From positions 1,364,001-1,428,000 of the forward strand of contig NTJI01000001.1 in NCBI GenBank assembly GCA_002307375.1: 64,000 nucleotides of DNA, written 5' to 3'. A program made the translations under genes and the position numbers. This stretch comes from Lysobacteraceae bacterium NML93-0399. GTDB taxonomy: Bacteria; Pseudomonadota; Gammaproteobacteria; Xanthomonadales; Xanthomonadaceae. The notes beneath the pieces are model-generated. The model searched no databases and was not told where the DNA came from. It worked only from the letters and a program-made list of their open reading frames with translations. Positions 1 through 64,000 of the stretch are shown one piece after another (position 1 is the first letter of the stretch; each line of letters begins with the position of its first letter).

Positions 1-642
1 TGGCACCACCTGCTGGCGCAGAAGGGCATCCACTGGAACGAGCAGGCGGCCGAGGACTACAGCGACGCGCTCTACGAGCGCATCAACTACCTCACCGTGC
101 AGGCCTCGATGGAACTGGCCAAGGAAAAGGGCGCCTACCAGGTGTTCGCCGGCAGCGACTGGCACACCGGCGCCTACTTCGCCGACCGCGGCTACAACTC
201 GCCCGAATGGCTGGACCTGGCCGCCCAGGTCGGCGTCAACGGCATGCGCAACGGCTGGCTGATGGCGGTCGCCCCGAACATGTCGACCGCGCAGATCGCA
301 GGTTCCACCGCGTCGATCGATCCGATCTACTCGGCGTTCTATTACGAGGAAAAGAAGGACTACCGTCGCCCGGTGGCCGCGCCGGGCCTGTCGCTCGACA
401 CCTGGGCCTACTACGAGAAGGGCGCCTACAAGGTCGACCAGTTCGCCTCGGTGCGCCAGAACGCACGCCGCCAGCGTCACGTCGACCAGGCGATCAGCTT
501 CAACCTCTACGTACCCAGCACCATCCGCGCGAGCACGCTGCTCGACCTGCACATGACCGCGTGGAAGCAAGGCATCAAGACCACGTATTACGTGCGTTCG
601 AACGATATCGATATCGCGGAATGCGAATGGTGTTCGAGCTGA
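1..642 (+). CDS. nrdA: Ribonucleoside-diphosphate reductase, alpha subunit, C-terminal part (partial)
   Basis: The reading frame is open from base 1, so the gene begins upstream of the window and only about 213 C-terminal residues are seen. The large subunit of class I ribonucleotide reductase turns ribonucleoside diphosphates into deoxy forms. The visible part has the usual late-barrel sequence (GSDWHTGAYFADRGYN) and ends in KTTYYVRSNDIDIAECEWCSS, whose CxxC pair is the flexible tail that re-reduces the active site. nrdB follows on the same strand after a 282-bp gap filled with inverted repeats. The assignment is secure from the C-terminus plus the adjacent small subunit; the active-site and allosteric regions are out of view. 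Confidence 0.95.
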   Translation, partial: WHHLLAQKGIHWNEQAAEDYSDALYERINYLTVQASMELAKEKGAYQVFAGSDWHTGAYFADRGYNSPEWLDLAAQVGVNGMRNGWLMAVAPNMSTAQIAGSTASIDPIYSAFYYEEKKDYRRPVAAPGLSLDTWAYYEKGAYKVDQFASVRQNARRQRHVDQAISFNLYVPSTIRASTLLDLHMTAWKQGIKTTYYVRSNDIDIAECEWCSS

Positions 643-667
643 CGAAGCGCTGCTTCCGCTTTTGATC

Positions 668-749
668 GTCATTCCCGCGAAGGCGGGAATCCATGGACTT
701 CGAGTCCGATAGCGCAACGTCCATGGATCCCCGCCTGCGCGGGGATGAC
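668..749. repeat. Intergenic inverted repeat (REP/MITE-like) between nrdA and nrdB
   Basis: Two hairpin-forming arms face each other. The left arm (668-697) contains the palindrome TTCCCGCGAAGGCGGGAA followed by TCCATGGA. The right arm (720-749) contains TCCATGGATCCCCGCCTGCG running into GGGGATGAC. Sequences of this type (Pu/Py-rich GTCATTCCCGC... arms) are scattered between genes in many Xanthomonadaceae. It lies just after nrdA and could act as an mRNA-stabilising hairpin or terminator between nrdA and nrdB; that role is inferred. Confidence 0.7.
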
Positions 750-800
750 GGTTGAAGTATCAGGCGCGACCTGTCACCGCGCGCGCTTCAAGAAACAGCA

Positions 801-876
801 GGGGTCAGAGTCACTTTCCGGACCGACCCCACCGACCTTCCGGTCCGCATACGTGCCGGAAAGTGACTCCGACCCC
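801..876. repeat. Second intergenic inverted repeat, GGGGTCAGAGTCACTTTCC type
   Basis: A 21-nt arm at 801-821 (GGGGTCAGAGTCACTTTCCG plus G) is matched by its near-perfect reverse complement at 856-876, with one mismatch (CAGAG versus CGGAG). The inner part (GACCGACCCC... GGTCCG) can pair further. Arms of this form are typical of REP-like elements mobilised by REP-associated tyrosine transposases; no transposase is in this window. The element ends 48 bp before the nrdB start codon, so it occupies the space where an nrdB promoter would be expected. Confidence 0.65.
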
Positions 877-924
877 GTCGCGCGTTCCATCACCGCGCGA
901 GACTTCAGATACGAGATCCCGAAC

Positions 925-1974
925 ATGGCCGCCACCTCTACCCCGCTCGACCGCATCAAGATCCTCGAGCCGCGTCACCCGAACCGTTCGACCGGCATCA
1001 TCAACGGCACGACCTCGGGCATCCTCAACTGGAACGACATTCCGTACCCGTCGTTCTACCGCGCCTACAAGGAACTCTCGACCAATTTCTGGATTCCGGA
1101 CGAGGTCGACATGAAGGGCGACGCCAAGCAGTACGGCGAGCTCTCGGCGCGCGAGAAGAACGCCTACGACTCGATCATCGGCCTGCTCGCCACGCTCGAT
1201 TCGCCGCAGACGCGCTTCATCTACAACGTCGCCGAATACATCACCGACCCGGCCGCGCATGCGAACGCCGCGATCATCGGCCAGCAGGAAGTGATCCACA
1301 ACGAGAGCTACAGCTACGTGCTGGCCTCGATCACCGGCCTGGCCGACCAGAACCGCGTGTTCGAACTCGCGCGCACGCATCCCACGATCATCGCGCGCAA
1401 CCAGCCGATCATGACGTCCTACGACGACTTCATGCGCGAGAAGAGTGCCGAGACGCTGATCCGGTCCTTGATCCAGTCGTCGATCCTCGAAGGCATCAAC
1501 TTCTATTCGGGCTTCGCCTACTTCTACAACCTGGTCCGCCAGAACCGGATGACCGGCACCGGCAAGATCATCAGCTTCATCAACCGCGACGAACTGGCGC
1601 ACAGCAAGTTCATCAGCGAACTGATCCGCGCGATCATCGGCGAGAACCAGAACCTGCAGGGCGACCAGCTCACCGAATACGTGCACAAGGCCTTCGAGCA
1701 CGCGATCGAACTGGAAACCCGCTGGACGGCCGAGGTGCTCGACGGCATCGACGGCATCGACGTCGACGAGATGGTCCGCTACGTGAAGTACCGCGCCAAC
1801 AAGATGGCCGGCATGCTCGGCATCGAGAAGCTCTACAGCGAATCGAACGAAAACGTCATGCCGTGGATCAAGGCCTACGCGGACAATTTCACCGAGACGA
1901 AGACCGACTTCTTCGAGATGCGCAATGCGTCGTACAAGAAGACGAATTCGGATAACGGGTTCGACGATTTGTAA
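925..1974 (+). CDS. nrdB: Ribonucleoside-diphosphate reductase, beta subunit (class Ia, tyrosyl radical)
   Basis: The small subunit houses the diferric-tyrosyl radical that starts catalysis in NrdA. The 349-residue protein has the iron and radical residues in the spacing known from E. coli NrdB: Asp92 (ATLDSPQ), Glu122 and His125 (QQEVIHNES), radical Tyr129 four residues after that His, and the later FINRDELAHSKF segment with the second Glu and His ligands. The open frame extends upstream to 745, but that part runs through the repeat elements; ATG 925 begins the recognisable N-terminus. The ribosome site before it is weak. It follows nrdA, as usual, but with an unusually long, repeat-filled gap. 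Confidence 0.96.
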   Translation: MAATSTPLDRIKILEPRHPNRSTGIINGTTSGILNWNDIPYPSFYRAYKELSTNFWIPDEVDMKGDAKQYGELSAREKNAYDSIIGLLATLDSPQTRFIYNVAEYITDPAAHANAAIIGQQEVIHNESYSYVLASITGLADQNRVFELARTHPTIIARNQPIMTSYDDFMREKSAETLIRSLIQSSILEGINFYSGFAYFYNLVRQNRMTGTGKIISFINRDELAHSKFISELIRAIIGENQNLQGDQLTEYVHKAFEHAIELETRWTAEVLDGIDGIDVDEMVRYVKYRANKMAGMLGIEKLYSESNENVMPWIKAYADNFTETKTDFFEMRNASYKKTNSDNGFDDL

Positions 1975-1994
1975 CCGAACGCTGGAATCTGGTT

Positions 1995-2777
1995 ATGAGG
2001 AATAAGAAGCGCAGCAAACCTCGCACCACATCCCTCCGCTGGAAGACGAACGGAGTCGTTTCCAATATCTCCGTCACCATTGACCGGCTATCAGGGACAG
2101 TCTCGCCAAGCAGCGTCGAACCAGGCTCAGTTTTCTCAGTCGTGTCCTACGACAGGCAATCTGGAAAAGAGAAGGTGTTGGTCTCAGCACCCGCCACAGT
2201 CGACGCTCCAGCATTTGATTTGGATCTTCAACTTTCGCTGAGAAGCAGCAAACTCATCGCGATCGACACGAACACCAAACACATTTGCGGGAGAAGAGTT
2301 AGCGTAACTTGCGCCTACTTTTCTGACCTGAGTTATCGGACATCCACTGGCGCAACACCCATAGAACCGCTTTGTGCATACGCGATTCTTGACTCTGCGC
2401 CAGAAGTAAACGCTGAGCGCATCGGTTGGAACCTTGTCCTCAAGAACCACGTCAACCTAGGGGCCATTAGCGCTACTAACCAAGTCGGAATTGTTATTGA
2501 TAGTGACCTATCCGACCTGCAGGCCCTGAACTCACGAAAGAAGCCGTTCTACGAGAATAACTTTTTGCCGGATGGCTTTTTCTTTCTGTTCGCGTCTTCA
2601 GATGGCTCCTCTGACCACATCGCAAGCGACATGATTAGCCTTTGCGACCGAAGCGCATCAATGATCTTGAACCACATGAGTAGCACTCAGTTCGAATTCG
2701 GCAGTGGAAATCAAGATGACAAGAATTGCGCCGACTACTTCTTTCTTGAGCTGATCATGCCCCCAATGCAGAAGTAA
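1995..2777 (+). CDS. Uncharacterised protein, A+T-richer orphan between nrdB and flavodoxin
   Basis: I do not recognise this 260-residue protein. It has no signal peptide or clear membrane segment; the start is very basic (MRNKKRSKPR) and the rest is beta-rich looking with a hydrophobic stretch (LPDGFFFLFASSD) near residue 198. Base use is unlike its neighbours: about half G+C, with many A- or T-ending codons (aat, aag, tct, gtt), whereas nrdB and the flavodoxin gene almost always end codons in G or C. It starts 20 bp after nrdB and ends 24 bp before the flavodoxin gene, so it may be co-transcribed. The composition suggests recent acquisition. The unbroken frame of this length argues that it is a real gene. 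Confidence 0.6.
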   Translation: MRNKKRSKPRTTSLRWKTNGVVSNISVTIDRLSGTVSPSSVEPGSVFSVVSYDRQSGKEKVLVSAPATVDAPAFDLDLQLSLRSSKLIAIDTNTKHICGRRVSVTCAYFSDLSYRTSTGATPIEPLCAYAILDSAPEVNAERIGWNLVLKNHVNLGAISATNQVGIVIDSDLSDLQALNSRKKPFYENNFLPDGFFFLFASSDGSSDHIASDMISLCDRSASMILNHMSSTQFEFGSGNQDDKNCADYFFLELIMPPMQK

Positions 2778-2801
2778 CTGTTCCGAGACACACACCCCTA
2801 C

Positions 2802-3296
2802 ATGCGCATCCTCCTCGCCCACACATCGCTCAGCGGCAACACCCGCGATGTCGCGCGTGCGATCCACGCGCGGTGCGAGGAGATGGGCCATGCCGTCACC
2901 TGGATCGATGCCGACATCCAGACCCTCGCCAAGGTCTGCCCCGACGGCGCCGCGCATGATCTCTACGTGCTCGGCAGCTGGAGCATCAATGCCGGGCGCA
3001 CGCCGCCGGAGATGAAGCGCTTCATCGAGGACCTCGTCGCCGCGGTCGGCAAGCCGGACCGTGTCGCGGTGTTCGGCACCGGCGAGACGCAGTGGGGCGA
3101 GGAGAATTACTGCGGTGCGGCCCGGCGCATGGCCGCGTTCTTCGGTACGCGTTACCCGCGGCTGGAGATCGAACAGATGCCCCACGGCGAACGCGACGCC
3201 ACCAAGATCCAACGCTGGACCGACCACATTCTTGCCGTAGCAACAACGCAGATCGAGAACACCCCCCATGCAGACACTCCACGCCTCCACGCCTGA
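2802..3296 (+). CDS. Flavodoxin-family protein
   Basis: A 164-residue flavodoxin-like fold protein that should bind FMN. The N-terminus MRILLAHTSLSGNTRDVA carries the phosphate-binding loop (T/S-x-S-G-N-T) after the first beta strand, and later strands read DLYVLGSWSINAGRTPP and VAVFGTGETQWGEENYCG, the usual flavin-contacting loops. It sits downstream of the reductase genes and overlaps the thioredoxin gene by 29 bases in another frame, so the two are translated together. The context suggests an electron donor or cofactor-maintenance role for ribonucleotide reductase, like NrdI or YfaE, but it is longer than NrdI and the link is inferred from position. Confidence 0.8.
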   Translation: MRILLAHTSLSGNTRDVARAIHARCEEMGHAVTWIDADIQTLAKVCPDGAAHDLYVLGSWSINAGRTPPEMKRFIEDLVAAVGKPDRVAVFGTGETQWGEENYCGAARRMAAFFGTRYPRLEIEQMPHGERDATKIQRWTDHILAVATTQIENTPHADTPRLHA

Positions 3297-3609
3297 CGAC
3301 TACGCCGCAGCATTGGCCGCGCATCCGCGCCTGCTCGTCGACTACTACAAGGACGATTGCCCGGGCTGCAAGATGCTCGACATGTCGCTGGCGAAGTTCG
3401 CCGCAAGCAGCGATGCCGAGGGCGTCGCCCTGCTCAAGGTGAAGATGGAAACGATCGGCGAGGATTTCTTCCGGGGCTTGAACCTGCGCCAGACGCCGAC
3501 GCTGTCGCTGTTCAAGGACGGGAGCGAAGCTGCGCGCCTGCCGGGCTTCCAGGCGCCTCCGCAGATTGCGCAGGCGGTGGCGACGCACTTCGCAGCGACG
3601 GAGGCCTGA
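3268..3609 (+). CDS. Thioredoxin-family protein (CPGC active site)
   Basis: A 113-residue single-domain thioredoxin fold with the redox motif DDCPGCKML near residues 31-37 and the cis-proline loop QTPTLSLFKDG near residue 77. The active site is CPGC instead of the CGPC of classical thioredoxin, which usually shifts redox potential and partner choice. No signal peptide, so cytoplasmic. Its start lies within the end of the flavodoxin gene (29-base overlap), and the thioesterase gene follows after two bases. Position suggests it reduces ribonucleotide reductase or recycles the neighbouring flavoprotein; this is inference. Confidence 0.88.
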   Translation: MQTLHASTPDDYAAALAAHPRLLVDYYKDDCPGCKMLDMSLAKFAASSDAEGVALLKVKMETIGEDFFRGLNLRQTPTLSLFKDGSEAARLPGFQAPPQIAQAVATHFAATEA

Positions 3610-3611
3610 GC

Positions 3612-4031
3612 GTGGCCGCTCCCGTCGACACGCCCAAGACCGAAGCACGGATGCTGGAGATCGTCTTTCCCGATCACACCAACCATCTGGGCACGCTGTT
3701 CGGCGGCACTGCGCTGGCGTGGATGGACAAAGCCGCGTTCATCGCCGCGTCGCGCTATGCGCGCCGCACGGTGGTGACGGCGCGTTCGGAACAGGTGGAT
3801 TTCAAGCTGCCGATCAAGCAGGGCCAGCTCGTCGAAACCATCGCGCGTGTGGTCGAAGTGGGCCGCACGTCGATGCAGGTGGAAGTGGAGCTGGTGGCCG
3901 AAGACCTGCTCAGCGGTGACCGCGAGCTGTGCACGCGCGGGCGCTTCGTGATGATCGCGCTGGACGCACGCGGCCGGCCGACGCAGATCGCGCCGCTGCC
4001 GGCGCCGCCGAATGGAGACGCGACGCCATGA
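3612..4031 (+). CDS. Acyl-CoA thioesterase, hotdog fold (YciA/ACOT type)
   Basis: A 139-residue hotdog-fold thioesterase that hydrolyses acyl-CoA to acid and CoA. The family signature NHLGTLFGGTALAWMDKAA (near residues 25-43) matches YciA-type enzymes, with the Asp of WMD as the expected catalytic residue; HFK-like VDFKLPIKQGQLVE and GRTSMQVEVE segments follow. I chose GTG 3612, two bases after the thioredoxin stop; an internal ATG at 3651 would cut off the first beta strand. The stop overlaps the start of the next small gene (ATGA), which indicates translational coupling. Substrate range cannot be told from sequence. Confidence 0.88.
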   Translation: MAAPVDTPKTEARMLEIVFPDHTNHLGTLFGGTALAWMDKAAFIAASRYARRTVVTARSEQVDFKLPIKQGQLVETIARVVEVGRTSMQVEVELVAEDLLSGDRELCTRGRFVMIALDARGRPTQIAPLPAPPNGDATP

Positions 4032-4123
4032 ACGAACTGACCATCCTGCAGTGGATCGCGCTGGGGCTGTTCATCGGCATCGTCTGCGGCGCCGTGCTGA
4101 CCTTCCTCAACCGCAAGCGCTGA
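4028..4123 (+). CDS. Small single-span membrane protein, 31 residues
   Basis: This very short gene starts at ATG 4028 inside the stop of the thioesterase gene (ATGA overlap). The peptide has a short polar start (MNELTILQW), one hydrophobic segment of about 18 residues (IALGLFIGIVCGAVLTFL) and a basic tail (NRKR), the layout of a one-pass inner-membrane peptide with the tail in the cytoplasm. Coupled start, codon use like its neighbours and the clean membrane-peptide layout support a real gene. Function is unknown; I do not recognise a family. Confidence 0.6.
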   Translation: MNELTILQWIALGLFIGIVCGAVLTFLNRKR

Positions 4124-4181
4124 TCGACGTGCGCGCCGGCTCGGGCATCGCAGCGCGGCGCTGCGCGCTCACCTGACCGTC

Positions 4182-5435
4182 GTGGCTGCGCCCTGCCTGC
4201 CCGCGATCCGGTTCCGCGACGGCACCGTCGAGTTTCCGGTCCACCACATGCGTGGCGGCACCTCGACCGGACTGGTGCTCTGGGAACGGCTCGTCCCCCG
4301 CGATCTGGAACTGCGCGAAGCGTTGCTGCGTCTGCTGATGGGCGTGCCGGCCTCGGGCCGGGCGCCGGGCAATCGACAGATCACCGGCCTCGGGCGCGGG
4401 GCGGCCACCAGCAACAAGGTGTTCTTCGCCGATACCGAAACCGTCGACGGGCAGCCGCGCCTGGTGAGCACGCTGGCCCAGCTCGCGGCCGAGCACGCGG
4501 ACATCGACTGGGGCGTCAACTGCGGCAACATGTCCGCGGCGCTGCAGCTGTGGGCGCAGGATGTCGACCTGCTGACGGACGGCACGATCGAGATCCGCAA
4601 CACCAACACCGGTGTGTTGACCCGCAGCCGCATGACGCGCGCACCGGATGACGGCTTCGAGCTGGCCGCCATTCCCGGCGTGGCGGGACGGTATCCGGGC
4701 GTCGACCTGTTCCTGCAGCGCCCGGTCGGTGCCCGGACGGGCAGGCTGCTGCCAACCGGCCAGCCGATGGACCGGATCGCCGGCCGACACGTGTCCTGCG
4801 TCGATGTCGCAGTGCCGATGCTCATTGCGCGCGCGGCGGACTTCGGCATCACCGGCGATGAGTCGCCACAGACGCTGGGCGCCGATGCCACGCTCATGCG
4901 CGCCCTGCGCGAGACCTGGGTGGAAGGCGGGCTGCGTATGGGGCTGCGGCATCGCGACGGCCGCCTCATGGATGCGGCCGCATTGGCACGCAGCGAGACG
5001 GTGCCCAAGATCTGCCTGGTGTCCCCGCCGCGCGCTGGCGGTCATGTGTCGGTGCGTTATTTCACGCCGCAGAGCGCGCACGCGACGATGGCCGTGTCCG
5101 GCGGCTGCTGTCTTGCTGCTGCCGTCCTGACGCCCGGCACGGTGGCGCACGCGGTGAGCATCGGGGCGTCCGTGCTGGGGCCGGACGTTGCCGCGCACCG
5201 GGTCGACATCGAGAACCCCGCCGGCATTCTCGAAGCCACGGTCGTGGCCCGAGCGGCCGTGGGTTCCATCGACATCGACAGCGTCGCGTATCGACGCAGT
5301 GCGCAGATCCTGCTGCGCGGACACGTGCCGCTGTACGGCGCCTCCGATGCCCTGGTGGCCTCGCTGCTGGCGCTGCGATCGGATGCTTGTGTGGCTGCGA
5401 GTTGCAGCATGGGCACTCCGTCACGAGGCCAGTAG
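4182..5435 (+). CDS. PrpF-family protein (isomerase of the AcnD-accessory / methylitaconate isomerase type)
   Basis: A 417-residue protein of the PrpF family, diaminopimelate-epimerase-like fold, whose members isomerise unsaturated tricarboxylates such as trans-aconitate or methylitaconate. Motifs in order: MRGGTSTG (family form usually GGTSKG, so Lys is replaced by Thr), ITGLGRGAATSNKVFF, DWGVNCGNMSAA with the conserved NCGN, and a C-terminal VEIENPAG-like stretch (HRVDIENPAGILEATV). GTG 4182 is taken as the start because the conserved N-terminus begins about 15 residues later. No acnD or prpC is adjacent, so it may serve a pathway other than methylcitrate. Confidence 0.82.
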   Translation: MAAPCLPAIRFRDGTVEFPVHHMRGGTSTGLVLWERLVPRDLELREALLRLLMGVPASGRAPGNRQITGLGRGAATSNKVFFADTETVDGQPRLVSTLAQLAAEHADIDWGVNCGNMSAALQLWAQDVDLLTDGTIEIRNTNTGVLTRSRMTRAPDDGFELAAIPGVAGRYPGVDLFLQRPVGARTGRLLPTGQPMDRIAGRHVSCVDVAVPMLIARAADFGITGDESPQTLGADATLMRALRETWVEGGLRMGLRHRDGRLMDAAALARSETVPKICLVSPPRAGGHVSVRYFTPQSAHATMAVSGGCCLAAAVLTPGTVAHAVSIGASVLGPDVAAHRVDIENPAGILEATVVARAAVGSIDIDSVAYRRSAQILLRGHVPLYGASDALVASLLALRSDACVAASCSMGTPSRGQ

Positions 5436-5443
5436 CCGCGCGC

Positions 5444-5908
5444 TCACAGCGCGCGTTTGAAGCCGATGTGCGTGCCTTCGAAGCCGAGTGACCGGTAGAA
5501 ACGCTGCGCATCGTGCCGGGACGCGTCGCAGGTGAGCTGGACGATCCCGCAGCCACGCGCGCGGGCCTGTGCGACCGCCCATTCGATCATCTGCCGGCCC
5601 AGACCGCTGTCGCGCGTCTGCGCGGCGATGCGCACGCCCTCGATCTGGCAGCGCCACGTGCCCAGGCGCGAGATGTTGGGGATGAAGCTCAGCTGCAGCG
5701 TGCCGACGATGGCACCTCGCGATTCCACCGCGGCCAACAGCTGGTTCGGGTCGGCCTCGATGGCATCGAAGGCATCGAGATACGGTTGCGCCAAGGGCCA
5801 CCGGCCGTCTTCGCGCGTTCGGCCCAGGGCGTCGTCGGCAAGCAGAGCGACTACGTGCCGAAGATCGGCACGCGTCGCCTGACGGATAATGCAATCGGAG
5901 CGCGACAT
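5444..5908 (-). CDS. GNAT-family N-acetyltransferase
   Basis: A 154-residue single-domain acetyltransferase. The acetyl-CoA-binding motif A is seen as VRIAAQTRDSGLGRQMIEWA (R-D-S-G-L-G pyrophosphate loop), followed by QLTCDASRHDAQRFYRSLGF, the typical end of the fold with Asn/Tyr replaced by the FYRSLGF segment. The acceptor substrate cannot be predicted. It is convergent with the PrpF gene (8 bases between stops) and starts 12 bases after the end of the MipA/OmpV-like gene on the same strand, so the two may be co-transcribed. Confidence 0.88.
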   Translation of the reverse strand: MSRSDCIIRQATRADLRHVVALLADDALGRTREDGRWPLAQPYLDAFDAIEADPNQLLAAVESRGAIVGTLQLSFIPNISRLGTWRCQIEGVRIAAQTRDSGLGRQMIEWAVAQARARGCGIVQLTCDASRHDAQRFYRSLGFEGTHIGFKRAL

Positions 5909-5920
5909 CGTCCGGCTGCC

Positions 5921-6706
5921 TCAGAAGCGGTAGGCGATGCCGGTGAACAGTGAGGGCACGCCATCCGAACCGCGTTCGAGCAGCGGGCTGTCGGTCAGTT
6001 CGTCGGGCAGAACGCGGTAGGTCAGCCCGCCGATGAACGTCCAGCGTTCGCCGACCGGACGCGTTGCGGCGAAGCCGACCGACGGCACCACCGCCGCGCC
6101 CGGGCTGTAACGCGGCACGCCACGCGCGACTTCTGCGTCGAGCGTGCCGTAGTAGTAGTTGGCGAGGTCGGCCGACATCCGGCGCACGCCGACGCTGGGC
6201 AGCAGCAGCCACGCGCCCGAACGGATGGAGTAGGTGTATTCCAGGCCCAGCTCGTATCCCTCGCTGGCGCCGGTGACGTCGGCAAGCACCTGCGCACGCA
6301 GGCGCCCGAAATTGCCCGACCACGCCGCGCCGATGCCTGCATCCAGGCCGTGATCGCGATCTTCGAGCAGGCGTGCATCCAGGCCGTTGCCGGCCAGGCC
6401 CGATGCGCTGAGGTCGTCGATGTCGAAGCCGTCCAGGCGCGCCGACACCAGCGCGTCGAGCTGGAAAGAACCCGTGTCGAGCAGATGCACGCCACCGGCA
6501 ATGCCGCGCAGGAACAGCCGCTCACCCTCGTAGGCGAAGGTCGGCACCGGCAACACGCGCGCCCCTTCTCCGACGTAGGGGCTGTCGGACGCGGCAACGG
6601 CGACGCCGAGCGACCAGCCGCGAGGCGGTGCGCTGTTCGTGTGATCGGAAGACTGTGCGAATGCGAATCCTGGCAGCAGAGCGAACAATGCAACGGCGGC
6701 TTTCAT
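5921..6706 (-). CDS. MipA/OmpV-family outer-membrane protein
   Basis: A 261-residue exported beta-barrel protein. The N-terminus is a signal peptide (MKAAVALFALLPGFAFAQ), then the family opening WSLGVAVAASDSPYVGEG followed by alternating amphipathic strands, and the C-terminal SLFTGIAYRF ends in Phe as outer-membrane barrels do. I start at ATG 6706 because the upstream open frame adds 47 residues that lack export character and precede the signal peptide. Family members are linked with peptidoglycan-enzyme scaffolding (MipA) or osmotic response (OmpV). Nothing nearby says which role applies. Confidence 0.85.
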   Translation of the reverse strand: MKAAVALFALLPGFAFAQSSDHTNSAPPRGWSLGVAVAASDSPYVGEGARVLPVPTFAYEGERLFLRGIAGGVHLLDTGSFQLDALVSARLDGFDIDDLSASGLAGNGLDARLLEDRDHGLDAGIGAAWSGNFGRLRAQVLADVTGASEGYELGLEYTYSIRSGAWLLLPSVGVRRMSADLANYYYGTLDAEVARGVPRYSPGAAVVPSVGFAATRPVGERWTFIGGLTYRVLPDELTDSPLLERGSDGVPSLFTGIAYRF

Positions 6707-7553
6707 CGGATGATCCGTGCAGAAGGGAGAGCCGCACGATAGCAAGCGCCGATGACGTGGGCGGTGGCTTTCCGCTGGCTTCTTTCCGAATGCGTTCGAG
6801 AGTGCCGCAAAGGCGCCCCGGAGGCACTGCCCGAACAAGCCCGTCACCTTTGGGAAAGGCCCCCTCTGGACATCGACTCATCGCATATCAACGCCTATGG
6901 ATTCCCGTTTTCGTGGGACGACGAGCGAAAACAGACGCGCTCACTTTTCTGCTTCACGAAGTGCGAGAGAGCGCCTGTTCTGGAGGTTGTTGAGGATGGC
7001 CGAACATAAACTACGTGAGGACATGGAACGCTCTGCACTGGTGGAGGATGCTGATAATTCCTGCGTCCGCAGAAGCGGCCATCGCGCGGAACACGCCGGC
7101 TTTATCAACCAGTCCTGGTCGGGTTCAACCCGCGCGCCGCAGCATGGGGGACTGCGTGGACTGGGACGCGTTTTGCCGCGAGTCGGGCATGCCCCGGATC
7201 TTGCGGGCCTGACGATTTTCAAATGCATGCACGGAATCGGGCTGCCCGGCGTGCGTGCGATCAGCTGATTTCGGGCGACGCACCATGTAGTGGGTCACAA
7301 ATGTCGGAACAGGCATCGCGGCATCTCCAGATGTAAACCGTGATGCATACGCTATGCAGAAAATCCGCAATTCCGGGTGTAAATCGCTTTCTTGAGTGCG
7401 CTGTGTTTATTGATTCGCCAGCGTTGTCGCGGGAGGTGGCCGCCAAAAAAACCGCTTTCTAACAGTCGCGCATCCAGCTTTCACCAATCCATTGCACAGG
7501 CTTCACGCGCGGGTGATCTCGTGGAACGAAGTGCAGCAACTCTCCGTCAACGA
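6707..7553. other. Long stretch without a convincing gene
   Basis: About 850 bp between the MipA/OmpV gene and the aldolase terminator. The composition is less G+C-rich than the flanks and the open frames lack the strong G/C preference in third codon positions. One frame could start at ATG 6996 behind a good ribosome site (TGGAGG at 6981-6986) and give 90 residues ending at 7268, but the product (MAEHKLREDMERSALVED...) looks like nothing I know and has poor codon bias. A degraded copy of the GGATTCCCGC...GGG type repeat may lie at 6899-6930. It may hold a decayed gene, an unrecognised RNA or long promoter regions. Confidence 0.4.
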
Positions 7554-7554
7554 A

Positions 7555-7582
7555 AAAGGCCGGCGCATGTGCGCCGGCCTTT
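7555..7582 (-). terminator. Rho-independent terminator of the aldolase gene
   Basis: A perfect 13-bp stem (AAAGGCCGGCGCA paired with TGCGCCGGCCTTT) with a 2-base apparent loop lies 22 bases after the aldolase stop. Read on the minus strand it is followed by a run of T (CTTTTTCG), the classic intrinsic-terminator layout. Confidence 0.88.
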
Positions 7583-7604
7583 GATCCGTCTGTAGCCCGA
7601 TGGA

Positions 7605-8498
7605 TCAGCTGACCGACGCGCGATGGATCGACGCGATCGCCGCGTCGAGCGCGGTGTTGAAGTCCTCGTCGCTCTGCTGCGCGCTCAGGCCTTCGGTCAG
7701 CGCGCGGCTGAAGCTGGCGACCACGCCCGGGTTCTTCGCCAGGCGCGCATTGGCGTCGTCACGGCTGTAGCCGCCCGACAGCGCCACGACCTTCAGCACG
7801 CTCGGGTGTTCGACCAGCTCCTGGAAGAAGCCGTCGACTTCGGGCAACGTGAGCTTGAGGATCACCGGCGTCTTTGCATCGACCTTGTCCAGGCGCTCGA
7901 GCAGTCCGGCCTTGAGCGTGGTTTCGATGTCGGCCTTGTCGGCGGCCTTGATGTCGACTTCCGGTTCGATGATCGGCACCAGACCCGCATCGAGCACCTG
8001 CTGGCCGAGTTCGAACTGCTGGTCCAGCACCGCGGCGATGCCGGCGGCGTTGTTCTGCTTGATGACCGAGCGTTCCTTGGTGCCGAACACGCCCTTGGCC
8101 TTGGCGCGTGCCAGCAGATCGGCCAGGCCGGGAATGGGCTTGAGCCGCTGCACGCCGTCGGCCTCGTCTTCCAGGCCCTTGTCGATCTTCAGGAACGGCA
8201 CCACGCCCTTGGTCTTCCACAGGTACTCGGCGGCGTCCTGGCCGTCGAACTGCGCGTCGAGCGTGCGCTCGAACAGGATGGCGCCGAACACGCGCTCACC
8301 GGTGAACGCCGGGCTGGTGACGATGCGGGTGCGCATCTTGTGGACGAGGTCGAACATTTCCGCGTCGTTGGCGTACTCGTTCTCCTCGATGCCGTAGAGC
8401 TTGAGCGCCTTGGGCGTGCTGCCGCCGCTCTGGTCGAGGGCGGCGATGAAGCCCTGGCCCGACTTGATCCGATCCAGCTGTTCCTGATTGACGGCCAC
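7605..8498 (-). CDS. fda: Fructose-bisphosphate aldolase, class I
   Basis: A 297-residue class I (Schiff-base) aldolase that splits fructose 1,6-bisphosphate into two triose phosphates in glycolysis and runs the reverse in gluconeogenesis. Recognisable segments are FIAALDQSGGSTPKALKLYG near the N-terminus, VPFLKIDKGLEDEADGVQ, VPIIEPEVDIKAADK and VILKLTLPEV with the likely Schiff-base Lys. The length fits the bacterial short class I group. No metal-binding class II features. Its own terminator lies directly downstream, and a 111-bp gap separates it from mmsB upstream, so it is probably its own transcription unit. Confidence 0.93.
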   Translation of the reverse strand: MAVNQEQLDRIKSGQGFIAALDQSGGSTPKALKLYGIEENEYANDAEMFDLVHKMRTRIVTSPAFTGERVFGAILFERTLDAQFDGQDAAEYLWKTKGVVPFLKIDKGLEDEADGVQRLKPIPGLADLLARAKAKGVFGTKERSVIKQNNAAGIAAVLDQQFELGQQVLDAGLVPIIEPEVDIKAADKADIETTLKAGLLERLDKVDAKTPVILKLTLPEVDGFFQELVEHPSVLKVVALSGGYSRDDANARLAKNPGVVASFSRALTEGLSAQQSDEDFNTALDAAIASIHRASVS

Positions 8499-8609
8499 GT
8501 GCGTTGTCCTGTGCGGTGGGGATAACCCGGGGCCGGCGATGATACCGCCCCCGCGCGTGGTGCCGCTGTCGCAAGTGCCGCAGTGTCTGCGGCGCTCGAA
8601 GGCCGCGCC

Positions 8610-9500
8610 TTACTTGTCTGCGGCGAACAGCTTCACGACGCTGGAGAAATCCAGGCCGCCGCGGCCGGCGCGGCTGTTCATGGCGTAGAGGTTGCGCGCC
8701 AGTGCGCCCAGCGGCACCGGGCTGCCGGATGCGGTTGCCGCTTCCGTCGCCAGGCCCAGATCCTTGAGCATGAGGTCGTTGCCGAAACCGCCCGAGTAGC
8801 CGCGCGACGCGGGCGCATTTTCGAGCACACCCGGCCACGGATTGCAGACCTCGGTGGCCCAGCTGCGGCCGGTGCTGACGGCCATCATGTCCGACAGCGC
8901 CTTGGCATCGAGCCCCTGCGCGGTGCCGAGTGCGATGGCTTCGCCGGTCGCGGCCATGATCACGCCCAGCGCCATGTTGTTGCACAGCTTGGCGACCTGG
9001 CCGGCGCCGGCATCGCCCATGTGGAAGATGTTCTTGCCCATGTTCTGCAGCACCGGGCGTGCACGTTCGAGTGCCTCGCTGCTGCCACCGACGATGAAGG
9101 TCAGCGTGCCGGCCGCAGCACCGGCGATGCCGCCCGACATCGGCGCATCGATCATCGCCAGCCCGCGCGCCTGCGCCGCGGCAGCGACCTTGCGCGAGAC
9201 CTCCGGCGCGATGGTGCTGCAGTCGATCAGCAAGGCGCCGTCGGGCACGTCGGACAGGATGCCGTCCTCGCCCAGGTACAGGCCCTCGACATGCCGGCTG
9301 GCGGGCAGCGCGGAGATAACGAATTCGGCGCCGTCGAGCGTGTCGCGCGCGGACGTGGCGACCTTGGCGCCGGCCGTGGCGGCAGCCTCGAGCGCGGCCG
9401 GGGCCAGATCGAACACGCGCACGGCGTGGCCGGCCTTGACCAGGTTGGCGGCCATCGGGCCACCCATGTTGCCCAGACCGATGAAAGCGATGCGGCTCAT
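8610..9500 (-). CDS. mmsB: 3-hydroxyisobutyrate dehydrogenase
   Basis: A 296-residue NAD-dependent dehydrogenase that oxidises 3-hydroxyisobutyrate to methylmalonate semialdehyde, a step of valine breakdown. The N-terminal Rossmann motif is FIGLGNMGGPMAANLVKAG, followed by the substrate-binding DAPMSGGIAGA and the catalytic-lysine helix GAGQVAKLCNN near residue 171. It is the last gene of the minus-strand operon mmsA / acyl-CoA dehydrogenase / enoyl-CoA hydratase / hydrolase / mmsB, 43 bases after the hydrolase gene, and its product is the substrate of MmsA from the first gene. Confidence 0.95.
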   Translation of the reverse strand: MSRIAFIGLGNMGGPMAANLVKAGHAVRVFDLAPAALEAAATAGAKVATSARDTLDGAEFVISALPASRHVEGLYLGEDGILSDVPDGALLIDCSTIAPEVSRKVAAAAQARGLAMIDAPMSGGIAGAAAGTLTFIVGGSSEALERARPVLQNMGKNIFHMGDAGAGQVAKLCNNMALGVIMAATGEAIALGTAQGLDAKALSDMMAVSTGRSWATEVCNPWPGVLENAPASRGYSGGFGNDLMLKDLGLATEAATASGSPVPLGALARNLYAMNSRAGRGGLDFSSVVKLFAADK

Positions 9501-9543
9501 GCGAGTTCTCCGTGCGGTGGTGTCGCGCGCGTGCGGCGACAGG

Positions 9544-10680
9544 TCAGGTGAGATCGGACAGCGGGTGCGTACCCGTCGGCCAGGTCGGGGCGTCGAGGAA
9601 GCCCTGTGCCCACGCCGGCGTGGCTTCTGCGAGCGTGGCCGGCTCCCAGCGCGGGTTGCGGTCCTTGTCGATCAGCAGCGCGCGGATGCCTTCGGCGAAA
9701 TCGCCGTGGGTCGCGCAGTGCAGGGCGGCGATGTATTCCATGCGGAACACCTCGGCCAGCGACAGGCCATCGGCGCGCTGCTGCAGCTCGAAGCCCAGTC
9801 GCGCCGAACCGGGTGCGCCGGCGGCGAGCGTCTTCTGTGCATTGGCGAGCCAGGCGTCGTCGCCGGCATCGAGCGCCTGGATCGCCTCGACGATGTCTTC
9901 GAGCCGTGCGTGTTCGCAGGCGCCTGTGATCAACGCCGCATGGCGCTGCAGCGGGCCAGCTTCGGCCGGGGACGCAAACCGGGCCAACACCGCGTCGAGC
10001 CGTGCATGGTTGGCGGCCGGTTCCTGACGCCAGTCGGTGGACGCCAGCGCATCGAGCACCGCGCCGCGTGCGTCCTCGGGCACGTGCACGTCGGCCAGGC
10101 CGGCGTGGATGGCATCACCGGCGCCCAGCGGCGCGCCGGTGAGCGCGAGGAACAGGCCGGCATGACCCGGCACGCGCCGCAGCAGCCAGCTGCCGCCGAC
10201 GTCGGGAAACAGGCCTACGGTGATCTCGGGAAACGCCAGCTTCGAGCGCTCGCTGACCACGCGGTGGCTGGCGCCGGCCATCAGACCGATGCCGCCACCC
10301 ATGACGATGCCATGGCCCCAGCACAGCACCGGCTTGTCGTAGCTGTGGATGCGGTGGTCGAGGCGGTATTCGACCTCGAAGAACTCCGCGGCGTAAGCGT
10401 TGCCGAGCACGTCGTCGCTGTGCTGCTCGCGCATGCTGCGATACAGCGACTGCAGATCACCACCGGCGCAGAAGGCTTTCTCGCCCGCGCCCTGCAGCAC
10501 CACCATCGCGATCGTGTCGTCGCCTGCCCAGTCGATCAGCTGCGCATCGAGCAGCTGCGCCATCTCCAGCGACAGGCCGTTGAGCGTGCGCGGGCTGTTG
10601 AGCGTGGCGATGCCGATGCGCATGCCGTTGGCGGCTGCGCGCGTTTCGAACTGGACGACCGGCTCTGCAGCGGTGCTCAT
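9544..10680 (-). CDS. 3-hydroxyisobutyryl-CoA hydrolase (enoyl-CoA hydratase/isomerase family)
   Basis: A 378-residue crotonase-fold enzyme, longer than a normal hydratase and matching the HIBYL-CoA hydrolase group that releases free 3-hydroxyisobutyrate from its CoA ester. Oxyanion-hole segments are GEKAFCAGGDLQSLY and HGIVMGGGIGLMAGA, then FPEITVGLFPDVGGSWLL, diagnostic of the hydrolase branch. ATG 10680 overlaps the stop of the preceding hydratase gene by four bases (ATGA), so translation is coupled. The longer upstream frame is a shadow inside that gene. Confidence 0.92.
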   Translation of the reverse strand: MSTAAEPVVQFETRAAANGMRIGIATLNSPRTLNGLSLEMAQLLDAQLIDWAGDDTIAMVVLQGAGEKAFCAGGDLQSLYRSMREQHSDDVLGNAYAAEFFEVEYRLDHRIHSYDKPVLCWGHGIVMGGGIGLMAGASHRVVSERSKLAFPEITVGLFPDVGGSWLLRRVPGHAGLFLALTGAPLGAGDAIHAGLADVHVPEDARGAVLDALASTDWRQEPAANHARLDAVLARFASPAEAGPLQRHAALITGACEHARLEDIVEAIQALDAGDDAWLANAQKTLAAGAPGSARLGFELQQRADGLSLAEVFRMEYIAALHCATHGDFAEGIRALLIDKDRNPRWEPATLAEATPAWAQGFLDAPTWPTGTHPLSDLT

Positions 10681-11480
10681 GCGTTCTTCCAGACCGGTGC
10701 GCGCTTCTCCAGAAACGCGTTGACGCCCTCGGCCTGGTCGGCGGTGTCGAACAGGTCGACGAACAGTTCGCGCTCGGCGATCAGGCCGGCCGTGGCCGGC
10801 TGGCTGCGCGTGGTCTGCACGAGCGTCTTGCACGCCGCGACGCTGGTCGGCGACTGCCTGGCCGCCTTGGCCGCCCATTCGAGCGCCCTGGTCTTGCCCT
10901 CGCCCTTGCCGACGACCTCTTCGACCACGCCGATGCGCAGTGCGGTGTCGGCGTCGATGCGCTCGCCGAGCAGGATCATGCGCTTGGCCCAGCCTTCGCC
11001 GGCGAGCCGGGTCAGGTTCTGGGTGCCGCCGGCGCACGGCAGCAGGCCGACGGTGGCTTCGGGCAGCGCCATCTGCGCGTGCGATTCGGCGATGCGCAGA
11101 TCGCAGGCCAGCGCGCATTCCAGGCCGCCGCCCATCGCGTAGCCGTTGATCGCGGCGATCGACACGCCACGGAACGTCGCCAGCGCCTCGAAGGCTTCAC
11201 CGAAACGGCGTGCGGCCTCGCGCGCAGCGGCCTTGTCGCCGGATGCGAACTGCTTGAGGTCGGCGCCGGCGGAGAAGAACTTCTCGCCCTCGCCGGTGAT
11301 GACCAGCGCATAGATGTCGCGGTCGGCATTGAGCGCGCCGACCAGGTCGCGCAGCGCGGACAGGCTGTGCACGGTCCAGGTGTGTGCGGGCGGATTGGAC
11401 AGCGTGACGACAGCGGTGTGGCCATCGATCTCGAGCTTCAGGCCGGTCCAGTCGCGGGTGCGGTAGTCGTGGGCGGTCAT
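10677..11480 (-). CDS. Enoyl-CoA hydratase (methacrylyl-CoA hydration)
   Basis: A 267-residue crotonase-family enzyme. It shows GEGEKFFSAGADLKQFASGD and NGYAMGGGLECALACDLRIA (oxyanion hole) and LPEATVGLLPCAGGTQNLTRL, where the catalytic Glu pair is expected; the usual PGxGGTQ appears as PCAGGTQ. In this operon it would add water to methacrylyl-CoA formed by the preceding acyl-CoA dehydrogenase. Start ATG 11480 overlaps the dehydrogenase stop by four bases and its stop overlaps the hydrolase start by four bases. Confidence 0.92.
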   Translation of the reverse strand: MTAHDYRTRDWTGLKLEIDGHTAVVTLSNPPAHTWTVHSLSALRDLVGALNADRDIYALVITGEGEKFFSAGADLKQFASGDKAAAREAARRFGEAFEALATFRGVSIAAINGYAMGGGLECALACDLRIAESHAQMALPEATVGLLPCAGGTQNLTRLAGEGWAKRMILLGERIDADTALRIGVVEEVVGKGEGKTRALEWAAKAARQSPTSVAACKTLVQTTRSQPATAGLIAERELFVDLFDTADQAEGVNAFLEKRAPVWKNA

Positions 11481-12658
11481 CGCAGGTCCTCTTCGGTGTT
11501 GAGCAGGTGGCGCGCCACGATGACACGCATGATCTCGTTCGTGCCTTCCAGAATCTGGTGCACGCGGCAATCGCGCAGCAGGCGCTCGACCGGATATTCG
11601 CGGATGTAGCCGTAGCCGCCGTGCAGCTGCAGCGCATCGTTGCAGACCGCAAAGCCGGCATCGGTGGCGAAGCGCTTGGCCATCGCGCACCACACGCTGG
11701 CATCGCCGCTGCCGGCATCGAGCTTGCGCGCGGCGGTGTGCACCATCTGCCGGGCGGCGACGAGCTGGGTGGCCATGTCGGCGAGCTTGAACTGCAGCGC
11801 CTGGAATTCGGCGATGGCCTTGCCGAACTGCTTGCGCTCGCGCATGTAGCCGCGCGCGGCGTCGAGCGCGCCTTGCGCGGCGCCCAGCGAGCAGGCGGCG
11901 ATGTTGATGCGGCCGCCGTCGAGGCCCTTCATCGCGATGCGGAAACCTTCGCCTTCGGCGCCGAGCAGGTGGTCGGCCGGCACGCGCACGCCGGTGAAGC
12001 TGATAGTGCGCGTGGGCTGGCTGTTCCAGCCCATCTTCTCTTCCTTCTTGCCGTACTCGATGCCCGGCAGATCGGCCGGCACCGCGAACGCGCTGATGCC
12101 GCGCGCGCCCTCGCCCCCGGTGCGGGCCATGACGATCAGCATGTCGGTGGCGCCGGCGCCGGAAATGAAGGCCTTGCTGCCGTCGATGACGTAGTCGTCG
12201 CCGTCGCGCACGGCGCGGGTCTTGAGCGAGGCGGCGTCGGAACCGGCGCCCGGTTCGGTCAGGCAATAGCTGCCGAGCCTGGCGCCGCTGGCCATCTGCG
12301 AAGCCCACGTGTCGCGGACGCGCTCGCCCGCCCAGCTGGCGAGCATCCACGTGGCCATGTTGTGGATGGTGATGTAGGCGGCGGTCGAGGGATCGGCGGC
12401 GGCGAGTTCCTCGAAGATCAGCGCCGCGTCCAGACGCGACAGGCCGATGCCGCCGGCGTCCTCCGGCGTGTAGATGCCGCAGAAGCCGAGCTCGCCGGCG
12501 GCGGCGATGACCTCGCGCGGAAAGATGCCTTCGGCATCCCAGTGGGCGGCGTTCGGGGCGAGCTGGGCGGCGGCGAACTCACGCGCCGCCTCACGGAAGG
12601 CGCACTGGTCTTCGCTCAGCGCGGTCGGGTCGGGACGCGGTGCGATCTGCGGTGCCAT
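11477..12658 (-). CDS. Acyl-CoA dehydrogenase (isobutyryl-CoA type)
   Basis: A 393-residue FAD flavoprotein of the acyl-CoA dehydrogenase family. Seen are the flavin-binding YCLTEPGAGSDAASLKTRA, the KMGWNSQPTRTISFTGVRVP loop, and near the C-terminus LHGGYGYIREYPVERLLRDCR, where the Glu of YPVER is the probable catalytic base. Placement between mmsA and a methacrylyl-CoA hydratase points to isobutyryl-CoA as substrate in valine catabolism; electrons go to ETF. Four-base overlap with the following gene and 7 bases after mmsA. Confidence 0.93.
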   Translation of the reverse strand: MAPQIAPRPDPTALSEDQCAFREAAREFAAAQLAPNAAHWDAEGIFPREVIAAAGELGFCGIYTPEDAGGIGLSRLDAALIFEELAAADPSTAAYITIHNMATWMLASWAGERVRDTWASQMASGARLGSYCLTEPGAGSDAASLKTRAVRDGDDYVIDGSKAFISGAGATDMLIVMARTGGEGARGISAFAVPADLPGIEYGKKEEKMGWNSQPTRTISFTGVRVPADHLLGAEGEGFRIAMKGLDGGRINIAACSLGAAQGALDAARGYMRERKQFGKAIAEFQALQFKLADMATQLVAARQMVHTAARKLDAGSGDASVWCAMAKRFATDAGFAVCNDALQLHGGYGYIREYPVERLLRDCRVHQILEGTNEIMRVIVARHLLNTEEDLR

Positions 12659-12665
12659 CAGGGCC

Positions 12666-14171
12666 TCACTTCAGGCTGATCGTGGTGTTGACGCCGTGGC
12701 TCAGCGTCTCGTCGTCGAACCAGCGCGCGGTGACGGTCTTGGTCTGGGTGTAGAACATCACGACCTGCTTGCCGTAGGGGCCGAGGTCGCCGAGCTTGGA
12801 TGCACGCGAGCCGGTGAACGAGAACAGCGGCACCGGCACCGGAATCGGCACGTTGATGCCGACCTGGCCGATGTCGATCTCTTCCTGGAACCGGCGCGCC
12901 GCCGCACCCGACTGGGTGAACACCGCGGTGCCGTTGCCGTTGGGATTGGCGTTGACCAGTTCGATCGCCTCGTCGAGCGAATCGGCGGCCAGGATCACCA
13001 GCACCGGTCCGAAGATCTCTTCGTCGTAGATGCGCATGCCCGGCTTCACGCCGGAGAAGATCGTCGGGCCGACGAAGTTGCCCTTCGCGTACTCGCCATC
13101 GAGCTGCGGATTGCGGCCGTCGAGTTCGAGCGTGGCGCCCTCGTCGATGCCCGACTGGATCAGCGCCTCGACGCGCTCGCGCGCCGCGCAGGAAATCACC
13201 GGGCCGACATCGACGCCGGCCTGCGTGCCGCCGCCGACCTTGAGCGTCTTGGCCTTGGCGACGAGATCGGGAATCCAGCTCTGCGCCTCGCCCACCAGCA
13301 CCGCGGTGCTGGCGGCCATGCAGCGCTGGCCGGCAGCGCCGAACGCCGCGCCCGCCATCGCGTTGAGCGTCTGCTCGCGGTTGGCATCGGGCAGCACGAC
13401 GGCGTGGTTCTTCGCGCCCATCATGCACTGCACGCGCTTGCCGGCCAGCGAGGCACGGTTGTAGACGTGGGTGCCGACCTTGGTCGAGCCGACGAACGAG
13501 ACCGCCTTGATGTCGGCGTGGTCGCAGATGGCGTTGACCACGTCCGGGCCGCCGTGCACGACGTTGAGCACGCCCTTGGGAATGCCGGCCTCGAGCGCGA
13601 GTTCGACCAGGCGCATGGTGACCAGCGGGTCCTGCTCGGAGGGCTTGAGCACGAAGGTGTTGCCGGTGGCGATCGCCATCGGGAACATCCACAGCGGAAT
13701 CATCGCCGGGAAGTTGAACGGGGTGATGCCCGCGCACACGCCCAGCGGCTGCAGCAGCGTGTAGGTGTCGACGCCGTTGGCGACGTTGTTGGCCAGCTCG
13801 CCCAGCTGCAGGTTGCCGATCGCGGCCGCATGCTCGACCACTTCCAGGCCGCGGAACACGTCGCCCTCGGCATCGGGCAGGGTCTTGCCCTGCTCGCTGG
13901 TCAGGATCGCCGCCAGCTCGGACATGTTCTCGCGGATCAGCTGCTGGTACTTGAGGAAGATGCGCGCGCGGGTGCCGATGGGCGTCTTGCACCAGGTCTT
14001 GAACGCGGCCTGCGCGGCGGCGACTGCGGCATCGACTTCGGCCGCGGTCGCGAACGGCACCTGGGCCAGCACCTCCTGAGTGGCCGGATTGACGACATCG
14101 CGCCACTCGGTGGTCTGCGACTGGACGAACTCGCCATCGATCAACAACGGCACCTTGTGCGCATTCGACAT
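12666..14171 (-). CDS. mmsA: CoA-acylating methylmalonate-semialdehyde dehydrogenase
   Basis: A 501-residue aldehyde dehydrogenase that turns methylmalonate semialdehyde plus CoA into propionyl-CoA, the end of valine and thymine degradation. ALDH landmarks are [19 protein letters not shown], the NAD-binding [17 protein letters not shown], and the nucleophile Cys in [19 protein letters not shown]. It is the first gene of a tight five-gene minus-strand operon. The 120-bp intergenic region to the divergent acyl-CoA regulator contains symmetric TTCGCA/TGCGAA repeats, so expression is probably controlled from there. Confidence 0.96.
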
Positions 14172-14198
14172 ACCGGAACCTGCTCAGCGGGAGATGGA

Positions 14199-14289
14199 TT
14201 CGCATTATTCGCACGCCGCCGAGGACTGAACGCGCGCGCGGGGCCGTGGATCGTGCGAACATGCCGGCGATAGTTGCGAATCCTGCGAA
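14199..14289. promoter_or_regulatory. Putative operator: mirrored TTCGCA and TGCGAA repeats between mmsA and its divergent regulator
   Basis: On the mmsA side TTCGCA occurs at 14199-14204 and 14208-14213 (TTCGCA-N3-TTCGCA). On the regulator side its reverse complement TGCGAA occurs at 14275-14280 and 14284-14289 with the same 3-base gap (TGCGAA-TCC-TGCGAA), plus a fifth half-site at 14254-14259. Each pair thus has 9-bp periodicity and the two pairs are mirror images, one near each start codon. This arrangement suggests binding of the adjacent XRE-type regulator at both promoters. Function is inferred. Confidence 0.65.
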
Positions 14290-14291
14290 TC

Positions 14292-15638
14292 ATGGCCCGC
14301 CCCAAACGTTTCGTCGGCGCCCGCCTGCGACGCCTGCGCGCCGAACACGGCCTGGCCCAGGCGGCGCTGGCCCAGGCGCTGGCGCTGTCGCCGAGCTACC
14401 TCAACCAGATCGAACGCGACCAGCGCCCGCTCACGCCTGCAGTGCAGGCGCGGCTCGAAGCCCTGCTCGGCCCCCAGCCCGGCCTGTTCGAGGCCGGCGG
14501 GACCGCGGCGCTGGTCGGTGAACTGCGCGAGGCGCTGGCCGAACTGGGCGAGCCTGCAGCCACGCCCGAGGAACTGGAACTGCTGGCCGGCGACCTGCCC
14601 GGCATCGGCCGGCTGCTGCTGGACCTGCACCGGCGCCAGCGCAGCATCCGCGAACGTGCCGACGTGCTGGCCGCGCAACTGGGTGAAGCCGCGCTGCTGC
14701 GCCCCGACGGCGACCCGGTCCGCGACTACTTCAACCGCCGCCGCAATCACGTCGCCGAGCTCGACGCCCTGGCCGAGGCCACGTTCGCCGCCCAGAACCT
14801 GGCGCCCGGACAGGTGGCGCCGTGGCTGCGCGCGCACCTGCGCGCCGCGCACGGCATCGAGGTGCGCGTGGGCGAAGGCGCCGGCGACAAGCGCCACTTC
14901 GATGCCGCCACGCGCACGCTGTGGCTGCCCGACTGGCTGCGGCCGGGCCAGCAGGCCTTCCAGATGGCCGCCGTACTCGGCCTGCACGCGCACGGCGCGC
15001 TGATCGAGAAGCTGGTGACCGAAGCCGGCTTCCACACCCCCGAACTCGCCGCGCAAGCACGCATCGGCCTGTCGAACTACTACGCCGGCGCGCTGGTGAT
15101 GCCCTACGGACGGTTCCTCGACGCCGCCGAAGCCGCGCACTACGACATCGACCGGCTCGCGCACCGCTTCGGCGTGGGCTTCGAGGCCGTGTGCCACCGC
15201 CTGAGCACGCTGGCCCGCCCCGAGCGCCCGGGACTGCCGGTGTTCTTCGTGCGCGTGGACCGCGCCGGCAACGTGTCCAAGCGCCATTCGGCCACCGACT
15301 TCCACTTCTCCCACGTCGGCGGCTCGTGCCCGCTGTGGATCGTCTACGCCGCGTTCAACCAGCCCGGCCGCGTGCTGACCCAGATCGCCCGCATGCCCGA
15401 CGGCCGCAGCCATTTCTGGCTGGCGCGGCAGGTCGACAGCGGCCCGGTGGGACACGGCCAGGCGCGCCGCACCTTCGCCGTGGGCCTGGGCTGCGACCTG
15501 CGCCACGCCGGCCGGCTGGTGTATTCGCGCGGACTGGATCTGGGGAATCCGGCCGACGCGACTCCGATCGGACCGGGCTGCAAGGTGTGCGAACGCCACG
15601 ACTGCATGCAGCGCGCGTTTCCGGCACTGGTGGGGTGA
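14292..15638 (+). CDS. XRE-family short-chain acyl-CoA regulator (ScfR/RamB type, DUF2083)
   Basis: A 448-residue transcription factor. Residues about 5-60 form an XRE helix-turn-helix (LRRLRAEHGLAQAALAQALA, SPSYLNQIERDQRPLT). The middle resembles the IrrE/peptidase-like segment (RTLWLPDWLRPGQQAFQMAAVLG) and the C-terminal part is the DUF2083 ligand domain ending in a Cys-rich GPGCKVCERHDCMQRAFPA. Relatives control propionyl- and acetyl-CoA metabolism. Divergence from mmsA, whose product is propionyl-CoA, fits such a role. ATG 14292 is chosen over an upstream TTG; a putative operator ends two bases before it, leaving no ribosome site, so the message may be leaderless or the TTG 14274 used. 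Confidence 0.9.
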   Translation: MARPKRFVGARLRRLRAEHGLAQAALAQALALSPSYLNQIERDQRPLTPAVQARLEALLGPQPGLFEAGGTAALVGELREALAELGEPAATPEELELLAGDLPGIGRLLLDLHRRQRSIRERADVLAAQLGEAALLRPDGDPVRDYFNRRRNHVAELDALAEATFAAQNLAPGQVAPWLRAHLRAAHGIEVRVGEGAGDKRHFDAATRTLWLPDWLRPGQQAFQMAAVLGLHAHGALIEKLVTEAGFHTPELAAQARIGLSNYYAGALVMPYGRFLDAAEAAHYDIDRLAHRFGVGFEAVCHRLSTLARPERPGLPVFFVRVDRAGNVSKRHSATDFHFSHVGGSCPLWIVYAAFNQPGRVLTQIARMPDGRSHFWLARQVDSGPVGHGQARRTFAVGLGCDLRHAGRLVYSRGLDLGNPADATPIGPGCKVCERHDCMQRAFPALVG

Positions 15639-15762
15639 GGGCTGGTTCTGCGGCCTGAGCGCGCATGCGTATCTGACAGCCCAGCGTCGCCGGCAGATGC
15701 AGTGTGATCGCACGCGAAGGCTTTCGGCTCGACCTCTGCAAGGGACGTTCCCCGCCGCGGAA

Positions 15763-15928
15763 CGTTCGCCCCCTCCCAACCCTCCCCCGCAGGCGGGGGA
15801 GGGCTTGAAAGCGCGGCCTCCGCGGACCTGCCCGTTCGCGCCGATTTCAGCGGCGTTTCCTGCGAGCTGTCAGCCTGCGCGAAATGGTCCCGCCCCCGGC
15901 TGCGGGGGAGGCTGGGAGGGAGCAAACG
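15763..15928. repeat. Inverted-repeat intergenic element with C-rich/G-rich ends
   Basis: The left end (15763-15790: CGTTCGCCCCCTCCCAACCC then TCCCCCGC) is the near reverse complement of the right end (15902-15928: GCGGGGGAGGCTGGGAGGGA then GCAAACG), so about 27 bp terminal inverted repeats bound a 166-bp element. Each end also folds locally (CCTCCCCCGC/GCGGGGGAGG at 15781-15802). It lies in the 446-bp gap between the acyl-CoA regulator and the phosphoesterase. No transposase is inside. It looks like a MITE-like element of the sort repeated in Xanthomonadaceae genomes. The rest of the gap shows nothing I can name. Confidence 0.6.
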
Positions 15929-16084
15929 TCACGCCCGCCGGGTACCGGATACGCGCGAAGTCGTCCGGCGCTCTCGCTTCATCCGGGTGGAGTGGCATGG
16001 ACTCCCAGATGCCCAACCGCGCGTGTCGCAGTCGAAATTCCATGAGCGCAAACGAAGGACGTCTGCGTGATGCTCACCGCCCGC

Positions 16085-16558
16085 TCAAAGGATCGGCACG
16101 ATTTCCGCGCGCGGCCCCGCAGGCGCCAGATACAGCCGCGCGACGGTGATCGGCAGACGGAAACGACGCGGTCCGGCGCTGCCAGGATTGATGTACAGAC
16201 GCCCGTCGCGGGCATCGATCAAGGGCCGGTGCGAGTGGCCCGTCACGACGATGCGGTCGTCGGCGTGTGGCCGGTATTGCTTGAGGTCGTGCAGCATGCG
16301 CACGCGCAGTCCGGTAATGTCGAGTACCAGTTCTTCGGGCAGCGCACGCTGCCAGTCGGCGGTGTCGTTGTTGCCGCGGACGACTGCGACCGGCGCGAGT
16401 TCCTGCAGCGCATCCAGAATCTCCGGGCCGCCGATGTCGCCGGCATGCAGGATGCGATCGCAGCCGGCGAGTGCAGCGAGTGCTTCAGGACGCAGCAGGC
16501 CGTGCGTGTCGGCGATCAGACCGATGGGGCCGGGCGTCATCACGTTGGAGACAGACAT
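16085..16558 (-). CDS. Metallophosphoesterase, YfcE/MJ0936 type
   Basis: A 157-residue calcineurin-like phosphoesterase with all metal-binding motifs: IGLIADTHG (D-x-H), LHAGDIGG (GD), VVRGNNDT (GNxD form GNND) and VVTGHSHRP (GHSH). Small enzymes of this group hydrolyse phosphodiesters; the natural substrate is not known. Start ATG 16558; an in-frame ATG six codons later is also possible. No operon partner: the next gene upstream ends about 235 bp away. Confidence 0.9.
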   Translation of the reverse strand: MSVSNVMTPGPIGLIADTHGLLRPEALAALAGCDRILHAGDIGGPEILDALQELAPVAVVRGNNDTADWQRALPEELVLDITGLRVRMLHDLKQYRPHADDRIVVTGHSHRPLIDARDGRLYINPGSAGPRRFRLPITVARLYLAPAGPRAEIVPIL

Positions 16559-16740
16559 GCCGCCGGTGTAGCACGCGCCCGAAGGCGCGCGGGGTGAAGC
16601 CCTGCAATGCTCCGGTGTTCTCGCAAGAACGCGACGCGCATCGCAGCCTCTGCTGCGTTGAGGTCGAGTGCGGTCACACGCTCGGCTACACCTAACTTCG
16701 GTCTTGCGCCACGTCGGTACCTCACATCCCCGAAACGCAG

Positions 16741-16772
16741 AACGGGCGTGCGACCTGCGCCGCACGCCCGTT
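16741..16772 (-). terminator. Probable terminator of the M3 peptidase gene
   Basis: A perfect 12-bp stem (AACGGGCGTGCG with CGCACGCCCGTT) and an 8-base loop lie 20 bases after the stop of the minus-strand M3 peptidase gene. The trailing T-run is weak (CTGCGTTTCG), so it may rely partly on other signals. Confidence 0.65.
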
Positions 16773-16792
16773 CCGGTGCACCTGTTTTGCGA

Positions 16793-18919
16793 CTACTTCA
16801 GGCCGCGATTGCGCAGCAGCGCATCGGCCGTGGGCATGCGGCCGCGGAACTGGATGTAGCTCTCGGCCGGGTCGCGCGTGTTGCCGCGCTCGTAGACCTC
16901 ACGACGCAGCTTGCCGGCCAGTGCCGGGTCGAACACGTCGCCCGCTTCCTTGAACGCATCGAAGCCGTCGGCGTCCATCGCTTCGGCCCAGGTGTAGGCG
17001 TAGTAGCTGGCCGAGTAGCCGCCGTCGAAGATGTGGCTGAAGTGCGGCAGGCGGTGACGCATGCCGATTTCCTCGGGCACGCCCAGTTCGGCCAGCTGCG
17101 CGGTTTCCCAGGCGCTCGCATCGAAGTCGGCCGGCAGTGCGTCGAGCTTGTGCAGGCGCATGTCGAGGATGGCCGAGGAGAGCTGCTGCACGGTCGCGAA
17201 GCCCTGATTGAAGGTCTGCGCTTCGAGCAAAGCCTTGAGCATCGGCTCGGGAATCGGCTCGCCGTCGGCATTGCGTGCATGGGCGCGCAGGATCGACGGC
17301 TCGGTGATCCAGTGCTCGTAGACCTGGGAGGGGAATTCGACGAAGTCGCGCGCGACCGCCGTGCCCGACAGACTCGGGTAACGGGCCGTCGACAGCAGGC
17401 CGTGAAGGCCGTGGCCGAACTCGTGGAACAGGGTCTGCGCCTCGTCCAGCGAAATCAGCGCGCGCTCACCGGCGGCGGGCGGGGTGATGTTCTGGTTGTT
17501 GACCACGATCGGGCTTTCGCCGAGCAGGCCGCTGGGCACGCGGATGCTGTTCATCCATGCGCCGGGACGCTTGGTGGCACGAGCGAACCAGTCGGCATAG
17601 AACAGACCGACCTTGCGGCCGTCGGCCTCGCGGATCTCGAACACGCGCACGCCGTCGGCATAGACCGGGATGTCGGTGCGCTCGTGCGCGGTCAGGCCGA
17701 ACAGCTTCTGCGTGGTCTCGAACATCGCATCGACCATGCCGTCGAGCGGCAGGTACTGCTTGACCGCGTTCTCGTCGAGCGCGAAACGCTCGCGGCGCAC
17801 CTGCTCGGCGTAGTAGCGCCAGTCCCACGGCTCGACCTTGTCGATGCCGTCCTCCGCAGCGCGCGCCTGGATGTCGCGCAGCTCTTCCTGCGCGCGGGCC
17901 AGGCCCGGCTCGTAGACGGCCATCAGCAGGTCCATGGCTGCATCGGTGGTCTTGGCCATGGTGTCTTCGAGCACGAAGTCCGCATGACTCGGCGCGCCCA
18001 TGAGCTTGGCGCGTTCGATGCGCAGCTCGACCAGTCGCTTGATCTCCGCGCTGGTGTTGTTGGCGTTGTCGTTGTCGCCGCGGAAGGTGAAGGCGCGCCA
18101 GATCTTCTCGCGCGCGCCGCGGTCGGGCGCGGCGGTGAGGAAGGGCTCGGCGGCCGAACGCGTGGCCGGGAACAGATAGCCACCCGGCTGGCCTGCGGCC
18201 TGCGCCGCAGCGGCCGCAGCGCTGGTCTGGTCGGCCGGCAGGCCTTCAACCTCGGCCGCGGTCAGCACCACATCGTTGGCCTTCTGGTCGGCCAGCAGCT
18301 TCTGGCCGAACGCCACACCCAGATTCGCCAGTTCTTCGTTGATCGCCGCCACGCGCGTGCGCGCCTCGGGCGACAGCGCCGCGCCGGCGCGCACGAAGCG
18401 CTTGTGGGTTTCTTCGAGCAGGCGTGTCTGCTCGGCGGTCAGGCCCAGCTGCGCACGCTGCTGGTAGAGCGCGTCGACGCGCTGGAACAGCGCCTGGTCG
18501 AGCATCATCTCGTTGGACAGACGCGCAAGCTTGGGCGCGACGTTCTTCTGGATGCCCTGGTTGGCCGGCGTGGCGTCGGCCGAGGCCACGGTGAAGAACG
18601 TGCTCGACACACGCGCCAGCTGGCGACCCGAACGCTCCATCGCCTCGATGGTGTTCTCGAACGTCGGCGCGGCCGGGTCGTTGGCGATGCGCTGGCTCTG
18701 CTCGCGCGCCTCGGCAATCGCCAGATCGAATGCCGGCTCGTAGTGCTCGGGACGGATGCGGTCATAGGGCGGCACGCCGTCGGGCGTGTTCCAGGCGCCC
18801 ATCAGCGGATTGGCCTGCTGCTCGGCCTGCGCGGCAGCCGGTTGCGCGGCAAGCGTCAGCGGGCTGGCCAGCAGACTTGCGGCGATGGCGGTGGACAACA
18901 GGCAGGCACGTAGAACCAT
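16793..18919 (-). CDS. dcp: M3-family metallopeptidase, exported peptidyl-dipeptidase type
   Basis: A 708-residue zinc peptidase of the thimet-oligopeptidase/Dcp family with a signal peptide (MVLRACLLSTAIAASLLASP..AQA), so it acts in the periplasm on short peptides. The zinc motif is seen in QTLFHEFGHGLHGLLS near residue 500, and the downstream family segments SGTAVARDFVEFPSQVYEHW (third ligand region) and GGYSASYYAYTWAEAMDADGF are present. Length matches Dcp (about 680) plus the leader. Monocistronic with a terminator downstream. Confidence 0.92.
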   Translation of the reverse strand: MVLRACLLSTAIAASLLASPLTLAAQPAAAQAEQQANPLMGAWNTPDGVPPYDRIRPEHYEPAFDLAIAEAREQSQRIANDPAAPTFENTIEAMERSGRQLARVSSTFFTVASADATPANQGIQKNVAPKLARLSNEMMLDQALFQRVDALYQQRAQLGLTAEQTRLLEETHKRFVRAGAALSPEARTRVAAINEELANLGVAFGQKLLADQKANDVVLTAAEVEGLPADQTSAAAAAAQAAGQPGGYLFPATRSAAEPFLTAAPDRGAREKIWRAFTFRGDNDNANNTSAEIKRLVELRIERAKLMGAPSHADFVLEDTMAKTTDAAMDLLMAVYEPGLARAQEELRDIQARAAEDGIDKVEPWDWRYYAEQVRRERFALDENAVKQYLPLDGMVDAMFETTQKLFGLTAHERTDIPVYADGVRVFEIREADGRKVGLFYADWFARATKRPGAWMNSIRVPSGLLGESPIVVNNQNITPPAAGERALISLDEAQTLFHEFGHGLHGLLSTARYPSLSGTAVARDFVEFPSQVYEHWITEPSILRAHARNADGEPIPEPMLKALLEAQTFNQGFATVQQLSSAILDMRLHKLDALPADFDASAWETAQLAELGVPEEIGMRHRLPHFSHIFDGGYSASYYAYTWAEAMDADGFDAFKEAGDVFDPALAGKLRREVYERGNTRDPAESYIQFRGRMPTADALLRNRGLK

Positions 18920-19009
18920 GGGTCTTGCTCCGGGAAAAACGGACGGGCGGATGTCGAACCGACGCGTCGGCGCGGCGGGTCGAGCTGGAACCTTATAACA
19001 GAACGTTCA

Positions 19010-19308
19010 CACGGGCCCGGGGGCGCGTAGCCCATTGGCAGGCCGCCGCCAAGGTTCAGCGCCACCAGCGCTATCCCCGTCAGGCACAGCGTCGTGGCGA
19101 GCAGGGCGTGCGCTACGTGCGCTTCGATGTCGATCGCGCCGGCGACGTGCTGGCGCCGTCGATCGCGCGCAGCAGCGGCTCGAGCGTGCTCGACGGCGAG
19201 GCGCTGTCGACCGTGCGCCGTGCTTCGCCCGTTCCCCCGCCACCCGATGCGATCGCCGGCCGGGCGATTGAGGTGGTCGTGCCGGTGACGTTCGTCATAT
19301 CGCGCTGA
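19010..19308 (+). pseudogene. Remnant of a TonB energy-transducer, C-terminal domain only
   Basis: The frame from about 19010 to the stop at 19306-19308 translates to a clear TonB C-terminal domain: AKVQRHQRYPRQAQRRGEQG, VRYVRFDVDRAGDVL, SIARSSGSSVLDGEALSTVR, and a VVPVTFVISR end. The N-terminal membrane anchor and proline-rich linker are missing: upstream the frame runs into the antisense of the M3 peptidase gene, and no in-frame ATG precedes the domain outside that gene. The 5' end was therefore probably deleted. It may be silent, or could be a fragment kept by chance between two transcription units. Confidence 0.75.
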
Positions 19309-19357
19309 TCCAATGGTCGATTGCCGGCCCGCTTCCTGTTTTTTCCGGAGATGCCCG

Positions 19358-20971
19358 ATGTCCCGATTCGCCCGTACCGATCGCCGCCGTATGCGCACCG
19401 CGCGGATGCTGCCCTTGCTCGCCGCACTACTCGTGGCCGGGTGTCGCGCCACGCTGCCGACCGCAGAGGCGCCTCAGGCGCGCAACGTGATCGTCATGAT
19501 CAACGACGGGGCCGGCTGGGGCGCATGGGACGCGGCGGCGTACTGGCAGTACGGCAGTCGCGACGGCATGCCCTACGCACACTTCCCCACGCGCTTGGGG
19601 ATGCGCACCACGCCGCTCACCACGTCGAACACGCCCACGTATCGCATGGGGGCCGATGTCGAATATGACCCCGCGCAGGCCTGGGATGCCACGCCTACCG
19701 GCGATGCCGCGCTGCCGTTCGCGGGCTACGGCTACACGGCGACGCAGGCCACCGACAGCGCGGCCGCAGGCACCGCGCTCGCTTCGGGCCACAAGACCTA
19801 CAACAACGCGATCAACCACGACAATTCCGGCAATCCGGTGGCGCCGGTGACGTTCCTCGCGCACTCGCTCGGCAAGGCCACCGGCGTGGTGACGAGCGTG
19901 CCGTTCTCGCACGCGACGCCTGCCGCATTCGGCGCGCAGAACGCATCGCGCAAGCACCACCACGCCATCGCCCGGCAGATGCTCCACGAAGGACGCCTCG
20001 ATCTCGTCATGGGCACCGGCGGCCCCGGCTACAACGTCAACGGCACCGCATGCGATGCGCTGGTCCACGGCGAAGTGGACACCGGTTGCGATGCGCCCGA
20101 CGAATTCGTGTCCGAGGCGGACTGGCAGGCGGTGGCCGGGGGCCGGCTGCAGCCTGCGGGCAGCGCGCGTCCCTGGCAGCTGCTGCGCACGCGCGAGGAG
20201 TTCCAGGCGCTGGCCGACGGCACCCGGCACATCGATGGCCCGCTGCTGGGCGTGCCGCAGGTGGCGCGCACCCTGCAGCAGGCCCGCCAGGCCGAGGTGA
20301 CCGGTCGCGACGCTGCGCAGCCCTCGGGCGATGCGCTGATCACCACCGTGCCCACCTTGGCCACGATGACTCGCGGCGCACTGCGCTACCTGCAGCGCCG
20401 CAGCGATACAGGCTTCGTGCTGATGGTCGAAGGCGGTGCGACCGACTGGGCGGCGCACACCAGCAAATGCGGCACGCAGTGGAGCTACGGTGCCTGCGAC
20501 GACCACCCCGAGTACGGGCGCACGATCGAGGAAACCGTGGACTTCAACGACGCGGTGGCCGAAGTCATCGCCTGGGTGGACGCGCACAGCAACTGGGACG
20601 ACACGCTGCTGATCGTCACCACCGATCACGACAACAGCATGCCGCTGGGTCCCGACGCCGATCGCGTGCCGTTCCAGCCGGTTCTCAACCAGGGCGCCGG
20701 CCGCATGCCCGGCATCAGCTTCCGCCCCACCGGCAACCACACGCGCGCACTGGTGCCGGTGTGGGCCAAAGGCGCGGGGGCGTCGCTGCTCGAGCGCCAG
20801 GTCATCGGCGTCGATCCCGGCTACGCTCGCCATGTGGGCTACAGCGACGGGCGCTACATCGACAACACCGCCGTTGCCCACGCGGTGCGTGCGGCGTTGC
20901 TCGGACAGACGCTGGCCTGCGCGCAGGACGCGACCGCCTGTCCCGATGCGCAGCGCGTACGGGCGAACTGA
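19358..20971 (+). CDS. Alkaline phosphatase, lipoprotein
   Basis: A 537-residue PhoA-superfamily phosphomonoesterase. Catalytic signatures are NVIVMINDGAGWG (first metal Asp), ATDSAAAGTALASGHKTYN with the nucleophile Ser, GFVLMVEGGATDWAAH, and the metal-binding TTDHDNSMPL and GNHTRALVPVW. The N-terminus has a signal peptide ending in the lipobox LLVAGC, so it is likely a membrane-anchored periplasmic lipoprotein. ATG 19358 has a GGAG ribosome site seven bases upstream; the frame extends upstream without better support. No pho box was identified. Confidence 0.92.
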   Translation: MSRFARTDRRRMRTARMLPLLAALLVAGCRATLPTAEAPQARNVIVMINDGAGWGAWDAAAYWQYGSRDGMPYAHFPTRLGMRTTPLTTSNTPTYRMGADVEYDPAQAWDATPTGDAALPFAGYGYTATQATDSAAAGTALASGHKTYNNAINHDNSGNPVAPVTFLAHSLGKATGVVTSVPFSHATPAAFGAQNASRKHHHAIARQMLHEGRLDLVMGTGGPGYNVNGTACDALVHGEVDTGCDAPDEFVSEADWQAVAGGRLQPAGSARPWQLLRTREEFQALADGTRHIDGPLLGVPQVARTLQQARQAEVTGRDAAQPSGDALITTVPTLATMTRGALRYLQRRSDTGFVLMVEGGATDWAAHTSKCGTQWSYGACDDHPEYGRTIEETVDFNDAVAEVIAWVDAHSNWDDTLLIVTTDHDNSMPLGPDADRVPFQPVLNQGAGRMPGISFRPTGNHTRALVPVWAKGAGASLLERQVIGVDPGYARHVGYSDGRYIDNTAVAHAVRAALLGQTLACAQDATACPDAQRVRAN

Positions 20972-21021
20972 TTCGTCTCACATGCCCGCATGCTGCGCGC
21001 AAGGCACGCGCCACATGCGCA

Positions 21022-22095
21022 TCAGTCGGAAAGCCGCGGCCCCAGCCGTTCGAAGTCCGCGCGATAGGCCTCGATGAAGGCGTTGCGCAGCACGCCGGCG
21101 ATTGCCGGCAGCACGCCCATCTCCTGATCGTCGATGCTGCCCTGGATCGGCACGCGGGTCGCGAACTGGTCCTCCGGCTGGTTGCGGAACACGCGCGTCA
21201 CCACTTCGGTCGTCGCTTCCCAGACCACCTGCAGCGGATTCTTGTCGGACTGCTCGACGTCCGATTCCCAGCTGAAGATCTGCATGTCCTGGAACATCGG
21301 CGTGGCGTGGCCGTCGAGCGCGCCGTCGCGGGCTTGCAGTTCGAGGACGAAATCCCCGTGGCCGGATTCGAAATCGACGGCCGCGTATTCGCGCGCGACA
21401 TCGTTCAGACGGGTGAGCTCGACGCCGGTCGCACGCAGGTGCAGATCGAAGTTGTCGGGACGTCCGAACGGATCGAAGTCGGCGTGGATTTCCAGCGGCG
21501 CATCGCCCAGCACCTGGGCGGTGGCGTCCAGGCGTGCGACGCGCTCGGGGTCGTCGGGCGGCCGCACGTTGCCGAGGTTTTCCACCCGCGCCTCGATCGC
21601 TTCCACCGCCACCTCGATCTGCGGGCGGCTGATGAGATTGTTGAAGCGCACCACACCGTCGTGCACCACCAGTTCGTTGATCTGGAAGGGCACGATGCGA
21701 TCGAGCTGGGTGCGCCAGTCGACGCCCTCGCCGGCCTGCGAGTCGCCCTCGCCACGGCCGTCAACGAAGTTCAGCTCGGGCGCATCGAATTCCAGTTCGC
21801 CGACCACGCGCCCGCGGAACAGGTGGCGCCACGACAGGGCGATGTCCACGCGCGGGCCGAGAAAGAACGGGACCGGCACGTCGTCGCTGATCTTGGTTAC
21901 CTCCAGGCCGTGCAACACGTAGGCGCCGCGCCACAGCGCGAGGTCGACGTCTTCGACATGCCCGCGGTAGTCGCCCATGACGGCGATGCGCTCGTTGATC
22001 TGGTCGCGCACGATCGACGGCAGCGCCAGGCGCAGCCCGATCAGCGCGACGACGATGACGAGCACCCATAGCGGAATCGAAAAGCGCTTCTTCAT
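21022..22095 (-). CDS. AsmA/DUF748-like envelope protein
   Basis: A 357-residue protein with one N-terminal membrane anchor ([20 protein letters not shown]) and a long beta-rich periplasmic part with segments such as [20 protein letters not shown] and [20 protein letters not shown], typical of DUF748/AsmA-like proteins of the bacterial lipid-transport and outer-membrane homeostasis type. Start ATG 22095 gives the anchor at the N-terminus; the longer frame upstream overlaps the divergent regulator's promoter. Function is unproven. It is convergent with the alkaline phosphatase gene. Confidence 0.7.
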
Positions 22096-22237
22096 GATCT
22101 GGTGTGGGTGCGGGCGAGCGATGATGTTCGCGGGCGGTGCGTCAACCGCGCGGCAACCCGGAGCGGTGACTGGCGACATCGCCAGACCGTGCGGCAACGG
22201 TGACAATGTGCGTACACAGCCACGGCACGGTCCCGAG

Positions 22238-22702
22238 ATGTCCCGCAAAGCGCCCGCATCCGCACTGCCCCCTGCCGCCGGTTTGCCGGATGCACAGGTG
22301 CAGGTGGAAAGCTTCCGCCAGGTGCGCGAGGCGCACCGCTCGGAACTGACCGAAGACTACGTCGAGCTGATCTCCGACCTGCTGGTCCACGCGGGCGAGG
22401 CGCGACAGGTGGACATCGCCGAACGCATGGGGGTGTCGCAACCGACGGTCGCCAAGATGCTCAAGCGGCTCATCCGCGACGGTTACGTCATCCAGCGTCC
22501 CTACCGCGGCGTCTTCCTGTCCGATGCCGGCCAGCGTCTCGCTCAGGCCAGTCGCGCCCGTCACCGGACGGTCGAAGCATTCCTGCTTGCACTGGGTGTG
22601 CCCGAAGACATCGCCCGCCGCGATGCGGAGGGCATCGAACATCACGTGAGTGCGGAGACACTCGCCGCGTTCGAGACCTTCACCGCCGGTCGGCGCGACT
22701 GA
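22238..22702 (+). CDS. mntR: Manganese-dependent repressor MntR (DtxR family)
   Basis: A 154-residue DtxR-family metalloregulator, the length of E. coli MntR. The N-terminal winged helix is seen as [20 protein letters not shown] and [24 protein letters not shown], followed by the wing [11 protein letters not shown] and the dimer/metal domain [15 protein letters not shown] and [14 protein letters not shown], where His and Glu ligands are expected. Such proteins repress Mn uptake genes when Mn(II) is bound. No mntH or mntP is adjacent in the window. Confidence 0.9.
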
Positions 22703-22759
22703 CACGGCTCGGGTGCAGCGAACGCGCATCCGTTCAATCGTCCGCAAACCACCTGCAAT

Positions 22760-22785
22760 ATCGATGATCGCCGGCGATCATCGAT
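22760..22785. promoter_or_regulatory. Perfect 26-bp palindrome upstream of the proB promoter
   Basis: Bases 22760-22785 form an uninterrupted palindrome with half-site ATCGATGATCGCC. It ends nine bases before the -35 element of the proB promoter and 57 bases after the mntR stop. There is no T-run next to it, which argues against an intrinsic terminator and for a binding site of a dimeric regulator. The regulator is unknown. Confidence 0.6.
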
Positions 22786-22793
22786 GCGCGCAT

Positions 22794-22822
22794 TTGGGTG
22801 AGCCGCGCACCTTTGTTATGAT
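22794..22822 (+). promoter_or_regulatory. Sigma70-type promoter for proBA
   Basis: TTGGGT (22794-22799) and TATGAT (22817-22822) are separated by 17 bp, a near-consensus vegetative promoter. Transcription would start near 22829 and leave a leader of about 230 nt before proB. Confidence 0.65.
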
Positions 22823-22833
22823 GGACACACCTC

Positions 22834-22886
22834 GAGACCCCACCCGCGTCTTGCGTTTCCGCCTCTCTGCGGGCACAGCGGGTCTC
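22834..22886 (+). other. Stem-loop in the proBA leader
   Basis: GAGACCC (22834-22840) pairs with GGGTCTC (22880-22886), bracketing a G+C-rich segment at the very start of the predicted transcript. The remaining leader to 23060 shows no further element I can name, and no proline-rich leader peptide. Confidence 0.35.
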
Positions 22887-23060
22887 CACAACCAGGCGCG
22901 CGATCGAGCCTGCTCTCGCGCCGCACTGCGCTTCTGATCTGCTTTTCCTCCCATGCCGATCGTGTGCGTACCGGACCCATGTCCGGACACCGCAGGCCGC
23001 CCTGCGGCCGCGCCACGCCGCGCGCCGCACTTCCCCTCGCAACGACAAGGAACCCGTTCG

Positions 23061-24212
23061 ATGTCCGTTTCCGGAGACGTCTCCACGCACCCGTTTCCCG
23101 CACAACCGCTCGCGCCCTGGCGGCGCGCGGTGATCAAGGTCGGCAGCAGCCTGCTGACCGATGGCCGCGGCGCGCTCGGCGCGCACAATGCCGCCGCACT
23201 GGCGGCGCTGATCGCGCGCTTCCGTGCGCAAGGCCGCGAAGTGCTGCTGGTGTCATCGGGCGCCGTTGCGGCCGGCCGTGGCCTGATCGCGCGACGCCGC
23301 GGCAGCCTCGTGCAGCGCCAGGCCCTGGCCTCGCTGGGTCAGACACCGATGCTGGCGTTGTGGCAGAGGCTGGTCGAACAGCCCGTCGCCCAAGTGCTGC
23401 TGAGCCACGACGACATGCGCAACCGTCGCCGCTACCTCAATGCGCAGGCGACGCTGCAGGAACTGCTGCGCAGCGGCGCGCTGCCGATCGTCAACGAGAA
23501 CGACACCGTGGCCGTCGACGAACTCAAGCTCGGCGACAACGACAATCTGGCCGCCGCGGTCGCAGCGCTCGTCGATGCCGACATGCTGTTCATCGCTACC
23601 GACACCCACGGCCTCTACACCGGTCATCCGACGCGCGACCCCGACGCACGTCCACTCCCGCGCGTCGAAGCGATCACGCCCGAGATCATGCGCATGACCT
23701 CCGGCGGCGCGGGCGCGCTGGGCACCGGCGGCATGGCGACCAAACTCGAAGCGGCGCGCAAGGCCGCTGCGGCCGGCATCGACACCGCCCTGTTCTGCGG
23801 TCACGACGCACGGGCGCTGCAGGCGCTGGGTCAGGACCAGTTGCACGGCACGCTGATTCCCGCGCACGGCCAGCGCCTGCTCGCGCGCAAGCTGTGGCTG
23901 CACCATCAGCCGGCCTGTCGCGGTCGCCTGCGGATCGACAACGGCGCCTGCCGCGCGCTCACCGAACGCGGCGCGTCGTTGCTGCCTGGCGGCGTGGTTG
24001 GCGTGGACGGCGATTTCAGCAGCCGCGCGGCGGTGGAACTGGTCGATCTCGACGACCGCAGGATCGGGCGTGGGCTGGTGCAGTATCACGCGACCGACCT
24101 GCAGCGCATTGCCGGCCGCCACAGCCAGGACATCGAGAACGTGCTCGGCTTCCACAACGGCCGCGCCGTGATCCGCCGCGACGATCTGGTCCTGATGGAC
24201 CGCGCGGCGTGA
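23061..24212 (+). CDS. proB: Glutamate 5-kinase
   Basis: A 383-residue first enzyme of proline synthesis, phosphorylating glutamate with ATP. Kinase motifs are [42 protein letters not shown] and [13 protein letters not shown]. The C-terminal PUA domain ([34 protein letters not shown]) is present as in E. coli ProB. ATG 23061 has an AAGGA ribosome site; the upstream frame lacks kinase sequence. proA follows after 23 bases. ProB is normally inhibited by proline through the kinase domain. Confidence 0.95.
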
Positions 24213-24235
24213 ACGCACCCGACACAGGAGCTTCC

Positions 24236-25516
24236 ATGACTGCAGAACAGACCAGCTACATCCGCGGCCTCGCCACGCGCGCACGCGCCGCTTCGCACGC
24301 GATTGCCGCGCTCGATGCCAACCGCCGCGCCGCGCTGCTGCGCGCGATGGCCGGGCACGTCGATGCGGGACGCGCCGACATCCTCGCCGCCAATGCACGC
24401 GACATGCAGCGCGCGCGCGATGCCGGCACGACCGGCGCCATGCTCGACCGCCTCGCGCTCGACGATGCGCGTCTGGACGGCATCGTGCAGGCGATCGCCG
24501 AGATCGCCGCGCTGCCCGATCCGGTCGGACAGGTCACCCAGTCCGACACCCACGCCAACGGCATGACCGTGGAGAAGGTGCGTATTCCGCTGGGCCTGAT
24601 CGCGATGATTTACGAAGCGCGCCCGAACGTGACCGCCGATGCGGCTGCGCTGTGCCTGCGCGCCGGCAATGCCGTGCTGCTGCGTGGCGGTTCGGAGGCG
24701 CGCGAGAGCAACATCGCGATCGCCCGTTGCCTGCATGCCGCACTGGCCGCGTTCGACCTGCCGGCCGAAGCGGTCGCGCTGGTCGAGGACACCGCGCGCG
24801 AGCATGTGCTCGAGCTGCTGCAGCTCACCGACCTGGTGGACCTGGCGATCCCGCGCGGCGGCGAGCGCCTGATCCGCTTCGTGGCCGAGAACGCGCGCGT
24901 GCCAGTGATCAAACACTACAAGGGCGTGTGCCATCTGTACGTGGATGCAGCGGCGGACCCGGCGATCGCCACGCGACTCGCCGTCGACGGCAAACTCTCG
25001 CGGCCCGGCGTGTGCAATGCGCTGGAAACGCTGCTGGTGCATGCCGATGTCGCCCAGGCCTGGCTGCCCGGCGCCCTGCAGACGCTGGTCGACCGGGGCG
25101 CCGAGATCCGCGGCTGTGCGCGTACGCAGGCGCTGTTCCCCGCCTCGCACGCGGCCACCGACGAGGACTACGACGCCGAATATCTGGCGCCGATTCTTGC
25201 AGTGCGTGTCGTCGAATCACTCGACGATGCCGTCGCCCACATCCAGCGCCACACCTCCGATCACACCGAGGTGATCTGCACCCGCGACACCGACGTGGCG
25301 ACGCGCTTCGTTGGCGCGATCCGCAGTTCGGCGGTGATGGTCAACGCGTCTTCGCGCTTCAACGACGGCGGGCAGCTGGGCCTGGGCGCGGAGATCGGGA
25401 TCTCCACCACCCGCCTGCACGCGTATGGCCCGATGGGGCTGGAGTCACTGACGATCGAACGCTGGGTCGTGCGTGGCGATGGCCAGGTGCGGCACGCCGA
25501 ATCGGCGCAAGCCTGA
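24236..25516 (+). CDS. proA: Gamma-glutamyl phosphate reductase
   Basis: A 426-residue NADPH-dependent reductase of the aldehyde dehydrogenase superfamily that converts glutamyl 5-phosphate to glutamate semialdehyde. Landmarks are [48 protein letters not shown] with the catalytic Cys, and [28 protein letters not shown] split over the C-terminal part. AGGAG lies five bases before ATG 24236. Second gene of the proBA operon. Confidence 0.96.
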
Positions 25517-25527
25517 GCGCCGATCCC

Positions 25528-25565
25528 CGAGGACGACCCGCTGACGCTGCGGCGTGTCGTCCTCG
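25528..25565. terminator. Hairpin between convergent proA and PCuAC genes
   Basis: A 10-bp perfect stem (CGAGGACGAC with GTCGTCCTCG) with an 18-base loop sits in the 62-bp gap between the two convergent genes. It probably ends transcription from both sides, although neither side has a strong T-run. Confidence 0.5.
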
Positions 25566-25578
25566 CGAACGTGCGCGC

Positions 25579-26088
25579 TCAGGGACGCAGGTCGGCCCCG
25601 TTCGAGGCCGGCACATGGCCGGCGGTGGGACGCGTGGCGAAATCCACTTCGAGATCCGGCGCGTGCAGGAAATGCAGCGTCACCGGCACCTGCGTGTTGG
25701 CGCTCGGCGTCATGCCGTAGAGCGCCAGATGCACGCCGCCGGGCTGCAAACGCAGGTAGTTGCGCGCATCGATCACCGGACCGGGATCGAGCGCAGCTGC
25801 GCGTGCATCCTCGCCTTCACCCTCGACCCTGCGCAGCGCCACGCGCGAGGCGCCGTCGACGCTCGCGCCGACCAGACGGTCGTCGACGACCTGCTTGTTG
25901 TGCAGCGTCACGTAGGCCGCAGCGACGCCGTCTTCGTTGCCGTCGGGCACGTAGCGGATCCACGCGCCGCTCGCGGTCATGGCGTCGTTGCCGGTCGACT
26001 GGCTGCAGCCGGCGAGCATCGACAGGCCTAGGCACATCGCAGCCAGACCGAAGCGGCCACGGACGGAAACGGAACGACGCACGGACAT
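25579..26088 (-). CDS. PCuAC-family copper-chaperone-like lipoprotein, copper ligands not conserved
   Basis: A 169-residue exported protein with a lipobox signal (AMCLGLSMLAGC) and a PCuAC cupredoxin-like domain (ASGAWIRYVPDGNEDGVAAAYVTLHN split, then LRLQPGGVHLALYGM). Normal members deliver Cu(I) to cytochrome oxidase using an H-M-x10-M-x21-H-x-M set. Here the first His/Met region reads VALRRVEGEGEDARAAALD with no His or Met, and the final H-x-M is H-L-A. The fold is kept but most ligands are gone, so it may not bind copper in the usual way. It is convergent with proA and upstream of it is a DUF2946 gene in the opposite direction. Confidence 0.8.
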   Translation of the reverse strand: MSVRRSVSVRGRFGLAAMCLGLSMLAGCSQSTGNDAMTASGAWIRYVPDGNEDGVAAAYVTLHNKQVVDDRLVGASVDGASRVALRRVEGEGEDARAAALDPGPVIDARNYLRLQPGGVHLALYGMTPSANTQVPVTLHFLHAPDLEVDFATRPTAGHVPASNGADLRP

Positions 26089-26262
26089 CACACACTCCAG
26101 ATGCAGGGGAGACGAACGACGCGACATGCGCGCCGGGGGACGCAAGCCTAGCGACCGCACCCATGCAGCGCGCGTGACCGCAGGCGACATTCGTGCAGTT
26201 CACAGCGCGACAAAACGTCGCAGGCCGCGATGCCCTCGCGCATGCGCGCTTAGACTCCGGCG

Positions 26263-26664
26263 ATGATCCGGGGGACGCGATTGCGCACTGCCATGACATG
26301 GCTGTCGTTGACGGCCGTGTTGCTGCTGGCGTTGCTGCCCTCGATCGGCCGGCTGGCCAGCGCGTACGACGTGGATGGCCCGCGCACCATCGTGATGGAG
26401 ATGTGCACGATGGCCGGCGGGGCGCACGTGTCGATGGTCGATCCCTTCGAACTGCGCGACGCCCCACCGCCCGCACCGGCTGCGCACGGCGACATGGCCG
26501 ACTGCGCCTACTGCCCGCTGCTCGCGACGGCGCTGATGGCGATGCTGTGGCTGGTCTACACGCTGTTGGTCCCTGCACCACGCGCGACTGCGCGTCGGTG
26601 TGCTCGCGCGTCCGTGCGGCATCCATGCGGACTCGGGTCCAGAGGCCCTCCGCTGGCAGCCTGA
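26263..26664 (+). CDS. DUF2946-family protein
   Basis: A 133-residue protein with an N-terminal membrane/signal segment (TWLSLTAVLLLALLPSIGRL), then a conserved MEMCTMAGG and later ADCAYCPLLATALMAMLW with the C-x-x-C-P-L motif that defines DUF2946, and a second membrane span. Members of this family tend to sit next to TonB receptors and copper genes and may handle metals, but no activity is established. The next gene, a TonB receptor, starts 142 bp downstream on the same strand. Confidence 0.82.
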   Translation: MIRGTRLRTAMTWLSLTAVLLLALLPSIGRLASAYDVDGPRTIVMEMCTMAGGAHVSMVDPFELRDAPPPAPAAHGDMADCAYCPLLATALMAMLWLVYTLLVPAPRATARRCARASVRHPCGLGSRGPPLAA

Positions 26665-26806
26665 TGCGCCTGCCCGGCCCGTCGGGCGGGCACGCCATGC
26701 CGACCCATCGATCGGCCCTGCCTGCCGTGTGACGTGCGCGCGCCTGCGCGGCGCGCCTCTGCGAGTACGGCGCTGCCGTCGCCTTGAACCTCTGGACCTC
26801 CCCGAC

Positions 26807-29104
26807 ATGTCGACATCATTCCTGTCGCGACGCGCCCTCGCGTACGGCGCGCCGCGCGTGCCCGCCCGCCTCACTGCCACGCTTCGTCCCGCGATGCCGC
26901 TCACCGCACGCCGGCCAAGTGAGCGACCGAAGCGTCTGCATTCCCATTTTTTAGCCCTGACGGTCACCGGTCTGCTGGCGCACGCCTTGCCCGGCAGCGC
27001 CCACGCACAGACACCGACGAAAGACGCCACGACGCTCGACGGCATCGAGGTGCGCGGGGTGCGATCGCCGCTCGACCGCGCCGCGACCGGCGCATCGCGA
27101 CTCGACGTCAGCGACCGCGACACGCCCGCCTCGGTGTTCCTTGTAGACCGGGACACGCTGGAGGCGCGCGGCGTGCGTTCGACGCAGGAGGCCCTGCACG
27201 CGATTCCGGGCCTCGTCGTCGCCGCGCCGCCCGGCCACGGCAACAGCGTCACCTGGCGCGGCTTTTCCGGCGCGCAGATCACGCAGCTGTTCAACGGCAT
27301 CGACGTGAAGTACGCCTCTATTGCCGCGCGCCCGGTGGATGCGTGGATCTACGAGCGTGTCGAGGCGATCGGCGGCCCGTCGAGCTTTCTGTACGGTGCC
27401 GGCGCGGTCGGTGGATCCATCAATTACGTCAGCCGTGTGGCCGGCTTCGACGCCGATACGGCCGGCGTCATGGCCAGCGCAGGCTCCCATGGCAGCAGCG
27501 TGCTGGCCGGCGGCATCAACCGGCAATTCGGCGGTGCGACGCCGAGCCAGGCGGCGCGTCTCGATGTCGCGCGCAGCACGCGCAACGGCTGGGTCGATGC
27601 CGAACGTCGCGAGGGCTGGACCGTCGCCGCGTCACTGGCCTCGCGCCTGACACCGACGCTCACACACACGCTGGCGCTCGAGTACCAGAACGAAGACAAC
27701 CGGCGCGTGTACTGGGGTTCCCCCGCGCTCGAGACAGGCGCCGGGCGTCTGTTCGCGCTGCCGGGAAGCGTGGGCCGCAACTACAACGTTGCCGACGGCT
27801 TCTACGGCCAGGAAGTCATATGGGGGCGCTCGCTGCTCGAATGGAACGCGGGCACGTTCAGCCGCGTGGTCAACACGCTCTATCACTACGACGCGCTGCG
27901 CGATTACCGGAACGTCGAGGTCTACCGCTGGGATCCCGCTCGTGGCGGCGTCGCGCGTTCGGGCGTGCTGCAGCAACGACACGCCCAGCAGGTGACGCGT
28001 AACAGGACCGATTGGCAGCGGGCCGGTACGCTCGGCGGACTGCCGACGCAGTGGACCGCCGGGCTCGAGCTGAGCCACAACCGGCAGACGCGCTTCCCGC
28101 AATCGATCGGCGGCGAAGTGGACCTGGTGCCGATTGATGCGCACGTCCCCGGGTACTTCTTCGACATTCCGGGCACCGCGCCTGGCCACCTCCCGGGCGC
28201 GACCAATCGGGTGCGCACTGTCGCGGCATCGGCCGAGAATCTCACGCAGCTGGGTGACCGGTTTGCACTGATGACCGGCGTGCGGCATGAGCGGATCGAT
28301 CTGGACGTCGTCAACCATCGCGCGCCCACCGCGACCAGCCCGGCGCGCTGGCCGCGCGATTACACATCGACCACCGGACGCATCGGCCTGACCGCCTCGC
28401 TGCCCCAGGATGCGAACGTGTATGTCCAGCTGAGTACCGCGGCGGATCCGCCTGCCGGCATCCTGTCGACGGCAGGCTTCTCGAGCCTGCGCGACTTCGA
28501 TCTCAGCCGGGGGCGGCAGCTGGAAGCCGGCAGCAAGTTCGATTTCGCCGATGGCCGTGCCAGCGCGACGCTGGCGGCGTATCGCATCGTGCGCGAGAAC
28601 CTCGCGATCTCAGATCCGTCCAACCCGGGTCAGACGCTGCCGGTGGGCCAGCAATCGGCGCGCGGCCTCGAAGCCACGCTCGACGTGCGGCCCATGGAGG
28701 CACTGCGGTTGCAGGCCAACGCCGGATGGGTCGATGCAACGCTTGATGATTTCTTCGAGACCATCGGCGGCACGCCGGTGTCGCGCGCCGGCAACCGTCC
28801 CACGAACACGCCGTCCCGCGTCGGCAATCTGTGGGTCGACTACGCGCTTTCGCCACGCTGGTCGGTCGGCGCCGATGTGCGCGCGGTGTCGGCGCGACAT
28901 GCGGACAATGCCAACACGCTCGAAACCTCGGGCTATGGGCTGTGGGGCGCGCATGTGCGCTGGCGTCCGACGCCACAATTCGCTGTGACCCTGCGCGGGC
29001 GCAACCTCGCAGACCGCACCTACGTCCAACACGCCATCGGCACGCAGATGGTCTACCTGGGCGAGCCACGCACGCTCGATATCGAACTGCGGGGAACGTT
29101 CTGA
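26807..29104 (+). CDS. TonB-dependent outer-membrane receptor
   Basis: A 765-residue receptor. After a signal region (LALTVTGLLAHALPGSAHAQ) comes the TonB-box-like TTLDGIEVRG, then the plug domain (TPASVFLVDRDTLEARG, EALHAIPGLVVA, NSVTWRGFSGAQITQLFNGI, IYERVEAIGGPSSFLYGAG) and a 22-strand barrel ending in ELRGTF. The substrate is unknown; the adjacent DUF2946 and PCuAC-like genes hint at a metal complex. ATG 26807 gives a long N-region, so the in-frame ATG at 26894 is an alternative start closer to the hydrophobic core of the signal. The next gene, a broken receptor, begins at its stop codon (TGATG). Confidence 0.9.
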   Translation: MSTSFLSRRALAYGAPRVPARLTATLRPAMPLTARRPSERPKRLHSHFLALTVTGLLAHALPGSAHAQTPTKDATTLDGIEVRGVRSPLDRAATGASRLDVSDRDTPASVFLVDRDTLEARGVRSTQEALHAIPGLVVAAPPGHGNSVTWRGFSGAQITQLFNGIDVKYASIAARPVDAWIYERVEAIGGPSSFLYGAGAVGGSINYVSRVAGFDADTAGVMASAGSHGSSVLAGGINRQFGGATPSQAARLDVARSTRNGWVDAERREGWTVAASLASRLTPTLTHTLALEYQNEDNRRVYWGSPALETGAGRLFALPGSVGRNYNVADGFYGQEVIWGRSLLEWNAGTFSRVVNTLYHYDALRDYRNVEVYRWDPARGGVARSGVLQQRHAQQVTRNRTDWQRAGTLGGLPTQWTAGLELSHNRQTRFPQSIGGEVDLVPIDAHVPGYFFDIPGTAPGHLPGATNRVRTVAASAENLTQLGDRFALMTGVRHERIDLDVVNHRAPTATSPARWPRDYTSTTGRIGLTASLPQDANVYVQLSTAADPPAGILSTAGFSSLRDFDLSRGRQLEAGSKFDFADGRASATLAAYRIVRENLAISDPSNPGQTLPVGQQSARGLEATLDVRPMEALRLQANAGWVDATLDDFFETIGGTPVSRAGNRPTNTPSRVGNLWVDYALSPRWSVGADVRAVSARHADNANTLETSGYGLWGAHVRWRPTPQFAVTLRGRNLADRTYVQHAIGTQMVYLGEPRTLDIELRGTF

Positions 29105-29480
29105 TGCGCACCTGCACGTCGCCATCCACTCGCGATTGCCTGCCTGCTGTGTGCGCCCGTCATGGCCCACGCCCAACAGTCGAGCGACTGCTGCCACCCG
29201 CGACGCGCTGCACGTGCAGGCCCAGCGGCTGCGCACGCACGATGTACCGCACGAGACCGGCAGCCGGCCCGATCTGCGCCAGCGCGAAGCGCCGGCGACG
29301 CTGCAGGTCATCGACCGCGAAGACATCGCGCGCATGGGCGCACGCAGCACGCGAAGTGTTCGAGCTGGCCGACGGCGCGATCGTCGGCAACATGCCCGGC
29401 AATCCGACCGTCGCCACCCTGCGCGGCTTCAGCGGCAACGCCATCCCTGTGCTGCACGATGGCGTGCCTGGCTGCGCCCG
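29104..29480 (+). pseudogene. Decayed second TonB-dependent receptor (plug-domain remnant)
   Basis: Receptor sequence is present but split over all three frames. A signal-peptide-like LAIACLLCAPVMAHAQQSS is in one frame, then RDALHVQAQRLRTHD and APATLQVIDREDIARMGARS in a second, then REVFELADGAIVGNMPGNPT and VATLRGFSGNAIPVLHDGV in a third. These are the normal consecutive parts of a receptor N-terminus, so at least two frameshifts have occurred. The barrel is absent: after 29480 no receptor sequence is visible. The ATG overlaps the stop of the intact receptor (TGATG), so it was once part of the same operon. The stretch to 29583 holds nothing else. Confidence 0.75.
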
Positions 29481-29583
29481 CGCCTGCCGGCGCTGCGCGT
29501 TCTGGATTGATGCAAGCGCGGATGCATGCCATTGCACGGACCGGGTCGCACCGGCCACGCGCGGGCGACGCTGCCGTCACCGG

Positions 29584-29760
29584 TCACTCCGGCTTCGCGT
29601 CGGGGTGTCTCGTGCGCCACGCGGCGAGCTGCTCGCGGTAGTACTGCAGCTCTTCGGCGTAGGTGTCGTGGACGCAGACCGCGCAACCGCTGTCGCAGCA
29701 ATCGCTGGGCAGCGGCGGCTCGGGCGGTTGCGGGCGCGGGTCGGGATCGGGCGTGGCCAT
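29584..29760 (-). CDS. Small Oxidored-like domain protein (Cys-rich)
   Basis: A 58-residue protein with a proline-rich start (PDPDPRPQPPEPPLPSD) and the motif DCCDSGCAVCVHDTYAEEL, matching the oxidoreductase-like N-terminal domain family of small proteobacterial proteins. The four Cys could bind a metal or cluster. Its start shares one base with the stop of the acid phosphatase gene upstream (TGATG), so the two are translationally coupled. Function is unknown. Confidence 0.8.
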   Translation of the reverse strand: MATPDPDPRPQPPEPPLPSDCCDSGCAVCVHDTYAEELQYYREQLAAWRTRHPDAKPE

Positions 29761-30626
29761 CACGGCGGGCTGCGCATGTCGGCGGCGGGAAGCGGCGACT
29801 GCCGCAGTCCGATGGTTTCGGCATCGCAACCCGCGGGCGTGTTGCCCGCGGCGCGCTGCGACGCCACTTCGGCACGCGCGGCCGCGAGATCGGCCTGGAA
29901 CTCGGGCGAGGCCTGCAGCCGTGCAAACGTGGCCGCCCCCACACGCTCGCCTTCGACGATGTCGCTGTACCAGTGCACGTTGCACACCAGCCGGCTCTCG
30001 CCGAAGCTGCGGCCGCGCTGCAGCAGCGCGTCGCTGCGTTCGGGCGCCAGTGCGGTCAGCGCCAGCGCCCAGGTCCAGCCGATCGCGGTGTGACCCGACG
30101 GATACGAGGCGCTGCGCGACATGTGCGGCATGTCCTGCGGCGTGCACACCGGCGCGCCGTTGTCCTGGAACGGACGTCCGCGCTGCCAGTGGTTCTTGGC
30201 GGCGCGGCCGGCGTTGGAAGCGTCGGCGAGGCTGCGCCGCAGCAGCCGCACCAGATGCGGCGTGCGGATGCTGTCGATCTGCACGCCCAGCTCGCAGGCG
30301 AACAACGGCTCGGCAGCCGGAAACGTGAGATCGGCATCGACGGTCGCCTGACGCCAGCGCGCCGTGTCGCGCAGGGTCAGGCTGCGCGCGGCGATCGCAT
30401 CGTCGTGCGCCTGCGCCGCCGAGTCCGGCGCAGGCGGCGCGGGCAACAAGGCGCGACTGTCGAACGCCGGCGCGTCCAGATAACCGATGCTCTGGCCGGG
30501 CCGGCTTTCGGGCACCACCACCGCCACGCCCGGCGCGTCACCACGCGTCGTCGTGCATGCCGCCAGCAGCGGCAGCATCGCCGCGCACATAACCGTGCGC
30601 AGCCGGTCCCGCACACGCAGGGTCAT
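29760..30626 (-). CDS. Class A non-specific acid phosphatase (PAP2 superfamily), lipoprotein
   Basis: A 288-residue periplasmic phosphatase. The three PAP2 motifs are seen in order: KNHWQRGRP (KxxxxxxRP), SYPSGHTAIGWTWAL (PSGH) and ESRLVCNVHWYSDIVEG (SRxxxxxHxxxD), in the spacing of PhoC/PhoN-type enzymes. The N-terminus has a lipobox-type signal (MLPLLAAC). It starts two bases after the transaldolase stop and overlaps the small Oxidored-like gene, so the three form an operon. Confidence 0.92.
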   Translation of the reverse strand: MTLRVRDRLRTVMCAAMLPLLAACTTTRGDAPGVAVVVPESRPGQSIGYLDAPAFDSRALLPAPPAPDSAAQAHDDAIAARSLTLRDTARWRQATVDADLTFPAAEPLFACELGVQIDSIRTPHLVRLLRRSLADASNAGRAAKNHWQRGRPFQDNGAPVCTPQDMPHMSRSASYPSGHTAIGWTWALALTALAPERSDALLQRGRSFGESRLVCNVHWYSDIVEGERVGAATFARLQASPEFQADLAAARAEVASQRAAGNTPAGCDAETIGLRQSPLPAADMRSPP

Positions 30627-30628
30627 GT

Positions 30629-31597
30629 TCAGTGCGCCTGCAGCCGCTGGGCGATGGTCGCGCGCAGTGCGTCGAGATCCTGGGCGAAGGCATCGATGCC
30701 GCCCTTGAGCTTCTCGCTGGCCATCGCGTCGTCGGCGAGGTCGCGCGCGAAACGCGCGGCATCGACCGGCGGCGGTACGTCGCCCGTACCGTCACCCGGC
30801 ACCAGCCGGCGCGGCAGTTCGCCGTGTTCGGCATCGAGTTTTTCCAGCAGATCCGGCGAGATGGTCAGGCGGTCGCAGCCGGCCAGCGCCTCGATCTGTG
30901 CAGTCGAGCGGAACGAAGCGCCCATGACCACGGTCGGCGAACCGCGGCGTTTGAACTCGGCGTAGACGTCGCGCACGAAGCGCACGCCCGGGTCGTCGTC
31001 GATCGTCGCCGGCGTCTGCCCGCGCGCCACGTGCCAGTCGAGGATGCGGCCGACGAACGGCGAGATCAGGAACACCCCGCCTTCGGCGCAGGCGATCGCC
31101 TGGGTGCGGTTGAAGATCAGCGTCAGGTTGCAGTCGATGCCTTCGTCCTGCAGCGCCTTCGCCGCGCGGATGCCTTCCCAGGTCGCGGCGATCTTGATCA
31201 GCACGCGCTCGCGGGGCACGCCGGCGTCCTGGTACATCTCGATGAACTGCCGTGCCTTGGCGATCGTCGCCTCGGTGTCGAACGACAGATCGGCATCGAC
31301 TTCCGTGGACACGCGGCCCGGCACCAGGCCGGCCAGCTTGCGGCCCACGCCGACCGTCAGCCGGTCGACGACGCGCTGCGTGCGGCTGGCCAGATCGCCG
31401 TCGTATTCGCGCGCGCGCTCGAGTTCGGCTTCCACCAGGTCCGCGTAGACCGGCAGATCCAGCGCCTTGCGCACCAGCGTCGGGTTGGTGGTGCAGTCGA
31501 CCGGCTTGAGCCGCGCGATGGCCTCGGCATCGCCGGTATCGGCGACGACCACGGAGAGGTCGCGCAATTGCGCGAGCTTGGAAGGCGAAGCGGCCAT
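30629..31597 (-). CDS. tal: Transaldolase
   Basis: A 322-residue enzyme of the pentose phosphate pathway that moves a dihydroxyacetone unit between sugar phosphates. The Schiff-base lysine is in [17 protein letters not shown] near residue 131, with [14 protein letters not shown] near the N-terminus and [19 protein letters not shown] downstream, all typical of TalB. ATG 31597 is chosen because the family N-terminus ([18 protein letters not shown]) starts there; the extra upstream residues are unrelated. Confidence 0.95.
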
Positions 31598-31737
31598 GGA
31601 ACCCTCGTATCCGGTGCGGGGCCGCCATTGTCCGCATCCGCCGCCCGCAGGGCCAGCCGCGCGACCCCCCAACATGCGCCTCCCGGCCCGAACGGGTACC
31701 CTATGCGGCTCCCTTTGCCAGATCCGGCGCCCAGCCC

Positions 31738-32754
31738 ATGCTCTTCAAGAACGTCGCCATCGCCGGCCTCGCCCATGTCGATGCGCCGCACCGTGTCACC
31801 AGCGACGACATCAACGCACGGCTGAAGCCGACCCTCGACCGCCTCGGCATCAAGACCGATGTGCTGCAGGACATCGCCGGCATCCACGCGCGGCACCTGT
31901 GGGACGACGACATGCTGGCCTCGGACGCGGCGACGATGGCCGGCCGCAAAGCGCTCGAAGATGCCGGCCTGGACGTCGGCAAGCTCGGCCTGCTGGTCAA
32001 CACCTCGGTCAGCCGCGACTACCTGGAGCCGTCCACCGCCAGCATCGTCGGCGGCAATCTGGGCATTCCCGATACCTGCCAGAACTACGACCTGGCGAAC
32101 GCCTGCCTGGCCTTCGTCAACGGCATGGACGTGGCCAGCCGCATGATCGAACTGGGCGAGATCGACTACGCCCTGGTCGTCGATGGCGAGACCGCGAATC
32201 TCGCCTACGAGAAGACCATCGAGCGTCTGTTGCGTCCGGAAACCACCGAAGAGGATTTCCGCAACGAACTGGCGACGCTGACGCTGGGCTGCGGCTCGGC
32301 GGCGATGGTGCTTGCCCGCGCGGATCTCGTGCCCGACGCGCCGCGCTACAAGGGCGGCGTCAGCCGTTCGGCGACCGAGTGGAACACCCTGTGCCGCGGC
32401 AACCTCGACCGCATGGTCACCGATACGCGCATGCTGCTGATGGAAGGCATGAAGCTGGCGCAGAAGACCTTCGTGGCCGCGCGCGAAGCGCTGGGCTGGG
32501 TGGTCGACGAACTCGACCAGTTCGTCATCCACCAGGTCAGCAAGGTGCATACCGGCGCCTTCGTGCAGAACTTCGGCATCGACCCGAGCAAGGTCCACAC
32601 GATCTTCGGCGAGCACGGCAACATCGGCCCGGCCTCGGTGCCGATCGTGCTCAGCAAGCTCAAGGAGCTCGGCCGCCTGAAGAAGGGTGACCGCATCGCC
32701 CTGCTGGGCATCGGCTCGGGCCTGAACTGCACGATGGCCGAAGTGGAGTGGTGA
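31738..32754 (+). CDS. oleA: OleA, head-to-head acyl-CoA condensing thiolase
   Basis: A 338-residue enzyme, near-identical in plan to Xanthomonas OleA, which joins two fatty acyl-CoAs into a 2-alkyl-3-ketoacid, the first step of long-chain olefin synthesis. Expected catalytic residues are present at the family positions: Glu97 (SRDYLEPS), Cys123 ([11 protein letters not shown]), His265 (FVIHQVS) and Asn295 ([10 protein letters not shown]). The usual partners oleB, oleC and oleD do not follow; instead a bidirectional terminator and the convergent phytochrome genes come next, with oleB 2.5 kb further on. Confidence 0.95.
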
Positions 32755-32782
32755 CACGCCGCGACGCGTGATCCCGGAAAGA

Positions 32783-32811
32783 AAAAAAGGCGCCCTGAGG
32801 GGCGCCTTTTT
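32783..32811. terminator. Bidirectional terminator between oleA and bphP
   Basis: The stem GGCGCCC/GGGCGCC with loop TGAG is flanked by AAAAAA on the left and TTTTT on the right, so it works as an intrinsic terminator in both directions, for oleA from the left and for the phytochrome gene from the right. Confidence 0.85.
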
Positions 32812-32829
32812 CATGGGCGGTCACGCCCT

Positions 32830-34542
32830 TCAGTCGTTGGCGACGCTCACCGTCCCGATCAGCGACTGCAGCTCGTTCTCGAGCTTGTTGATGCGATCCG
32901 ACAGCTGCGCCGCTTCCTGCGGGCTGACATGCACCAGGCCTTCGAGCAGTTCGGACAGCTGCAGCAGGCGCTCGCGCTGCTCGCGCACATCCAGCCGCGT
33001 GCGGCGCGCGCGCAGGTCGCCGATCTCGCTGTGCAGCGCGCTGCGGCGATAACGCTCGCGCAGCATCATGTGCAGGCGGCTGGCGACACGACGGTCGGCG
33101 TCGCTCCACGGCACGCTGCTGCCGCGCACGGTTTCGTGCCAGGCACCGAAGCTCGCACGCGGGCCGATCTTCTCCCCATCCTCGCTGACCACGAACGGCT
33201 CGTCGGGCCGACCGGCCCAGCGCACGTCCTCGATCTCCTCGCAGCGGAAGAAGAACAGCCATTCGTCGCGGGCCAGGTCGAGCGGCAGCGCGAGCACGCC
33301 GGCCAGGCCGTCGGCCTCGCCTTCGCTCCAGTCGACCGCGCGTTCGGTGCTCACCGGGCCGGTTCCGGTGTTGCTGCGGCGCAGCCACTCCAGCAGCCCC
33401 GGCAGGCGCTCCTCGTCGGGTGCGCGCCCGGCGCTGTACCAGTGGCCGCCCTGCGACAGGCCGACACCATCCGAGTCGAGCGCACGATTGAGCAGATCGA
33501 GTTCGCCCTGCAACGCCAACCGTGGATCTGCGGCGTTGTCCAGACGCAGCGCCAGCGTGTCGCGCACGCTGCGCGCACCCTCTTCGAGCGAGATCGCATG
33601 CTGCTGCTCGCGCGAGGCGACGCGCATCGACACAAACAGGCCGAACAGATCGGCCGCCGCACGCACACCCGGCGGCACCCGGCGCGCAGTGCGGTGATGG
33701 CAGGCGATCAGGCCCCACAAGCGACCGCCGGAGGTGATCGAGATCGACATCGACGCCACCACGCCCATGTTGGCGAGGTACTCCAGATGCACCGGCGAGA
33801 CGCTGCGCAGCGCCATCTGGCCCAGGTCGAGCGGCGCGCCGCGGCTGTCGCGGTCGGGCAGGATCGGCACCGGCACATAGGTGGCGTCCGGGATCACGCG
33901 GATGCGGTTGCGCAGGTACAGCTGGCGCGCCTGCACCGGAATGTCGGAAGCGGGATAGCGCAGGCCCAGGTACGCCGGCAATGCGGACTCGCGCGACTCG
34001 GCCACCACCTCGCCCGAATCGTCGTGGCGGAAGCGGTAGACCATGACCCGGTCGTAGCCGGTCAGCAGGCGGACCTGCTCGGCCACGCGCTGGTTGAAGT
34101 CGTCGATGTCCTCGCTGGCCGCGACCCGCGCAATCATGGTCTGTGCCACCACCGTCGGCGAACGCTCGCCGGCGCTGCGCGGCTGGGGCTCGATCTCGAT
34201 GTGCACCAGGCCGTCGGCCACGTGCACGCTGATGTCGCACAGGTGCGCCATCGGGCCGATGTTGCCCACCGCGGCGCGCTGTGGCGGCGCGCCGGGTTCG
34301 CCGAAGCCGATCGTCTCGGCGATGGCCTGGATCAGATCGTCGGTGAGGAACTCGCGCAGCGAGTGCCGCAGCATGTCCTCGGGCGTGGCGCCGAGCAGCG
34401 ACTCGACGTTGGCCGACACATGGCGGATCGTCCAGTCGGGCAGCTGACAGGTGATGAGATAGCCGTGCGGCTGGATCGCACCGGAGAGATGGATCGGTTC
34501 GTTTGCGCACGCCTGGAGCGCACGATCGAGCGAGGGATTCAT
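32830..34542 (-). CDS. bphP: Bacteriophytochrome with PAS-GAF-PHY core and short coiled-coil end, no kinase
   Basis: A 570-residue red/far-red photoreceptor that should bind biliverdin. The PAS domain carries the chromophore Cys12 (QACANEPIHLSGAIQPHGYL), the GAF domain the PASDIP motif at 197-202 and the ACHH pocket near 281-283, and the PHY tongue the PRASF motif at 461-465 followed by a conserved Trp. After about residue 485 there is only a charged, helix-forming segment (EIGDLRARRTRLDVREQRER, then INKLENELQSLIG) of 80 residues. No histidine kinase, PAS9 or GGDEF/EAL output is encoded here. It starts within the stop of the heme oxygenase gene (ATGA), so its biliverdin supplier is co-expressed. 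Confidence 0.93.
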   Translation of the reverse strand: MNPSLDRALQACANEPIHLSGAIQPHGYLITCQLPDWTIRHVSANVESLLGATPEDMLRHSLREFLTDDLIQAIAETIGFGEPGAPPQRAAVGNIGPMAHLCDISVHVADGLVHIEIEPQPRSAGERSPTVVAQTMIARVAASEDIDDFNQRVAEQVRLLTGYDRVMVYRFRHDDSGEVVAESRESALPAYLGLRYPASDIPVQARQLYLRNRIRVIPDATYVPVPILPDRDSRGAPLDLGQMALRSVSPVHLEYLANMGVVASMSISITSGGRLWGLIACHHRTARRVPPGVRAAADLFGLFVSMRVASREQQHAISLEEGARSVRDTLALRLDNAADPRLALQGELDLLNRALDSDGVGLSQGGHWYSAGRAPDEERLPGLLEWLRRSNTGTGPVSTERAVDWSEGEADGLAGVLALPLDLARDEWLFFFRCEEIEDVRWAGRPDEPFVVSEDGEKIGPRASFGAWHETVRGSSVPWSDADRRVASRLHMMLRERYRRSALHSEIGDLRARRTRLDVREQRERLLQLSELLEGLVHVSPQEAAQLSDRINKLENELQSLIGTVSVAND

Positions 34543-35123
34543 ACGGCAGGCTCCTGCGGGGGACCAGGCAGCGCGTCGAAGCTGCGCTCGAAACACGACT
34601 TTACCAGCCCGAATGCGTCGCGCGCGCCCTGGAGCAGGGCCGCAGGGCGGGTCGGCGACGCCGCACGTGCGGCGAGACGATCGAGGACATTGCGCCATTC
34701 GCTGCCGAGAGCATGGCGCCCGAGAAAGCGCGCGCCGTGCTCTTCGGCATGACCGAGCGCCTGCGCACCGCGCAGCAGATGGCGTGCACCCAGGCTGCTG
34801 CCGGCCATCACGTATTCCCAACCCAGGCGTTCGTCGGGATCGGCGAGCAGGCCGCGGATGCCCGATGGCGGCAGCGGCGTGAGCCGCAACGTGCGCAGGT
34901 CGTCCGACAACCAGAACGAAAAACGCGGCGCGATTCCCACCACGATTTCGTAGTCCGCGGCAAAACGGTGCATGCCGACCAGGTAACGCGCATAGGCATG
35001 CGGCGTCCCGAGTCCGTCGCTGAAGCAGGCGTCAACGGACGTATGCAGGTCGGCAGTACCGGAACGCAGCCAGTGGCGCAAATCATTGTGATCGGCGCTC
35101 TGCTTGCGTGCAGTCGTATTCAT
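34539..35123 (-). CDS. bphO: Heme oxygenase supplying biliverdin to the phytochrome
   Basis: A 194-residue biliverdin-forming heme oxygenase. The proximal heme ligand is probably His27 in LRSGTADLHTSVD, and the distal helix GWEYVMAGSSLGARHLLRG has the usual Gly-rich form. It opens heme to biliverdin, CO and iron. The four-base overlap with bphP marks a bphO-bphP operon. The 165 bp to oleB, which runs away on the other strand, must hold both promoters. Confidence 0.93.
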   Translation of the reverse strand: MNTTARKQSADHNDLRHWLRSGTADLHTSVDACFSDGLGTPHAYARYLVGMHRFAADYEIVVGIAPRFSFWLSDDLRTLRLTPLPPSGIRGLLADPDERLGWEYVMAGSSLGARHLLRGAQALGHAEEHGARFLGRHALGSEWRNVLDRLAARAASPTRPAALLQGARDAFGLVKSCFERSFDALPGPPQEPAV

Positions 35124-35288
35124 ATTTCCAGCATACGCCGATGGGGGCCGAGCTTCCGCCCGGTAGCGCGCTTAGCGGGCGTTTCCTGGCCGTGTGATGG
35201 CGTCGAATTACCACGCGTTTCGAGGCGTGACGCCGGCTGCCGACTACAATGCAACGCATTCATCGCAGCCTTCGGTGCTTCAAGTCCC

Positions 35289-36191
35289 GTGCAGCTCCCT
35301 GACTATCCCTTCAGCGGCCACCGCTTCGAAGCGCGCCCCGGCGTGCAGATGCATTATCTCGACGAGGGCCCGCGCGACGGCGAGATCGTGCTGATGCTGC
35401 ACGGCAATCCGTCGTGGAGTTACTACTGGCGCCACCTCGTGCTGGGCCTGCGCGACCGCTACCGCTGCATCGTGCCCGACCACGTGGGCATGGGCTGGTC
35501 GGACAAGCCCGACGATGCCCCGAACGCCTTGCCGCGCTACGACTACACGCTGCAATCGCGCGTGCAGGACGTCGGCGCCCTGCTCGAGCATCTGGGCATC
35601 GATGGGCCGGTGACGCTGGCGGTGCACGACTGGGGCGGCATGATCGGCTTCGGCTGGGCGCTCAGCCATATGGCGCAGGTCAAGCGGCTGGTGATCACCA
35701 ATACGGCCGCGTTTCCGCTGCCGACCGACAAGCCGATGCCGTGGCAGATCGCCCTCGGGCGCGATTACACCGTCGGCGAGTGGATCATCCGCGGATTCAA
35801 TGCGTTTTCCGGCGGCGCGTCGTATTTCGGCGTCGAGCGGCGGATGCCGGCCGATGTGCGCCGCGCCTATGTCGCGCCCTATGACAGCTGGGCCAACCGC
35901 ATCTCCACCGTGCGCTTCATGCAGGACATTCCGCTGGGGCCGAAGGACCGCGCCTGGCCGCTGCTCGAAGCGGCCGGCCAACGCCTGCCCGAGTACGCTG
36001 ACCGCCCGGCGTTCATCGGCTGGGGGCTGCAGGATTTCGTGTTCGACCACCATTTCCTCGCCGGTTTCCGTGCGGCACTGCCGCAGGCCGAGGTGATGGC
36101 GTTCGAGGATGCCGGGCACTACGTGCTCGAAGACAAGCATGCGGTGCTGGTACCGGCGATCCGCACGTTCCTGGACGCGCACCCGCTCTGA
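35289..36191 (+). CDS. oleB: OleB, beta-lactone decarboxylase (alpha/beta hydrolase)
   Basis: A 300-residue alpha/beta hydrolase of the haloalkane dehalogenase superfamily. In the olefin pathway OleB removes CO2 from the beta-lactone made by OleC to give the cis-olefin. Its start QLPDYPFSGHRFEARPGVQM and body match Xanthomonas OleB, with nucleophile Asp114 (AVHDWGGMIGFG) and His277 (EDAGHYVLEDKH) at the same numbers. GTG 35289 gives this numbering; the longer upstream frame is antisense to bphO. It is separated from oleA by the bphO-bphP pair, and oleC/oleD are not downstream. Confidence 0.93.
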   Translation: MQLPDYPFSGHRFEARPGVQMHYLDEGPRDGEIVLMLHGNPSWSYYWRHLVLGLRDRYRCIVPDHVGMGWSDKPDDAPNALPRYDYTLQSRVQDVGALLEHLGIDGPVTLAVHDWGGMIGFGWALSHMAQVKRLVITNTAAFPLPTDKPMPWQIALGRDYTVGEWIIRGFNAFSGGASYFGVERRMPADVRRAYVAPYDSWANRISTVRFMQDIPLGPKDRAWPLLEAAGQRLPEYADRPAFIGWGLQDFVFDHHFLAGFRAALPQAEVMAFEDAGHYVLEDKHAVLVPAIRTFLDAHPL

Positions 36192-36265
36192 CCGCCGTGA
36201 CTGCGCGCGCGATCGGGCGGCGAGCAACGCGGTATGGACTCCCGGCGAACGCGCCAGGGTGCGTG

Positions 36266-36700
36266 CTAGGCGCGCAGCATGGCGGCCGGCATTGCAGGAA
36301 GCGGCGACGGCGCGTCGGCCAGGTCGATCGCATCGACCACCACCACCTCGATCTTCGGTGTGATCCAGTCGGCGGCAGTGAGCGCCGGCAGGCCATGCGC
36401 GAGGCGTGCCTTGTCGCACTGCGCGCTGGCCTGGCCGTGTTCCCACGACGCCAGCACGTCACGACAGGGCTGGGGACGAAGCGCGTGGATCGTGCACCGC
36501 GAGCGGCGGCCGATATCGGCGTCGAGTGCGATGCAGCGCGGGCTCGCTTCCCAGGTGCCGCGCATGGCGACTTCATGCGGACTCACCGGCTCGGTCGAAG
36601 CATGCGGCACCAGGCCGCCGGCGGCGTCGGTCTCCATCCAGTGCATACGCACCCGGTAATGGGCACAGCAGGCGCCGCAGGTCAGGCACGGATGGGGCAT
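36266..36700 (-). CDS. YkgJ-family cysteine-cluster protein
   Basis: A 144-residue protein with the Cys cluster CLTCGACCAHYRV at the N-terminus and further Cys in SPRCIALDADIG, RSRCTIHALRPQPCRDV, the pattern of YkgJ/DUF3109-like proteins thought to bind zinc or an iron-sulfur cluster. The role is unknown. ATG 36700 places the cluster at the very start, as in relatives. It lies downstream of a thioesterase gene on the same strand, with a 106-bp gap. Confidence 0.85.
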   Translation of the reverse strand: MPHPCLTCGACCAHYRVRMHWMETDAAGGLVPHASTEPVSPHEVAMRGTWEASPRCIALDADIGRRSRCTIHALRPQPCRDVLASWEHGQASAQCDKARLAHGLPALTAADWITPKIEVVVVDAIDLADAPSPLPAMPAAMLRA

Positions 36701-36806
36701 GGTCACGACCCCGGGGATCGCAGGCGCAGGAGGGAGCGCGGATTCTTCGCAGTCCGGGGCGTCGGCGCAAGTCCCGCGTGTGCGGTAAGCGTCGGCGACG
36801 CTGGCC

Positions 36807-37271
36807 TCAGGCTGCCGGCCGCCGGATCGCGACGTAGCGCGCCTGCATTTCGGTCGCGGTGCCGCCATCGGGCAGGGCGACGCGCGCGCACAGCGTGACG
36901 CGCGCGCGACCGCGTTCGCGCAGGGTCCGGGCGAACGTATCCCAGTCGCCATCGGCATCGAGCACCGCTTCCGCCTCGAGGTCGTCGAGCAGCGGCGCGC
37001 GGTAGCGCACGGTGGAATCGGCCACGTAGACCTCCGCGTCCAGCCCGGCCTGCTCCACGCGCAGAGTCACCAGCCCCCAGGCGGCGAGCGTCATCACCGA
37101 AACCAGGCTGCCGCCGAACGCCGACCCCTTGTCGTTGACGTGGGCGGCCAGCGGTGCGTGCAGGCGAAGGGCCTCGCCGTCATAGCCGGCCACGGAAATG
37201 GCCATCGCCGCCACCGGCGGCATCGAGGCGTAGTACGTCTCCAGGGCGCGGAGCGAATCTTCAAGCGTCAT
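36807..37271 (-). CDS. Hotdog-fold thioesterase, YiiD C-terminal type
   Basis: A 154-residue single-domain thioesterase. Segments NDKGSAFGGSLVSVMTLAAW and ADSTVRYRAPLLDDLEAEA are characteristic of the YiiD C-terminal domain, here standing alone without the acetyltransferase half seen in E. coli YiiD. Substrate unknown. Start ATG 37271 is used; an upstream in-frame GTG (37295) is possible. Divergent from hemD with 76 bp between starts. Confidence 0.8.
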   Translation of the reverse strand: MTLEDSLRALETYYASMPPVAAMAISVAGYDGEALRLHAPLAAHVNDKGSAFGGSLVSVMTLAAWGLVTLRVEQAGLDAEVYVADSTVRYRAPLLDDLEAEAVLDADGDWDTFARTLRERGRARVTLCARVALPDGGTATEMQARYVAIRRPAA

Positions 37272-37347
37272 GCGGGACGGAAACCTCTCTGGCACAGGGG
37301 CACGCGGTCGGCTTGCGCCGCTTCACCGCAGCCACCAAGCTTGGCGC

Positions 37348-38106
37348 ATGCATCCGGCGCCGGCTGTCCCGCACGAGGCGGGATGTTACGTCATCTCCCT
37401 GCGGCCGACCGGTGCGCACGCCGCGCTGCGCCGCGCGGCCGCACGCCACGGACTGCAGGTCTTCGCGCTGTCGCCGTGGCGCATCGCGCACCGCGATGAT
37501 GCGCACGCGCGCGCAGCGCTCGACGCAGCGCTGGCAGCCGAAGTCGTGGTGTTCACCAGTCCGCCCGCAGTCGCTGCTGCGGCCGCGTTGCGGGCGCTGC
37601 GGGCAGCCCCCGGCCAGACCTGGCTGGGCGTCGGCGCCGGCACTGCCCGCGCCCTCCGGCGCGCCGGAGTCGGGGACGCCGACGCGCCGTCGCGCATGGA
37701 CAGCGAAGGCCTGCTGGCCCTGCCCGCACTGGCCGACGTCGCCGGCCGCTCGGTCGGCCTGGTCACCGCGCCGGGCGGCCGCGGCGTGCTCGCCGCAACC
37801 CTGCGCGATGCCGGCGCCGACCTGCGCCGCGCCGACGTCTACATGCGTATCCCCACCCCGCCATCTCCGGCCCGCATCGCCCGGCTGATGACGCTGCCGA
37901 CGCCCTGGCTGCTGCCGCTGAGCAGTGGCGAGGCACTGCAGCGCACGCTCGACATACTGCCGCCGCCCGCCGTTCACCGCCTGCGCCAGGCCCACGTGCT
38001 GGCCGCGAGTGCGCGTCTGGCGACGCTCGCGAGGAGCGCCGGGTTCACACGCATCACGCAGGCAGCGAACGCGACGCCCGCCTCGCTGCTCGCCGCCGCC
38101 TGCTGA
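37348..38106 (+). CDS. hemD: Uroporphyrinogen-III synthase
   Basis: A 252-residue enzyme that cyclises hydroxymethylbilane into uroporphyrinogen III, the branch point of heme synthesis. HemD sequences are poorly conserved; here support comes from the two-domain pattern (SLRPTGAHAALRRAAARHGL, EVVVFTSPPAVAAAAA, WLGVGAGTARALRRAGV, SVGLVTAPGGRGVLAATLRD, DVYMRI) and from hemY following 107 bp later. hemC, usually upstream, is not here. Start ATG 37348 precedes the family N-terminus by about 15 residues. Confidence 0.88.
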   Translation: MHPAPAVPHEAGCYVISLRPTGAHAALRRAAARHGLQVFALSPWRIAHRDDAHARAALDAALAAEVVVFTSPPAVAAAAALRALRAAPGQTWLGVGAGTARALRRAGVGDADAPSRMDSEGLLALPALADVAGRSVGLVTAPGGRGVLAATLRDAGADLRRADVYMRIPTPPSPARIARLMTLPTPWLLPLSSGEALQRTLDILPPPAVHRLRQAHVLAASARLATLARSAGFTRITQAANATPASLLAAAC

Positions 38107-38213
38107 CCTGATCGAGCGCGCGCCCGAACAGTGTGCGTGGCCGCGACGATGCCGTCACGATGGCCTCTGGCACCGTACCGCTCTCCCTGCATCCTCCCTT
38201 CGGAAACGCCGCC

Positions 38214-39491
38214 ATGTCCCTGCTCCGAGCCCTGCTGGTCTGGATCATCATCGCCCTGCTCGGGGCGCTGGCCGCGCAGCTGCTGCTGGCGGGTGATCCG
38301 AGCTACGTCCTCGTCCACCGCGCGGGCATCAACTACACGACGACCATCGCCAACGCGATCGCGATGGCGCTCGGCGCGATGGTTCTGATCTGGCTGCTGA
38401 TCACCTTGATCCTGTTGCCCTTCCGCAGCTGGGGGCGCTACCGCGAGACGCGGGCGCAGAGCCGCCTGGGCGAGGGCCTCGACGCGTTGCACCAGGGCCA
38501 CTACGCCCGCGCCGAGAAGTTGCTGGGCCAGTCGGCCGACGAGAACCCGCATTACGAGCCGGCGGCGCGCATTGCCGCGACGCAGGCGGCGGTCGCCCGT
38601 GGCGACGAGGCCGCGGCGCGCGCGCACCTTGATCGCTTCGGCGAGCGCCATCCGGCAACGCGCGCGATCGCCCTGGCCGAAATCGCCCTGCTCGACGAGC
38701 GTCCCATCGACGCGCTCGCCGCGCTCGAGGCGCCGGCCGCGCAACCGCTGCCGCCGCGCGGACTGGCGCTGCGCGCCGATGCCTGGGCGATGACCGGGCA
38801 TGCCGCCGAGGCCTATGGCCTGCTCGGCGCGCTGCGTCGCCAGAACGCGCTGCCCGAAGCGCAGCTGGAAGCGCGCGAAGTGCGCTGGGCGGCCGCTTCG
38901 CTGCGCGAGGCCGCCGACGCCAATGCACTGGCCGAGCGCTGGGAAGCGCTGCCCAAGCACGTCCGTACCGAGACGCCTGTGGTCCTCGCCTATGCCGACC
39001 GCGCGGTCGCGCTGGGCTGGCACGACGCCGCGCTCAAGAGCCTGGAAACCGCACTCGATGCGCGCTGGGACGAGCGCGTCGCCGCGCGCTACGCCTCGCT
39101 CGAAGTCGGTGATCCGGCCCACCGTCAGGCGCGCATGGAGCGCTGGCTCAATGCGCATCCGGCCAGCCCCGGGGTGATGCTCGGCCTGGCGCGCCTGCAC
39201 CACATGCAGCGCGACTGGCCCAACGCCCGCGACTATCTGCAGCGCGCGATCGACCAGGGCGCCGGCAGCGATGCCTGGGTGCAACTGGGCGACGGCTATG
39301 CGGCCGCCGGCGACGAGCGCAATGCACGGCTGTGCTACGCCAATGCCATCCGCGCCTCACGCAACGAGCCGGTCGTGGCCCTGGCACCTACGCCGGTGAT
39401 CGAAGATCCGATCGAGGCCGACACCCGCGACGTGCACGGCCTGCCCTACGTGCACGGCGATGCGCCGCCGCACAGGACCGACCGTTTCTGA
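38214..39491 (+). CDS. hemY: HemY-type TPR membrane protein
   Basis: A 425-residue inner-membrane protein of the gammaproteobacterial HemY family (not the oxidase of the same name). Two membrane spans at the N-terminus (LLRALLVWIIIALLGALAAQ and IANAIAMALGAMVLIWLLIT) are followed by HemY_N sequence (FRSWGRYRETRAQSRLGEGL) and tetratricopeptide repeats to the C-terminus (ANARLHHMQRDWP-like and GSDAWVQLGDGYAAAGDERN). It is linked with hemD and may help organise heme synthesis; the biochemical role is unclear. Confidence 0.9.
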   Translation: MSLLRALLVWIIIALLGALAAQLLLAGDPSYVLVHRAGINYTTTIANAIAMALGAMVLIWLLITLILLPFRSWGRYRETRAQSRLGEGLDALHQGHYARAEKLLGQSADENPHYEPAARIAATQAAVARGDEAAARAHLDRFGERHPATRAIALAEIALLDERPIDALAALEAPAAQPLPPRGLALRADAWAMTGHAAEAYGLLGALRRQNALPEAQLEAREVRWAAASLREAADANALAERWEALPKHVRTETPVVLAYADRAVALGWHDAALKSLETALDARWDERVAARYASLEVGDPAHRQARMERWLNAHPASPGVMLGLARLHHMQRDWPNARDYLQRAIDQGAGSDAWVQLGDGYAAAGDERNARLCYANAIRASRNEPVVALAPTPVIEDPIEADTRDVHGLPYVHGDAPPHRTDRF

Positions 39492-39642
39492 GATTCACCG
39501 GGGGCGTGGTGCCTGACCGCGTCCGCGACGGCCACTCGTCGGACGCAGCGGTCGGGAGCGGATGCGGGCCTTCAGTCAGCGATCGCGACGCTGCTGCAGG
39601 CATGCGCTGGCGCGGCGCGCGGCACACACCGCGCCCGATGTC

Positions 39643-40215
39643 TCAGCGCATCAGGCGATGCACCGCCACCGCGCCATCGACCGCCTGGTCCAGCGTGACG
39701 CTGTCAGCACGGCCGCGACCATTGCCGGCGACCGTCACCGTGACCGGCCCGACGATCACCTGCGGCCCAACCGGTCCCAGCGGCGCGTTGCCGTCGAGCA
39801 GGCCGTCCGGGATCGCGATGAAGCCGCCCAGCGACGCGACGCGCGGGTCCTCGACGTACATGCCGGCGCGCTGCATGTCCTGGGCGGTCAGCGGTTCACG
39901 GTCGACGAGGATGATGACGCCGAGCGCGGCGCCATCGTCCGCCGCGCGCCAGGCGCAACTCAGGCCATGGCCATCGGGACTCTCCTGGCGCGTGCCGGCC
40001 TCATCGACCGGGTCGAGGCCAGCCACGAGGTCGCCGACCGCTGCCGCGATCTGTGCACATCCAGGCAACGCATCGGCCGGCGGCGGCGCCGAGACGATCT
40101 GCGGACCGGAGGCCGCCGGCGGTTGCGCGGCCTCCTCGTTCTGGCCACAGGCAGCGAGTGCGAACACGGCGGCGGCGAGCAGGCCGATACGGCCCGGAAT
40201 GCGGACGGCAGTCAT
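39643..40215 (-). CDS. Uncharacterised lipoprotein
   Basis: A 190-residue protein with a lipobox signal (GLLAAAVFALAACGQ), an acidic proline/alanine linker and a compact domain containing two Cys (PGCAQIAAAV, GLSCAWRAADD). The layout resembles small ligand-binding lipoproteins of the DUF3558 sort, but I cannot assign a family with confidence. It starts 49 bases after the thiolase stop on the same strand, so it may be the second gene of that unit. Confidence 0.7.
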   Translation of the reverse strand: MTAVRIPGRIGLLAAAVFALAACGQNEEAAQPPAASGPQIVSAPPPADALPGCAQIAAAVGDLVAGLDPVDEAGTRQESPDGHGLSCAWRAADDGAALGVIILVDREPLTAQDMQRAGMYVEDPRVASLGGFIAIPDGLLDGNAPLGPVGPQVIVGPVTVTVAGNGRGRADSVTLDQAVDGAVAVHRLMR

Positions 40216-40264
40216 CGAGAAACTCCGGAAGAAGAGCGCCGGTCACCACGACCGGCGGTGACGC

Positions 40265-41542
40265 TCAGCGCTCGAGAATCGCCACCACGCCCATGCCGCC
40301 GGCGGTGCAGATCGAGATCAGCGCCCGGCCGCCACCACGCTCCACCAGCTGCTTGGCGGTGGTCGCGACGATGCGTGCGCCGGTTGCGGCGAACGGGTGG
40401 CCGGCCGCCAGCGAAGAGCCGACCGGGTTGATCTTCGCCGGATCGATGCGGCCCAGCGGCGCCGACAGCCCCAGGCGCGTGCGGCAGTAATCCTCGCTCT
40501 CCCACGCACGCAGTGTGCACAGCACCTGCGCGGCGAAGGCCTCGTGGATCTCGTAGATGTCGAAGTCCTGCAGCGTCAGGCCGTTGCGCGCGAGCATTTC
40601 GGCCACCGCGACGGTCGGCGCCATCAGCAGGCCTTCGCCGTGCACGAAGTCGACCGCCGACACATGCGCATCGCGGATGTGGCAGAGCACCTGGTGGCCG
40701 TGCGCGGCGGCCCATTCGTCGCTGGCCAGCAGACAGGCCGCCGCGCCGTCGGTCAGCGGCGTGGAATTGGCCGCCGTCAGCGTGCCGCGGCCGGACACCT
40801 TGTCGAATGCGGGCTTGAGCGTGGCGAGTTTCTCGATCGAGGTGTCGGGCCGCAGGATGTTGTCGCGCGAGACGCCGCGGAAACTCACCACCAGATCGTC
40901 GAAGAAGCCGCGCTCGTAGGCGGCGGCCAGCTTGTGGTGCGAGGCGACTGCGAGTTCGTCCTGCGAATCGCGCGCGATGTTCCACTCCTTGGCCATGTCC
41001 TCGCAGTGCTCGCCCATCGACTTGCCGGTACGCGGCTCGGCCACGCCCGGAAAATCGGGCTTGAGCTCGCGCAGGCGGAAGCCCTTGAACGCGGCCAGCT
41101 TGCCCTGCGTGGTCCTGGCCGCGTTCGCGGCGAGCAGGCGCCGGCGCAGCGCGCGGCCGTAGACGATCGGCACGTCGGACGTGGTATCCGAACCGCCGCC
41201 GATGCCCGATTCGATCTGCCCGGCAGCGATCTTGTTGCCGATGGTGATGATCGAATCGAGCGAGGTGCCGCAGGCGCGTTGCAGGGTGATGCCCGGCGTC
41301 AGCGCCGACAGGCCCGACGACAGCGCGGCCTCGCGGCCGAGGTTCCAGTCGCTGGAGTGCTTGATGACCGCGCCCATCGCCACTTCGCCCAGTTGCTGGC
41401 CGTGCAGGCCGAACTTCTCGACCAGCGCCCCGAGCGTGCGCACCGACATGCCGAGATTGCCGACGTCCGCGTACGCGGTGTTCTGGCGGCAGAACGGGAT
41501 ACGGACGCCACCCAGCACGGCGACGGGACGACCTTGCAGCAT
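40265..41542 (-). CDS. Acetyl-CoA C-acyltransferase (FadI-like thiolase)
   Basis: A 425-residue thiolase close to FadI in length and motifs. The acyl-accepting Cys91 is in LQRACGTSLDSI, the catalytic His in NPVGSSLAAGHPFAATGARI and the second Cys in ISICTAGGMG. It cleaves 3-ketoacyl-CoA in fatty-acid oxidation. No partner fadJ is adjacent. ATG 41542 begins the family N-terminus (GRPVAVLGGVRIPF). The divergent gene at 41634 leaves 91 bp for both promoters. Confidence 0.92.
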   Translation of the reverse strand: MLQGRPVAVLGGVRIPFCRQNTAYADVGNLGMSVRTLGALVEKFGLHGQQLGEVAMGAVIKHSSDWNLGREAALSSGLSALTPGITLQRACGTSLDSIITIGNKIAAGQIESGIGGGSDTTSDVPIVYGRALRRRLLAANAARTTQGKLAAFKGFRLRELKPDFPGVAEPRTGKSMGEHCEDMAKEWNIARDSQDELAVASHHKLAAAYERGFFDDLVVSFRGVSRDNILRPDTSIEKLATLKPAFDKVSGRGTLTAANSTPLTDGAAACLLASDEWAAAHGHQVLCHIRDAHVSAVDFVHGEGLLMAPTVAVAEMLARNGLTLQDFDIYEIHEAFAAQVLCTLRAWESEDYCRTRLGLSAPLGRIDPAKINPVGSSLAAGHPFAATGARIVATTAKQLVERGGGRALISICTAGGMGVVAILER

Positions 41543-41633
41543 CGGAATGACCTCGGCGGAAACAGCGTGGACTGTCCCGAACGCGGGACGGGCATAATGT
41601 GAACGAGTGTATCGCTGCCGATGTGCACGGCCA

Positions 41634-42536
41634 ATGACCGCAGATCCCGACATTTCCCGACAAGTTCCTTCGCAACCGCAGGTGCTGGGCGTGCTCGCGC
41701 TCGAACTGAGCGACGACTCGGTGCCCGCGCGCGGCGCGCTTGGCCAACAGGCCGCCGGCGAGCTGGCACGGTTGCTCGGCCGCGACCTGGGCGCGCTGGT
41801 CCCGGGCGTACGCGAGCTCGACCTGGTCTTCGCCGCCGCACATTTCGACCCCGCCGAACTGCTGCGCCCCGGTTGGCCGGTGCACCGGCGCCTGGACGAG
41901 CTGCGCGCACGCGCGCCCAAGGCCGGCGAGGGCCCGCGCATCATCGCCTTCGGCAGCGATGCCAGCGGCGCTACGCCGCTGCCGTTCCAGGCCGATGCGC
42001 AACTGGCGGGCGGGCGCCTGCGCGTGCTGCCGTATCTGTTCGTCGGCGAGCCGGCGGCCACCGAAGCGGTGTCGGCGCATATGGAATCGATGCTGCTGGA
42101 TCTGGGCATGGCCCAAGCCGACACCGCTCTGTGCGCGCAGGATGCGTTCGGCGCGCGCATCGAGCATGCCCGTTACCTCACCCTGCACGACCTGCTGGCG
42201 ATGACCGCGCTGCAGTACCGCAACCAGGGCCTGGAACCGCTGTGGGACGTGCTCGAAACCGCGCTGCTCGCGCCCACCAGCGAAGCCTGGCTCGACGCGC
42301 CGCCCGAGCCCTTGCTGCGGCATGCCGACGGCGTGGTGCGGATCGCGCTGCTGGCGCCGCAGGACTGGCGCATCCGCTGCGCGGCTGGCGAGACCGGCGA
42401 GGCGCGCCTGGCCCAGCTGTTCGCGATGTACGAGGCGCGCCAGCGCCAGCTGGCTGCGGTGCTGCAGGCCCACGGTGTCGATGTCGAATTCGTGCAGGTG
42501 CCCACGGGTCAGGATCCGGCGGCCGCCCTGCGCTGA
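41634..42536 (+). CDS. Conserved hypothetical protein
   Basis: A 300-residue soluble protein I cannot assign to a named family. No signal peptide or membrane segment. It is alanine- and leucine-rich with recognisable alternation of strands and helices (VLGVLALELSDDS, PRIIAFGSDASGATPLPFQA, LRVLPYLFVGEPAATEAVSA) and a long C-terminal helix (ARLAQLFAMYEARQRQLAAV). Codon use is as in its neighbours, so it is a stable resident gene. GTG 41607 is an alternative start nine codons earlier. Convergent with envC. Confidence 0.75.
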   Translation: MTADPDISRQVPSQPQVLGVLALELSDDSVPARGALGQQAAGELARLLGRDLGALVPGVRELDLVFAAAHFDPAELLRPGWPVHRRLDELRARAPKAGEGPRIIAFGSDASGATPLPFQADAQLAGGRLRVLPYLFVGEPAATEAVSAHMESMLLDLGMAQADTALCAQDAFGARIEHARYLTLHDLLAMTALQYRNQGLEPLWDVLETALLAPTSEAWLDAPPEPLLRHADGVVRIALLAPQDWRIRCAAGETGEARLAQLFAMYEARQRQLAAVLQAHGVDVEFVQVPTGQDPAAALR

Positions 42537-42566
42537 ACGTCCCGGCGCGCGGCGATGCCGCGCGAC

Positions 42567-43814
42567 TCAGCGCCGCTGCAGCCAGGTCGTCGGATTGACC
42601 GGCGTACCGTTCTGGCGCAATTCGAAATACAGGCCGCTGCGGCCCTGACCGCCGGAGCTGCCGACGCTGGCCACGGTATCGCCGCGCCGCACGGCGTCGC
42701 CGACGTTCTTCTGCAGCCCGTCGTTATGCGCGTACAGGCTCATGTAGCCGTTGCCATGGTCGACGATCAGCAGCATGCCGTAGCCGGTCATCCATTCGGC
42801 GAACACTACCGTGCCATCGGCAACGGCCTTGACCGAAGTGCCGGCCGGTGCGCCGATCAGGATGCCGGTGCTGCTGCGGCCGTCGGGCAACTTGCCGCCG
42901 TAGGGCGTGAGCAGGCTGCCGCTGATGGGCCAGCCCAGGCCGCCGACCTGCGGCGCTGCATTGCGCGCGACCTGGGTCGGCGGGCGCGGCGGCGGACGCG
43001 GGCGACCGGATGCTTCGGCCTCACGCGCCTCGCGCGCTTCGCGTTCACGCGCGGCAGCGGCCGTGGCGCGGCGTTCGGCCTCGGCCCGGCGCGCCGCTTC
43101 GCGCAGCTGGGCGAGCACGCGTTCGAGGGCGCGTGCATCGCGGCCCAGCGCCTTCTCGCGGGCACTGCGGTCGTTGAACTGCGATTCGATGGTCTTGACC
43201 GCCTCGGCGCGTTTCGCGCGGTCGGCCTCGACGGTCGCCAGCTGCGTGCGCTGCTCGGCCTGGGTGGCCTCGAGCGCGGCGCGGCGGTCCCGGATGGCGA
43301 CCTCGATGCCGTCGAGCTCGGCCATCTCCGCACGCAGTTCGCCGATGCGCGTGCTGCGCTGCTGCTGCAGGTAGCGGTGATAGGTCAGCAGGCGACCGGC
43401 GTCGGCGACGCGGTCCTGGGCCAGCATGAGTTTCAGCGCCGCCTCGTCGCCGACCGTGTAGGCGGCGCGCACCAGCGCCGCGAGTTCTTCGCGGCGTGTT
43501 TCGACGGTCGACTCGAGTTCGACGCGGCGCGCCTGCAACTTTTCCAGCGCGGCCTGCTCTTCGGCGAGCTTGATGCGCGTGTCACGCAATGCGCGCGTCG
43601 ACGCGGCCACCTGCTCGTCGGCCGCGCGCAAGTCGCGTGCCGCCTCGCCGCGCTGGCCTTCGAGCCGCCGCCGTTCGCCGGCGACGTCGCGCAGTTCCTT
43701 GCGCACGCGCTCGAGCCGGCGTTCGGTCTCGCGGCTGTTCTGCGCGGCGCTCTCGAGCACCGGCAGCGCCGCGACCAGCAGCGCGGCGAGCAGCAGCGTC
43801 GCGCCGCGGGCCAT
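42567..43814 (-). CDS. envC: Murein hydrolase activator EnvC
   Basis: A 415-residue exported protein: signal peptide (LLLAALLVAALPVLESAAQ), a long coiled coil over roughly residues 25-260 rich in Glu, Arg and Ala, and a C-terminal LytM/M23 fold. In active M23 enzymes zinc is held by HxxxD and HxH; here the first reads STGILIG (no His or Asp), although LYAHNDG remains, so the domain is degenerate as in E. coli EnvC, which activates amidases at the division septum without cutting itself. It follows gpmI by two bases in an operon, a common proteobacterial arrangement. Confidence 0.9.
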   Translation of the reverse strand: MARGATLLLAALLVAALPVLESAAQNSRETERRLERVRKELRDVAGERRRLEGQRGEAARDLRAADEQVAASTRALRDTRIKLAEEQAALEKLQARRVELESTVETRREELAALVRAAYTVGDEAALKLMLAQDRVADAGRLLTYHRYLQQQRSTRIGELRAEMAELDGIEVAIRDRRAALEATQAEQRTQLATVEADRAKRAEAVKTIESQFNDRSAREKALGRDARALERVLAQLREAARRAEAERRATAAAAREREAREAREAEASGRPRPPPRPPTQVARNAAPQVGGLGWPISGSLLTPYGGKLPDGRSSTGILIGAPAGTSVKAVADGTVVFAEWMTGYGMLLIVDHGNGYMSLYAHNDGLQKNVGDAVRRGDTVASVGSSGGQGRSGLYFELRQNGTPVNPTTWLQRR

Positions 43815-43816
43815 GC

Positions 43817-45367
43817 TCAGCCGGCGGCCTGCAGCAGGCTGCGGCCGGTCATCTCGGCCGGCTGGGCGATGCCGACCAGATCAAGGATGGTCGGCGCCAG
43901 ATCGCGCAGTGCGCCGCCGCGGCGCAGGGGCACATCGCGACTGCCGACGTAGACCAGATCCACCGGGCCGACGGTGTGCGAGGTATGCGGCTCGCCGGTT
44001 TCCGGGTCGCGCATCATTTCGACGTTGCCGTGGTCGGCGGTGACCAGCAGCTCGCCGCCCTTCTCGCGCACGACCTCGATGATTTCGCCGACCGCGCGAT
44101 CGACGGTTTCGACCGCCTTGATCGCCGCCTCCAGCACGCCGGTGTGGCCGACCATGTCCGGGTTGGCGAAGTTGCAGATCACCACATCGAAGCGTTCGTC
44201 GCGCACCGCCTGCACCAGCTGCGCGCAGACTTCCGGCGCGCTCATCTCGGGCTGCAGATCGTAGGTGGCGACCTTGGGGCTCGGCACCAGAATGCGGTCC
44301 TCGCCCGGATACGGATCCTCGCGGCCGCCGCTCATGAAGAACGTCACGTGCGCGTACTTCTCGGTTTCGGCGATACGCAGCTGGGTCATGCCGTTCGCGC
44401 CCAGCACCTCGCCCAGCGTATTGGGCAGGGTGTCGGGCGCGAATGCGAGCGGCGCCGGCAGGCGTGCGTCGTATTCGGTGAGGCAGACGAAGCGCGCGAG
44501 CTGCGGGCGGCGCGCCTGGAAGCCGGCGAACGCCGGATCGACGAATGCGGCGGTGAGCTGGCGCGCGCGGTCGGCGCGGAAATTCATGAAGACGACCGCA
44601 TCGCCATCGGCCATCGGCGTGGCGCCATCGATGACGGTGGGCAACACGAACTCGTCGTTTTCGTCGCGCGCGTACGCGGCCTGCAGCGCGGTGACCGCGT
44701 CCGGCGCACGATGCGGCGATGTCGCATCGACGATCGCATCCCATGCGGCGCGCACGCGCTCCCAGCGCTGGTCGCGGTCCATGGCGTAGTAGCGGCCGGA
44801 CACGCTGGCAACGTGCGCGTTGCCGAGCGCGGCGCAGCGATCGGCCAGCGCGCGCAGGCTCGGCTCGGCCGAACGCGGCGGCATGTCGCGGCCGTCGGTG
44901 AAGGCGTGCACCGCGACCCGGGCGACACCGCGCTTCGCGGCGAGATCCAGCATCGCGAACAGGTGCGACTCGTGGCTGTGCACGCCGCCGGGCGACAGCA
45001 GGCCCATCACGTGCAGCGTGCCGCCGCTGCCGCGCACCGCATCGCAGGCGGCCAGCAGCTCGGCGTTGTCGAAGAAGCTGCCGTCCTCGATCGCCGCATC
45101 GATGCGGGTCAGGTCCTGGTAGACGATGCGGCCGGCGCCAATGTTCATGTGGCCAACTTCGGAGTTGCCCATCTGCCCGTCCGGCAGGCCGACGTGTCGG
45201 CCCTCGGTGTGGATCAGCGTGGTCGGGTGCTCGGCCAGCAGGCGCCGCCAGTTCGGGATGTCCGCAAGCGCCAGAGCGTTGTCGCGCGGGTCGTCGCGAT
45301 GGCCCCAGCCGTCGAGGATCAGCAACACCACCGGGCGCGGACGGGGAGAACTTGCAACCTTGTGCAC
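43817..45367 (-). CDS. gpmI: Phosphoglycerate mutase, cofactor-independent (2 Mn type)
   Basis: A 516-residue iPGM that interconverts 3- and 2-phosphoglycerate. The N-terminal metal Asp is in VVLLILDGWGHRDDP and the phosphoserine nucleophile in GQMGNSEVGHMNIGAGR, followed by VHAFTDGRDMPPRSA, MNFRADRARQL and ADHGNVEMM, all conserved. I use GTG 45367 as start; a TTG at 45388 is in frame. First gene of the gpmI-envC operon. Confidence 0.94.
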   Translation of the reverse strand: MHKVASSPRPRPVVLLILDGWGHRDDPRDNALALADIPNWRRLLAEHPTTLIHTEGRHVGLPDGQMGNSEVGHMNIGAGRIVYQDLTRIDAAIEDGSFFDNAELLAACDAVRGSGGTLHVMGLLSPGGVHSHESHLFAMLDLAAKRGVARVAVHAFTDGRDMPPRSAEPSLRALADRCAALGNAHVASVSGRYYAMDRDQRWERVRAAWDAIVDATSPHRAPDAVTALQAAYARDENDEFVLPTVIDGATPMADGDAVVFMNFRADRARQLTAAFVDPAFAGFQARRPQLARFVCLTEYDARLPAPLAFAPDTLPNTLGEVLGANGMTQLRIAETEKYAHVTFFMSGGREDPYPGEDRILVPSPKVATYDLQPEMSAPEVCAQLVQAVRDERFDVVICNFANPDMVGHTGVLEAAIKAVETVDRAVGEIIEVVREKGGELLVTADHGNVEMMRDPETGEPHTSHTVGPVDLVYVGSRDVPLRRGGALRDLAPTILDLVGIAQPAEMTGRSLLQAAG

Positions 45368-45472
45368 GACGATCGACCCAGTGACCAAAGACAGATGCGA
45401 TTGTAGCGAAGCGTCGGCACTCTACCGTCGACGGGCCCCGGCCCGCCCATCCATCCCAGAGAGGTCACCGCC

Positions 45473-46213
45473 ATGTCCGCTGTCCGCGCGCGCCTGCGTC
45501 CCGCGTCCCTGCTGCTCGCCGTCACGCTCGCGCTGTCGGGCGCGACCTTCGCGCAGAGCGACATCTCCAAGGTCAACGGCGGTGTTGAGGCCGAGGCCGG
45601 CCAGACCTACCGCGATCTGAGTACGGTCAACGGCGGCATCCGCATCGGCGACAACGCCACCGCGCGCGACGTGGAAACCGTCAATGGCGGCATCCGCGCC
45701 GGCGACGGCATCACCGTCGAAGACATGGAAACCGTCAACGGTGGCATCCAGACCGGCGCGCGCACCCAGGCCAAGTCGCTGACCACCGTCAACGGCGGCA
45801 TCCGCGTCGGCGCCGACGCACGCATCGACGGCAACGTCGAGAGCGTCAGCGGCGGCATCTTCGTCGACCGTGGCAGCCGCGTGGACGGCAACGTGTCCAC
45901 GGTCAACGGCGCGATCGGCCTGGTCGGCACCGAGGTCACCGGCGACGTCAAAACCGTCAACGGCGATGTCACCGTCGGCGCCGGCTCGCAGGTCCGCGGC
46001 AAGGTCGTGGTCGAAAAGCCTTCATCGAACTGGTTCCCGGTGACGATCAGCCGCCGCAACCCGCGCGTGATCATCGGCCCGGACGTCGTGGTCGACGGTC
46101 CGCTGGAGTTCAAGCGCGAAGTCACGCTGTACGTGCACGCGAGCGCCAGGACCGGCGCGATCAGCGGGGCGACGGCGATCCCCTACGACAGCGCGCGGGC
46201 ACCGCAGGAGTAA
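45473..46213 (+). CDS. Exported protein with eight 18-residue VNGG repeats
   Basis: A 246-residue protein with a signal peptide (SLLLAVTLALSGATFAQ) and a repeat block. The motif T-V-N-G-G-I recurs with Val at residues 34, 52, 70, 88, 106, 125, 143 and 162, that is every 18 or 19 residues. Such regular spacing predicts a beta-solenoid like that of bactofilin/DUF4097-type proteins. The C-terminal 60 residues (SNWFPVTISRRNPRVIIGPD, VVVDGPLEFKREVTLYVH) form another strand-rich part. No function is known; it could be a surface or periplasmic scaffold. Divergent from gpmI. Confidence 0.8.
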   Translation: MSAVRARLRPASLLLAVTLALSGATFAQSDISKVNGGVEAEAGQTYRDLSTVNGGIRIGDNATARDVETVNGGIRAGDGITVEDMETVNGGIQTGARTQAKSLTTVNGGIRVGADARIDGNVESVSGGIFVDRGSRVDGNVSTVNGAIGLVGTEVTGDVKTVNGDVTVGAGSQVRGKVVVEKPSSNWFPVTISRRNPRVIIGPDVVVDGPLEFKREVTLYVHASARTGAISGATAIPYDSARAPQE

Positions 46214-46435
46214 GCGCGCTTGCGTCCGCCTTTCGACGGGTGAAGCAGGAGCGACGCCCGGAAGCGGGCATGCTTTGTTCGTTGAGGACATCGGCAACCG
46301 GCTGCGTTCTCGACGCGCACCGCGGTCTTCAACCCCGCGTCCTCTGCGCGCGGCGAAGCTGGCAGACCCGACCGGTCACACAGACGCCTGGCATACGGAC
46401 GCCAGCCCGGCGCCGTGAACGCACGTATAGTGCGG

Positions 46436-46452
46436 CCTCCATGTTCTGGAGG
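46436..46452 (+). promoter_or_regulatory. Hairpin covering the ribosome site of the M28 peptidase gene
   Basis: CCTCCA (46436-46441) and TGGAGG (46447-46452) form a perfect 6-bp stem with a 5-base loop. TGGAGG is the Shine-Dalgarno sequence, 8 bases before ATG 46461, so folding would hide it. A -10-like TATAGT lies at 46426-46431; if transcription began just after it, part of the stem would be missing. Confidence 0.35.
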
Positions 46453-46460
46453 TTTTGAGG

Positions 46461-48167
46461 ATGCGCAGACCCCTTCTTCTGCTGGCGCTGCCGGCCGCGC
46501 TGGCGCTCGCCGCGTGCGGTGGCGACAACGACGCCGCCCCTGCGGCGACCCTGCCCGATGCGCAGGCCGCGCACAGCTTCTCGCCCGAGATCACCGGCGA
46601 AGATTTCGGTGAGATGGTGCGGATGCTGGCATCGGACGAGTTCGAAGGCCGCGCACCGGGCACGCCGGGCGAAGAGAAGACTGTCGAATACATCAAGGCG
46701 CAGTTCGAACGCATCGGCCTGCAGCCCGGCGGTGACAACGACAGCTGGTACCAGACCGTACCGATGATCGAAACCACGGCCGACCCGTCGACGGCGCTGC
46801 GCCTGCAGACCAGCGCTGGCGCGCGCGAGCTGACATTCGGCGATGACTTCGTGATCGGCACGCGCACCGGCCAGGCCGCGATCAGCGTCGCCGACAGCGA
46901 GCTGGTCTTCGTCGGCTACGGCGTCGACGCGCCCGAGCAGGACTGGAACGACTACGCCGGCCTCGACGTGAAGGGCAAGACGGTCGTGATGCTGGTCAAC
47001 GATCCGGGCTTCCACGCCAATGACGAAACCCTGTTCGACGGCGAGCGGATGACCTACTACGGCCGCTGGACGTACAAGTTCGAGGAAGCCGCGCGCAAGG
47101 GCGCGAACGCCGCGCTGATCATCCACGACACGCCCGGCGCGTCCTACGGCTGGGACGTGGTCAAGAACTCGTGGTCCGGCGCCCAGTTCGACCTGCGCGC
47201 CGAGGACGATCCCGAACCGCGCCTGCCGGCGCAGGGCTGGATCACCGGCGATGTCGCGCGCCAGCTGTTTGCCGATGCCGGTCTCGACCTCGACGAGCAG
47301 ATCAAGGCCGCCAACACCCGCGGCTTCAAGCCGGTGTCGCTCGACGCCATGGTCGGCTTCGATCTCAAGAGCACGATCGCCGAGAAAAGCTCGCGCAACG
47401 TGATCGGCATCCTGCCGGGAACCGAAACGCCCGAGCAGGCCATCCTCTACATCGCGCACTGGGACCATCTGGGCAAGCACGCGGGTGAAGGCAGCGACGG
47501 CGATGCGATCTACAACGGCGCGATCGACAACGCGACCGGCGTGGCCGGCATCATCGAGATCGCCGAGAAGTTCGCCACCAGCGAGCCCAAGCCGAAGCGT
47601 TCGCTGGCGTTCGTGGCCGTGACGCTCGAGGAATCGGGCCTGCTGGGCAGCAAGTACTACGTGGCACAGCCGAGCTTCGACCTGGCGCAGACGGTGGGCG
47701 TGATCAATCTCGACGCCATGAGCGTGGCCGGCCCGGCGCGCGACTTCGTCGTGACCGGCATGGGCAATTCGGAGCTGGAGGACATCCTCAAGACCTACGC
47801 CGACGCGCAGTCGCGCACGCTCGTGCCCGAGAGCAACACGGCCGGCGGGTTCTACTTCCGCTCCGACCACTTCAACTTCGCCAAGGCTGGCGTGCCGGCG
47901 CTCTACGCCAAGGGCGGCAGCGATCTGGTCGAAGGCGGCGCCGCGGCCGGCAAGGCGGCGAGCGACGACTACGCCAAGCGCTATCACCAGCCCAGTGACG
48001 TCTACAACCCGGACTGGAACCTCGACGGCGTGGTGCAGGATCTCGAAGCCCTGTACGGCGTGGGCCGCACGCTCGCCGACGGCGACCAGTGGCCGAACTG
48101 GTACGACGGCAATCCGTTCAAGGCCGCGCGCGACCAGATGCGCAGCGAAGCGGGTGGCGTGCAGTAA
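46461..48167 (+). CDS. M28-family zinc aminopeptidase, lipoprotein
   Basis: A 568-residue exported peptidase. The lipobox is LALAACGG. After an N-terminal cap and an inserted PA domain (VFVGYGVDAPEQDWNDYAGL, KGKTVVMLVNDPGF), the M28 core shows the metal ligands in YIAHWDHLG, NGAIDNATGVAGIIEIA, TLEESGLLGS and VINLDAMS, and the last His in KRYHQPSDVYN. It probably removes N-terminal residues from peptides in the periplasm. A strong terminator follows 27 bases after the stop. Confidence 0.92.
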   Translation: MRRPLLLLALPAALALAACGGDNDAAPAATLPDAQAAHSFSPEITGEDFGEMVRMLASDEFEGRAPGTPGEEKTVEYIKAQFERIGLQPGGDNDSWYQTVPMIETTADPSTALRLQTSAGARELTFGDDFVIGTRTGQAAISVADSELVFVGYGVDAPEQDWNDYAGLDVKGKTVVMLVNDPGFHANDETLFDGERMTYYGRWTYKFEEAARKGANAALIIHDTPGASYGWDVVKNSWSGAQFDLRAEDDPEPRLPAQGWITGDVARQLFADAGLDLDEQIKAANTRGFKPVSLDAMVGFDLKSTIAEKSSRNVIGILPGTETPEQAILYIAHWDHLGKHAGEGSDGDAIYNGAIDNATGVAGIIEIAEKFATSEPKPKRSLAFVAVTLEESGLLGSKYYVAQPSFDLAQTVGVINLDAMSVAGPARDFVVTGMGNSELEDILKTYADAQSRTLVPESNTAGGFYFRSDHFNFAKAGVPALYAKGGSDLVEGGAAAGKAASDDYAKRYHQPSDVYNPDWNLDGVVQDLEALYGVGRTLADGDQWPNWYDGNPFKAARDQMRSEAGGVQ

Positions 48168-48194
48168 GCGCGACACGTGCGGAGTGACACCGGG

Positions 48195-48225
48195 GGCGGC
48201 GACAGCGATGTCGCCGCCGTTTTTT
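48195..48225 (+). terminator. Rho-independent terminator of the M28 peptidase gene
   Basis: A perfect 10-bp stem (GGCGGCGACA with TGTCGCCGCC), loop GCGA, followed by GTTTTTT. Confidence 0.9.
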
Positions 48226-48318
48226 ATGCTCACCGCTGCGCCTGATGCGACCTTCTTCGGCGACACGGGATGACGTCCCGTGCGATAGGCATCCCGCATC
48301 CCCACCCGGAGTGATCCG

Positions 48319-48714
48319 ATGTCCCTTGCGACCGCTTACTGGTGCGTGCTGATCGCCGCACTGCTGCCGTATCTGTGGGTTGCCATCGCCAAGGCATCCG
48401 CGCCGCGTTACGACAACCGCGATCCGCGTGGCTGGGTGGCGCGCCAGGAGCATCCGCGCCTGAAGCGTGCCTACAACGCGCATCTCAATGCCCTGGAAGC
48501 CTTTGCGCCGTTCGCGGCGGCCGTCGTGCTGGCGCAGCTGGGCGGCGTCGCGCACCCGCGCATCGCGCTGCTGGCGCTGGTATTCGTCGGTCTGCGCGTG
48601 CTGCACGGCGTGGCTTACATCGTCGACCAGGCAGCCTTGCGCAGTCTGGCGTGGTTCGGCGCGCTCGCATGTGTCGTGGCACTGCTGGTGCAGGCCGCGC
48701 TGTCGGTCGCATGA
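48319..48714 (+). CDS. MAPEG-family membrane protein
   Basis: A 131-residue protein with four membrane spans and the family core between spans one and two, RQEHPRLKRAYNAHLNALEA, where glutathione- or lipid-contacting Arg/Asn residues sit in MAPEG proteins. Bacterial members may be glutathione transferases, but the substrate is unknown. Its stop overlaps the start of the HAD-family gene by four bases (ATGA). Confidence 0.88.
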   Translation: MSLATAYWCVLIAALLPYLWVAIAKASAPRYDNRDPRGWVARQEHPRLKRAYNAHLNALEAFAPFAAAVVLAQLGGVAHPRIALLALVFVGLRVLHGVAYIVDQAALRSLAWFGALACVVALLVQAALSVA

Positions 48715-49364
48715 GCACGCCGCAGACCGGCGCGCGACAGCGCACGCTGGCGTTGTTCGACTTCGACGGCACCATCACCACGCGCGAGACCCTGCCGGAC
48801 TTCGTGCGCTATGCCATCTCGCGGCGACGTCGCTGGTGCGGCATCGTCCTGTTCGCGCTGCCGGCGCTGGCCTACCGGATGGGTCTGATACCGGTGTCGC
48901 TGCTTCGGACCGTGCTGATCCGCTATGCCTTTACCGGTGCGGCGCGCTCGGCGGTCGAACACGCAGGCCGACGTTTTGCACGCGACGTGCTTCCGGCGCT
49001 CGTGCGGCCCGACATGCAGGCGCGGATCGACGCGCATCGCGCCGATGGCGACCGCGTGGTGGTCGTGTCGGGCGGGTTCGATGTGTACCTGCGGCCCTGG
49101 TGCGAGGCGCAGGGCATCGAGCTGGTGTGCTCGGCCCTGGACACGCGCGGCGATCGTCTCAGCGGCCGCTATGCAGGACCGCAATGCGTGGCCGAGGAGA
49201 AAGCCCGTCAGGTGCGTGCGCGCTACGATCTGACCGCATTCGCCGAGATCCACGCGCATGGGGACACGCACGAGGATCACGCCCTGCTCGCGCTCGCGCA
49301 TCGCGCCACTTATCGAGGCGCACCGTGGCCGCCCCTGGCCGCTACAGAGGCCTCGACCGGCTGA
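48711..49364 (+). CDS. HAD-IB family phosphatase
   Basis: A 217-residue haloacid dehalogenase-fold phosphatase of the SerB-like IB group. Motif I is LALFDFDGTITTRET with nucleophile Asp, motif II VVVVSGGFDVYLRPW, motif III the Lys in CVAEEKARQVRA and motif IV HAHGDTHEDHALLALA. A hydrophobic helical cap (GIVLFALPALAYRMGLIPVS) suggests a membrane-associated or lipid-like substrate. Translationally coupled to the MAPEG gene (4-base overlap). Confidence 0.9.
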   Translation: MSTPQTGARQRTLALFDFDGTITTRETLPDFVRYAISRRRRWCGIVLFALPALAYRMGLIPVSLLRTVLIRYAFTGAARSAVEHAGRRFARDVLPALVRPDMQARIDAHRADGDRVVVVSGGFDVYLRPWCEAQGIELVCSALDTRGDRLSGRYAGPQCVAEEKARQVRARYDLTAFAEIHAHGDTHEDHALLALAHRATYRGAPWPPLAATEASTG

Positions 49365-49507
49365 CCGGCGCCATCTGTGCCAGAACAGCGTCCAAGAAAA
49401 AGCCGCCCGCCTGGAGAGACGGACGGCAACAGGGCCGATTGGAGAGAGAGCGACGCGCAGTGCGCCTGATCAGCCCGGGAGACGCATTGGTGTTCTGGAA
49501 AATGCGA

Positions 49508-49804
49508 TCAGGTACCGGTCGTGGTGCCGTCACCTTCCACCGGCGGGGTCGCGGGCGGCGTGGTCGTCGGATCGGTCGGGGGCTGGGTCATCGGATCCGT
49601 CGGCGGGGGCATGGTGGGATCGGTGGGCGGGGTCGTGGAATCGGCCGGCGGCTGGGTCATCGGATCGGTGGCCGGCGGCGGCATGGCCGGGTCGTTCATC
49701 GGTGCCGGATCGGTCGGCGGCACGTCCGGCGGCGGCGGATCGTTGGTACACGCGGTGAAGGCGAAGGCCATCGCGGCCACCAGCGGAAAGGCAACGTGTC
49801 GCAT
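49508..49804 (-). CDS. Proline/threonine-rich lipoprotein
   Basis: A 98-residue protein with a lipobox signal (VAAMAFAFTACTND) followed only by low-complexity Pro/Thr/Asp sequence with repeats of the type PPPxTDPMTQPPxD. This looks like an extended wall-spanning or spacer lipoprotein. Start ATG 49804 is taken because the signal begins there; nine extra codons are possible upstream. The repeats at DNA level are G-rich on the plus strand. Confidence 0.7.
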   Translation of the reverse strand: MRHVAFPLVAAMAFAFTACTNDPPPPDVPPTDPAPMNDPAMPPPATDPMTQPPADSTTPPTDPTMPPPTDPMTQPPTDPTTTPPATPPVEGDGTTTGT

Positions 49805-50002
49805 TGGAAACTCCTTCGTGGGTATTGGCACGCAGTGTCCGGCAGGCTCTGTGGTGTCGCCGTCATGCGTGACGTGCAGATTCCGTTAGCGGCATATCCG
49901 CACGGCCTGCGGTTCAATGACGTCGCGCCTGCGTGACGCCTGCCGCTCGCGTGAGGTCCGCGTCACGACAGAGCCGTCACACGCCGCTTTTAAGCTTGCG
50001 CG

Positions 50003-51301
50003 ATGGCGATGCGCGGCCCCCTGCCCTCCGACACTCCGGCCCCCGACGCGTCGCGATGTCGGGCGCTTGCCCACCGCTTCGATACGGTACGCGCCCGGAC
50101 CGCGCACCTTGCTGCACCGATCGGCGCGGAGGACGCGATGGTGCAGAGCATGGAAGACGCCAGTCCAACCAAATGGCACCTGGCGCACACCACCTGGTTC
50201 TTCGAGCGTTTCGTCCTGGCCGAAACACCGGGATACGAGCAGCTCGACCGGGCCTGGGACTACCTGTTCAACAGCTATTACCAGGGTGCGGGCCCGATGC
50301 ATGCACGGCCGCGTCGCGGCGTGCTGTCGCGGCCCTCGCTTGCGCAGGTATTCGCCTATCGGGCGGCCGTCGAGACACGCATGCGCGAGCAGCTGCAGGC
50401 CGGTGCGCTGGATGCACGCCTGCTCGATGTGGTCGAGCTGGGCCTGCAGCATGAGCAGCAGCATCAGGAACTGCTGCTGACCGACATCAAGCACGCGTTC
50501 TCGTGCAACCCGCTCACGCCCGCGTATCGCGAAGACCTGCCGCGGGTGCACGGCGAGGGCAGCGCCCTGCGCTGGATTTCGCGCCAGGAATCGATCGTCG
50601 AGATCGGCCACCCAGCCTGGCCAGACCAGGCGGCGTTCGCCTACGACAACGAATCGCCGCGACATCGCGTTCTGGTTCCGGCGCATGCCTTGGCGCACCG
50701 CCCGGTGACGAATGCCGAATACCGCGATTTCATCGCCGATGGCGGCTACCGCACCGCGACGCTGTGGCTCAGCGCCGGCTGGGAGACGGTCCGTGCGCTG
50801 GGGTGGCAACGACCGCTGTACTGGAGCGAAGACGATGCAGCCGTGTTCACCCTGGGCGGTTGGCGCGATCTCGATCCCGACGCCCCGGTGTGCCACCTGA
50901 GCTACTACGAGGCCGACGCCTTCGCGCGTTGGGCCGAAGCCCGCCTGCCCACCGAATTCGAGTGGGAACAGGCCGCCGCCTCGCTGGCGGTCGACGGCAA
51001 TTTCGTCGATGCCGGCCACCTGCACCCGCATGCACCGCGCACGGCCTCCACGGGCCTGCAGCAGATGTTCGGCGATGTCTGGGAATGGACCAGCAGCGCC
51101 TACACCGCGTATCCGGGCTATCGGCCTTGGCCGGGCACGCTCGGCGAATACAACGGCAAGTTCATGGACGCGCAGTGGATCCTGCGCGGCGGCAGCTGCG
51201 TAACCGCGGCCGACCATGTCCGCGCCAGCTACCGCAATTTCTTTCCCTCCGACGCACGCTGGCAGTTCGCCGGCGTGCGCCTGGCCAAGGATTCCGCATG
51301 A
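50003..51301 (+). CDS. egtB: Ergothioneine synthase EgtB (hercynine sulfoxide synthase)
   Basis: A 432-residue non-heme iron enzyme joining hercynine with a thiol substrate by O2. The N-terminal DinB-like domain has the iron ligands in KWHLAHTTWFFERF and LQHEQQHQELLLTD (His and HxxxH). The C-terminal FGE-sulfatase domain shows RPVTNAEYRDFIADGGY, LPTEFEWEQAA, MFGDVWEWTSSAY and LRGGSCVTAADHVR. It overlaps egtD by four bases; together they give hercynine and its sulfoxide. No egtC or egtE is adjacent. Confidence 0.94.
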   Translation: MAMRGPLPSDTPAPDASRCRALAHRFDTVRARTAHLAAPIGAEDAMVQSMEDASPTKWHLAHTTWFFERFVLAETPGYEQLDRAWDYLFNSYYQGAGPMHARPRRGVLSRPSLAQVFAYRAAVETRMREQLQAGALDARLLDVVELGLQHEQQHQELLLTDIKHAFSCNPLTPAYREDLPRVHGEGSALRWISRQESIVEIGHPAWPDQAAFAYDNESPRHRVLVPAHALAHRPVTNAEYRDFIADGGYRTATLWLSAGWETVRALGWQRPLYWSEDDAAVFTLGGWRDLDPDAPVCHLSYYEADAFARWAEARLPTEFEWEQAAASLAVDGNFVDAGHLHPHAPRTASTGLQQMFGDVWEWTSSAYTAYPGYRPWPGTLGEYNGKFMDAQWILRGGSCVTAADHVRASYRNFFPSDARWQFAGVRLAKDSA

Positions 51302-52281
51302 ATGCCGCCATCGCCCGTGCCCGCGCCCAGGCCGCGCTGACCGATCTGCGCCCGCAGCCGGACGACATCGCCGCAGACGCCATCGCAGGCCTGTCACGCA
51401 CGCCCAAGTCGCTGCCGTCGAAATACTTCTATGACGCCGAAGGCTCGCGGCTGTTCGAGGCCATCACCCGGCAGCCCGAGTACTACCTCACGCGCGTGGA
51501 ACTGGCGTTGATGGAGGCGCAGATGCCGTCGATCGCCCAGGCGATCGGGGGCGGCGTGCATGTGGTGGAGTTCGGCAGCGGCAGCGGGCGCAAGACCGAA
51601 CTGCTGCTCGAGGGCCTCGACGCGCCGGTCGCCTATACGCCGATCGAGATCTCGCGCACCGCCCTGATGGACAGCGTGACCCGGCTCGGCCAACAGTTTG
51701 CGGACGTGGAAATGCTGCCCGTGTGCGCCGATTTCACCCGGCCGGTGCCACTTCCCGCCGCCGCACGCCGTGCCCAGCGCACCCTGGTGTTCTTCCCCGG
51801 CTCGACGTTGGGCAATTTCAACAACGCCGAGGCCGTGCAGCTGCTGACTTCCATGCGCGACACCATGGCCGCCGACGGCTGCGCGCTGATCGGCATCGAC
51901 CTGGACAAGGACCCGGCGACGATCGAGGCGGCCTACAACGACCTGGCCGGCGTCACGGCCGCGTTCACCCTCAATCTGTTGGCGCGGCTCAATCGCGAGA
52001 TCGGCAGCGACTTCGACCTCGATGGCTTCCGCCACCACGCGGTGTATGCGCGCGAGCGCATGCGGATCGAAACCGCGCTGGTCAGCGAACGGGCGCAGGC
52101 GGTGCACATCGGAGACCGGCGTTTCGAGTTCGCCGAAGGCGAAGCAATGCGCGTCGAGGTCAGTCAGAAATACACCGATGCCTCGTTCGCAGCGCTCGCC
52201 GCGCAGGCCGGGCTGCGTGTCAGCCACGGCTGGAACGACACAAGCGACTGCTTCGGCCTGCGCCTGCTGCAACCTGCCTGA
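51298..52281 (+). CDS. egtD: L-histidine N-alpha-trimethyltransferase EgtD
   Basis: A 327-residue SAM-dependent enzyme that trimethylates histidine to hercynine, the first step to ergothioneine. Family segments are LPSKYFYDAEGSRLFEAITR, PEYYLTRVE, VEFGSGSGRKTELLL (SAM loop), FFPGSTLGNF and the C-terminal VEVSQKYTDASFAALAAQAG. Start overlaps the egtB stop (ATGA). DUF3253 and DUF938 genes follow closely. Confidence 0.95.
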   Translation: MNAAIARARAQAALTDLRPQPDDIAADAIAGLSRTPKSLPSKYFYDAEGSRLFEAITRQPEYYLTRVELALMEAQMPSIAQAIGGGVHVVEFGSGSGRKTELLLEGLDAPVAYTPIEISRTALMDSVTRLGQQFADVEMLPVCADFTRPVPLPAAARRAQRTLVFFPGSTLGNFNNAEAVQLLTSMRDTMAADGCALIGIDLDKDPATIEAAYNDLAGVTAAFTLNLLARLNREIGSDFDLDGFRHHAVYARERMRIETALVSERAQAVHIGDRRFEFAEGEAMRVEVSQKYTDASFAALAAQAGLRVSHGWNDTSDCFGLRLLQPA

Positions 52282-52284
52282 GCC

Positions 52285-52560
52285 GTGTCGGGCACCGAGG
52301 CCCGCATCGCCGCGGAGATTCGGACACTGCTGGCTGCGCGCGCGCCCGACGCTTCGATCTGCCCGTCCGAGGTGGCGCGACGGCTGTGCGCGTCAGACCA
52401 CTGGCGCGATGCGATGCCCGATGTGCGCCGCGTGGCACGCGCGCTCGCTGCAGACGGCCTCCTCCGGATCACGCAGGGGGACACGGTGCTCGATCCGGCC
52501 GATAACGCAGCTCCCGGCCCCATCCGGCTGCGTCGTGGGCCGCAGTGGCGCGCAACCTGA
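52285..52560 (+). CDS. DUF3253 protein
   Basis: A 91-residue protein of the DUF3253 family: a small winged-helix-like unit with ICPSEVARRLCASDHWRDAM, DVRRVARALAADGLLRITQG and a C-terminal GPIRLRRGP. It begins at GTG 52285, three bases after the egtD stop, so it is probably part of the egt transcript. Function is unknown. Confidence 0.85.
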   Translation: MSGTEARIAAEIRTLLAARAPDASICPSEVARRLCASDHWRDAMPDVRRVARALAADGLLRITQGDTVLDPADNAAPGPIRLRRGPQWRAT

Positions 52561-52585
52561 CACGACCACGGGTATCGTGACGCCG

Positions 52586-53203
52586 ATGACCGTAACGCCG
52601 CCCGCAGCCGATCTTCCGTTCTCGCCTGCGTGCGAGCGCAACCGCGGTCCGATCCTCGAGGTGCTGCAGGTCCACTTCCGTGACCGGCAGGAAGTGCTGG
52701 AGATCGGCAGCGGCACCGGCCAGCACGCGGTCCATTTCGCCGCGGCGATGCCATGGCTGCGCTGGCAGTGCTCGGAGCGCGCGTCGCAGCTGGGCGGCAC
52801 CACCCAATGGCTCGATGCCGCGGCGCTGCCGAACACGCCGGCGCCGCTCGCGCTCGATGTCGCGCAGGGCCCCTGGCCGCGCCACCGCTTCGATGCAGCG
52901 TTCACCGCCAACACCTTCCACATCATGGGCTGGCCGGCAGTCGAGGCATGCTTCGCCGGCTTCGACGAGGTACTGGCCGCGGATGCGACGCTCGTGGTCT
53001 ATGGCCCGTTCAACGACAGCGGCGCCTACACCAGTGAGAGCAACCGCGCCTTCGACGGCTGGCTGAAAGCGCGCGATCCCGATTCGGGCATCCGCGATCT
53101 GCAGGCGGTCGACGCGCTCGCCGCAGGTATCGGCCTCCAGCTGCTCGCCGATGTGCCGATGCCGGCGCACAACCGCTGCGTGGCCTGGCGGCGCGCCGGC
53201 TGA
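52586..53203 (+). CDS. DUF938 methyltransferase-like protein
   Basis: A 205-residue protein of the DUF938 family with an N-terminal SPACERNRGPILEVL and a SAM-binding loop EVLEIGSGTGQHAVHFA, followed by the family-specific NTFHIMGWPAVEACFAG and YGPFNDSGAYTSESNRAFD. Likely a class I methyltransferase of unknown substrate. 25 bases after the DUF3253 gene, same strand. Confidence 0.88.
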   Translation: MTVTPPAADLPFSPACERNRGPILEVLQVHFRDRQEVLEIGSGTGQHAVHFAAAMPWLRWQCSERASQLGGTTQWLDAAALPNTPAPLALDVAQGPWPRHRFDAAFTANTFHIMGWPAVEACFAGFDEVLAADATLVVYGPFNDSGAYTSESNRAFDGWLKARDPDSGIRDLQAVDALAAGIGLQLLADVPMPAHNRCVAWRRAG

Positions 53204-53448
53204 AGGCATGCGCGAGGCCGGCCACGACGCTCGCGCCGCGGCCCACACACCACCGCGAATCACCCAGATGCATGGATCGCGTGTCTGGAGATGCAGCGCT
53301 TGTCTGCATCCGCGCACGTGGCTCCGGCCGGCGACCTTGCGGCAGCGATTGCCTCGGCAGGGCGCATCCGTGGCACCGATCCCAGCGTCGCCCCGCGCGG
53401 CATGGCTACAATCGGTGCGGGGAGTCACACATACGTCATACAGGGGAC

Positions 53449-54090
53449 ATGGAGATGGAATACCTGCGATCCGGCCTGCTGTCGCTGGGCCTGCTGTTCG
53501 CGTCGAGCGTCGGTGCGCAATCGCTGCCGGCGCCGGCCGAGTTCTACTTCGACGACGATGCGCGCACCGCGGTGCCGGTGGTCGCGATCGAGGGCAATGA
53601 CGATCAGACCCACGCGCGGCTGATGCAACTCATCGATCGCAACGCCCGCAACGCCGACCAGGCACGCGGCCAGCTTGCACGGGCGCTGATACAGGCCGGG
53701 CGCGAAGATGCGGGCCGCACGCTCTACGCCCAGGCTTTCGCAAACCTGTCGACGCGCGCGCCCCTGCGCAGTGCGCTGCACTGGAACTTCGCATGGGACC
53801 TCTACCGTGCCGGTCACCACGATGAGGCGCTCGACCAGTGGCGACAGGCGCTCGACGGGCGTCTGCTCAAGCCCGGCTGGGCCCCGCCAACGCTGGCGCT
53901 GGCGCTGTGGTCGGCCGACCGGCGCGACGAAGCCCTGCAGTGGTACGCGGCCGCGGTGCGCACCGAACCGACGCTTTGGAACGATCCGGCGAACTACCCG
54001 ACGCTACTGCCGGACTGGACCGACCGCGAACTGGCGGTGCTGGCCGAGGTGTTCGCTGCCTGGCAGGCATCGCCACCGGCGTGGCCCTGA
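53449..54090 (+). CDS. Exported TPR-type protein of unknown function
   Basis: A 213-residue protein with a signal peptide (LRSGLLSLGLLFASSVGAQS) and helical tetratricopeptide-like pairs (ARGQLARALIQAGREDAGRT, AWDLYRAGHHDEALDQWRQA, LALWSADRRDEALQWYAAAV). Likely a periplasmic scaffold. ATG 53449 is followed by a second in-frame ATG two codons on. Convergent with the ankyrin gene of the effector island (nine bases between stops). Confidence 0.75.
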   Translation: MEMEYLRSGLLSLGLLFASSVGAQSLPAPAEFYFDDDARTAVPVVAIEGNDDQTHARLMQLIDRNARNADQARGQLARALIQAGREDAGRTLYAQAFANLSTRAPLRSALHWNFAWDLYRAGHHDEALDQWRQALDGRLLKPGWAPPTLALALWSADRRDEALQWYAAAVRTEPTLWNDPANYPTLLPDWTDRELAVLAEVFAAWQASPPAWP

Positions 54091-54099
54091 CGGTGCGCC

Positions 54100-54831
54100 T
54101 CAGTACGAGACTTCGACGTTCGCCTCCAGTGGTACGCCGTTGGCCTTGAGCCAGGCGACGATCTCGCGACGCTCGGCGCGGGCACGATCGTTGAGCAGCT
54201 TGCTCGGAAAGCCGAAATACTCGGCCTGGAATGTTGCACCGCGGGCGTTCTCCGCCTGCGGTCGCGCCCCTTTGCGCAGCAGCGCGAGGATCGCGGCGCC
54301 GCCGTTGGTACGACCGGCGACATGCAGCGGGGTGTCGCCGTTGCGGTCGGCGATGTTGGGATCGGCGCCGGCGTCAAGCAGCACCTCGGCCTGGCTGGCG
54401 GTCGGCGACAGCAGGGCCTGCACCAGCGGCGTCACGCCGGTATGCGGATTGACCGTGTCGACCTCGCCGCCCCGTGCGATCACCGTCCGCAGGATCGCGG
54501 GATCACCGGAGAACGCGGCCGCGTGCACCGGCGTATCGCCGCGTGCGTTGGCGCGGTTCGGATCGGCGCCGCCTTCGAGCAGGGCCTCGACACTGACGGC
54601 GCGACGCTGGCGGATGGCGTCCATCAGCAGGGTGTCGCCGTCGCTGCCCGGCATGTCGGGCGCGACGTGCTCGAGCTGGCGGCGGATCTCGGCGGCATCG
54701 CCGCGGCGGACGGCGTCGGCCAGTTGCGCGGTCGCCGGCGTGTCGAATGCGTCGTTGCTCATGGACGGCTGGGCGCACCCTGCGGCGCAGAGGAGAAGGA
54801 GGGACGACGCGAGGGCGCGGATGCCGATCAT
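54100..54831 (-). CDS. Ankyrin-repeat lipoprotein, putative immunity protein of lipase 1
   Basis: A 243-residue protein with a lipobox (LLLLCAAGC) and about four ankyrin repeats (LLEGGADPNRANARGDTPVH, GVTPLVQALL, LLDAGADPNIADRNGDTPLH). The C-terminal segment ATFQAEYFGFPSKLLNDRAR, ending VAWLKANGVPLEA, is nearly the same as in the second ankyrin lipoprotein at 56641-57363, so the two are paralogs. It directly follows lipase 1 on the minus strand. A membrane-anchored partner next to a lipase with no signal peptide suggests self-protection in the periplasm; this role is inferred. Confidence 0.85.
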   Translation of the reverse strand: MIGIRALASSLLLLCAAGCAQPSMSNDAFDTPATAQLADAVRRGDAAEIRRQLEHVAPDMPGSDGDTLLMDAIRQRRAVSVEALLEGGADPNRANARGDTPVHAAAFSGDPAILRTVIARGGEVDTVNPHTGVTPLVQALLSPTASQAEVLLDAGADPNIADRNGDTPLHVAGRTNGGAAILALLRKGARPQAENARGATFQAEYFGFPSKLLNDRARAERREIVAWLKANGVPLEANVEVSY

Positions 54832-54876
54832 GTCAGCGCCCGATCATGCGCAGAGACCATTCGGCGACGGTGAGAC

Positions 54877-56433
54877 TCAACGGCCGAACAGGCCACCGAT
54901 CAGATTGCTCGCGCCCTTGGCCACCCAGCCCACACCGTCGGAAACGCTCTCGGCCACCTGTCCGCCGACATCGGTGGCGAACTCGGCGACATCACCGGCG
55001 CCATCGATCACGGTCGACAGCGCGTCGCCGCCCCAGCCGCCCACGTTCTGCTCGACGTAGCCGGCCAGCTGGTCGGCATAGCCGTCGATGGTGTCACCGG
55101 CGGAATTGAACGCGCCTTCGACGAAGTCACCGGCGAGACTCGCGACACCCTGGGCGTACTGGCCATTGGCGAACTCGTTGGCGACCACGGTGTCGATGTC
55201 GGTGGCGAAGTCATGCACGTTGCGGGCGTAGTCATCCTTGGTCGACCCCGGAAGCAGGTTCTGCAGGTCACGGCCCAGCGATGACGGATTCTCGTAGCCG
55301 GCCTGCCACGGCTGCGCCTCGATCATGCCGGCGCTCAGCGCGTTGGGACTGTGGCTGATGCCCGCATAGGCCACGTTGCCGACCAGACCGACCAGCGGCG
55401 ACAGCGCACCGGTCAACGGATGCCGGGCGATCTCGACGCCGGTGTTGATGGCATCGCTCTGTGCCTGCGAGAAGCCCTCGATCGGACCGTAGTTCGAGAA
55501 CATGTTGTTCGCGTCGGCCGCCGCCGGTTCGACAACGATCTGCGTGCCCAGCGCGTCGGGTGCGATGACGCCGGTGATCCAGCTGTCCTGCGCGTTGGTC
55601 AACGCGTCGTCGGCCAGCGAGTAGGCGCGGATCTGGCCGCCTTCGGCGACGTCGCGCGCGGCCTGCGGATCGATGCCGATGCGGTCGAGCGTGTTCGGGT
55701 GGATGCCCGATGCATCGAAGGTGACCGCCGGAATGCCGCTAGCCAGCGAACCGACGCTGGCGAGACCGCCGCCCTGCGAATGGCCGGTGATCGCGAGATT
55801 CGAGGAGTTGGCGCCGTTGTCGCCGAACACATTGGCGAACTCGCGCGCGGTGTTGACCGCGGTGACGCTGAACTTGTCGCCGTCGGCGGTCTCGTAGCCG
55901 AGGCCCTGGCGGAAGTTGTTGTCCCAGTCCGGACCGCCTTCGGCGGTGCCGCGGTAGGACAGCACGTAGTTCCCCGCGCCATCGGTATAGACCTCGGCAC
56001 GGAACTCCTGGGCGTTGGTCGCGACGCTGTCGTTGGCGCCGAGGTACTGGAGGCGCCAGGCCTGCGGATCGGCAACACCGAGATCCTGCAACTGCTGGTC
56101 GCTGACCTCGCTCCAGCCGGCCGGCGGATCGCCGCGGGTGCCGTAGACCGCGGTCGCGAGCTGCGACATGGTCACGTCGAAAGGCTGCGCCTGCGTACCG
56201 CTGGCGACCTGGCCCAGCGTGGTATTGCCGGGGATCGCGTAGGGGCTGGTACCCCCCTGTCCCTGGCCCGGCGCGGGCGCGGCGGCCTGGATCTGCGGGT
56301 GGTAGCTGGTGTCGGGGCGGTAGAGGCCGGCCGACTGCTGCGGCAGCGGTACGGCCGTGCACTGCGCGAGCGCCTGCGGCGGCAGGGCCGGTTCCTGGAT
56401 GCGTCCAACGCCATCGCCGATGGTCAGGGACAT
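54877..56433 (-). CDS. Class-3-type lipase, putative antibacterial effector (lipase 1)
   Basis: A 518-residue alpha/beta hydrolase with no signal peptide. Residues about 15-50 hold LPPQALAQ...YHPQ, shared with lipase 2. The catalytic domain has AEVYTDGAGNYVLSYRGTAE, WDNNFRQGLGYE and the nucleophile Ser219 in LAITGHSQGGGLAS. After about residue 340 a C-terminal extension of 180 residues follows, ending in a Gly/Val-rich helical region (DGAGDVAEFATDVGGQVAES). The catalytic part resembles DUF2974/Mbeg1-like lipases. An immunity-like lipoprotein gene follows after 45 bases. Phospholipids of a rival cell are the likely target, by analogy with secreted Tle lipases. Confidence 0.85.
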   Translation of the reverse strand: MSLTIGDGVGRIQEPALPPQALAQCTAVPLPQQSAGLYRPDTSYHPQIQAAAPAPGQGQGGTSPYAIPGNTTLGQVASGTQAQPFDVTMSQLATAVYGTRGDPPAGWSEVSDQQLQDLGVADPQAWRLQYLGANDSVATNAQEFRAEVYTDGAGNYVLSYRGTAEGGPDWDNNFRQGLGYETADGDKFSVTAVNTAREFANVFGDNGANSSNLAITGHSQGGGLASVGSLASGIPAVTFDASGIHPNTLDRIGIDPQAARDVAEGGQIRAYSLADDALTNAQDSWITGVIAPDALGTQIVVEPAAADANNMFSNYGPIEGFSQAQSDAINTGVEIARHPLTGALSPLVGLVGNVAYAGISHSPNALSAGMIEAQPWQAGYENPSSLGRDLQNLLPGSTKDDYARNVHDFATDIDTVVANEFANGQYAQGVASLAGDFVEGAFNSAGDTIDGYADQLAGYVEQNVGGWGGDALSTVIDGAGDVAEFATDVGGQVAESVSDGVGWVAKGASNLIGGLFGR

Positions 56434-56542
56434 GACCGCGCTCCGCGGGGGATTCGGAGTTCCACGTTAGCGGCGTCTGGACGGCCTGCCATCTAGGGCC
56501 GCTCCTAGGCCCCCAACTCCTGCAGATGGCCCGTGCTTCGAA

Positions 56543-56618
56543 CGTAGGATGGGTAGAGCGCAGCGAGACCCATCGCACGATCGAAGCCGTGATGGGTTTC
56601 GTTGCGCTCTACCCATCC
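56543..56618. repeat. Inverted repeat GGATGGGTAGAGCGCAGCGA type in the effector island
   Basis: GGATGGGTAGAGCGCAGCGA plus GACCCATC (56547-56574) is the near reverse complement of GATGGGTTTCGTTGCGCTCT plus ACCCATCC (56591-56618). It lies between lipase 1 and its upstream neighbour in the island. Repeats of this form occur between genes in many proteobacteria. It may mark a duplication junction or act as an mRNA hairpin. Confidence 0.6.
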
Positions 56619-56640
56619 CACGAAGCTGCGGCGGAGCATC

Positions 56641-57363
56641 TCAGTCGGCGCCGGCTTCCAGCGGCACGTTGCGCGCCTGCAGCCAGGCGACGACCGCCTC
56701 GCGCTTCGCGAGGGCGGTGTCGTTGAGGCGGTTGCCCGGCGTCTTGAAGAAGTAGCGCTGGAAAGTGGCCTTTTGGGTGTTCTTCGCCTGCGGGTCGGCG
56801 CCGGCCTCGAGCAGGGCCAGCACGTGGTCGCCGGCGTTGATCATCGCAGCCTTGTGCAACGGCGTGTTGCCGGTGCGGTCGGCGGCGCCGGGATCGGCAC
56901 CCGCTTCGAGCAGCATGCGGAACTGCACATCGGTACGCGGACCGGTGGCGCCCGCGAGTGCGGTCGCGCCGGTTTCGCCGTGGCGCGCGTCGGGATCGCC
57001 CCGGTGCGCAAGCACGATGCGCAGATAATCGGGATCATCGGCGATCGCCGCGCCGTGGACCGCGGTCGCGCCGCCGAGGCCGGGCGCATTGGGATCGGCG
57101 CCGGCATCGAGTAGCGCCTGCAGCGCCCCCTTGGCCTGCGCCAGCATCGCAACCTGCAGCAGGTTCACTCCCTTGTCGCCACGCGCATTGGGATCGGCAC
57201 CGGCCTGCACCTGCGCGCGAACGGCTGCGGCATCGTCGGCAGCGACAGCGTTGGCCAACGCACCAGCGCTGGCATCGGGGAAAGCGGCACGGGCGTCCAT
57301 CGCGTCTCCACTGCAGGCGGCGCCGGACAGCATCAGCAACAGGCTCAGGACTGCGGCGCGCAT
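56641..57363 (-). CDS. Ankyrin-repeat lipoprotein, putative immunity protein of lipase 2
   Basis: A 240-residue lipoprotein (signal AAVLSLLLMLSGAAC) with about five ankyrin repeats (VQAGADPNARGDKGVNLLQV, LLDAGADPNAPGLGGATAVH, LLEAGADPGAADRTGNTPLH, LLEAGADPQAKNTQ). The tail KATFQRYFFKTPGNRLNDTA, ending VAWLQARNVPLEA, matches the paralog downstream. Start ATG 57363 is chosen over an upstream GTG. It follows lipase 2 by 52 bases on the same strand, repeating the lipase-then-ankyrin order. Confidence 0.85.
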   Translation of the reverse strand: MRAAVLSLLLMLSGAACSGDAMDARAAFPDASAGALANAVAADDAAAVRAQVQAGADPNARGDKGVNLLQVAMLAQAKGALQALLDAGADPNAPGLGGATAVHGAAIADDPDYLRIVLAHRGDPDARHGETGATALAGATGPRTDVQFRMLLEAGADPGAADRTGNTPLHKAAMINAGDHVLALLEAGADPQAKNTQKATFQRYFFKTPGNRLNDTALAKREAVVAWLQARNVPLEAGAD

Positions 57364-57415
57364 CCGCTCATTCTCACACAGGCGGTGGGCGCGACCCATT
57401 GCCCTGCCTCAACGG

Positions 57416-58357
57416 TCAGTGGACCCAGGGCTGCTGCTGGGTCAGCGCTTCGAGCACTGCGTCCTGCATGTGCTTGGCGATGCTGTGGGAGGCGATCGCG
57501 ATCGGGTTGAAGCGGTTCCAGCCGCTCAACGGCGCAGGATCGTCGAGCACGATCTCGTGGCCGGGCGCATCGGGGATGTTGTTGACGACCCAGATGTCCT
57601 GCTGGGCCTTGGTCAGCACCTCGCCATCGACGTTGTAACGACGGATCTGCCCGTCGGCGGCATCGGCCTTGGCGGCGGCGGGGTCGAGCCCGAGGCGCTC
57701 GATGGTGCGATCGTGCACACCAGATGCGTTGAACGTCACCGCGGCCCCATCGACGGCCATGGCGGCCGTGGCGGCCAACCCACCGCCGAGCGAATGGCCG
57801 GTGATCGCGAGATCCTCGCCGTAGGCCGCCGACGCCAGCTGCGCCAGCTGTACGGCCTCGTCGTATTGCTCGGATTCCCAGCCCAGCCCCTGACGGAAGT
57901 TGGCACCGGTCCAGTCCTTCAGTTCGTTGGAGCCGGCGAAGGCGAGTACGTGGTTGCCGTTTCCATCGGTGTAGATGCCGGCGCGGAAACCGCTCTGCGG
58001 ATTTTCCAGCAGCGCCGGATCGATGCCGGCCGCCATCAGATCGGCATCGCTGACGCGGCTCCAGTTACCGACCTGCTGGACGGCCGGGTCGTAGACCGCG
58101 GCCGAGATTTCCATCAGGTCCATGTCGATCGCGCGGGCATCCTGTCCGCGCACCTGTGCATCGAACGAGGCTGCATTGGCGGCGTTGCCGTTCGAAGCGA
58201 ACAGCGCACCGAGCTGCGGGTGGTAGCCCGGTTCGAGCTGGTAGCTGCCGGTCGGCGTGAGAGGCGCACCCGCGGGTTGTGCGCGCAGCATCTCCGGGGG
58301 CAGCAGACCCTGCAGGCTGGACTGCGCGACGTTCGAAGACTGCACGCTGGAGCTCAT
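57416..58357 (-). CDS. Class-3-type lipase, putative antibacterial effector (lipase 2)
   Basis: A 313-residue alpha/beta hydrolase, no signal peptide. The N-terminal LPPEMLRAQ...GYHPQLG (residues about 19-49) matches lipase 1. The catalytic part has AGIYTDGNGNHVLAFAGSNE, WTGANFRQGLGWES and nucleophile Ser189 in LAITGHSLGGGLAA, and the shared AVTFNASGVHDRTIERLGLD. It lacks the long C-terminal extension of lipase 1 and ends in QQQPWVH. It lies 110 bases downstream of the peptidoglycan hydrolase gene and before its ankyrin partner. Confidence 0.85.
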   Translation of the reverse strand: MSSSVQSSNVAQSSLQGLLPPEMLRAQPAGAPLTPTGSYQLEPGYHPQLGALFASNGNAANAASFDAQVRGQDARAIDMDLMEISAAVYDPAVQQVGNWSRVSDADLMAAGIDPALLENPQSGFRAGIYTDGNGNHVLAFAGSNELKDWTGANFRQGLGWESEQYDEAVQLAQLASAAYGEDLAITGHSLGGGLAATAAMAVDGAAVTFNASGVHDRTIERLGLDPAAAKADAADGQIRRYNVDGEVLTKAQQDIWVVNNIPDAPGHEIVLDDPAPLSGWNRFNPIAIASHSIAKHMQDAVLEALTQQQPWVH

Positions 58358-58467
58358 GGCTCACCTCCCGGACCCGATGACTCGACCCTAGGCACATCGC
58401 GCCACGATCGACAGCTGGGGCAAACCCCAGTCCGGGCACGGCGCCTGTTCAGTACACAGGCGGCGCG

Positions 58468-60051
58468 TCAGCGGTCGGGTCCGCATTGGGCCGGAGTCTC
58501 GACCTGTGCTCCGTGCTGCGCATGTGCGTCCTGCCCCGGCACCGCGGCCGCCTGCGCCTGTGTCTGTGCGAATGCCTGGCCGAAACGGGTTTCGGCGAAT
58601 GCATCCATTGCGGTCTGCAATGTCGCCGGATCCCCGCTGCGTGCGGCTGCGAGCAGGCCTTCGATCGGTGAAGCCTTCAGCGCAGCCGGATCGCGTACCG
58701 AAGTCCGCTGGCCTCGCTGCGCACGGTCCAGCGCATCACGTGTCGCGGGACCGACAACCCCGTCGACCTCCAGACCCTGCGACTGCTGGAATGCGCGCAC
58801 GGCCTCGCTGGTGCGTGGCCCGAACATGCCGTCGGCCCGCGGCGGGGCATCGCGTGCATCGTGATAGCCGAGTCCGGACAACGTCGCCTGCAGCTCGGCA
58901 ACACCGGCACCTTGATGTCCCTCGCGCAACAGTTCGACCTGTGCCGAAGCCCTGGCGCCGTGTTGCACGGACGGCTCGCGATCCCAGAACGTCTCGGGGC
59001 TGACCAGCGCGCCCTGCGGATCCCGCAACTGATAGTGCACGTGGCGTGCATACTGGTTCGCGCCTTCCGGGCCACGGCCGCCCATGGTGCCGATCGGGTC
59101 CCCAGCCGCAATCATCTGACCCGTTTCGACCCGGCGCGCGTCGAGGTGCAGGAGCTCGTGCGAATACCCCTGCGTATCGCGGATCTTCACCGTCCCGAAC
59201 GCACCACCGGAGAACGTGACCAGGCCTGCAACCGGGCTGTGCACCACCGGATGCGCCAGGTTGATCCCGGCCTGCCCGCCGACATAATTGAAGTCCGTGC
59301 CGCCGTGGGCATGCGCGCCCCGATGTTCGCCGTAATGTCCCGTCACGTGCGGTGCAATGCCGGCTTGGGGCGGAAGCATGGCGCGCATGGTCTGCTCGAA
59401 GCTGCTCACCGAAGACACTTCGACGTCGTTCCCGGCATCACGCATGGCGGCCAGCATTCGGATGCTTTCGGGTGTGATCTCGCGTTCCCAGCGTTCGAAG
59501 CGCTGTTCGCGGTCGTCCAGCCCGTTCGGCGGATCAGTCCCGTTGATTGCCGCACCGGCTGCACGCGCGTTCTCGCGTGCAGCCCTCGGCACATTCTGTT
59601 GCCAATACCACGTCGCGATCCGTGATGCGTGTTCGGGGTTCGCGGCGAGATCCGGGTTGCCGACCAGATCGAGTCCCAGTGCCTCGCCAGCGGCCGCGTA
59701 TTGATTTTTGCCGGTCAGCTGCATGTAGCCGCGCCCGCGGTACAGATAGCCATCGCCCGGCTCCGTGTTGCCCATGCGTCCGCCGTACATCAGTTCCGCG
59801 AGCGGCTCAGGGCGGCCAGCGAGCGCCTCGATTCGAGCGGCCTCAAGCGCATCCCGACCCTCGCGCAAGGCGGAGCGCACGTTATCGCTGATCTGCTCGG
59901 CATTGCGCGTATAGCGGAATCCTTCCTCGAGTCGCTCGAGCCCATCCGACTCGTGGCCGACTTGAGCCATGAAGTTCGCCAGTTCCCGCGGCCGGGCGAT
60001 GCCGGCTGCGTGGGCATCGCGCAACAGTCGTACTTCGCGTTCCGTCGTCAT
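58468..60051 (-). CDS. Three-domain peptidoglycan hydrolase: GH19, M23 and PG-binding, putative effector
   Basis: A 527-residue protein with no signal peptide. Residues 1-200 form a GH19 lysozyme/chitinase-like domain with catalytic Glu34 (FMAQVGHESDG) and YRGRGYMQLTGKNQY. Residues about 235-345 form an M23 endopeptidase with intact zinc ligands His249/Asp253 (HGGTD) and His337/His339 (RHVHYQL). Residues about 376-443 are a peptidoglycan-binding domain (GVAELQATLSGLGYHDARDA, DGMFGPRTSEAVRAFQQSQG). The tail 444-527 is Gln/Ala-rich (FGQAFAQTQAQAAA). It could cut both glycan and peptide bonds. It recalls the GH19/PG-binding effector XAC2609 of the Xanthomonas killing T4SS, but the XVIPCD recruiting domain is not clear. 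Two lipoproteins precede it. Confidence 0.88.
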   Translation of the reverse strand: MTTEREVRLLRDAHAAGIARPRELANFMAQVGHESDGLERLEEGFRYTRNAEQISDNVRSALREGRDALEAARIEALAGRPEPLAELMYGGRMGNTEPGDGYLYRGRGYMQLTGKNQYAAAGEALGLDLVGNPDLAANPEHASRIATWYWQQNVPRAARENARAAGAAINGTDPPNGLDDREQRFERWEREITPESIRMLAAMRDAGNDVEVSSVSSFEQTMRAMLPPQAGIAPHVTGHYGEHRGAHAHGGTDFNYVGGQAGINLAHPVVHSPVAGLVTFSGGAFGTVKIRDTQGYSHELLHLDARRVETGQMIAAGDPIGTMGGRGPEGANQYARHVHYQLRDPQGALVSPETFWDREPSVQHGARASAQVELLREGHQGAGVAELQATLSGLGYHDARDAPPRADGMFGPRTSEAVRAFQQSQGLEVDGVVGPATRDALDRAQRGQRTSVRDPAALKASPIEGLLAAARSGDPATLQTAMDAFAETRFGQAFAQTQAQAAAVPGQDAHAQHGAQVETPAQCGPDR

Positions 60052-60132
60052 CTTCCAGTTCCTTCTGCTGGGTCCGTTTCGACGAAGCGTCCGGCTTCAT
60101 CGGTTGTGGCGGTTCAAGACCCCCCGGACGCA

Positions 60133-60807
60133 TCAATCGAGCGTGGGTGGCGGGGGCAGCGACGCAGGATCGAAATCTGCAAATGCGATGTCACCGAAAT
60201 CGGCTGCGGTCAGTTCAACCTGTAGCTGCTCATCCGTCTGGCTGTCGCTGACACCGCGGACGACCCGTTCGAGTTTCCAGGTTCCGGACTCGGGGCCATA
60301 TCGGAACATGTAATCGTGGAACCAGCGCTGGCGCGAACCGCCGGATATCGCCAGCGTGACGAAACCCGATTCGACGCGAGCGTAGGCATAGGGATCGCCG
60401 GCGATGCCGCCACAGCGTTCGCACGGCACGATACTCGCGTTCTCAGCTGCGTTCTGCAGACGGCCCGACGCATCGCGCGTGAGCAGGGCAACCGTGCGCG
60501 ATGGGCCGTCGCCAAGCCGGCCTTGTTCTGACGCGCCAGGCGTGAAAACGATCAGCGCGTCGGCAGTGCCCAGGCCGGTCAGATCCCCGAGCACGGTGTC
60601 CACCAGTGTTGCGCCCGCGGGTACGAAGGCAGACGGATCGTCCGCCGCCGATGCCGTGGCCAGTGATGCCTGCGTTGCAGATGTCTGCATGTGCGACGCA
60701 TCCGCACGCACCGTGACGTCGTCTGCGGTCACCGCCCCGCGCTCGTGCGCGTCGCATCCGACTAGCAGTGCGAAAAGCAGCATTGCGATCTTCCGGCTCA
60801 TGTGCAT
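60133..60807 (-). CDS. Lipoprotein of XAC2610-like type, putative immunity protein
   Basis: A 224-residue lipoprotein (signal KIAMLLFALLVGC). The body has LVDTVLGDLTGLGTADALIV, SRTVALLTRDASGRLQNA, VPCERCGGIAGDPYAYARV, AISGGSRQRWFHDYMFRYG, the pattern I associate with the XAC2610 family that inhibits the partner peptidoglycan hydrolase in Xanthomonas. Start ATG 60807 has an AGGGAG ribosome site six bases away. It lies 81 bases upstream of the GH19 effector gene on the same strand. Assignment to the XAC2610 family is from memory of motif layout and needs a profile search. Confidence 0.75.
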   Translation of the reverse strand: MHMSRKIAMLLFALLVGCDAHERGAVTADDVTVRADASHMQTSATQASLATASAADDPSAFVPAGATLVDTVLGDLTGLGTADALIVFTPGASEQGRLGDGPSRTVALLTRDASGRLQNAAENASIVPCERCGGIAGDPYAYARVESGFVTLAISGGSRQRWFHDYMFRYGPESGTWKLERVVRGVSDSQTDEQLQVELTAADFGDIAFADFDPASLPPPPTLD

Positions 60808-60856
60808 CGATCACTCCCTGCGGCGGATCCGCGTGCCCGGCGCCGTGCCTAGAAAT

Positions 60857-61417
60857 TCAGATCGAATCGTCGATCACGCGCTGCAACTGCCAGCACGGAG
60901 CTCGTCCGAAGACGTAGCGTTGCTGATCGCTTGTATCCGGCCAGCGGACATGCACTTCCATGCGGCCGTCCGCAGTCGGTATGAACGCGTGCGTGCGACG
61001 GCCGTCATCATCAGGATCCAGACGCGGCATCACCGGCCAGGCGATATCAGCCACGGCGATCTCTTCTACAACCCGGCGCGGTTCCGGCTCCGCAGCGGCG
61101 TCGTAGCGTTCGATCACGAGAGGATCTGCAGTCGTCAGTTCCTGGAATGCGATTTCGCGACCGAAGCGCTCAATGAAAACGTCGAACGCGTCAGTCGGGC
61201 AGGCGGTTGTTGCTTCGCTCGCCGCGGCGGGGGCGGCGACCGAAGTCGAAGCAGGGGCGCACGACGCAAGAACGAACGCAAGACCGGCGGCGACCACGAG
61301 TTTCGCGTGCCCGACACGGGTTGGTGAACTTACGACGCCGCATCGGCCCATTTCGATCGGGGCCTGTCTCTCCGCTCTGACGCCACGTCTCATGCCCCGC
61401 GCACTCCCCTCTTCCAT
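60857..61417 (-). CDS. Uncharacterised lipoprotein at the head of the effector island
   Basis: A 186-residue protein with a lipobox (LVVAAGLAFVLASCAP). The mature part has TDAFDVFIERFGREIAFQEL, RMEVHVRWPDTSDQQRYVFG, and RAPCWQLQRVIDDSI, a small compact domain with two Cys (ACPTD and APCWQ). ATG 61417 has an AGGAG site seven bases upstream, but this gives a long N-region; ATG 61393 or 61351 would give a more normal signal. It precedes the XAC2610-like gene by 49 bases, so it could be a second immunity protein. Not recognised as a named family. Confidence 0.72.
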   Translation of the reverse strand: MEEGSARGMRRGVRAERQAPIEMGRCGVVSSPTRVGHAKLVVAAGLAFVLASCAPASTSVAAPAAASEATTACPTDAFDVFIERFGREIAFQELTTADPLVIERYDAAAEPEPRRVVEEIAVADIAWPVMPRLDPDDDGRRTHAFIPTADGRMEVHVRWPDTSDQQRYVFGRAPCWQLQRVIDDSI

Positions 61418-61705
61418 GTCGGTGCTCCTGCGTCGTCGTGCGGCTGTCACGAGGCCTTGTTTCGAGTATCGAGCATGGTCCATTCGCGCGCTCGATACGA
61501 GGGTCCGAGGGCCCAGTTACGTTGATACGTACGTCGGCATTCACCGCGCCGTTCTGTCCGGCATCCGGCGGTGCCTGCTCTTTGCGCGGAACTCGCAGCG
61601 CGTGTCGTAACTCGGGCCATGTGAGCGGCTATGAGATCGGATGCCATGTGACCGACGTTACCGCAGCGCGCTACTGTGTGCGCCCGCGAGTCCGGATCGA
61701 CCCCC

Positions 61706-63421
61706 ATGCCCCGCCTGCTCCCCTCCCTGCTCACTGCCGCCATGCTCGGTATGACGCTGTCGCCGTCGGCCGCTGCTGCCGACCGCATCACCGGCCACAC
61801 GTTCGCGACACGCAGCGAGGTGCATGCGCCGCATGCGATGGCGGCGACCTCGCATCCGCTGGCGACGCAGATCGCGCTCGACACGATGAAGGCCGGCGGC
61901 AGTGCGGTCGATGCGGCGATCGCGGCGAATGCGGCGCTCGGGCTGATGGAGCCGACCGGCAACGGCATCGGTGGTGATCTGTTCGCGATCGTCTGGGATC
62001 CGAAGACCAAGCGCCTGTACGGCTACGACGGCTCGGGCCGTTCGCCGCAGTCACTGACGCTGGCAGAATTCCAGCGCCGGGGGCTGACCGACATTCCCTC
62101 GCACGGTCCACTGCCGGTGACCGTGCCCGGCGCGGTCGATGGCTGGTTCGCGCTGCACAAGCGATTCGGCAGGCGCGCCATGGCCGACAACCTCGCGCCG
62201 ACGATCCGCTACGCACGCGAAGGGCATCCGGTGCACGAGGTGATCGCGTACTACTGGGACCGTTCGGTGCCCAGATTGTCGAAGTGGCCGGGTTTCGCCG
62301 AGCAGTTCACGATCGACGGCCGCGCGCCACGCACCGGCGAGACCTGGCGCAATCCGAATCTGGCCAACACGCTGCAGGCGATCGCCGACGGCGGCCGCGA
62401 CGCGTTCTACAAAGGCGACATCGCGCGGGTGATCGGCGACTACTTCGCCGCCAACGATGGCTTCCTCTCCTACGAGGACATGGCCGCGCACACCGGCAAC
62501 TGGGTCGAACCGGTGTCGACGACCTATCGCGGCGTCGAACTGTGGGAACTGCCGCCCAGCGGCCAGGGCATCGCCGCGTTGCAGATCCTCAATCTGCTGG
62601 AACCCTACGATCTGAAGTCCTACGGCTTCGGCAGCCCCGAGCATGTGCATCTGTTCGTCGAGGCCAAGAAGCTGGCGTTCGCCGACCGCGCGCGCTGGTA
62701 CGCCGATCCCGCGTTCCATCCCGCACCCGTCGAGCGGCTGATCTCCAAGGACTACGCCCGCGAACGCGGCGCGCTGATCTCGATGGACACCGCGCTGCGC
62801 GAAGTGCAGCCGGGCACGCCCGCGCAGCTCGACGAAGGCGACACGATCTACCTCACCACCGCCGACGCCGACGGCATGATGGTCTCGCTGATCCAGTCCA
62901 ACTACCGCGGCATGGGCAGCGGCATGGCGCCGCCGGGCCTGGGCTTCATCCTGCAGGACCGCGGCGAGCAGTTCGTGCTGCGCGAGGACCATCCCAACGG
63001 CTACGCGCCGGGCAAGCGTCCGTTCCACACCATCATTCCCGCGTTCGCCACGAAGGACGGCGAGCCGTGGCTGAGCTTCGGCGTGATGGGCGGCGCGATG
63101 CAGCCGCAGGGTCACGTGCAGATCCTGATCAACATGCTCGACTTCGGCATGAACCTGCAGGAGGCCGGTGACGCGCCGCGCATCCAGCACGACGGGTCCA
63201 CCGAGCCCGCCGGCCAGAACACCGCGATGACCGACGGCGGTGAAGTCGATCTGGAGACCGGCTTCCCGTACGAGACCGTGCGCGCGCTGATGCAGAAGGG
63301 CCATTCGGTGCGCTTCGCCCACGGCCCCTACGGCGGCTACCAGGCGATCATGAAGAACCCGCACGGCGGCTGGACCGGCGCCAGCGAATCGCGCAAGGAC
63401 GGGCAGGCCGCGGGCTACTGA
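61706..63421 (+). CDS. ggt: Gamma-glutamyltransferase
   Basis: A 571-residue N-terminal-nucleophile hydrolase that cleaves glutathione and moves the glutamyl group. A signal peptide (LLTAAMLGMTLSPSAAA) exports it. The family motifs are NGIGGDLFAIVWDPK near residue 86 and the autocleavage nucleophile Thr380 in LDEGDTIYLTTADADG, so it should mature into two chains. The C-terminal MGGAMQPQGHVQILINM is also typical. ATG 61706 begins the signal peptide. The 288 bp upstream contain no gene. Confidence 0.94.
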   Translation: MPRLLPSLLTAAMLGMTLSPSAAAADRITGHTFATRSEVHAPHAMAATSHPLATQIALDTMKAGGSAVDAAIAANAALGLMEPTGNGIGGDLFAIVWDPKTKRLYGYDGSGRSPQSLTLAEFQRRGLTDIPSHGPLPVTVPGAVDGWFALHKRFGRRAMADNLAPTIRYAREGHPVHEVIAYYWDRSVPRLSKWPGFAEQFTIDGRAPRTGETWRNPNLANTLQAIADGGRDAFYKGDIARVIGDYFAANDGFLSYEDMAAHTGNWVEPVSTTYRGVELWELPPSGQGIAALQILNLLEPYDLKSYGFGSPEHVHLFVEAKKLAFADRARWYADPAFHPAPVERLISKDYARERGALISMDTALREVQPGTPAQLDEGDTIYLTTADADGMMVSLIQSNYRGMGSGMAPPGLGFILQDRGEQFVLREDHPNGYAPGKRPFHTIIPAFATKDGEPWLSFGVMGGAMQPQGHVQILINMLDFGMNLQEAGDAPRIQHDGSTEPAGQNTAMTDGGEVDLETGFPYETVRALMQKGHSVRFAHGPYGGYQAIMKNPHGGWTGASESRKDGQAAGY

Positions 63422-63509
63422 CGGACGCGCTCCCGATCGCGCGCCGGGGCTGCACCTGCATCGCCACCCGCGACGCTATGCTGGTCTCCCGTTCCGGACA
63501 GGCCTCCGC

Positions 63510-64000
63510 ATGACCCGTCTCCTGCTCGCCGCCGCGTGCGCGCTCGCGCTTCTGGTGCCCGCCGCGCACGCGCAGGCACCGTATTCGCGCTTCGATGAAG
63601 ACCCGGCGCCGCAGGTCGGGGACGACGGCGTCCAGATCGCATGGCGGAGCTGGTCGCAGCGCAGTGCCGCCGCACTCGCTGCCACCGGGCAGGCCCGCGA
63701 ACTCGCGTTCGCGGCGATCCTGCGCGGGGTCGCCGATGCGGACCCGCGGCCACCCGACTCCGACGCGCCCTCGCAGCCGGTGCCGGACGATCCGCAGTCG
63801 GCCGCATGGCGGCGCGACGCCGCGGTGCGCGCCGGCGACGACGTCCTCGCCAATGTGCTGATCGCCTACGCATCCGACGATGCGGGCCGCCTGCGCGCGG
63901 CGCAGCGCTGGCTCGGCAACGACCCGCAGAATCTCGCGCCCCTGCTGATGCGGGGCGGCAGCATGGACGCCTTGCTGTCGGATGCACGTACGGCGACGCG
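63510..64000 (+). CDS. Exported protein, N-terminal part (cut by window end)
   Basis: A reading frame open from ATG 63510 to the last base, 163 residues visible. A signal peptide (LLLAAACALALLVPAAHAQ) is followed by an acidic, alanine-rich, helical sequence (SWSQRSAAALAATGQARELA, AGDDVLANVLIAYASDDAGR, LRAAQRWLGNDPQNLAPLLM) resembling helical-repeat proteins. Codon use is normal for the region. Family cannot be assigned from this part. Confidence 0.75.
   Translation, partial: MTRLLLAAACALALLVPAAHAQAPYSRFDEDPAPQVGDDGVQIAWRSWSQRSAAALAATGQARELAFAAILRGVADADPRPPDSDAPSQPVPDDPQSAAWRRDAAVRAGDDVLANVLIAYASDDAGRLRAAQRWLGNDPQNLAPLLMRGGSMDALLSDARTAT

Follow-up and report, generated by a model that had tools for sequence, protein, structure and literature searches.

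A kinase-less bacteriophytochrome gene pair between oleA and oleB, and a probably complete but scattered olefin pathway, in a Luteimonas genome

Gene order at the oleA-oleB locus

The window, which is the whole 64 kb stretch of DNA that was analysed, corresponds to C1:1364001-1428000 of a 3.57 Mb genome (G000) that was assembled into 7 contigs. The host genus is Luteimonas, and the best named matches of its bacteriophytochrome are Luteimonas proteins, among which that of L. terrae reaches 90%. Two genes of the olefin pathway, oleA and oleB, are both open and intact in the window, and they are parted by two genes on the opposite strand. oleA (31738-32754, plus strand) encodes a thiolase-like, long-chain acyl-CoA condensing enzyme of 338 residues. 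bphP (32830-34542, minus strand) encodes a kinase-less bacteriophytochrome of 570 residues, composed of a PAS-GAF-PHY core and a tail of about 60 residues. bphO (34539-35123, minus strand) is the first gene of the bphO-bphP pair; it encodes a heme oxygenase of 194 residues, and its reading frame overlaps the start of bphP. oleB (about 35289-36191, plus strand; the GTG start is inferred) encodes an α/β hydrolase of about 300 residues, a beta-lactone decarboxylase.

bphP and oleA are convergent, their reading frames being 75 bp apart, whereas bphO and oleB are divergent and flank an intergenic region of 165 bp (35124-35288). The earlier note had described oleA and oleB as split by a convergent light-sensor pair; the split is confirmed by the positions and the Pfam domains, but the word convergent applies to bphP and oleA only. 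Downstream of oleB is one gene of the PF03692 (CxxCxxCC) family (36266-36958, minus strand; true start uncertain), a companion of the ole genes, whose product scored 34.6 bits against the Pfam cut-off of 23. It adjoins oleB in relatives too, as bphO adjoins bphP, and PF03692 is named in the ole region of X. campestris in the available part of PMC7064751.

Elsewhere in the window, one TonB-dependent receptor ends at 29104, and TonB-receptor plug-like fragments were seen by eye after it, at 29136-29640; two frames of this stretch were compared with Pfam and gave no match.

OleA, OleB and the distant oleC-oleD pair

OleA contains Glu97, Cys123, His265 and Asn295, which form the Cys-His-Asn triad and the catalytic Glu; OleB contains the nucleophile Asp114 and His277, in keeping with a haloalkane-dehalogenase-like hydrolase. 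All six residues, to which the catalytic roles in the two enzymes are assigned, are as given in the earlier note. OleA scored 461 bits (cut-off 285) against NF006720, a model that is named 3-oxoacyl-ACP synthase III and is not specific for OleA. Residues 1-338 of OleA match PDB chain 3fk5, which we take to be X. campestris OleA, with an E value of 8.9e-185. OleB matches Abhydrolase_1 of Pfam at 102.6 bits. As no NCBIfam model was passed by OleB (the best gave 147.5 bits, cut-off 265), its identity rests on the fold family, the residues and the synteny. Compared with four relatives, the dN/dS values (NG86) are 0.06-0.08 for oleA, 0.08-0.12 for oleB, 0.14-0.17 for bphP and 0.19-0.30 for bphO; therefore, all four genes of the cassette are kept, bphO least strictly.

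oleC and oleD had been noted as missing. Both are indeed outside the 64 kb, but they are present in the genome as an intact, adjacent pair on the minus strand, oleC at C1:1450712-1452385 and oleD at C1:1449640-1450635. The pair begins 21.6 kb beyond the window end, and its apparent absence arose because the window edge falls before it. The alternative that the two genes are elsewhere, also raised in the note, is thus the one that the genome search upheld, at 50.5 kb from oleB. OleC passed NF045786, the NCBIfam olefin beta-lactone synthetase model, with 1017 bits (cut-off 900); OleD, a 2-alkyl-3-oxoalkanoate reductase, passed NF042422 with 648 bits (cut-off 580). The distance between oleB and oleC is 50,526 bp and the two genes are on opposite strands; the usual single four-gene cluster, which is not essential, is not formed here.

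Seven AMP-binding matches were found in the genome, one of which (C1:1451177-1452316) falls within the oleC reading frame, and the pair described above is the only set of OleC- and OleD-like genes that the genome search found. At E 1e-50, the genome gave one single match each for OleA, BphP, OleB and OleC, and no second oleA, oleB or oleC was found at this or any stricter threshold in the whole genome. With the threshold set at E 0.001, the OleA search gave two more matches, of 28-32% identity over part of the protein, which were taken for other ketoacyl synthases. With one strict match each, the copies in the window are the working set; redundant ole copies were rejected, and no oleC-oleD operon with a second oleA and oleB, which the note had named as grounds for redundancy, came to light.

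The bacteriophytochrome lacks an output domain

PAS_2, GAF and PHY domains, which make up the photosensory core, are all present in BphP (Pfam). Cys12, in the sequence CANEPIHL ahead of the PAS domain, is in place as the biliverdin-binding residue and is kept in at least 90% of 36 rows. The protein also carries the DIP and PRxSF motifs, and its best Foldseek match is 9eut (E 6.0e-47). Pfam identified neither an output domain, histidine kinase or other, nor a DNA-binding domain in BphP; the protein stops at residue 570, and it did not pass NF041576 (292 bits, cut-off 1040). The genes at 41 homologous loci, some of which represent the same genome twice, stop no more than 30 residues from the match, and the kinase-less type occurs in several genera of the family.

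The tail of BphP, which is encoded by the 3' end of the gene (32830-33035), is conserved; Leu526 is invariant, and His538 and others are kept in at least 90% of 36 rows. In the AlphaFold2 model, with a mean pLDDT of 79.7, the tail is built of two helices (508-534 and 541-569), predicted with low confidence (block pLDDT 46-69). When one profile of kinase-less BphPs was aligned with the full-length kinase phytochromes 9eut and 9rcc, the alignment spanned the tail as far as position 563. The hhalign probability of the whole region against the HWE DHp is 96.4%, but this alignment takes in the shared end of PHY, and the comparison was therefore repeated with the tail only. The tail alone scored 20.4 with a probability of 24%; 30 column-permuted controls scored at most 14.9, and the reversed tail scored 10.6. 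In this alignment, the phospho-acceptor His falls on one Glu of BphP. Because the tail-only probability is just 24%, we hold a DHp origin at possible to probable, and the tail may represent a decayed HWE DHp hairpin. BphP is a red/far-red sensor, and its two-helix tail most likely conveys the signal by contact with another protein.

BphO scored 28.5 bits against PF01126 (cut-off 23), with a match that covers only profile positions 114-203 of 204. His27 in the sequence LHTSV, presumably the proximal His, is present, as expected of a heme oxygenase.

Gene order in Luteimonas

With a threshold of E 1e-20, phytochromes were found in 38 of the 52 Luteimonas genomes and none in 14. The close-type BphP (69-100% identity) is present in 31 of the 52. 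The synteny seen in the window extends to these close relatives; in 30 of the 31 genomes, bphP sits between oleA and oleB on one contig and on the opposite strand. The remaining genome is G097; its bphP neighbours oleB, and its oleA is found on a different contig. A distant type of BphP (41-44% identity) was noticed in seven Luteimonas genomes (G151, G155, G168, G175, G181, G183 and G184). In all seven, it is either on a different contig from the ole genes or separated from them by 1.6 Mb or more.

The gap between bphP and oleB is no larger than 1.7 kb in any of the 31 close-type genomes, and in 28 of them it measures 701-772 bp. Three genomes deviate, namely G097 (1680 bp), where one UPF0114 gene (L021:9141-9779) is located between oleB and bphO, and G162 (213 bp) and G169 (314 bp). 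No bphO was found at the G169 (L132) and G162 (L133) loci, where gene order is otherwise kept; bphO is between bphP and oleB in the other 29 genomes. The distance between oleA and bphP is below 500 bp in 15 of 30 genomes and ranges from 1.1 to 18.8 kb in the others. Some of these gaps are approximate, because the composite query gave some oleA matches that extended beyond the end of the gene, by between a few and some tens of residues.

Both oleB and oleC are on one contig in 49 Luteimonas genomes. Their gap exceeds 8 kb, at differing distances, in 15 genomes, 11 of which have the two genes on opposite strands; it is at most 3.5 kb in the remaining 34. With G158 added, where oleC is on another contig, 16 genomes were counted as displaced. 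The oleC end of G171 was estimated from one merged oleB-oleC match, which makes its 48 bp gap unreliable, and oleC was matched only in part in G150 and G165.

Gene order in the wider family

Using strict cut-offs, we detected oleA in 146, oleB in 147 and oleC in 148 of 149 genomes of the family. Outside Luteimonas, 139 genomes have both oleA and oleB, on different contigs in 30. When both genes share one contig, they are less than 2 kb apart in 78 genomes, 2-5 kb in 4, 5-20 kb in 16 and more than 20 kb in 11, and hence at least 5 kb apart in 27 of 109. oleB and oleC are within 2 kb of each other in 118 of 140 non-Luteimonas genomes. These counts indicate that oleA commonly stands apart in the family and that separated oleCD is rarer. 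An in-frame TGA was noticed within the oleC match of three other genomes of the family (G021, G066 and G143).

A phytochrome match was obtained in 49 non-Luteimonas genomes; 20 rows of 33-39% identity were dropped, and the other 29 BphP genes were compared. Thirteen share one contig with oleA, 1 more shares it with oleB only, and 15 share it with neither. None of the 29 was measured within 20 kb of the ole genes, and the nearest is 20.6 kb away. As far as this survey goes, the oleA/bphP/bphO/oleB order is a Luteimonas peculiarity. We also inspected 20 neighbourhoods, picked among the most similar of the 49. As judged from gene calls, bphO adjoins bphP in 19 of these loci, one UPF0114-like gene is nearby in 7 (the family was tested in one) and one large peptidase-like gene is present in 15. 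The simple codon-usage caller behind these calls overlooked some genes, one of them being bphO in the window.

Origin of the arrangement

In G070 and G144 of the same genus, oleA, oleB, oleC and oleD are contiguous. In G028 and G123, bphP-bphO directly adjoins oleBCD; in G097, one gene lies between them. The UPF0114 gene of G097 suggests that the bphO-bphP pair came from an older setting with UPF0114 as neighbour. The spacing of oleA and bphP is about 19 kb in G028 and about 12 kb in G123. In G028, the stretch between them encodes a molybdopterin oxidoreductase and an ANTAR regulator, consistent with nitrate assimilation, and the oleA/oleB junction therefore looks like a repeated insertion site. 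By eye, the G123 stretch resembles the nitrate-assimilation-like genes of G028 (loci L017, L018 and L020).

In the genome studied here, the neighbours that oleA and oleD have in relatives, namely the genes for an M16-like peptidase and a small lipoprotein and the UbiJ/UbiB-like genes, are found near oleCD and not near oleAB. The names of these neighbours (M16 peptidase, DUF4156, UbiJ, UbiB and peptidase-like) are presumptive, read from the sequence or taken from general background. The placement of the flanking genes argues that the oleA-bphP-bphO-oleB-PF03692 block separated as one unit. In the BphP tree, the 31 Luteimonas BphPs form one clade (support 100/100) against five outgroup rows. The 16 genomes with displaced oleC form one group in this tree, with support of 82/86 (the usual threshold is 95), and are one group in 80% of the bootstraps. 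In the oleB tree, the displaced genomes need two changes and form one group in 10% of the bootstraps. Since 82/86 is below 95 and the oleB tree disagrees, a single displacement is likely rather than proven.

Judged from gene order and the trees, one ancestral insertion of bphO-bphP plus rearrangement is the likeliest history. The ancestral order would have been oleA-oleB-(PF03692)-oleC-oleD, with all genes together. The bphO-bphP pair would have entered the oleA/oleB junction once, in the ancestor of the 31 carriers among the 52 Luteimonas genomes; then, in the sub-group of the genome studied here, the oleA-bphP-bphO-oleB-PF03692 block would have parted from oleC-oleD. Pure chance rearrangement fits less well with the steady proximity of bphP and oleB (31/31).

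Taken together, we consider it very probable (about 0.92) that the OleABCD pathway is complete and ordinary, and that rearrangements of the genome dispersed its genes in one Luteimonas lineage. The gene identities by family models, the positions, the synteny and the single strict matches carry this reading; the single insertion, the inversion-type steps, the enzyme function and the signalling mode of BphP are what we infer. The four enzymes would work in trans despite their scattered genes; OleA would condense acyl-CoAs, OleD would reduce the product, OleC would make the beta-lactone and OleB would release the olefin. Some of these roles are general background on the pathway. The others are given in the available part of PMC7064751. 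This removes one false puzzle, as no new chemistry is required, and illustrates the extent to which ole gene order can decay without the loss of any gene.

Light control and other explanations

The idea of light-linked olefin control was also put forward in the earlier note, and what stands of it is the constancy of the neighbourhood, since bphP has remained next to oleB in 31 Luteimonas genomes; beyond that, the sequence lends it no support. For 17 of these 31 loci, we aligned the stretch between bphO and oleB and read the alignment by eye. One TACAATG box, which is -10-like, precedes oleB in 16 of the 17 loci, in the same columns in 15, and one AGCATA block, in the window 6 bases from the bphO ATG, is located close to this ATG in 12. 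The stretch between the box and the block is unconserved, and no shared conserved operator was visible in the 17 aligned loci.

If the bphP-oleB linkage had been selected, red/far-red light would control the transcription of oleB, and perhaps of oleA, through BphP, and membrane olefin would follow light. The constant bphP-oleB proximity fits this explanation, given that oleC can be anywhere between tens of bases and many kb from oleB, and oleA likewise from bphP; so do the divergent bphO and oleB, here 165 bp apart, and the purifying selection on BphP (dN/dS 0.14-0.17 against four relatives). However, no shared conserved operator was seen in the 17 loci, and Pfam shows neither a DNA-binding nor a kinase domain in BphP. 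Outside Luteimonas, no BphP of the 29 was measured within 20 kb of ole, although 15 of them share no contig with it; G162 and G169 keep the gene order without bphO, and the second half of the pathway, oleCD, has moved elsewhere. The conserved neighbourhood alone lends weak support to light control, and we regard such control as unlikely. Its narrower form, in which the kinase-less BphP, via its decayed DHp-like tail alone, light-controls the olefin genes and was hence fixed beside oleB across Luteimonas, is more doubtful still. We propose instead that BphP happens to neighbour the ole genes.

The earlier note had also suggested that OleA acts without OleC and OleD and makes ketones. oleCD is absent inside the window, and, according to the available part of PMC7064751, the OleA product decarboxylates spontaneously to a ketone during assays. 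This suggestion is unsupported by the genome, which contains intact oleC and oleD, and OleC was matched in 148 of 149 family genomes; ketone formation as the function of the locus is thus very improbable. An assembly error that separated oleAB from oleCD is hardly credible, for although the genome is in 7 contigs, all four ole genes are on one 1.8 Mb contig, and the large oleB-oleC gaps recur at differing distances in 15 of 49 genomes of the genus.

With the complete, rearranged pathway as the preferred explanation, it is the phytochrome, unusual for its want of a kinase, that merits further study. Its conserved tail suggests one partner protein still to be found. Among the papers listed in searches of part of the open-access literature, none dealt with a Luteimonas bacteriophytochrome, with an output-less phytochrome of this type or with a phytochrome-olefin link.

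Comparison with known systems

The catalytic residues of X. campestris OleA and OleB, with their roles as generally understood, are the same as those of the proteins studied here. The oleABCD cluster of X. campestris and its relatives, as presented in the available part of PMC7064751, comprises the same four genes and the PF03692 companion. Different from that cluster, bphP-bphO parts oleA and oleB here, and oleCD is 50 kb away on the other strand. The same part of PMC7064751 reports a similar ole region in Luteimonas, and one Luteimonas OleA that condenses C10-C16 acyl-CoA.

Like Pseudomonas aeruginosa BphP (9eut), Luteimonas BphP possesses the PAS-GAF-PHY core, the N-terminal Cys, DIP and PRxSF. 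Unlike 9eut, it has no catalytic kinase domain and ends about 70 residues past PHY in a two-helix tail. In two further genera of the family, the BphPs of G018 (L042) and G011 (L043) are of the HWE-kinase type; they share 47.5% and 46% identity with this BphP and are also located beside bphO. Their HWE kinase is kept, as indicated by Pfam HWE_HK in L042 and the ELNHRVKN motif in L043, whereas the Luteimonas type is without it. RpBphP1 of Rhodopseudomonas palustris, as described in the available part of PMC6899989, has one additional PAS9 domain, unlike Luteimonas BphP. As in Luteimonas BphP, however, its output is not a histidine kinase and its C-terminus forms a two-helix element; RpBphP1 complexes with a gene repressor.
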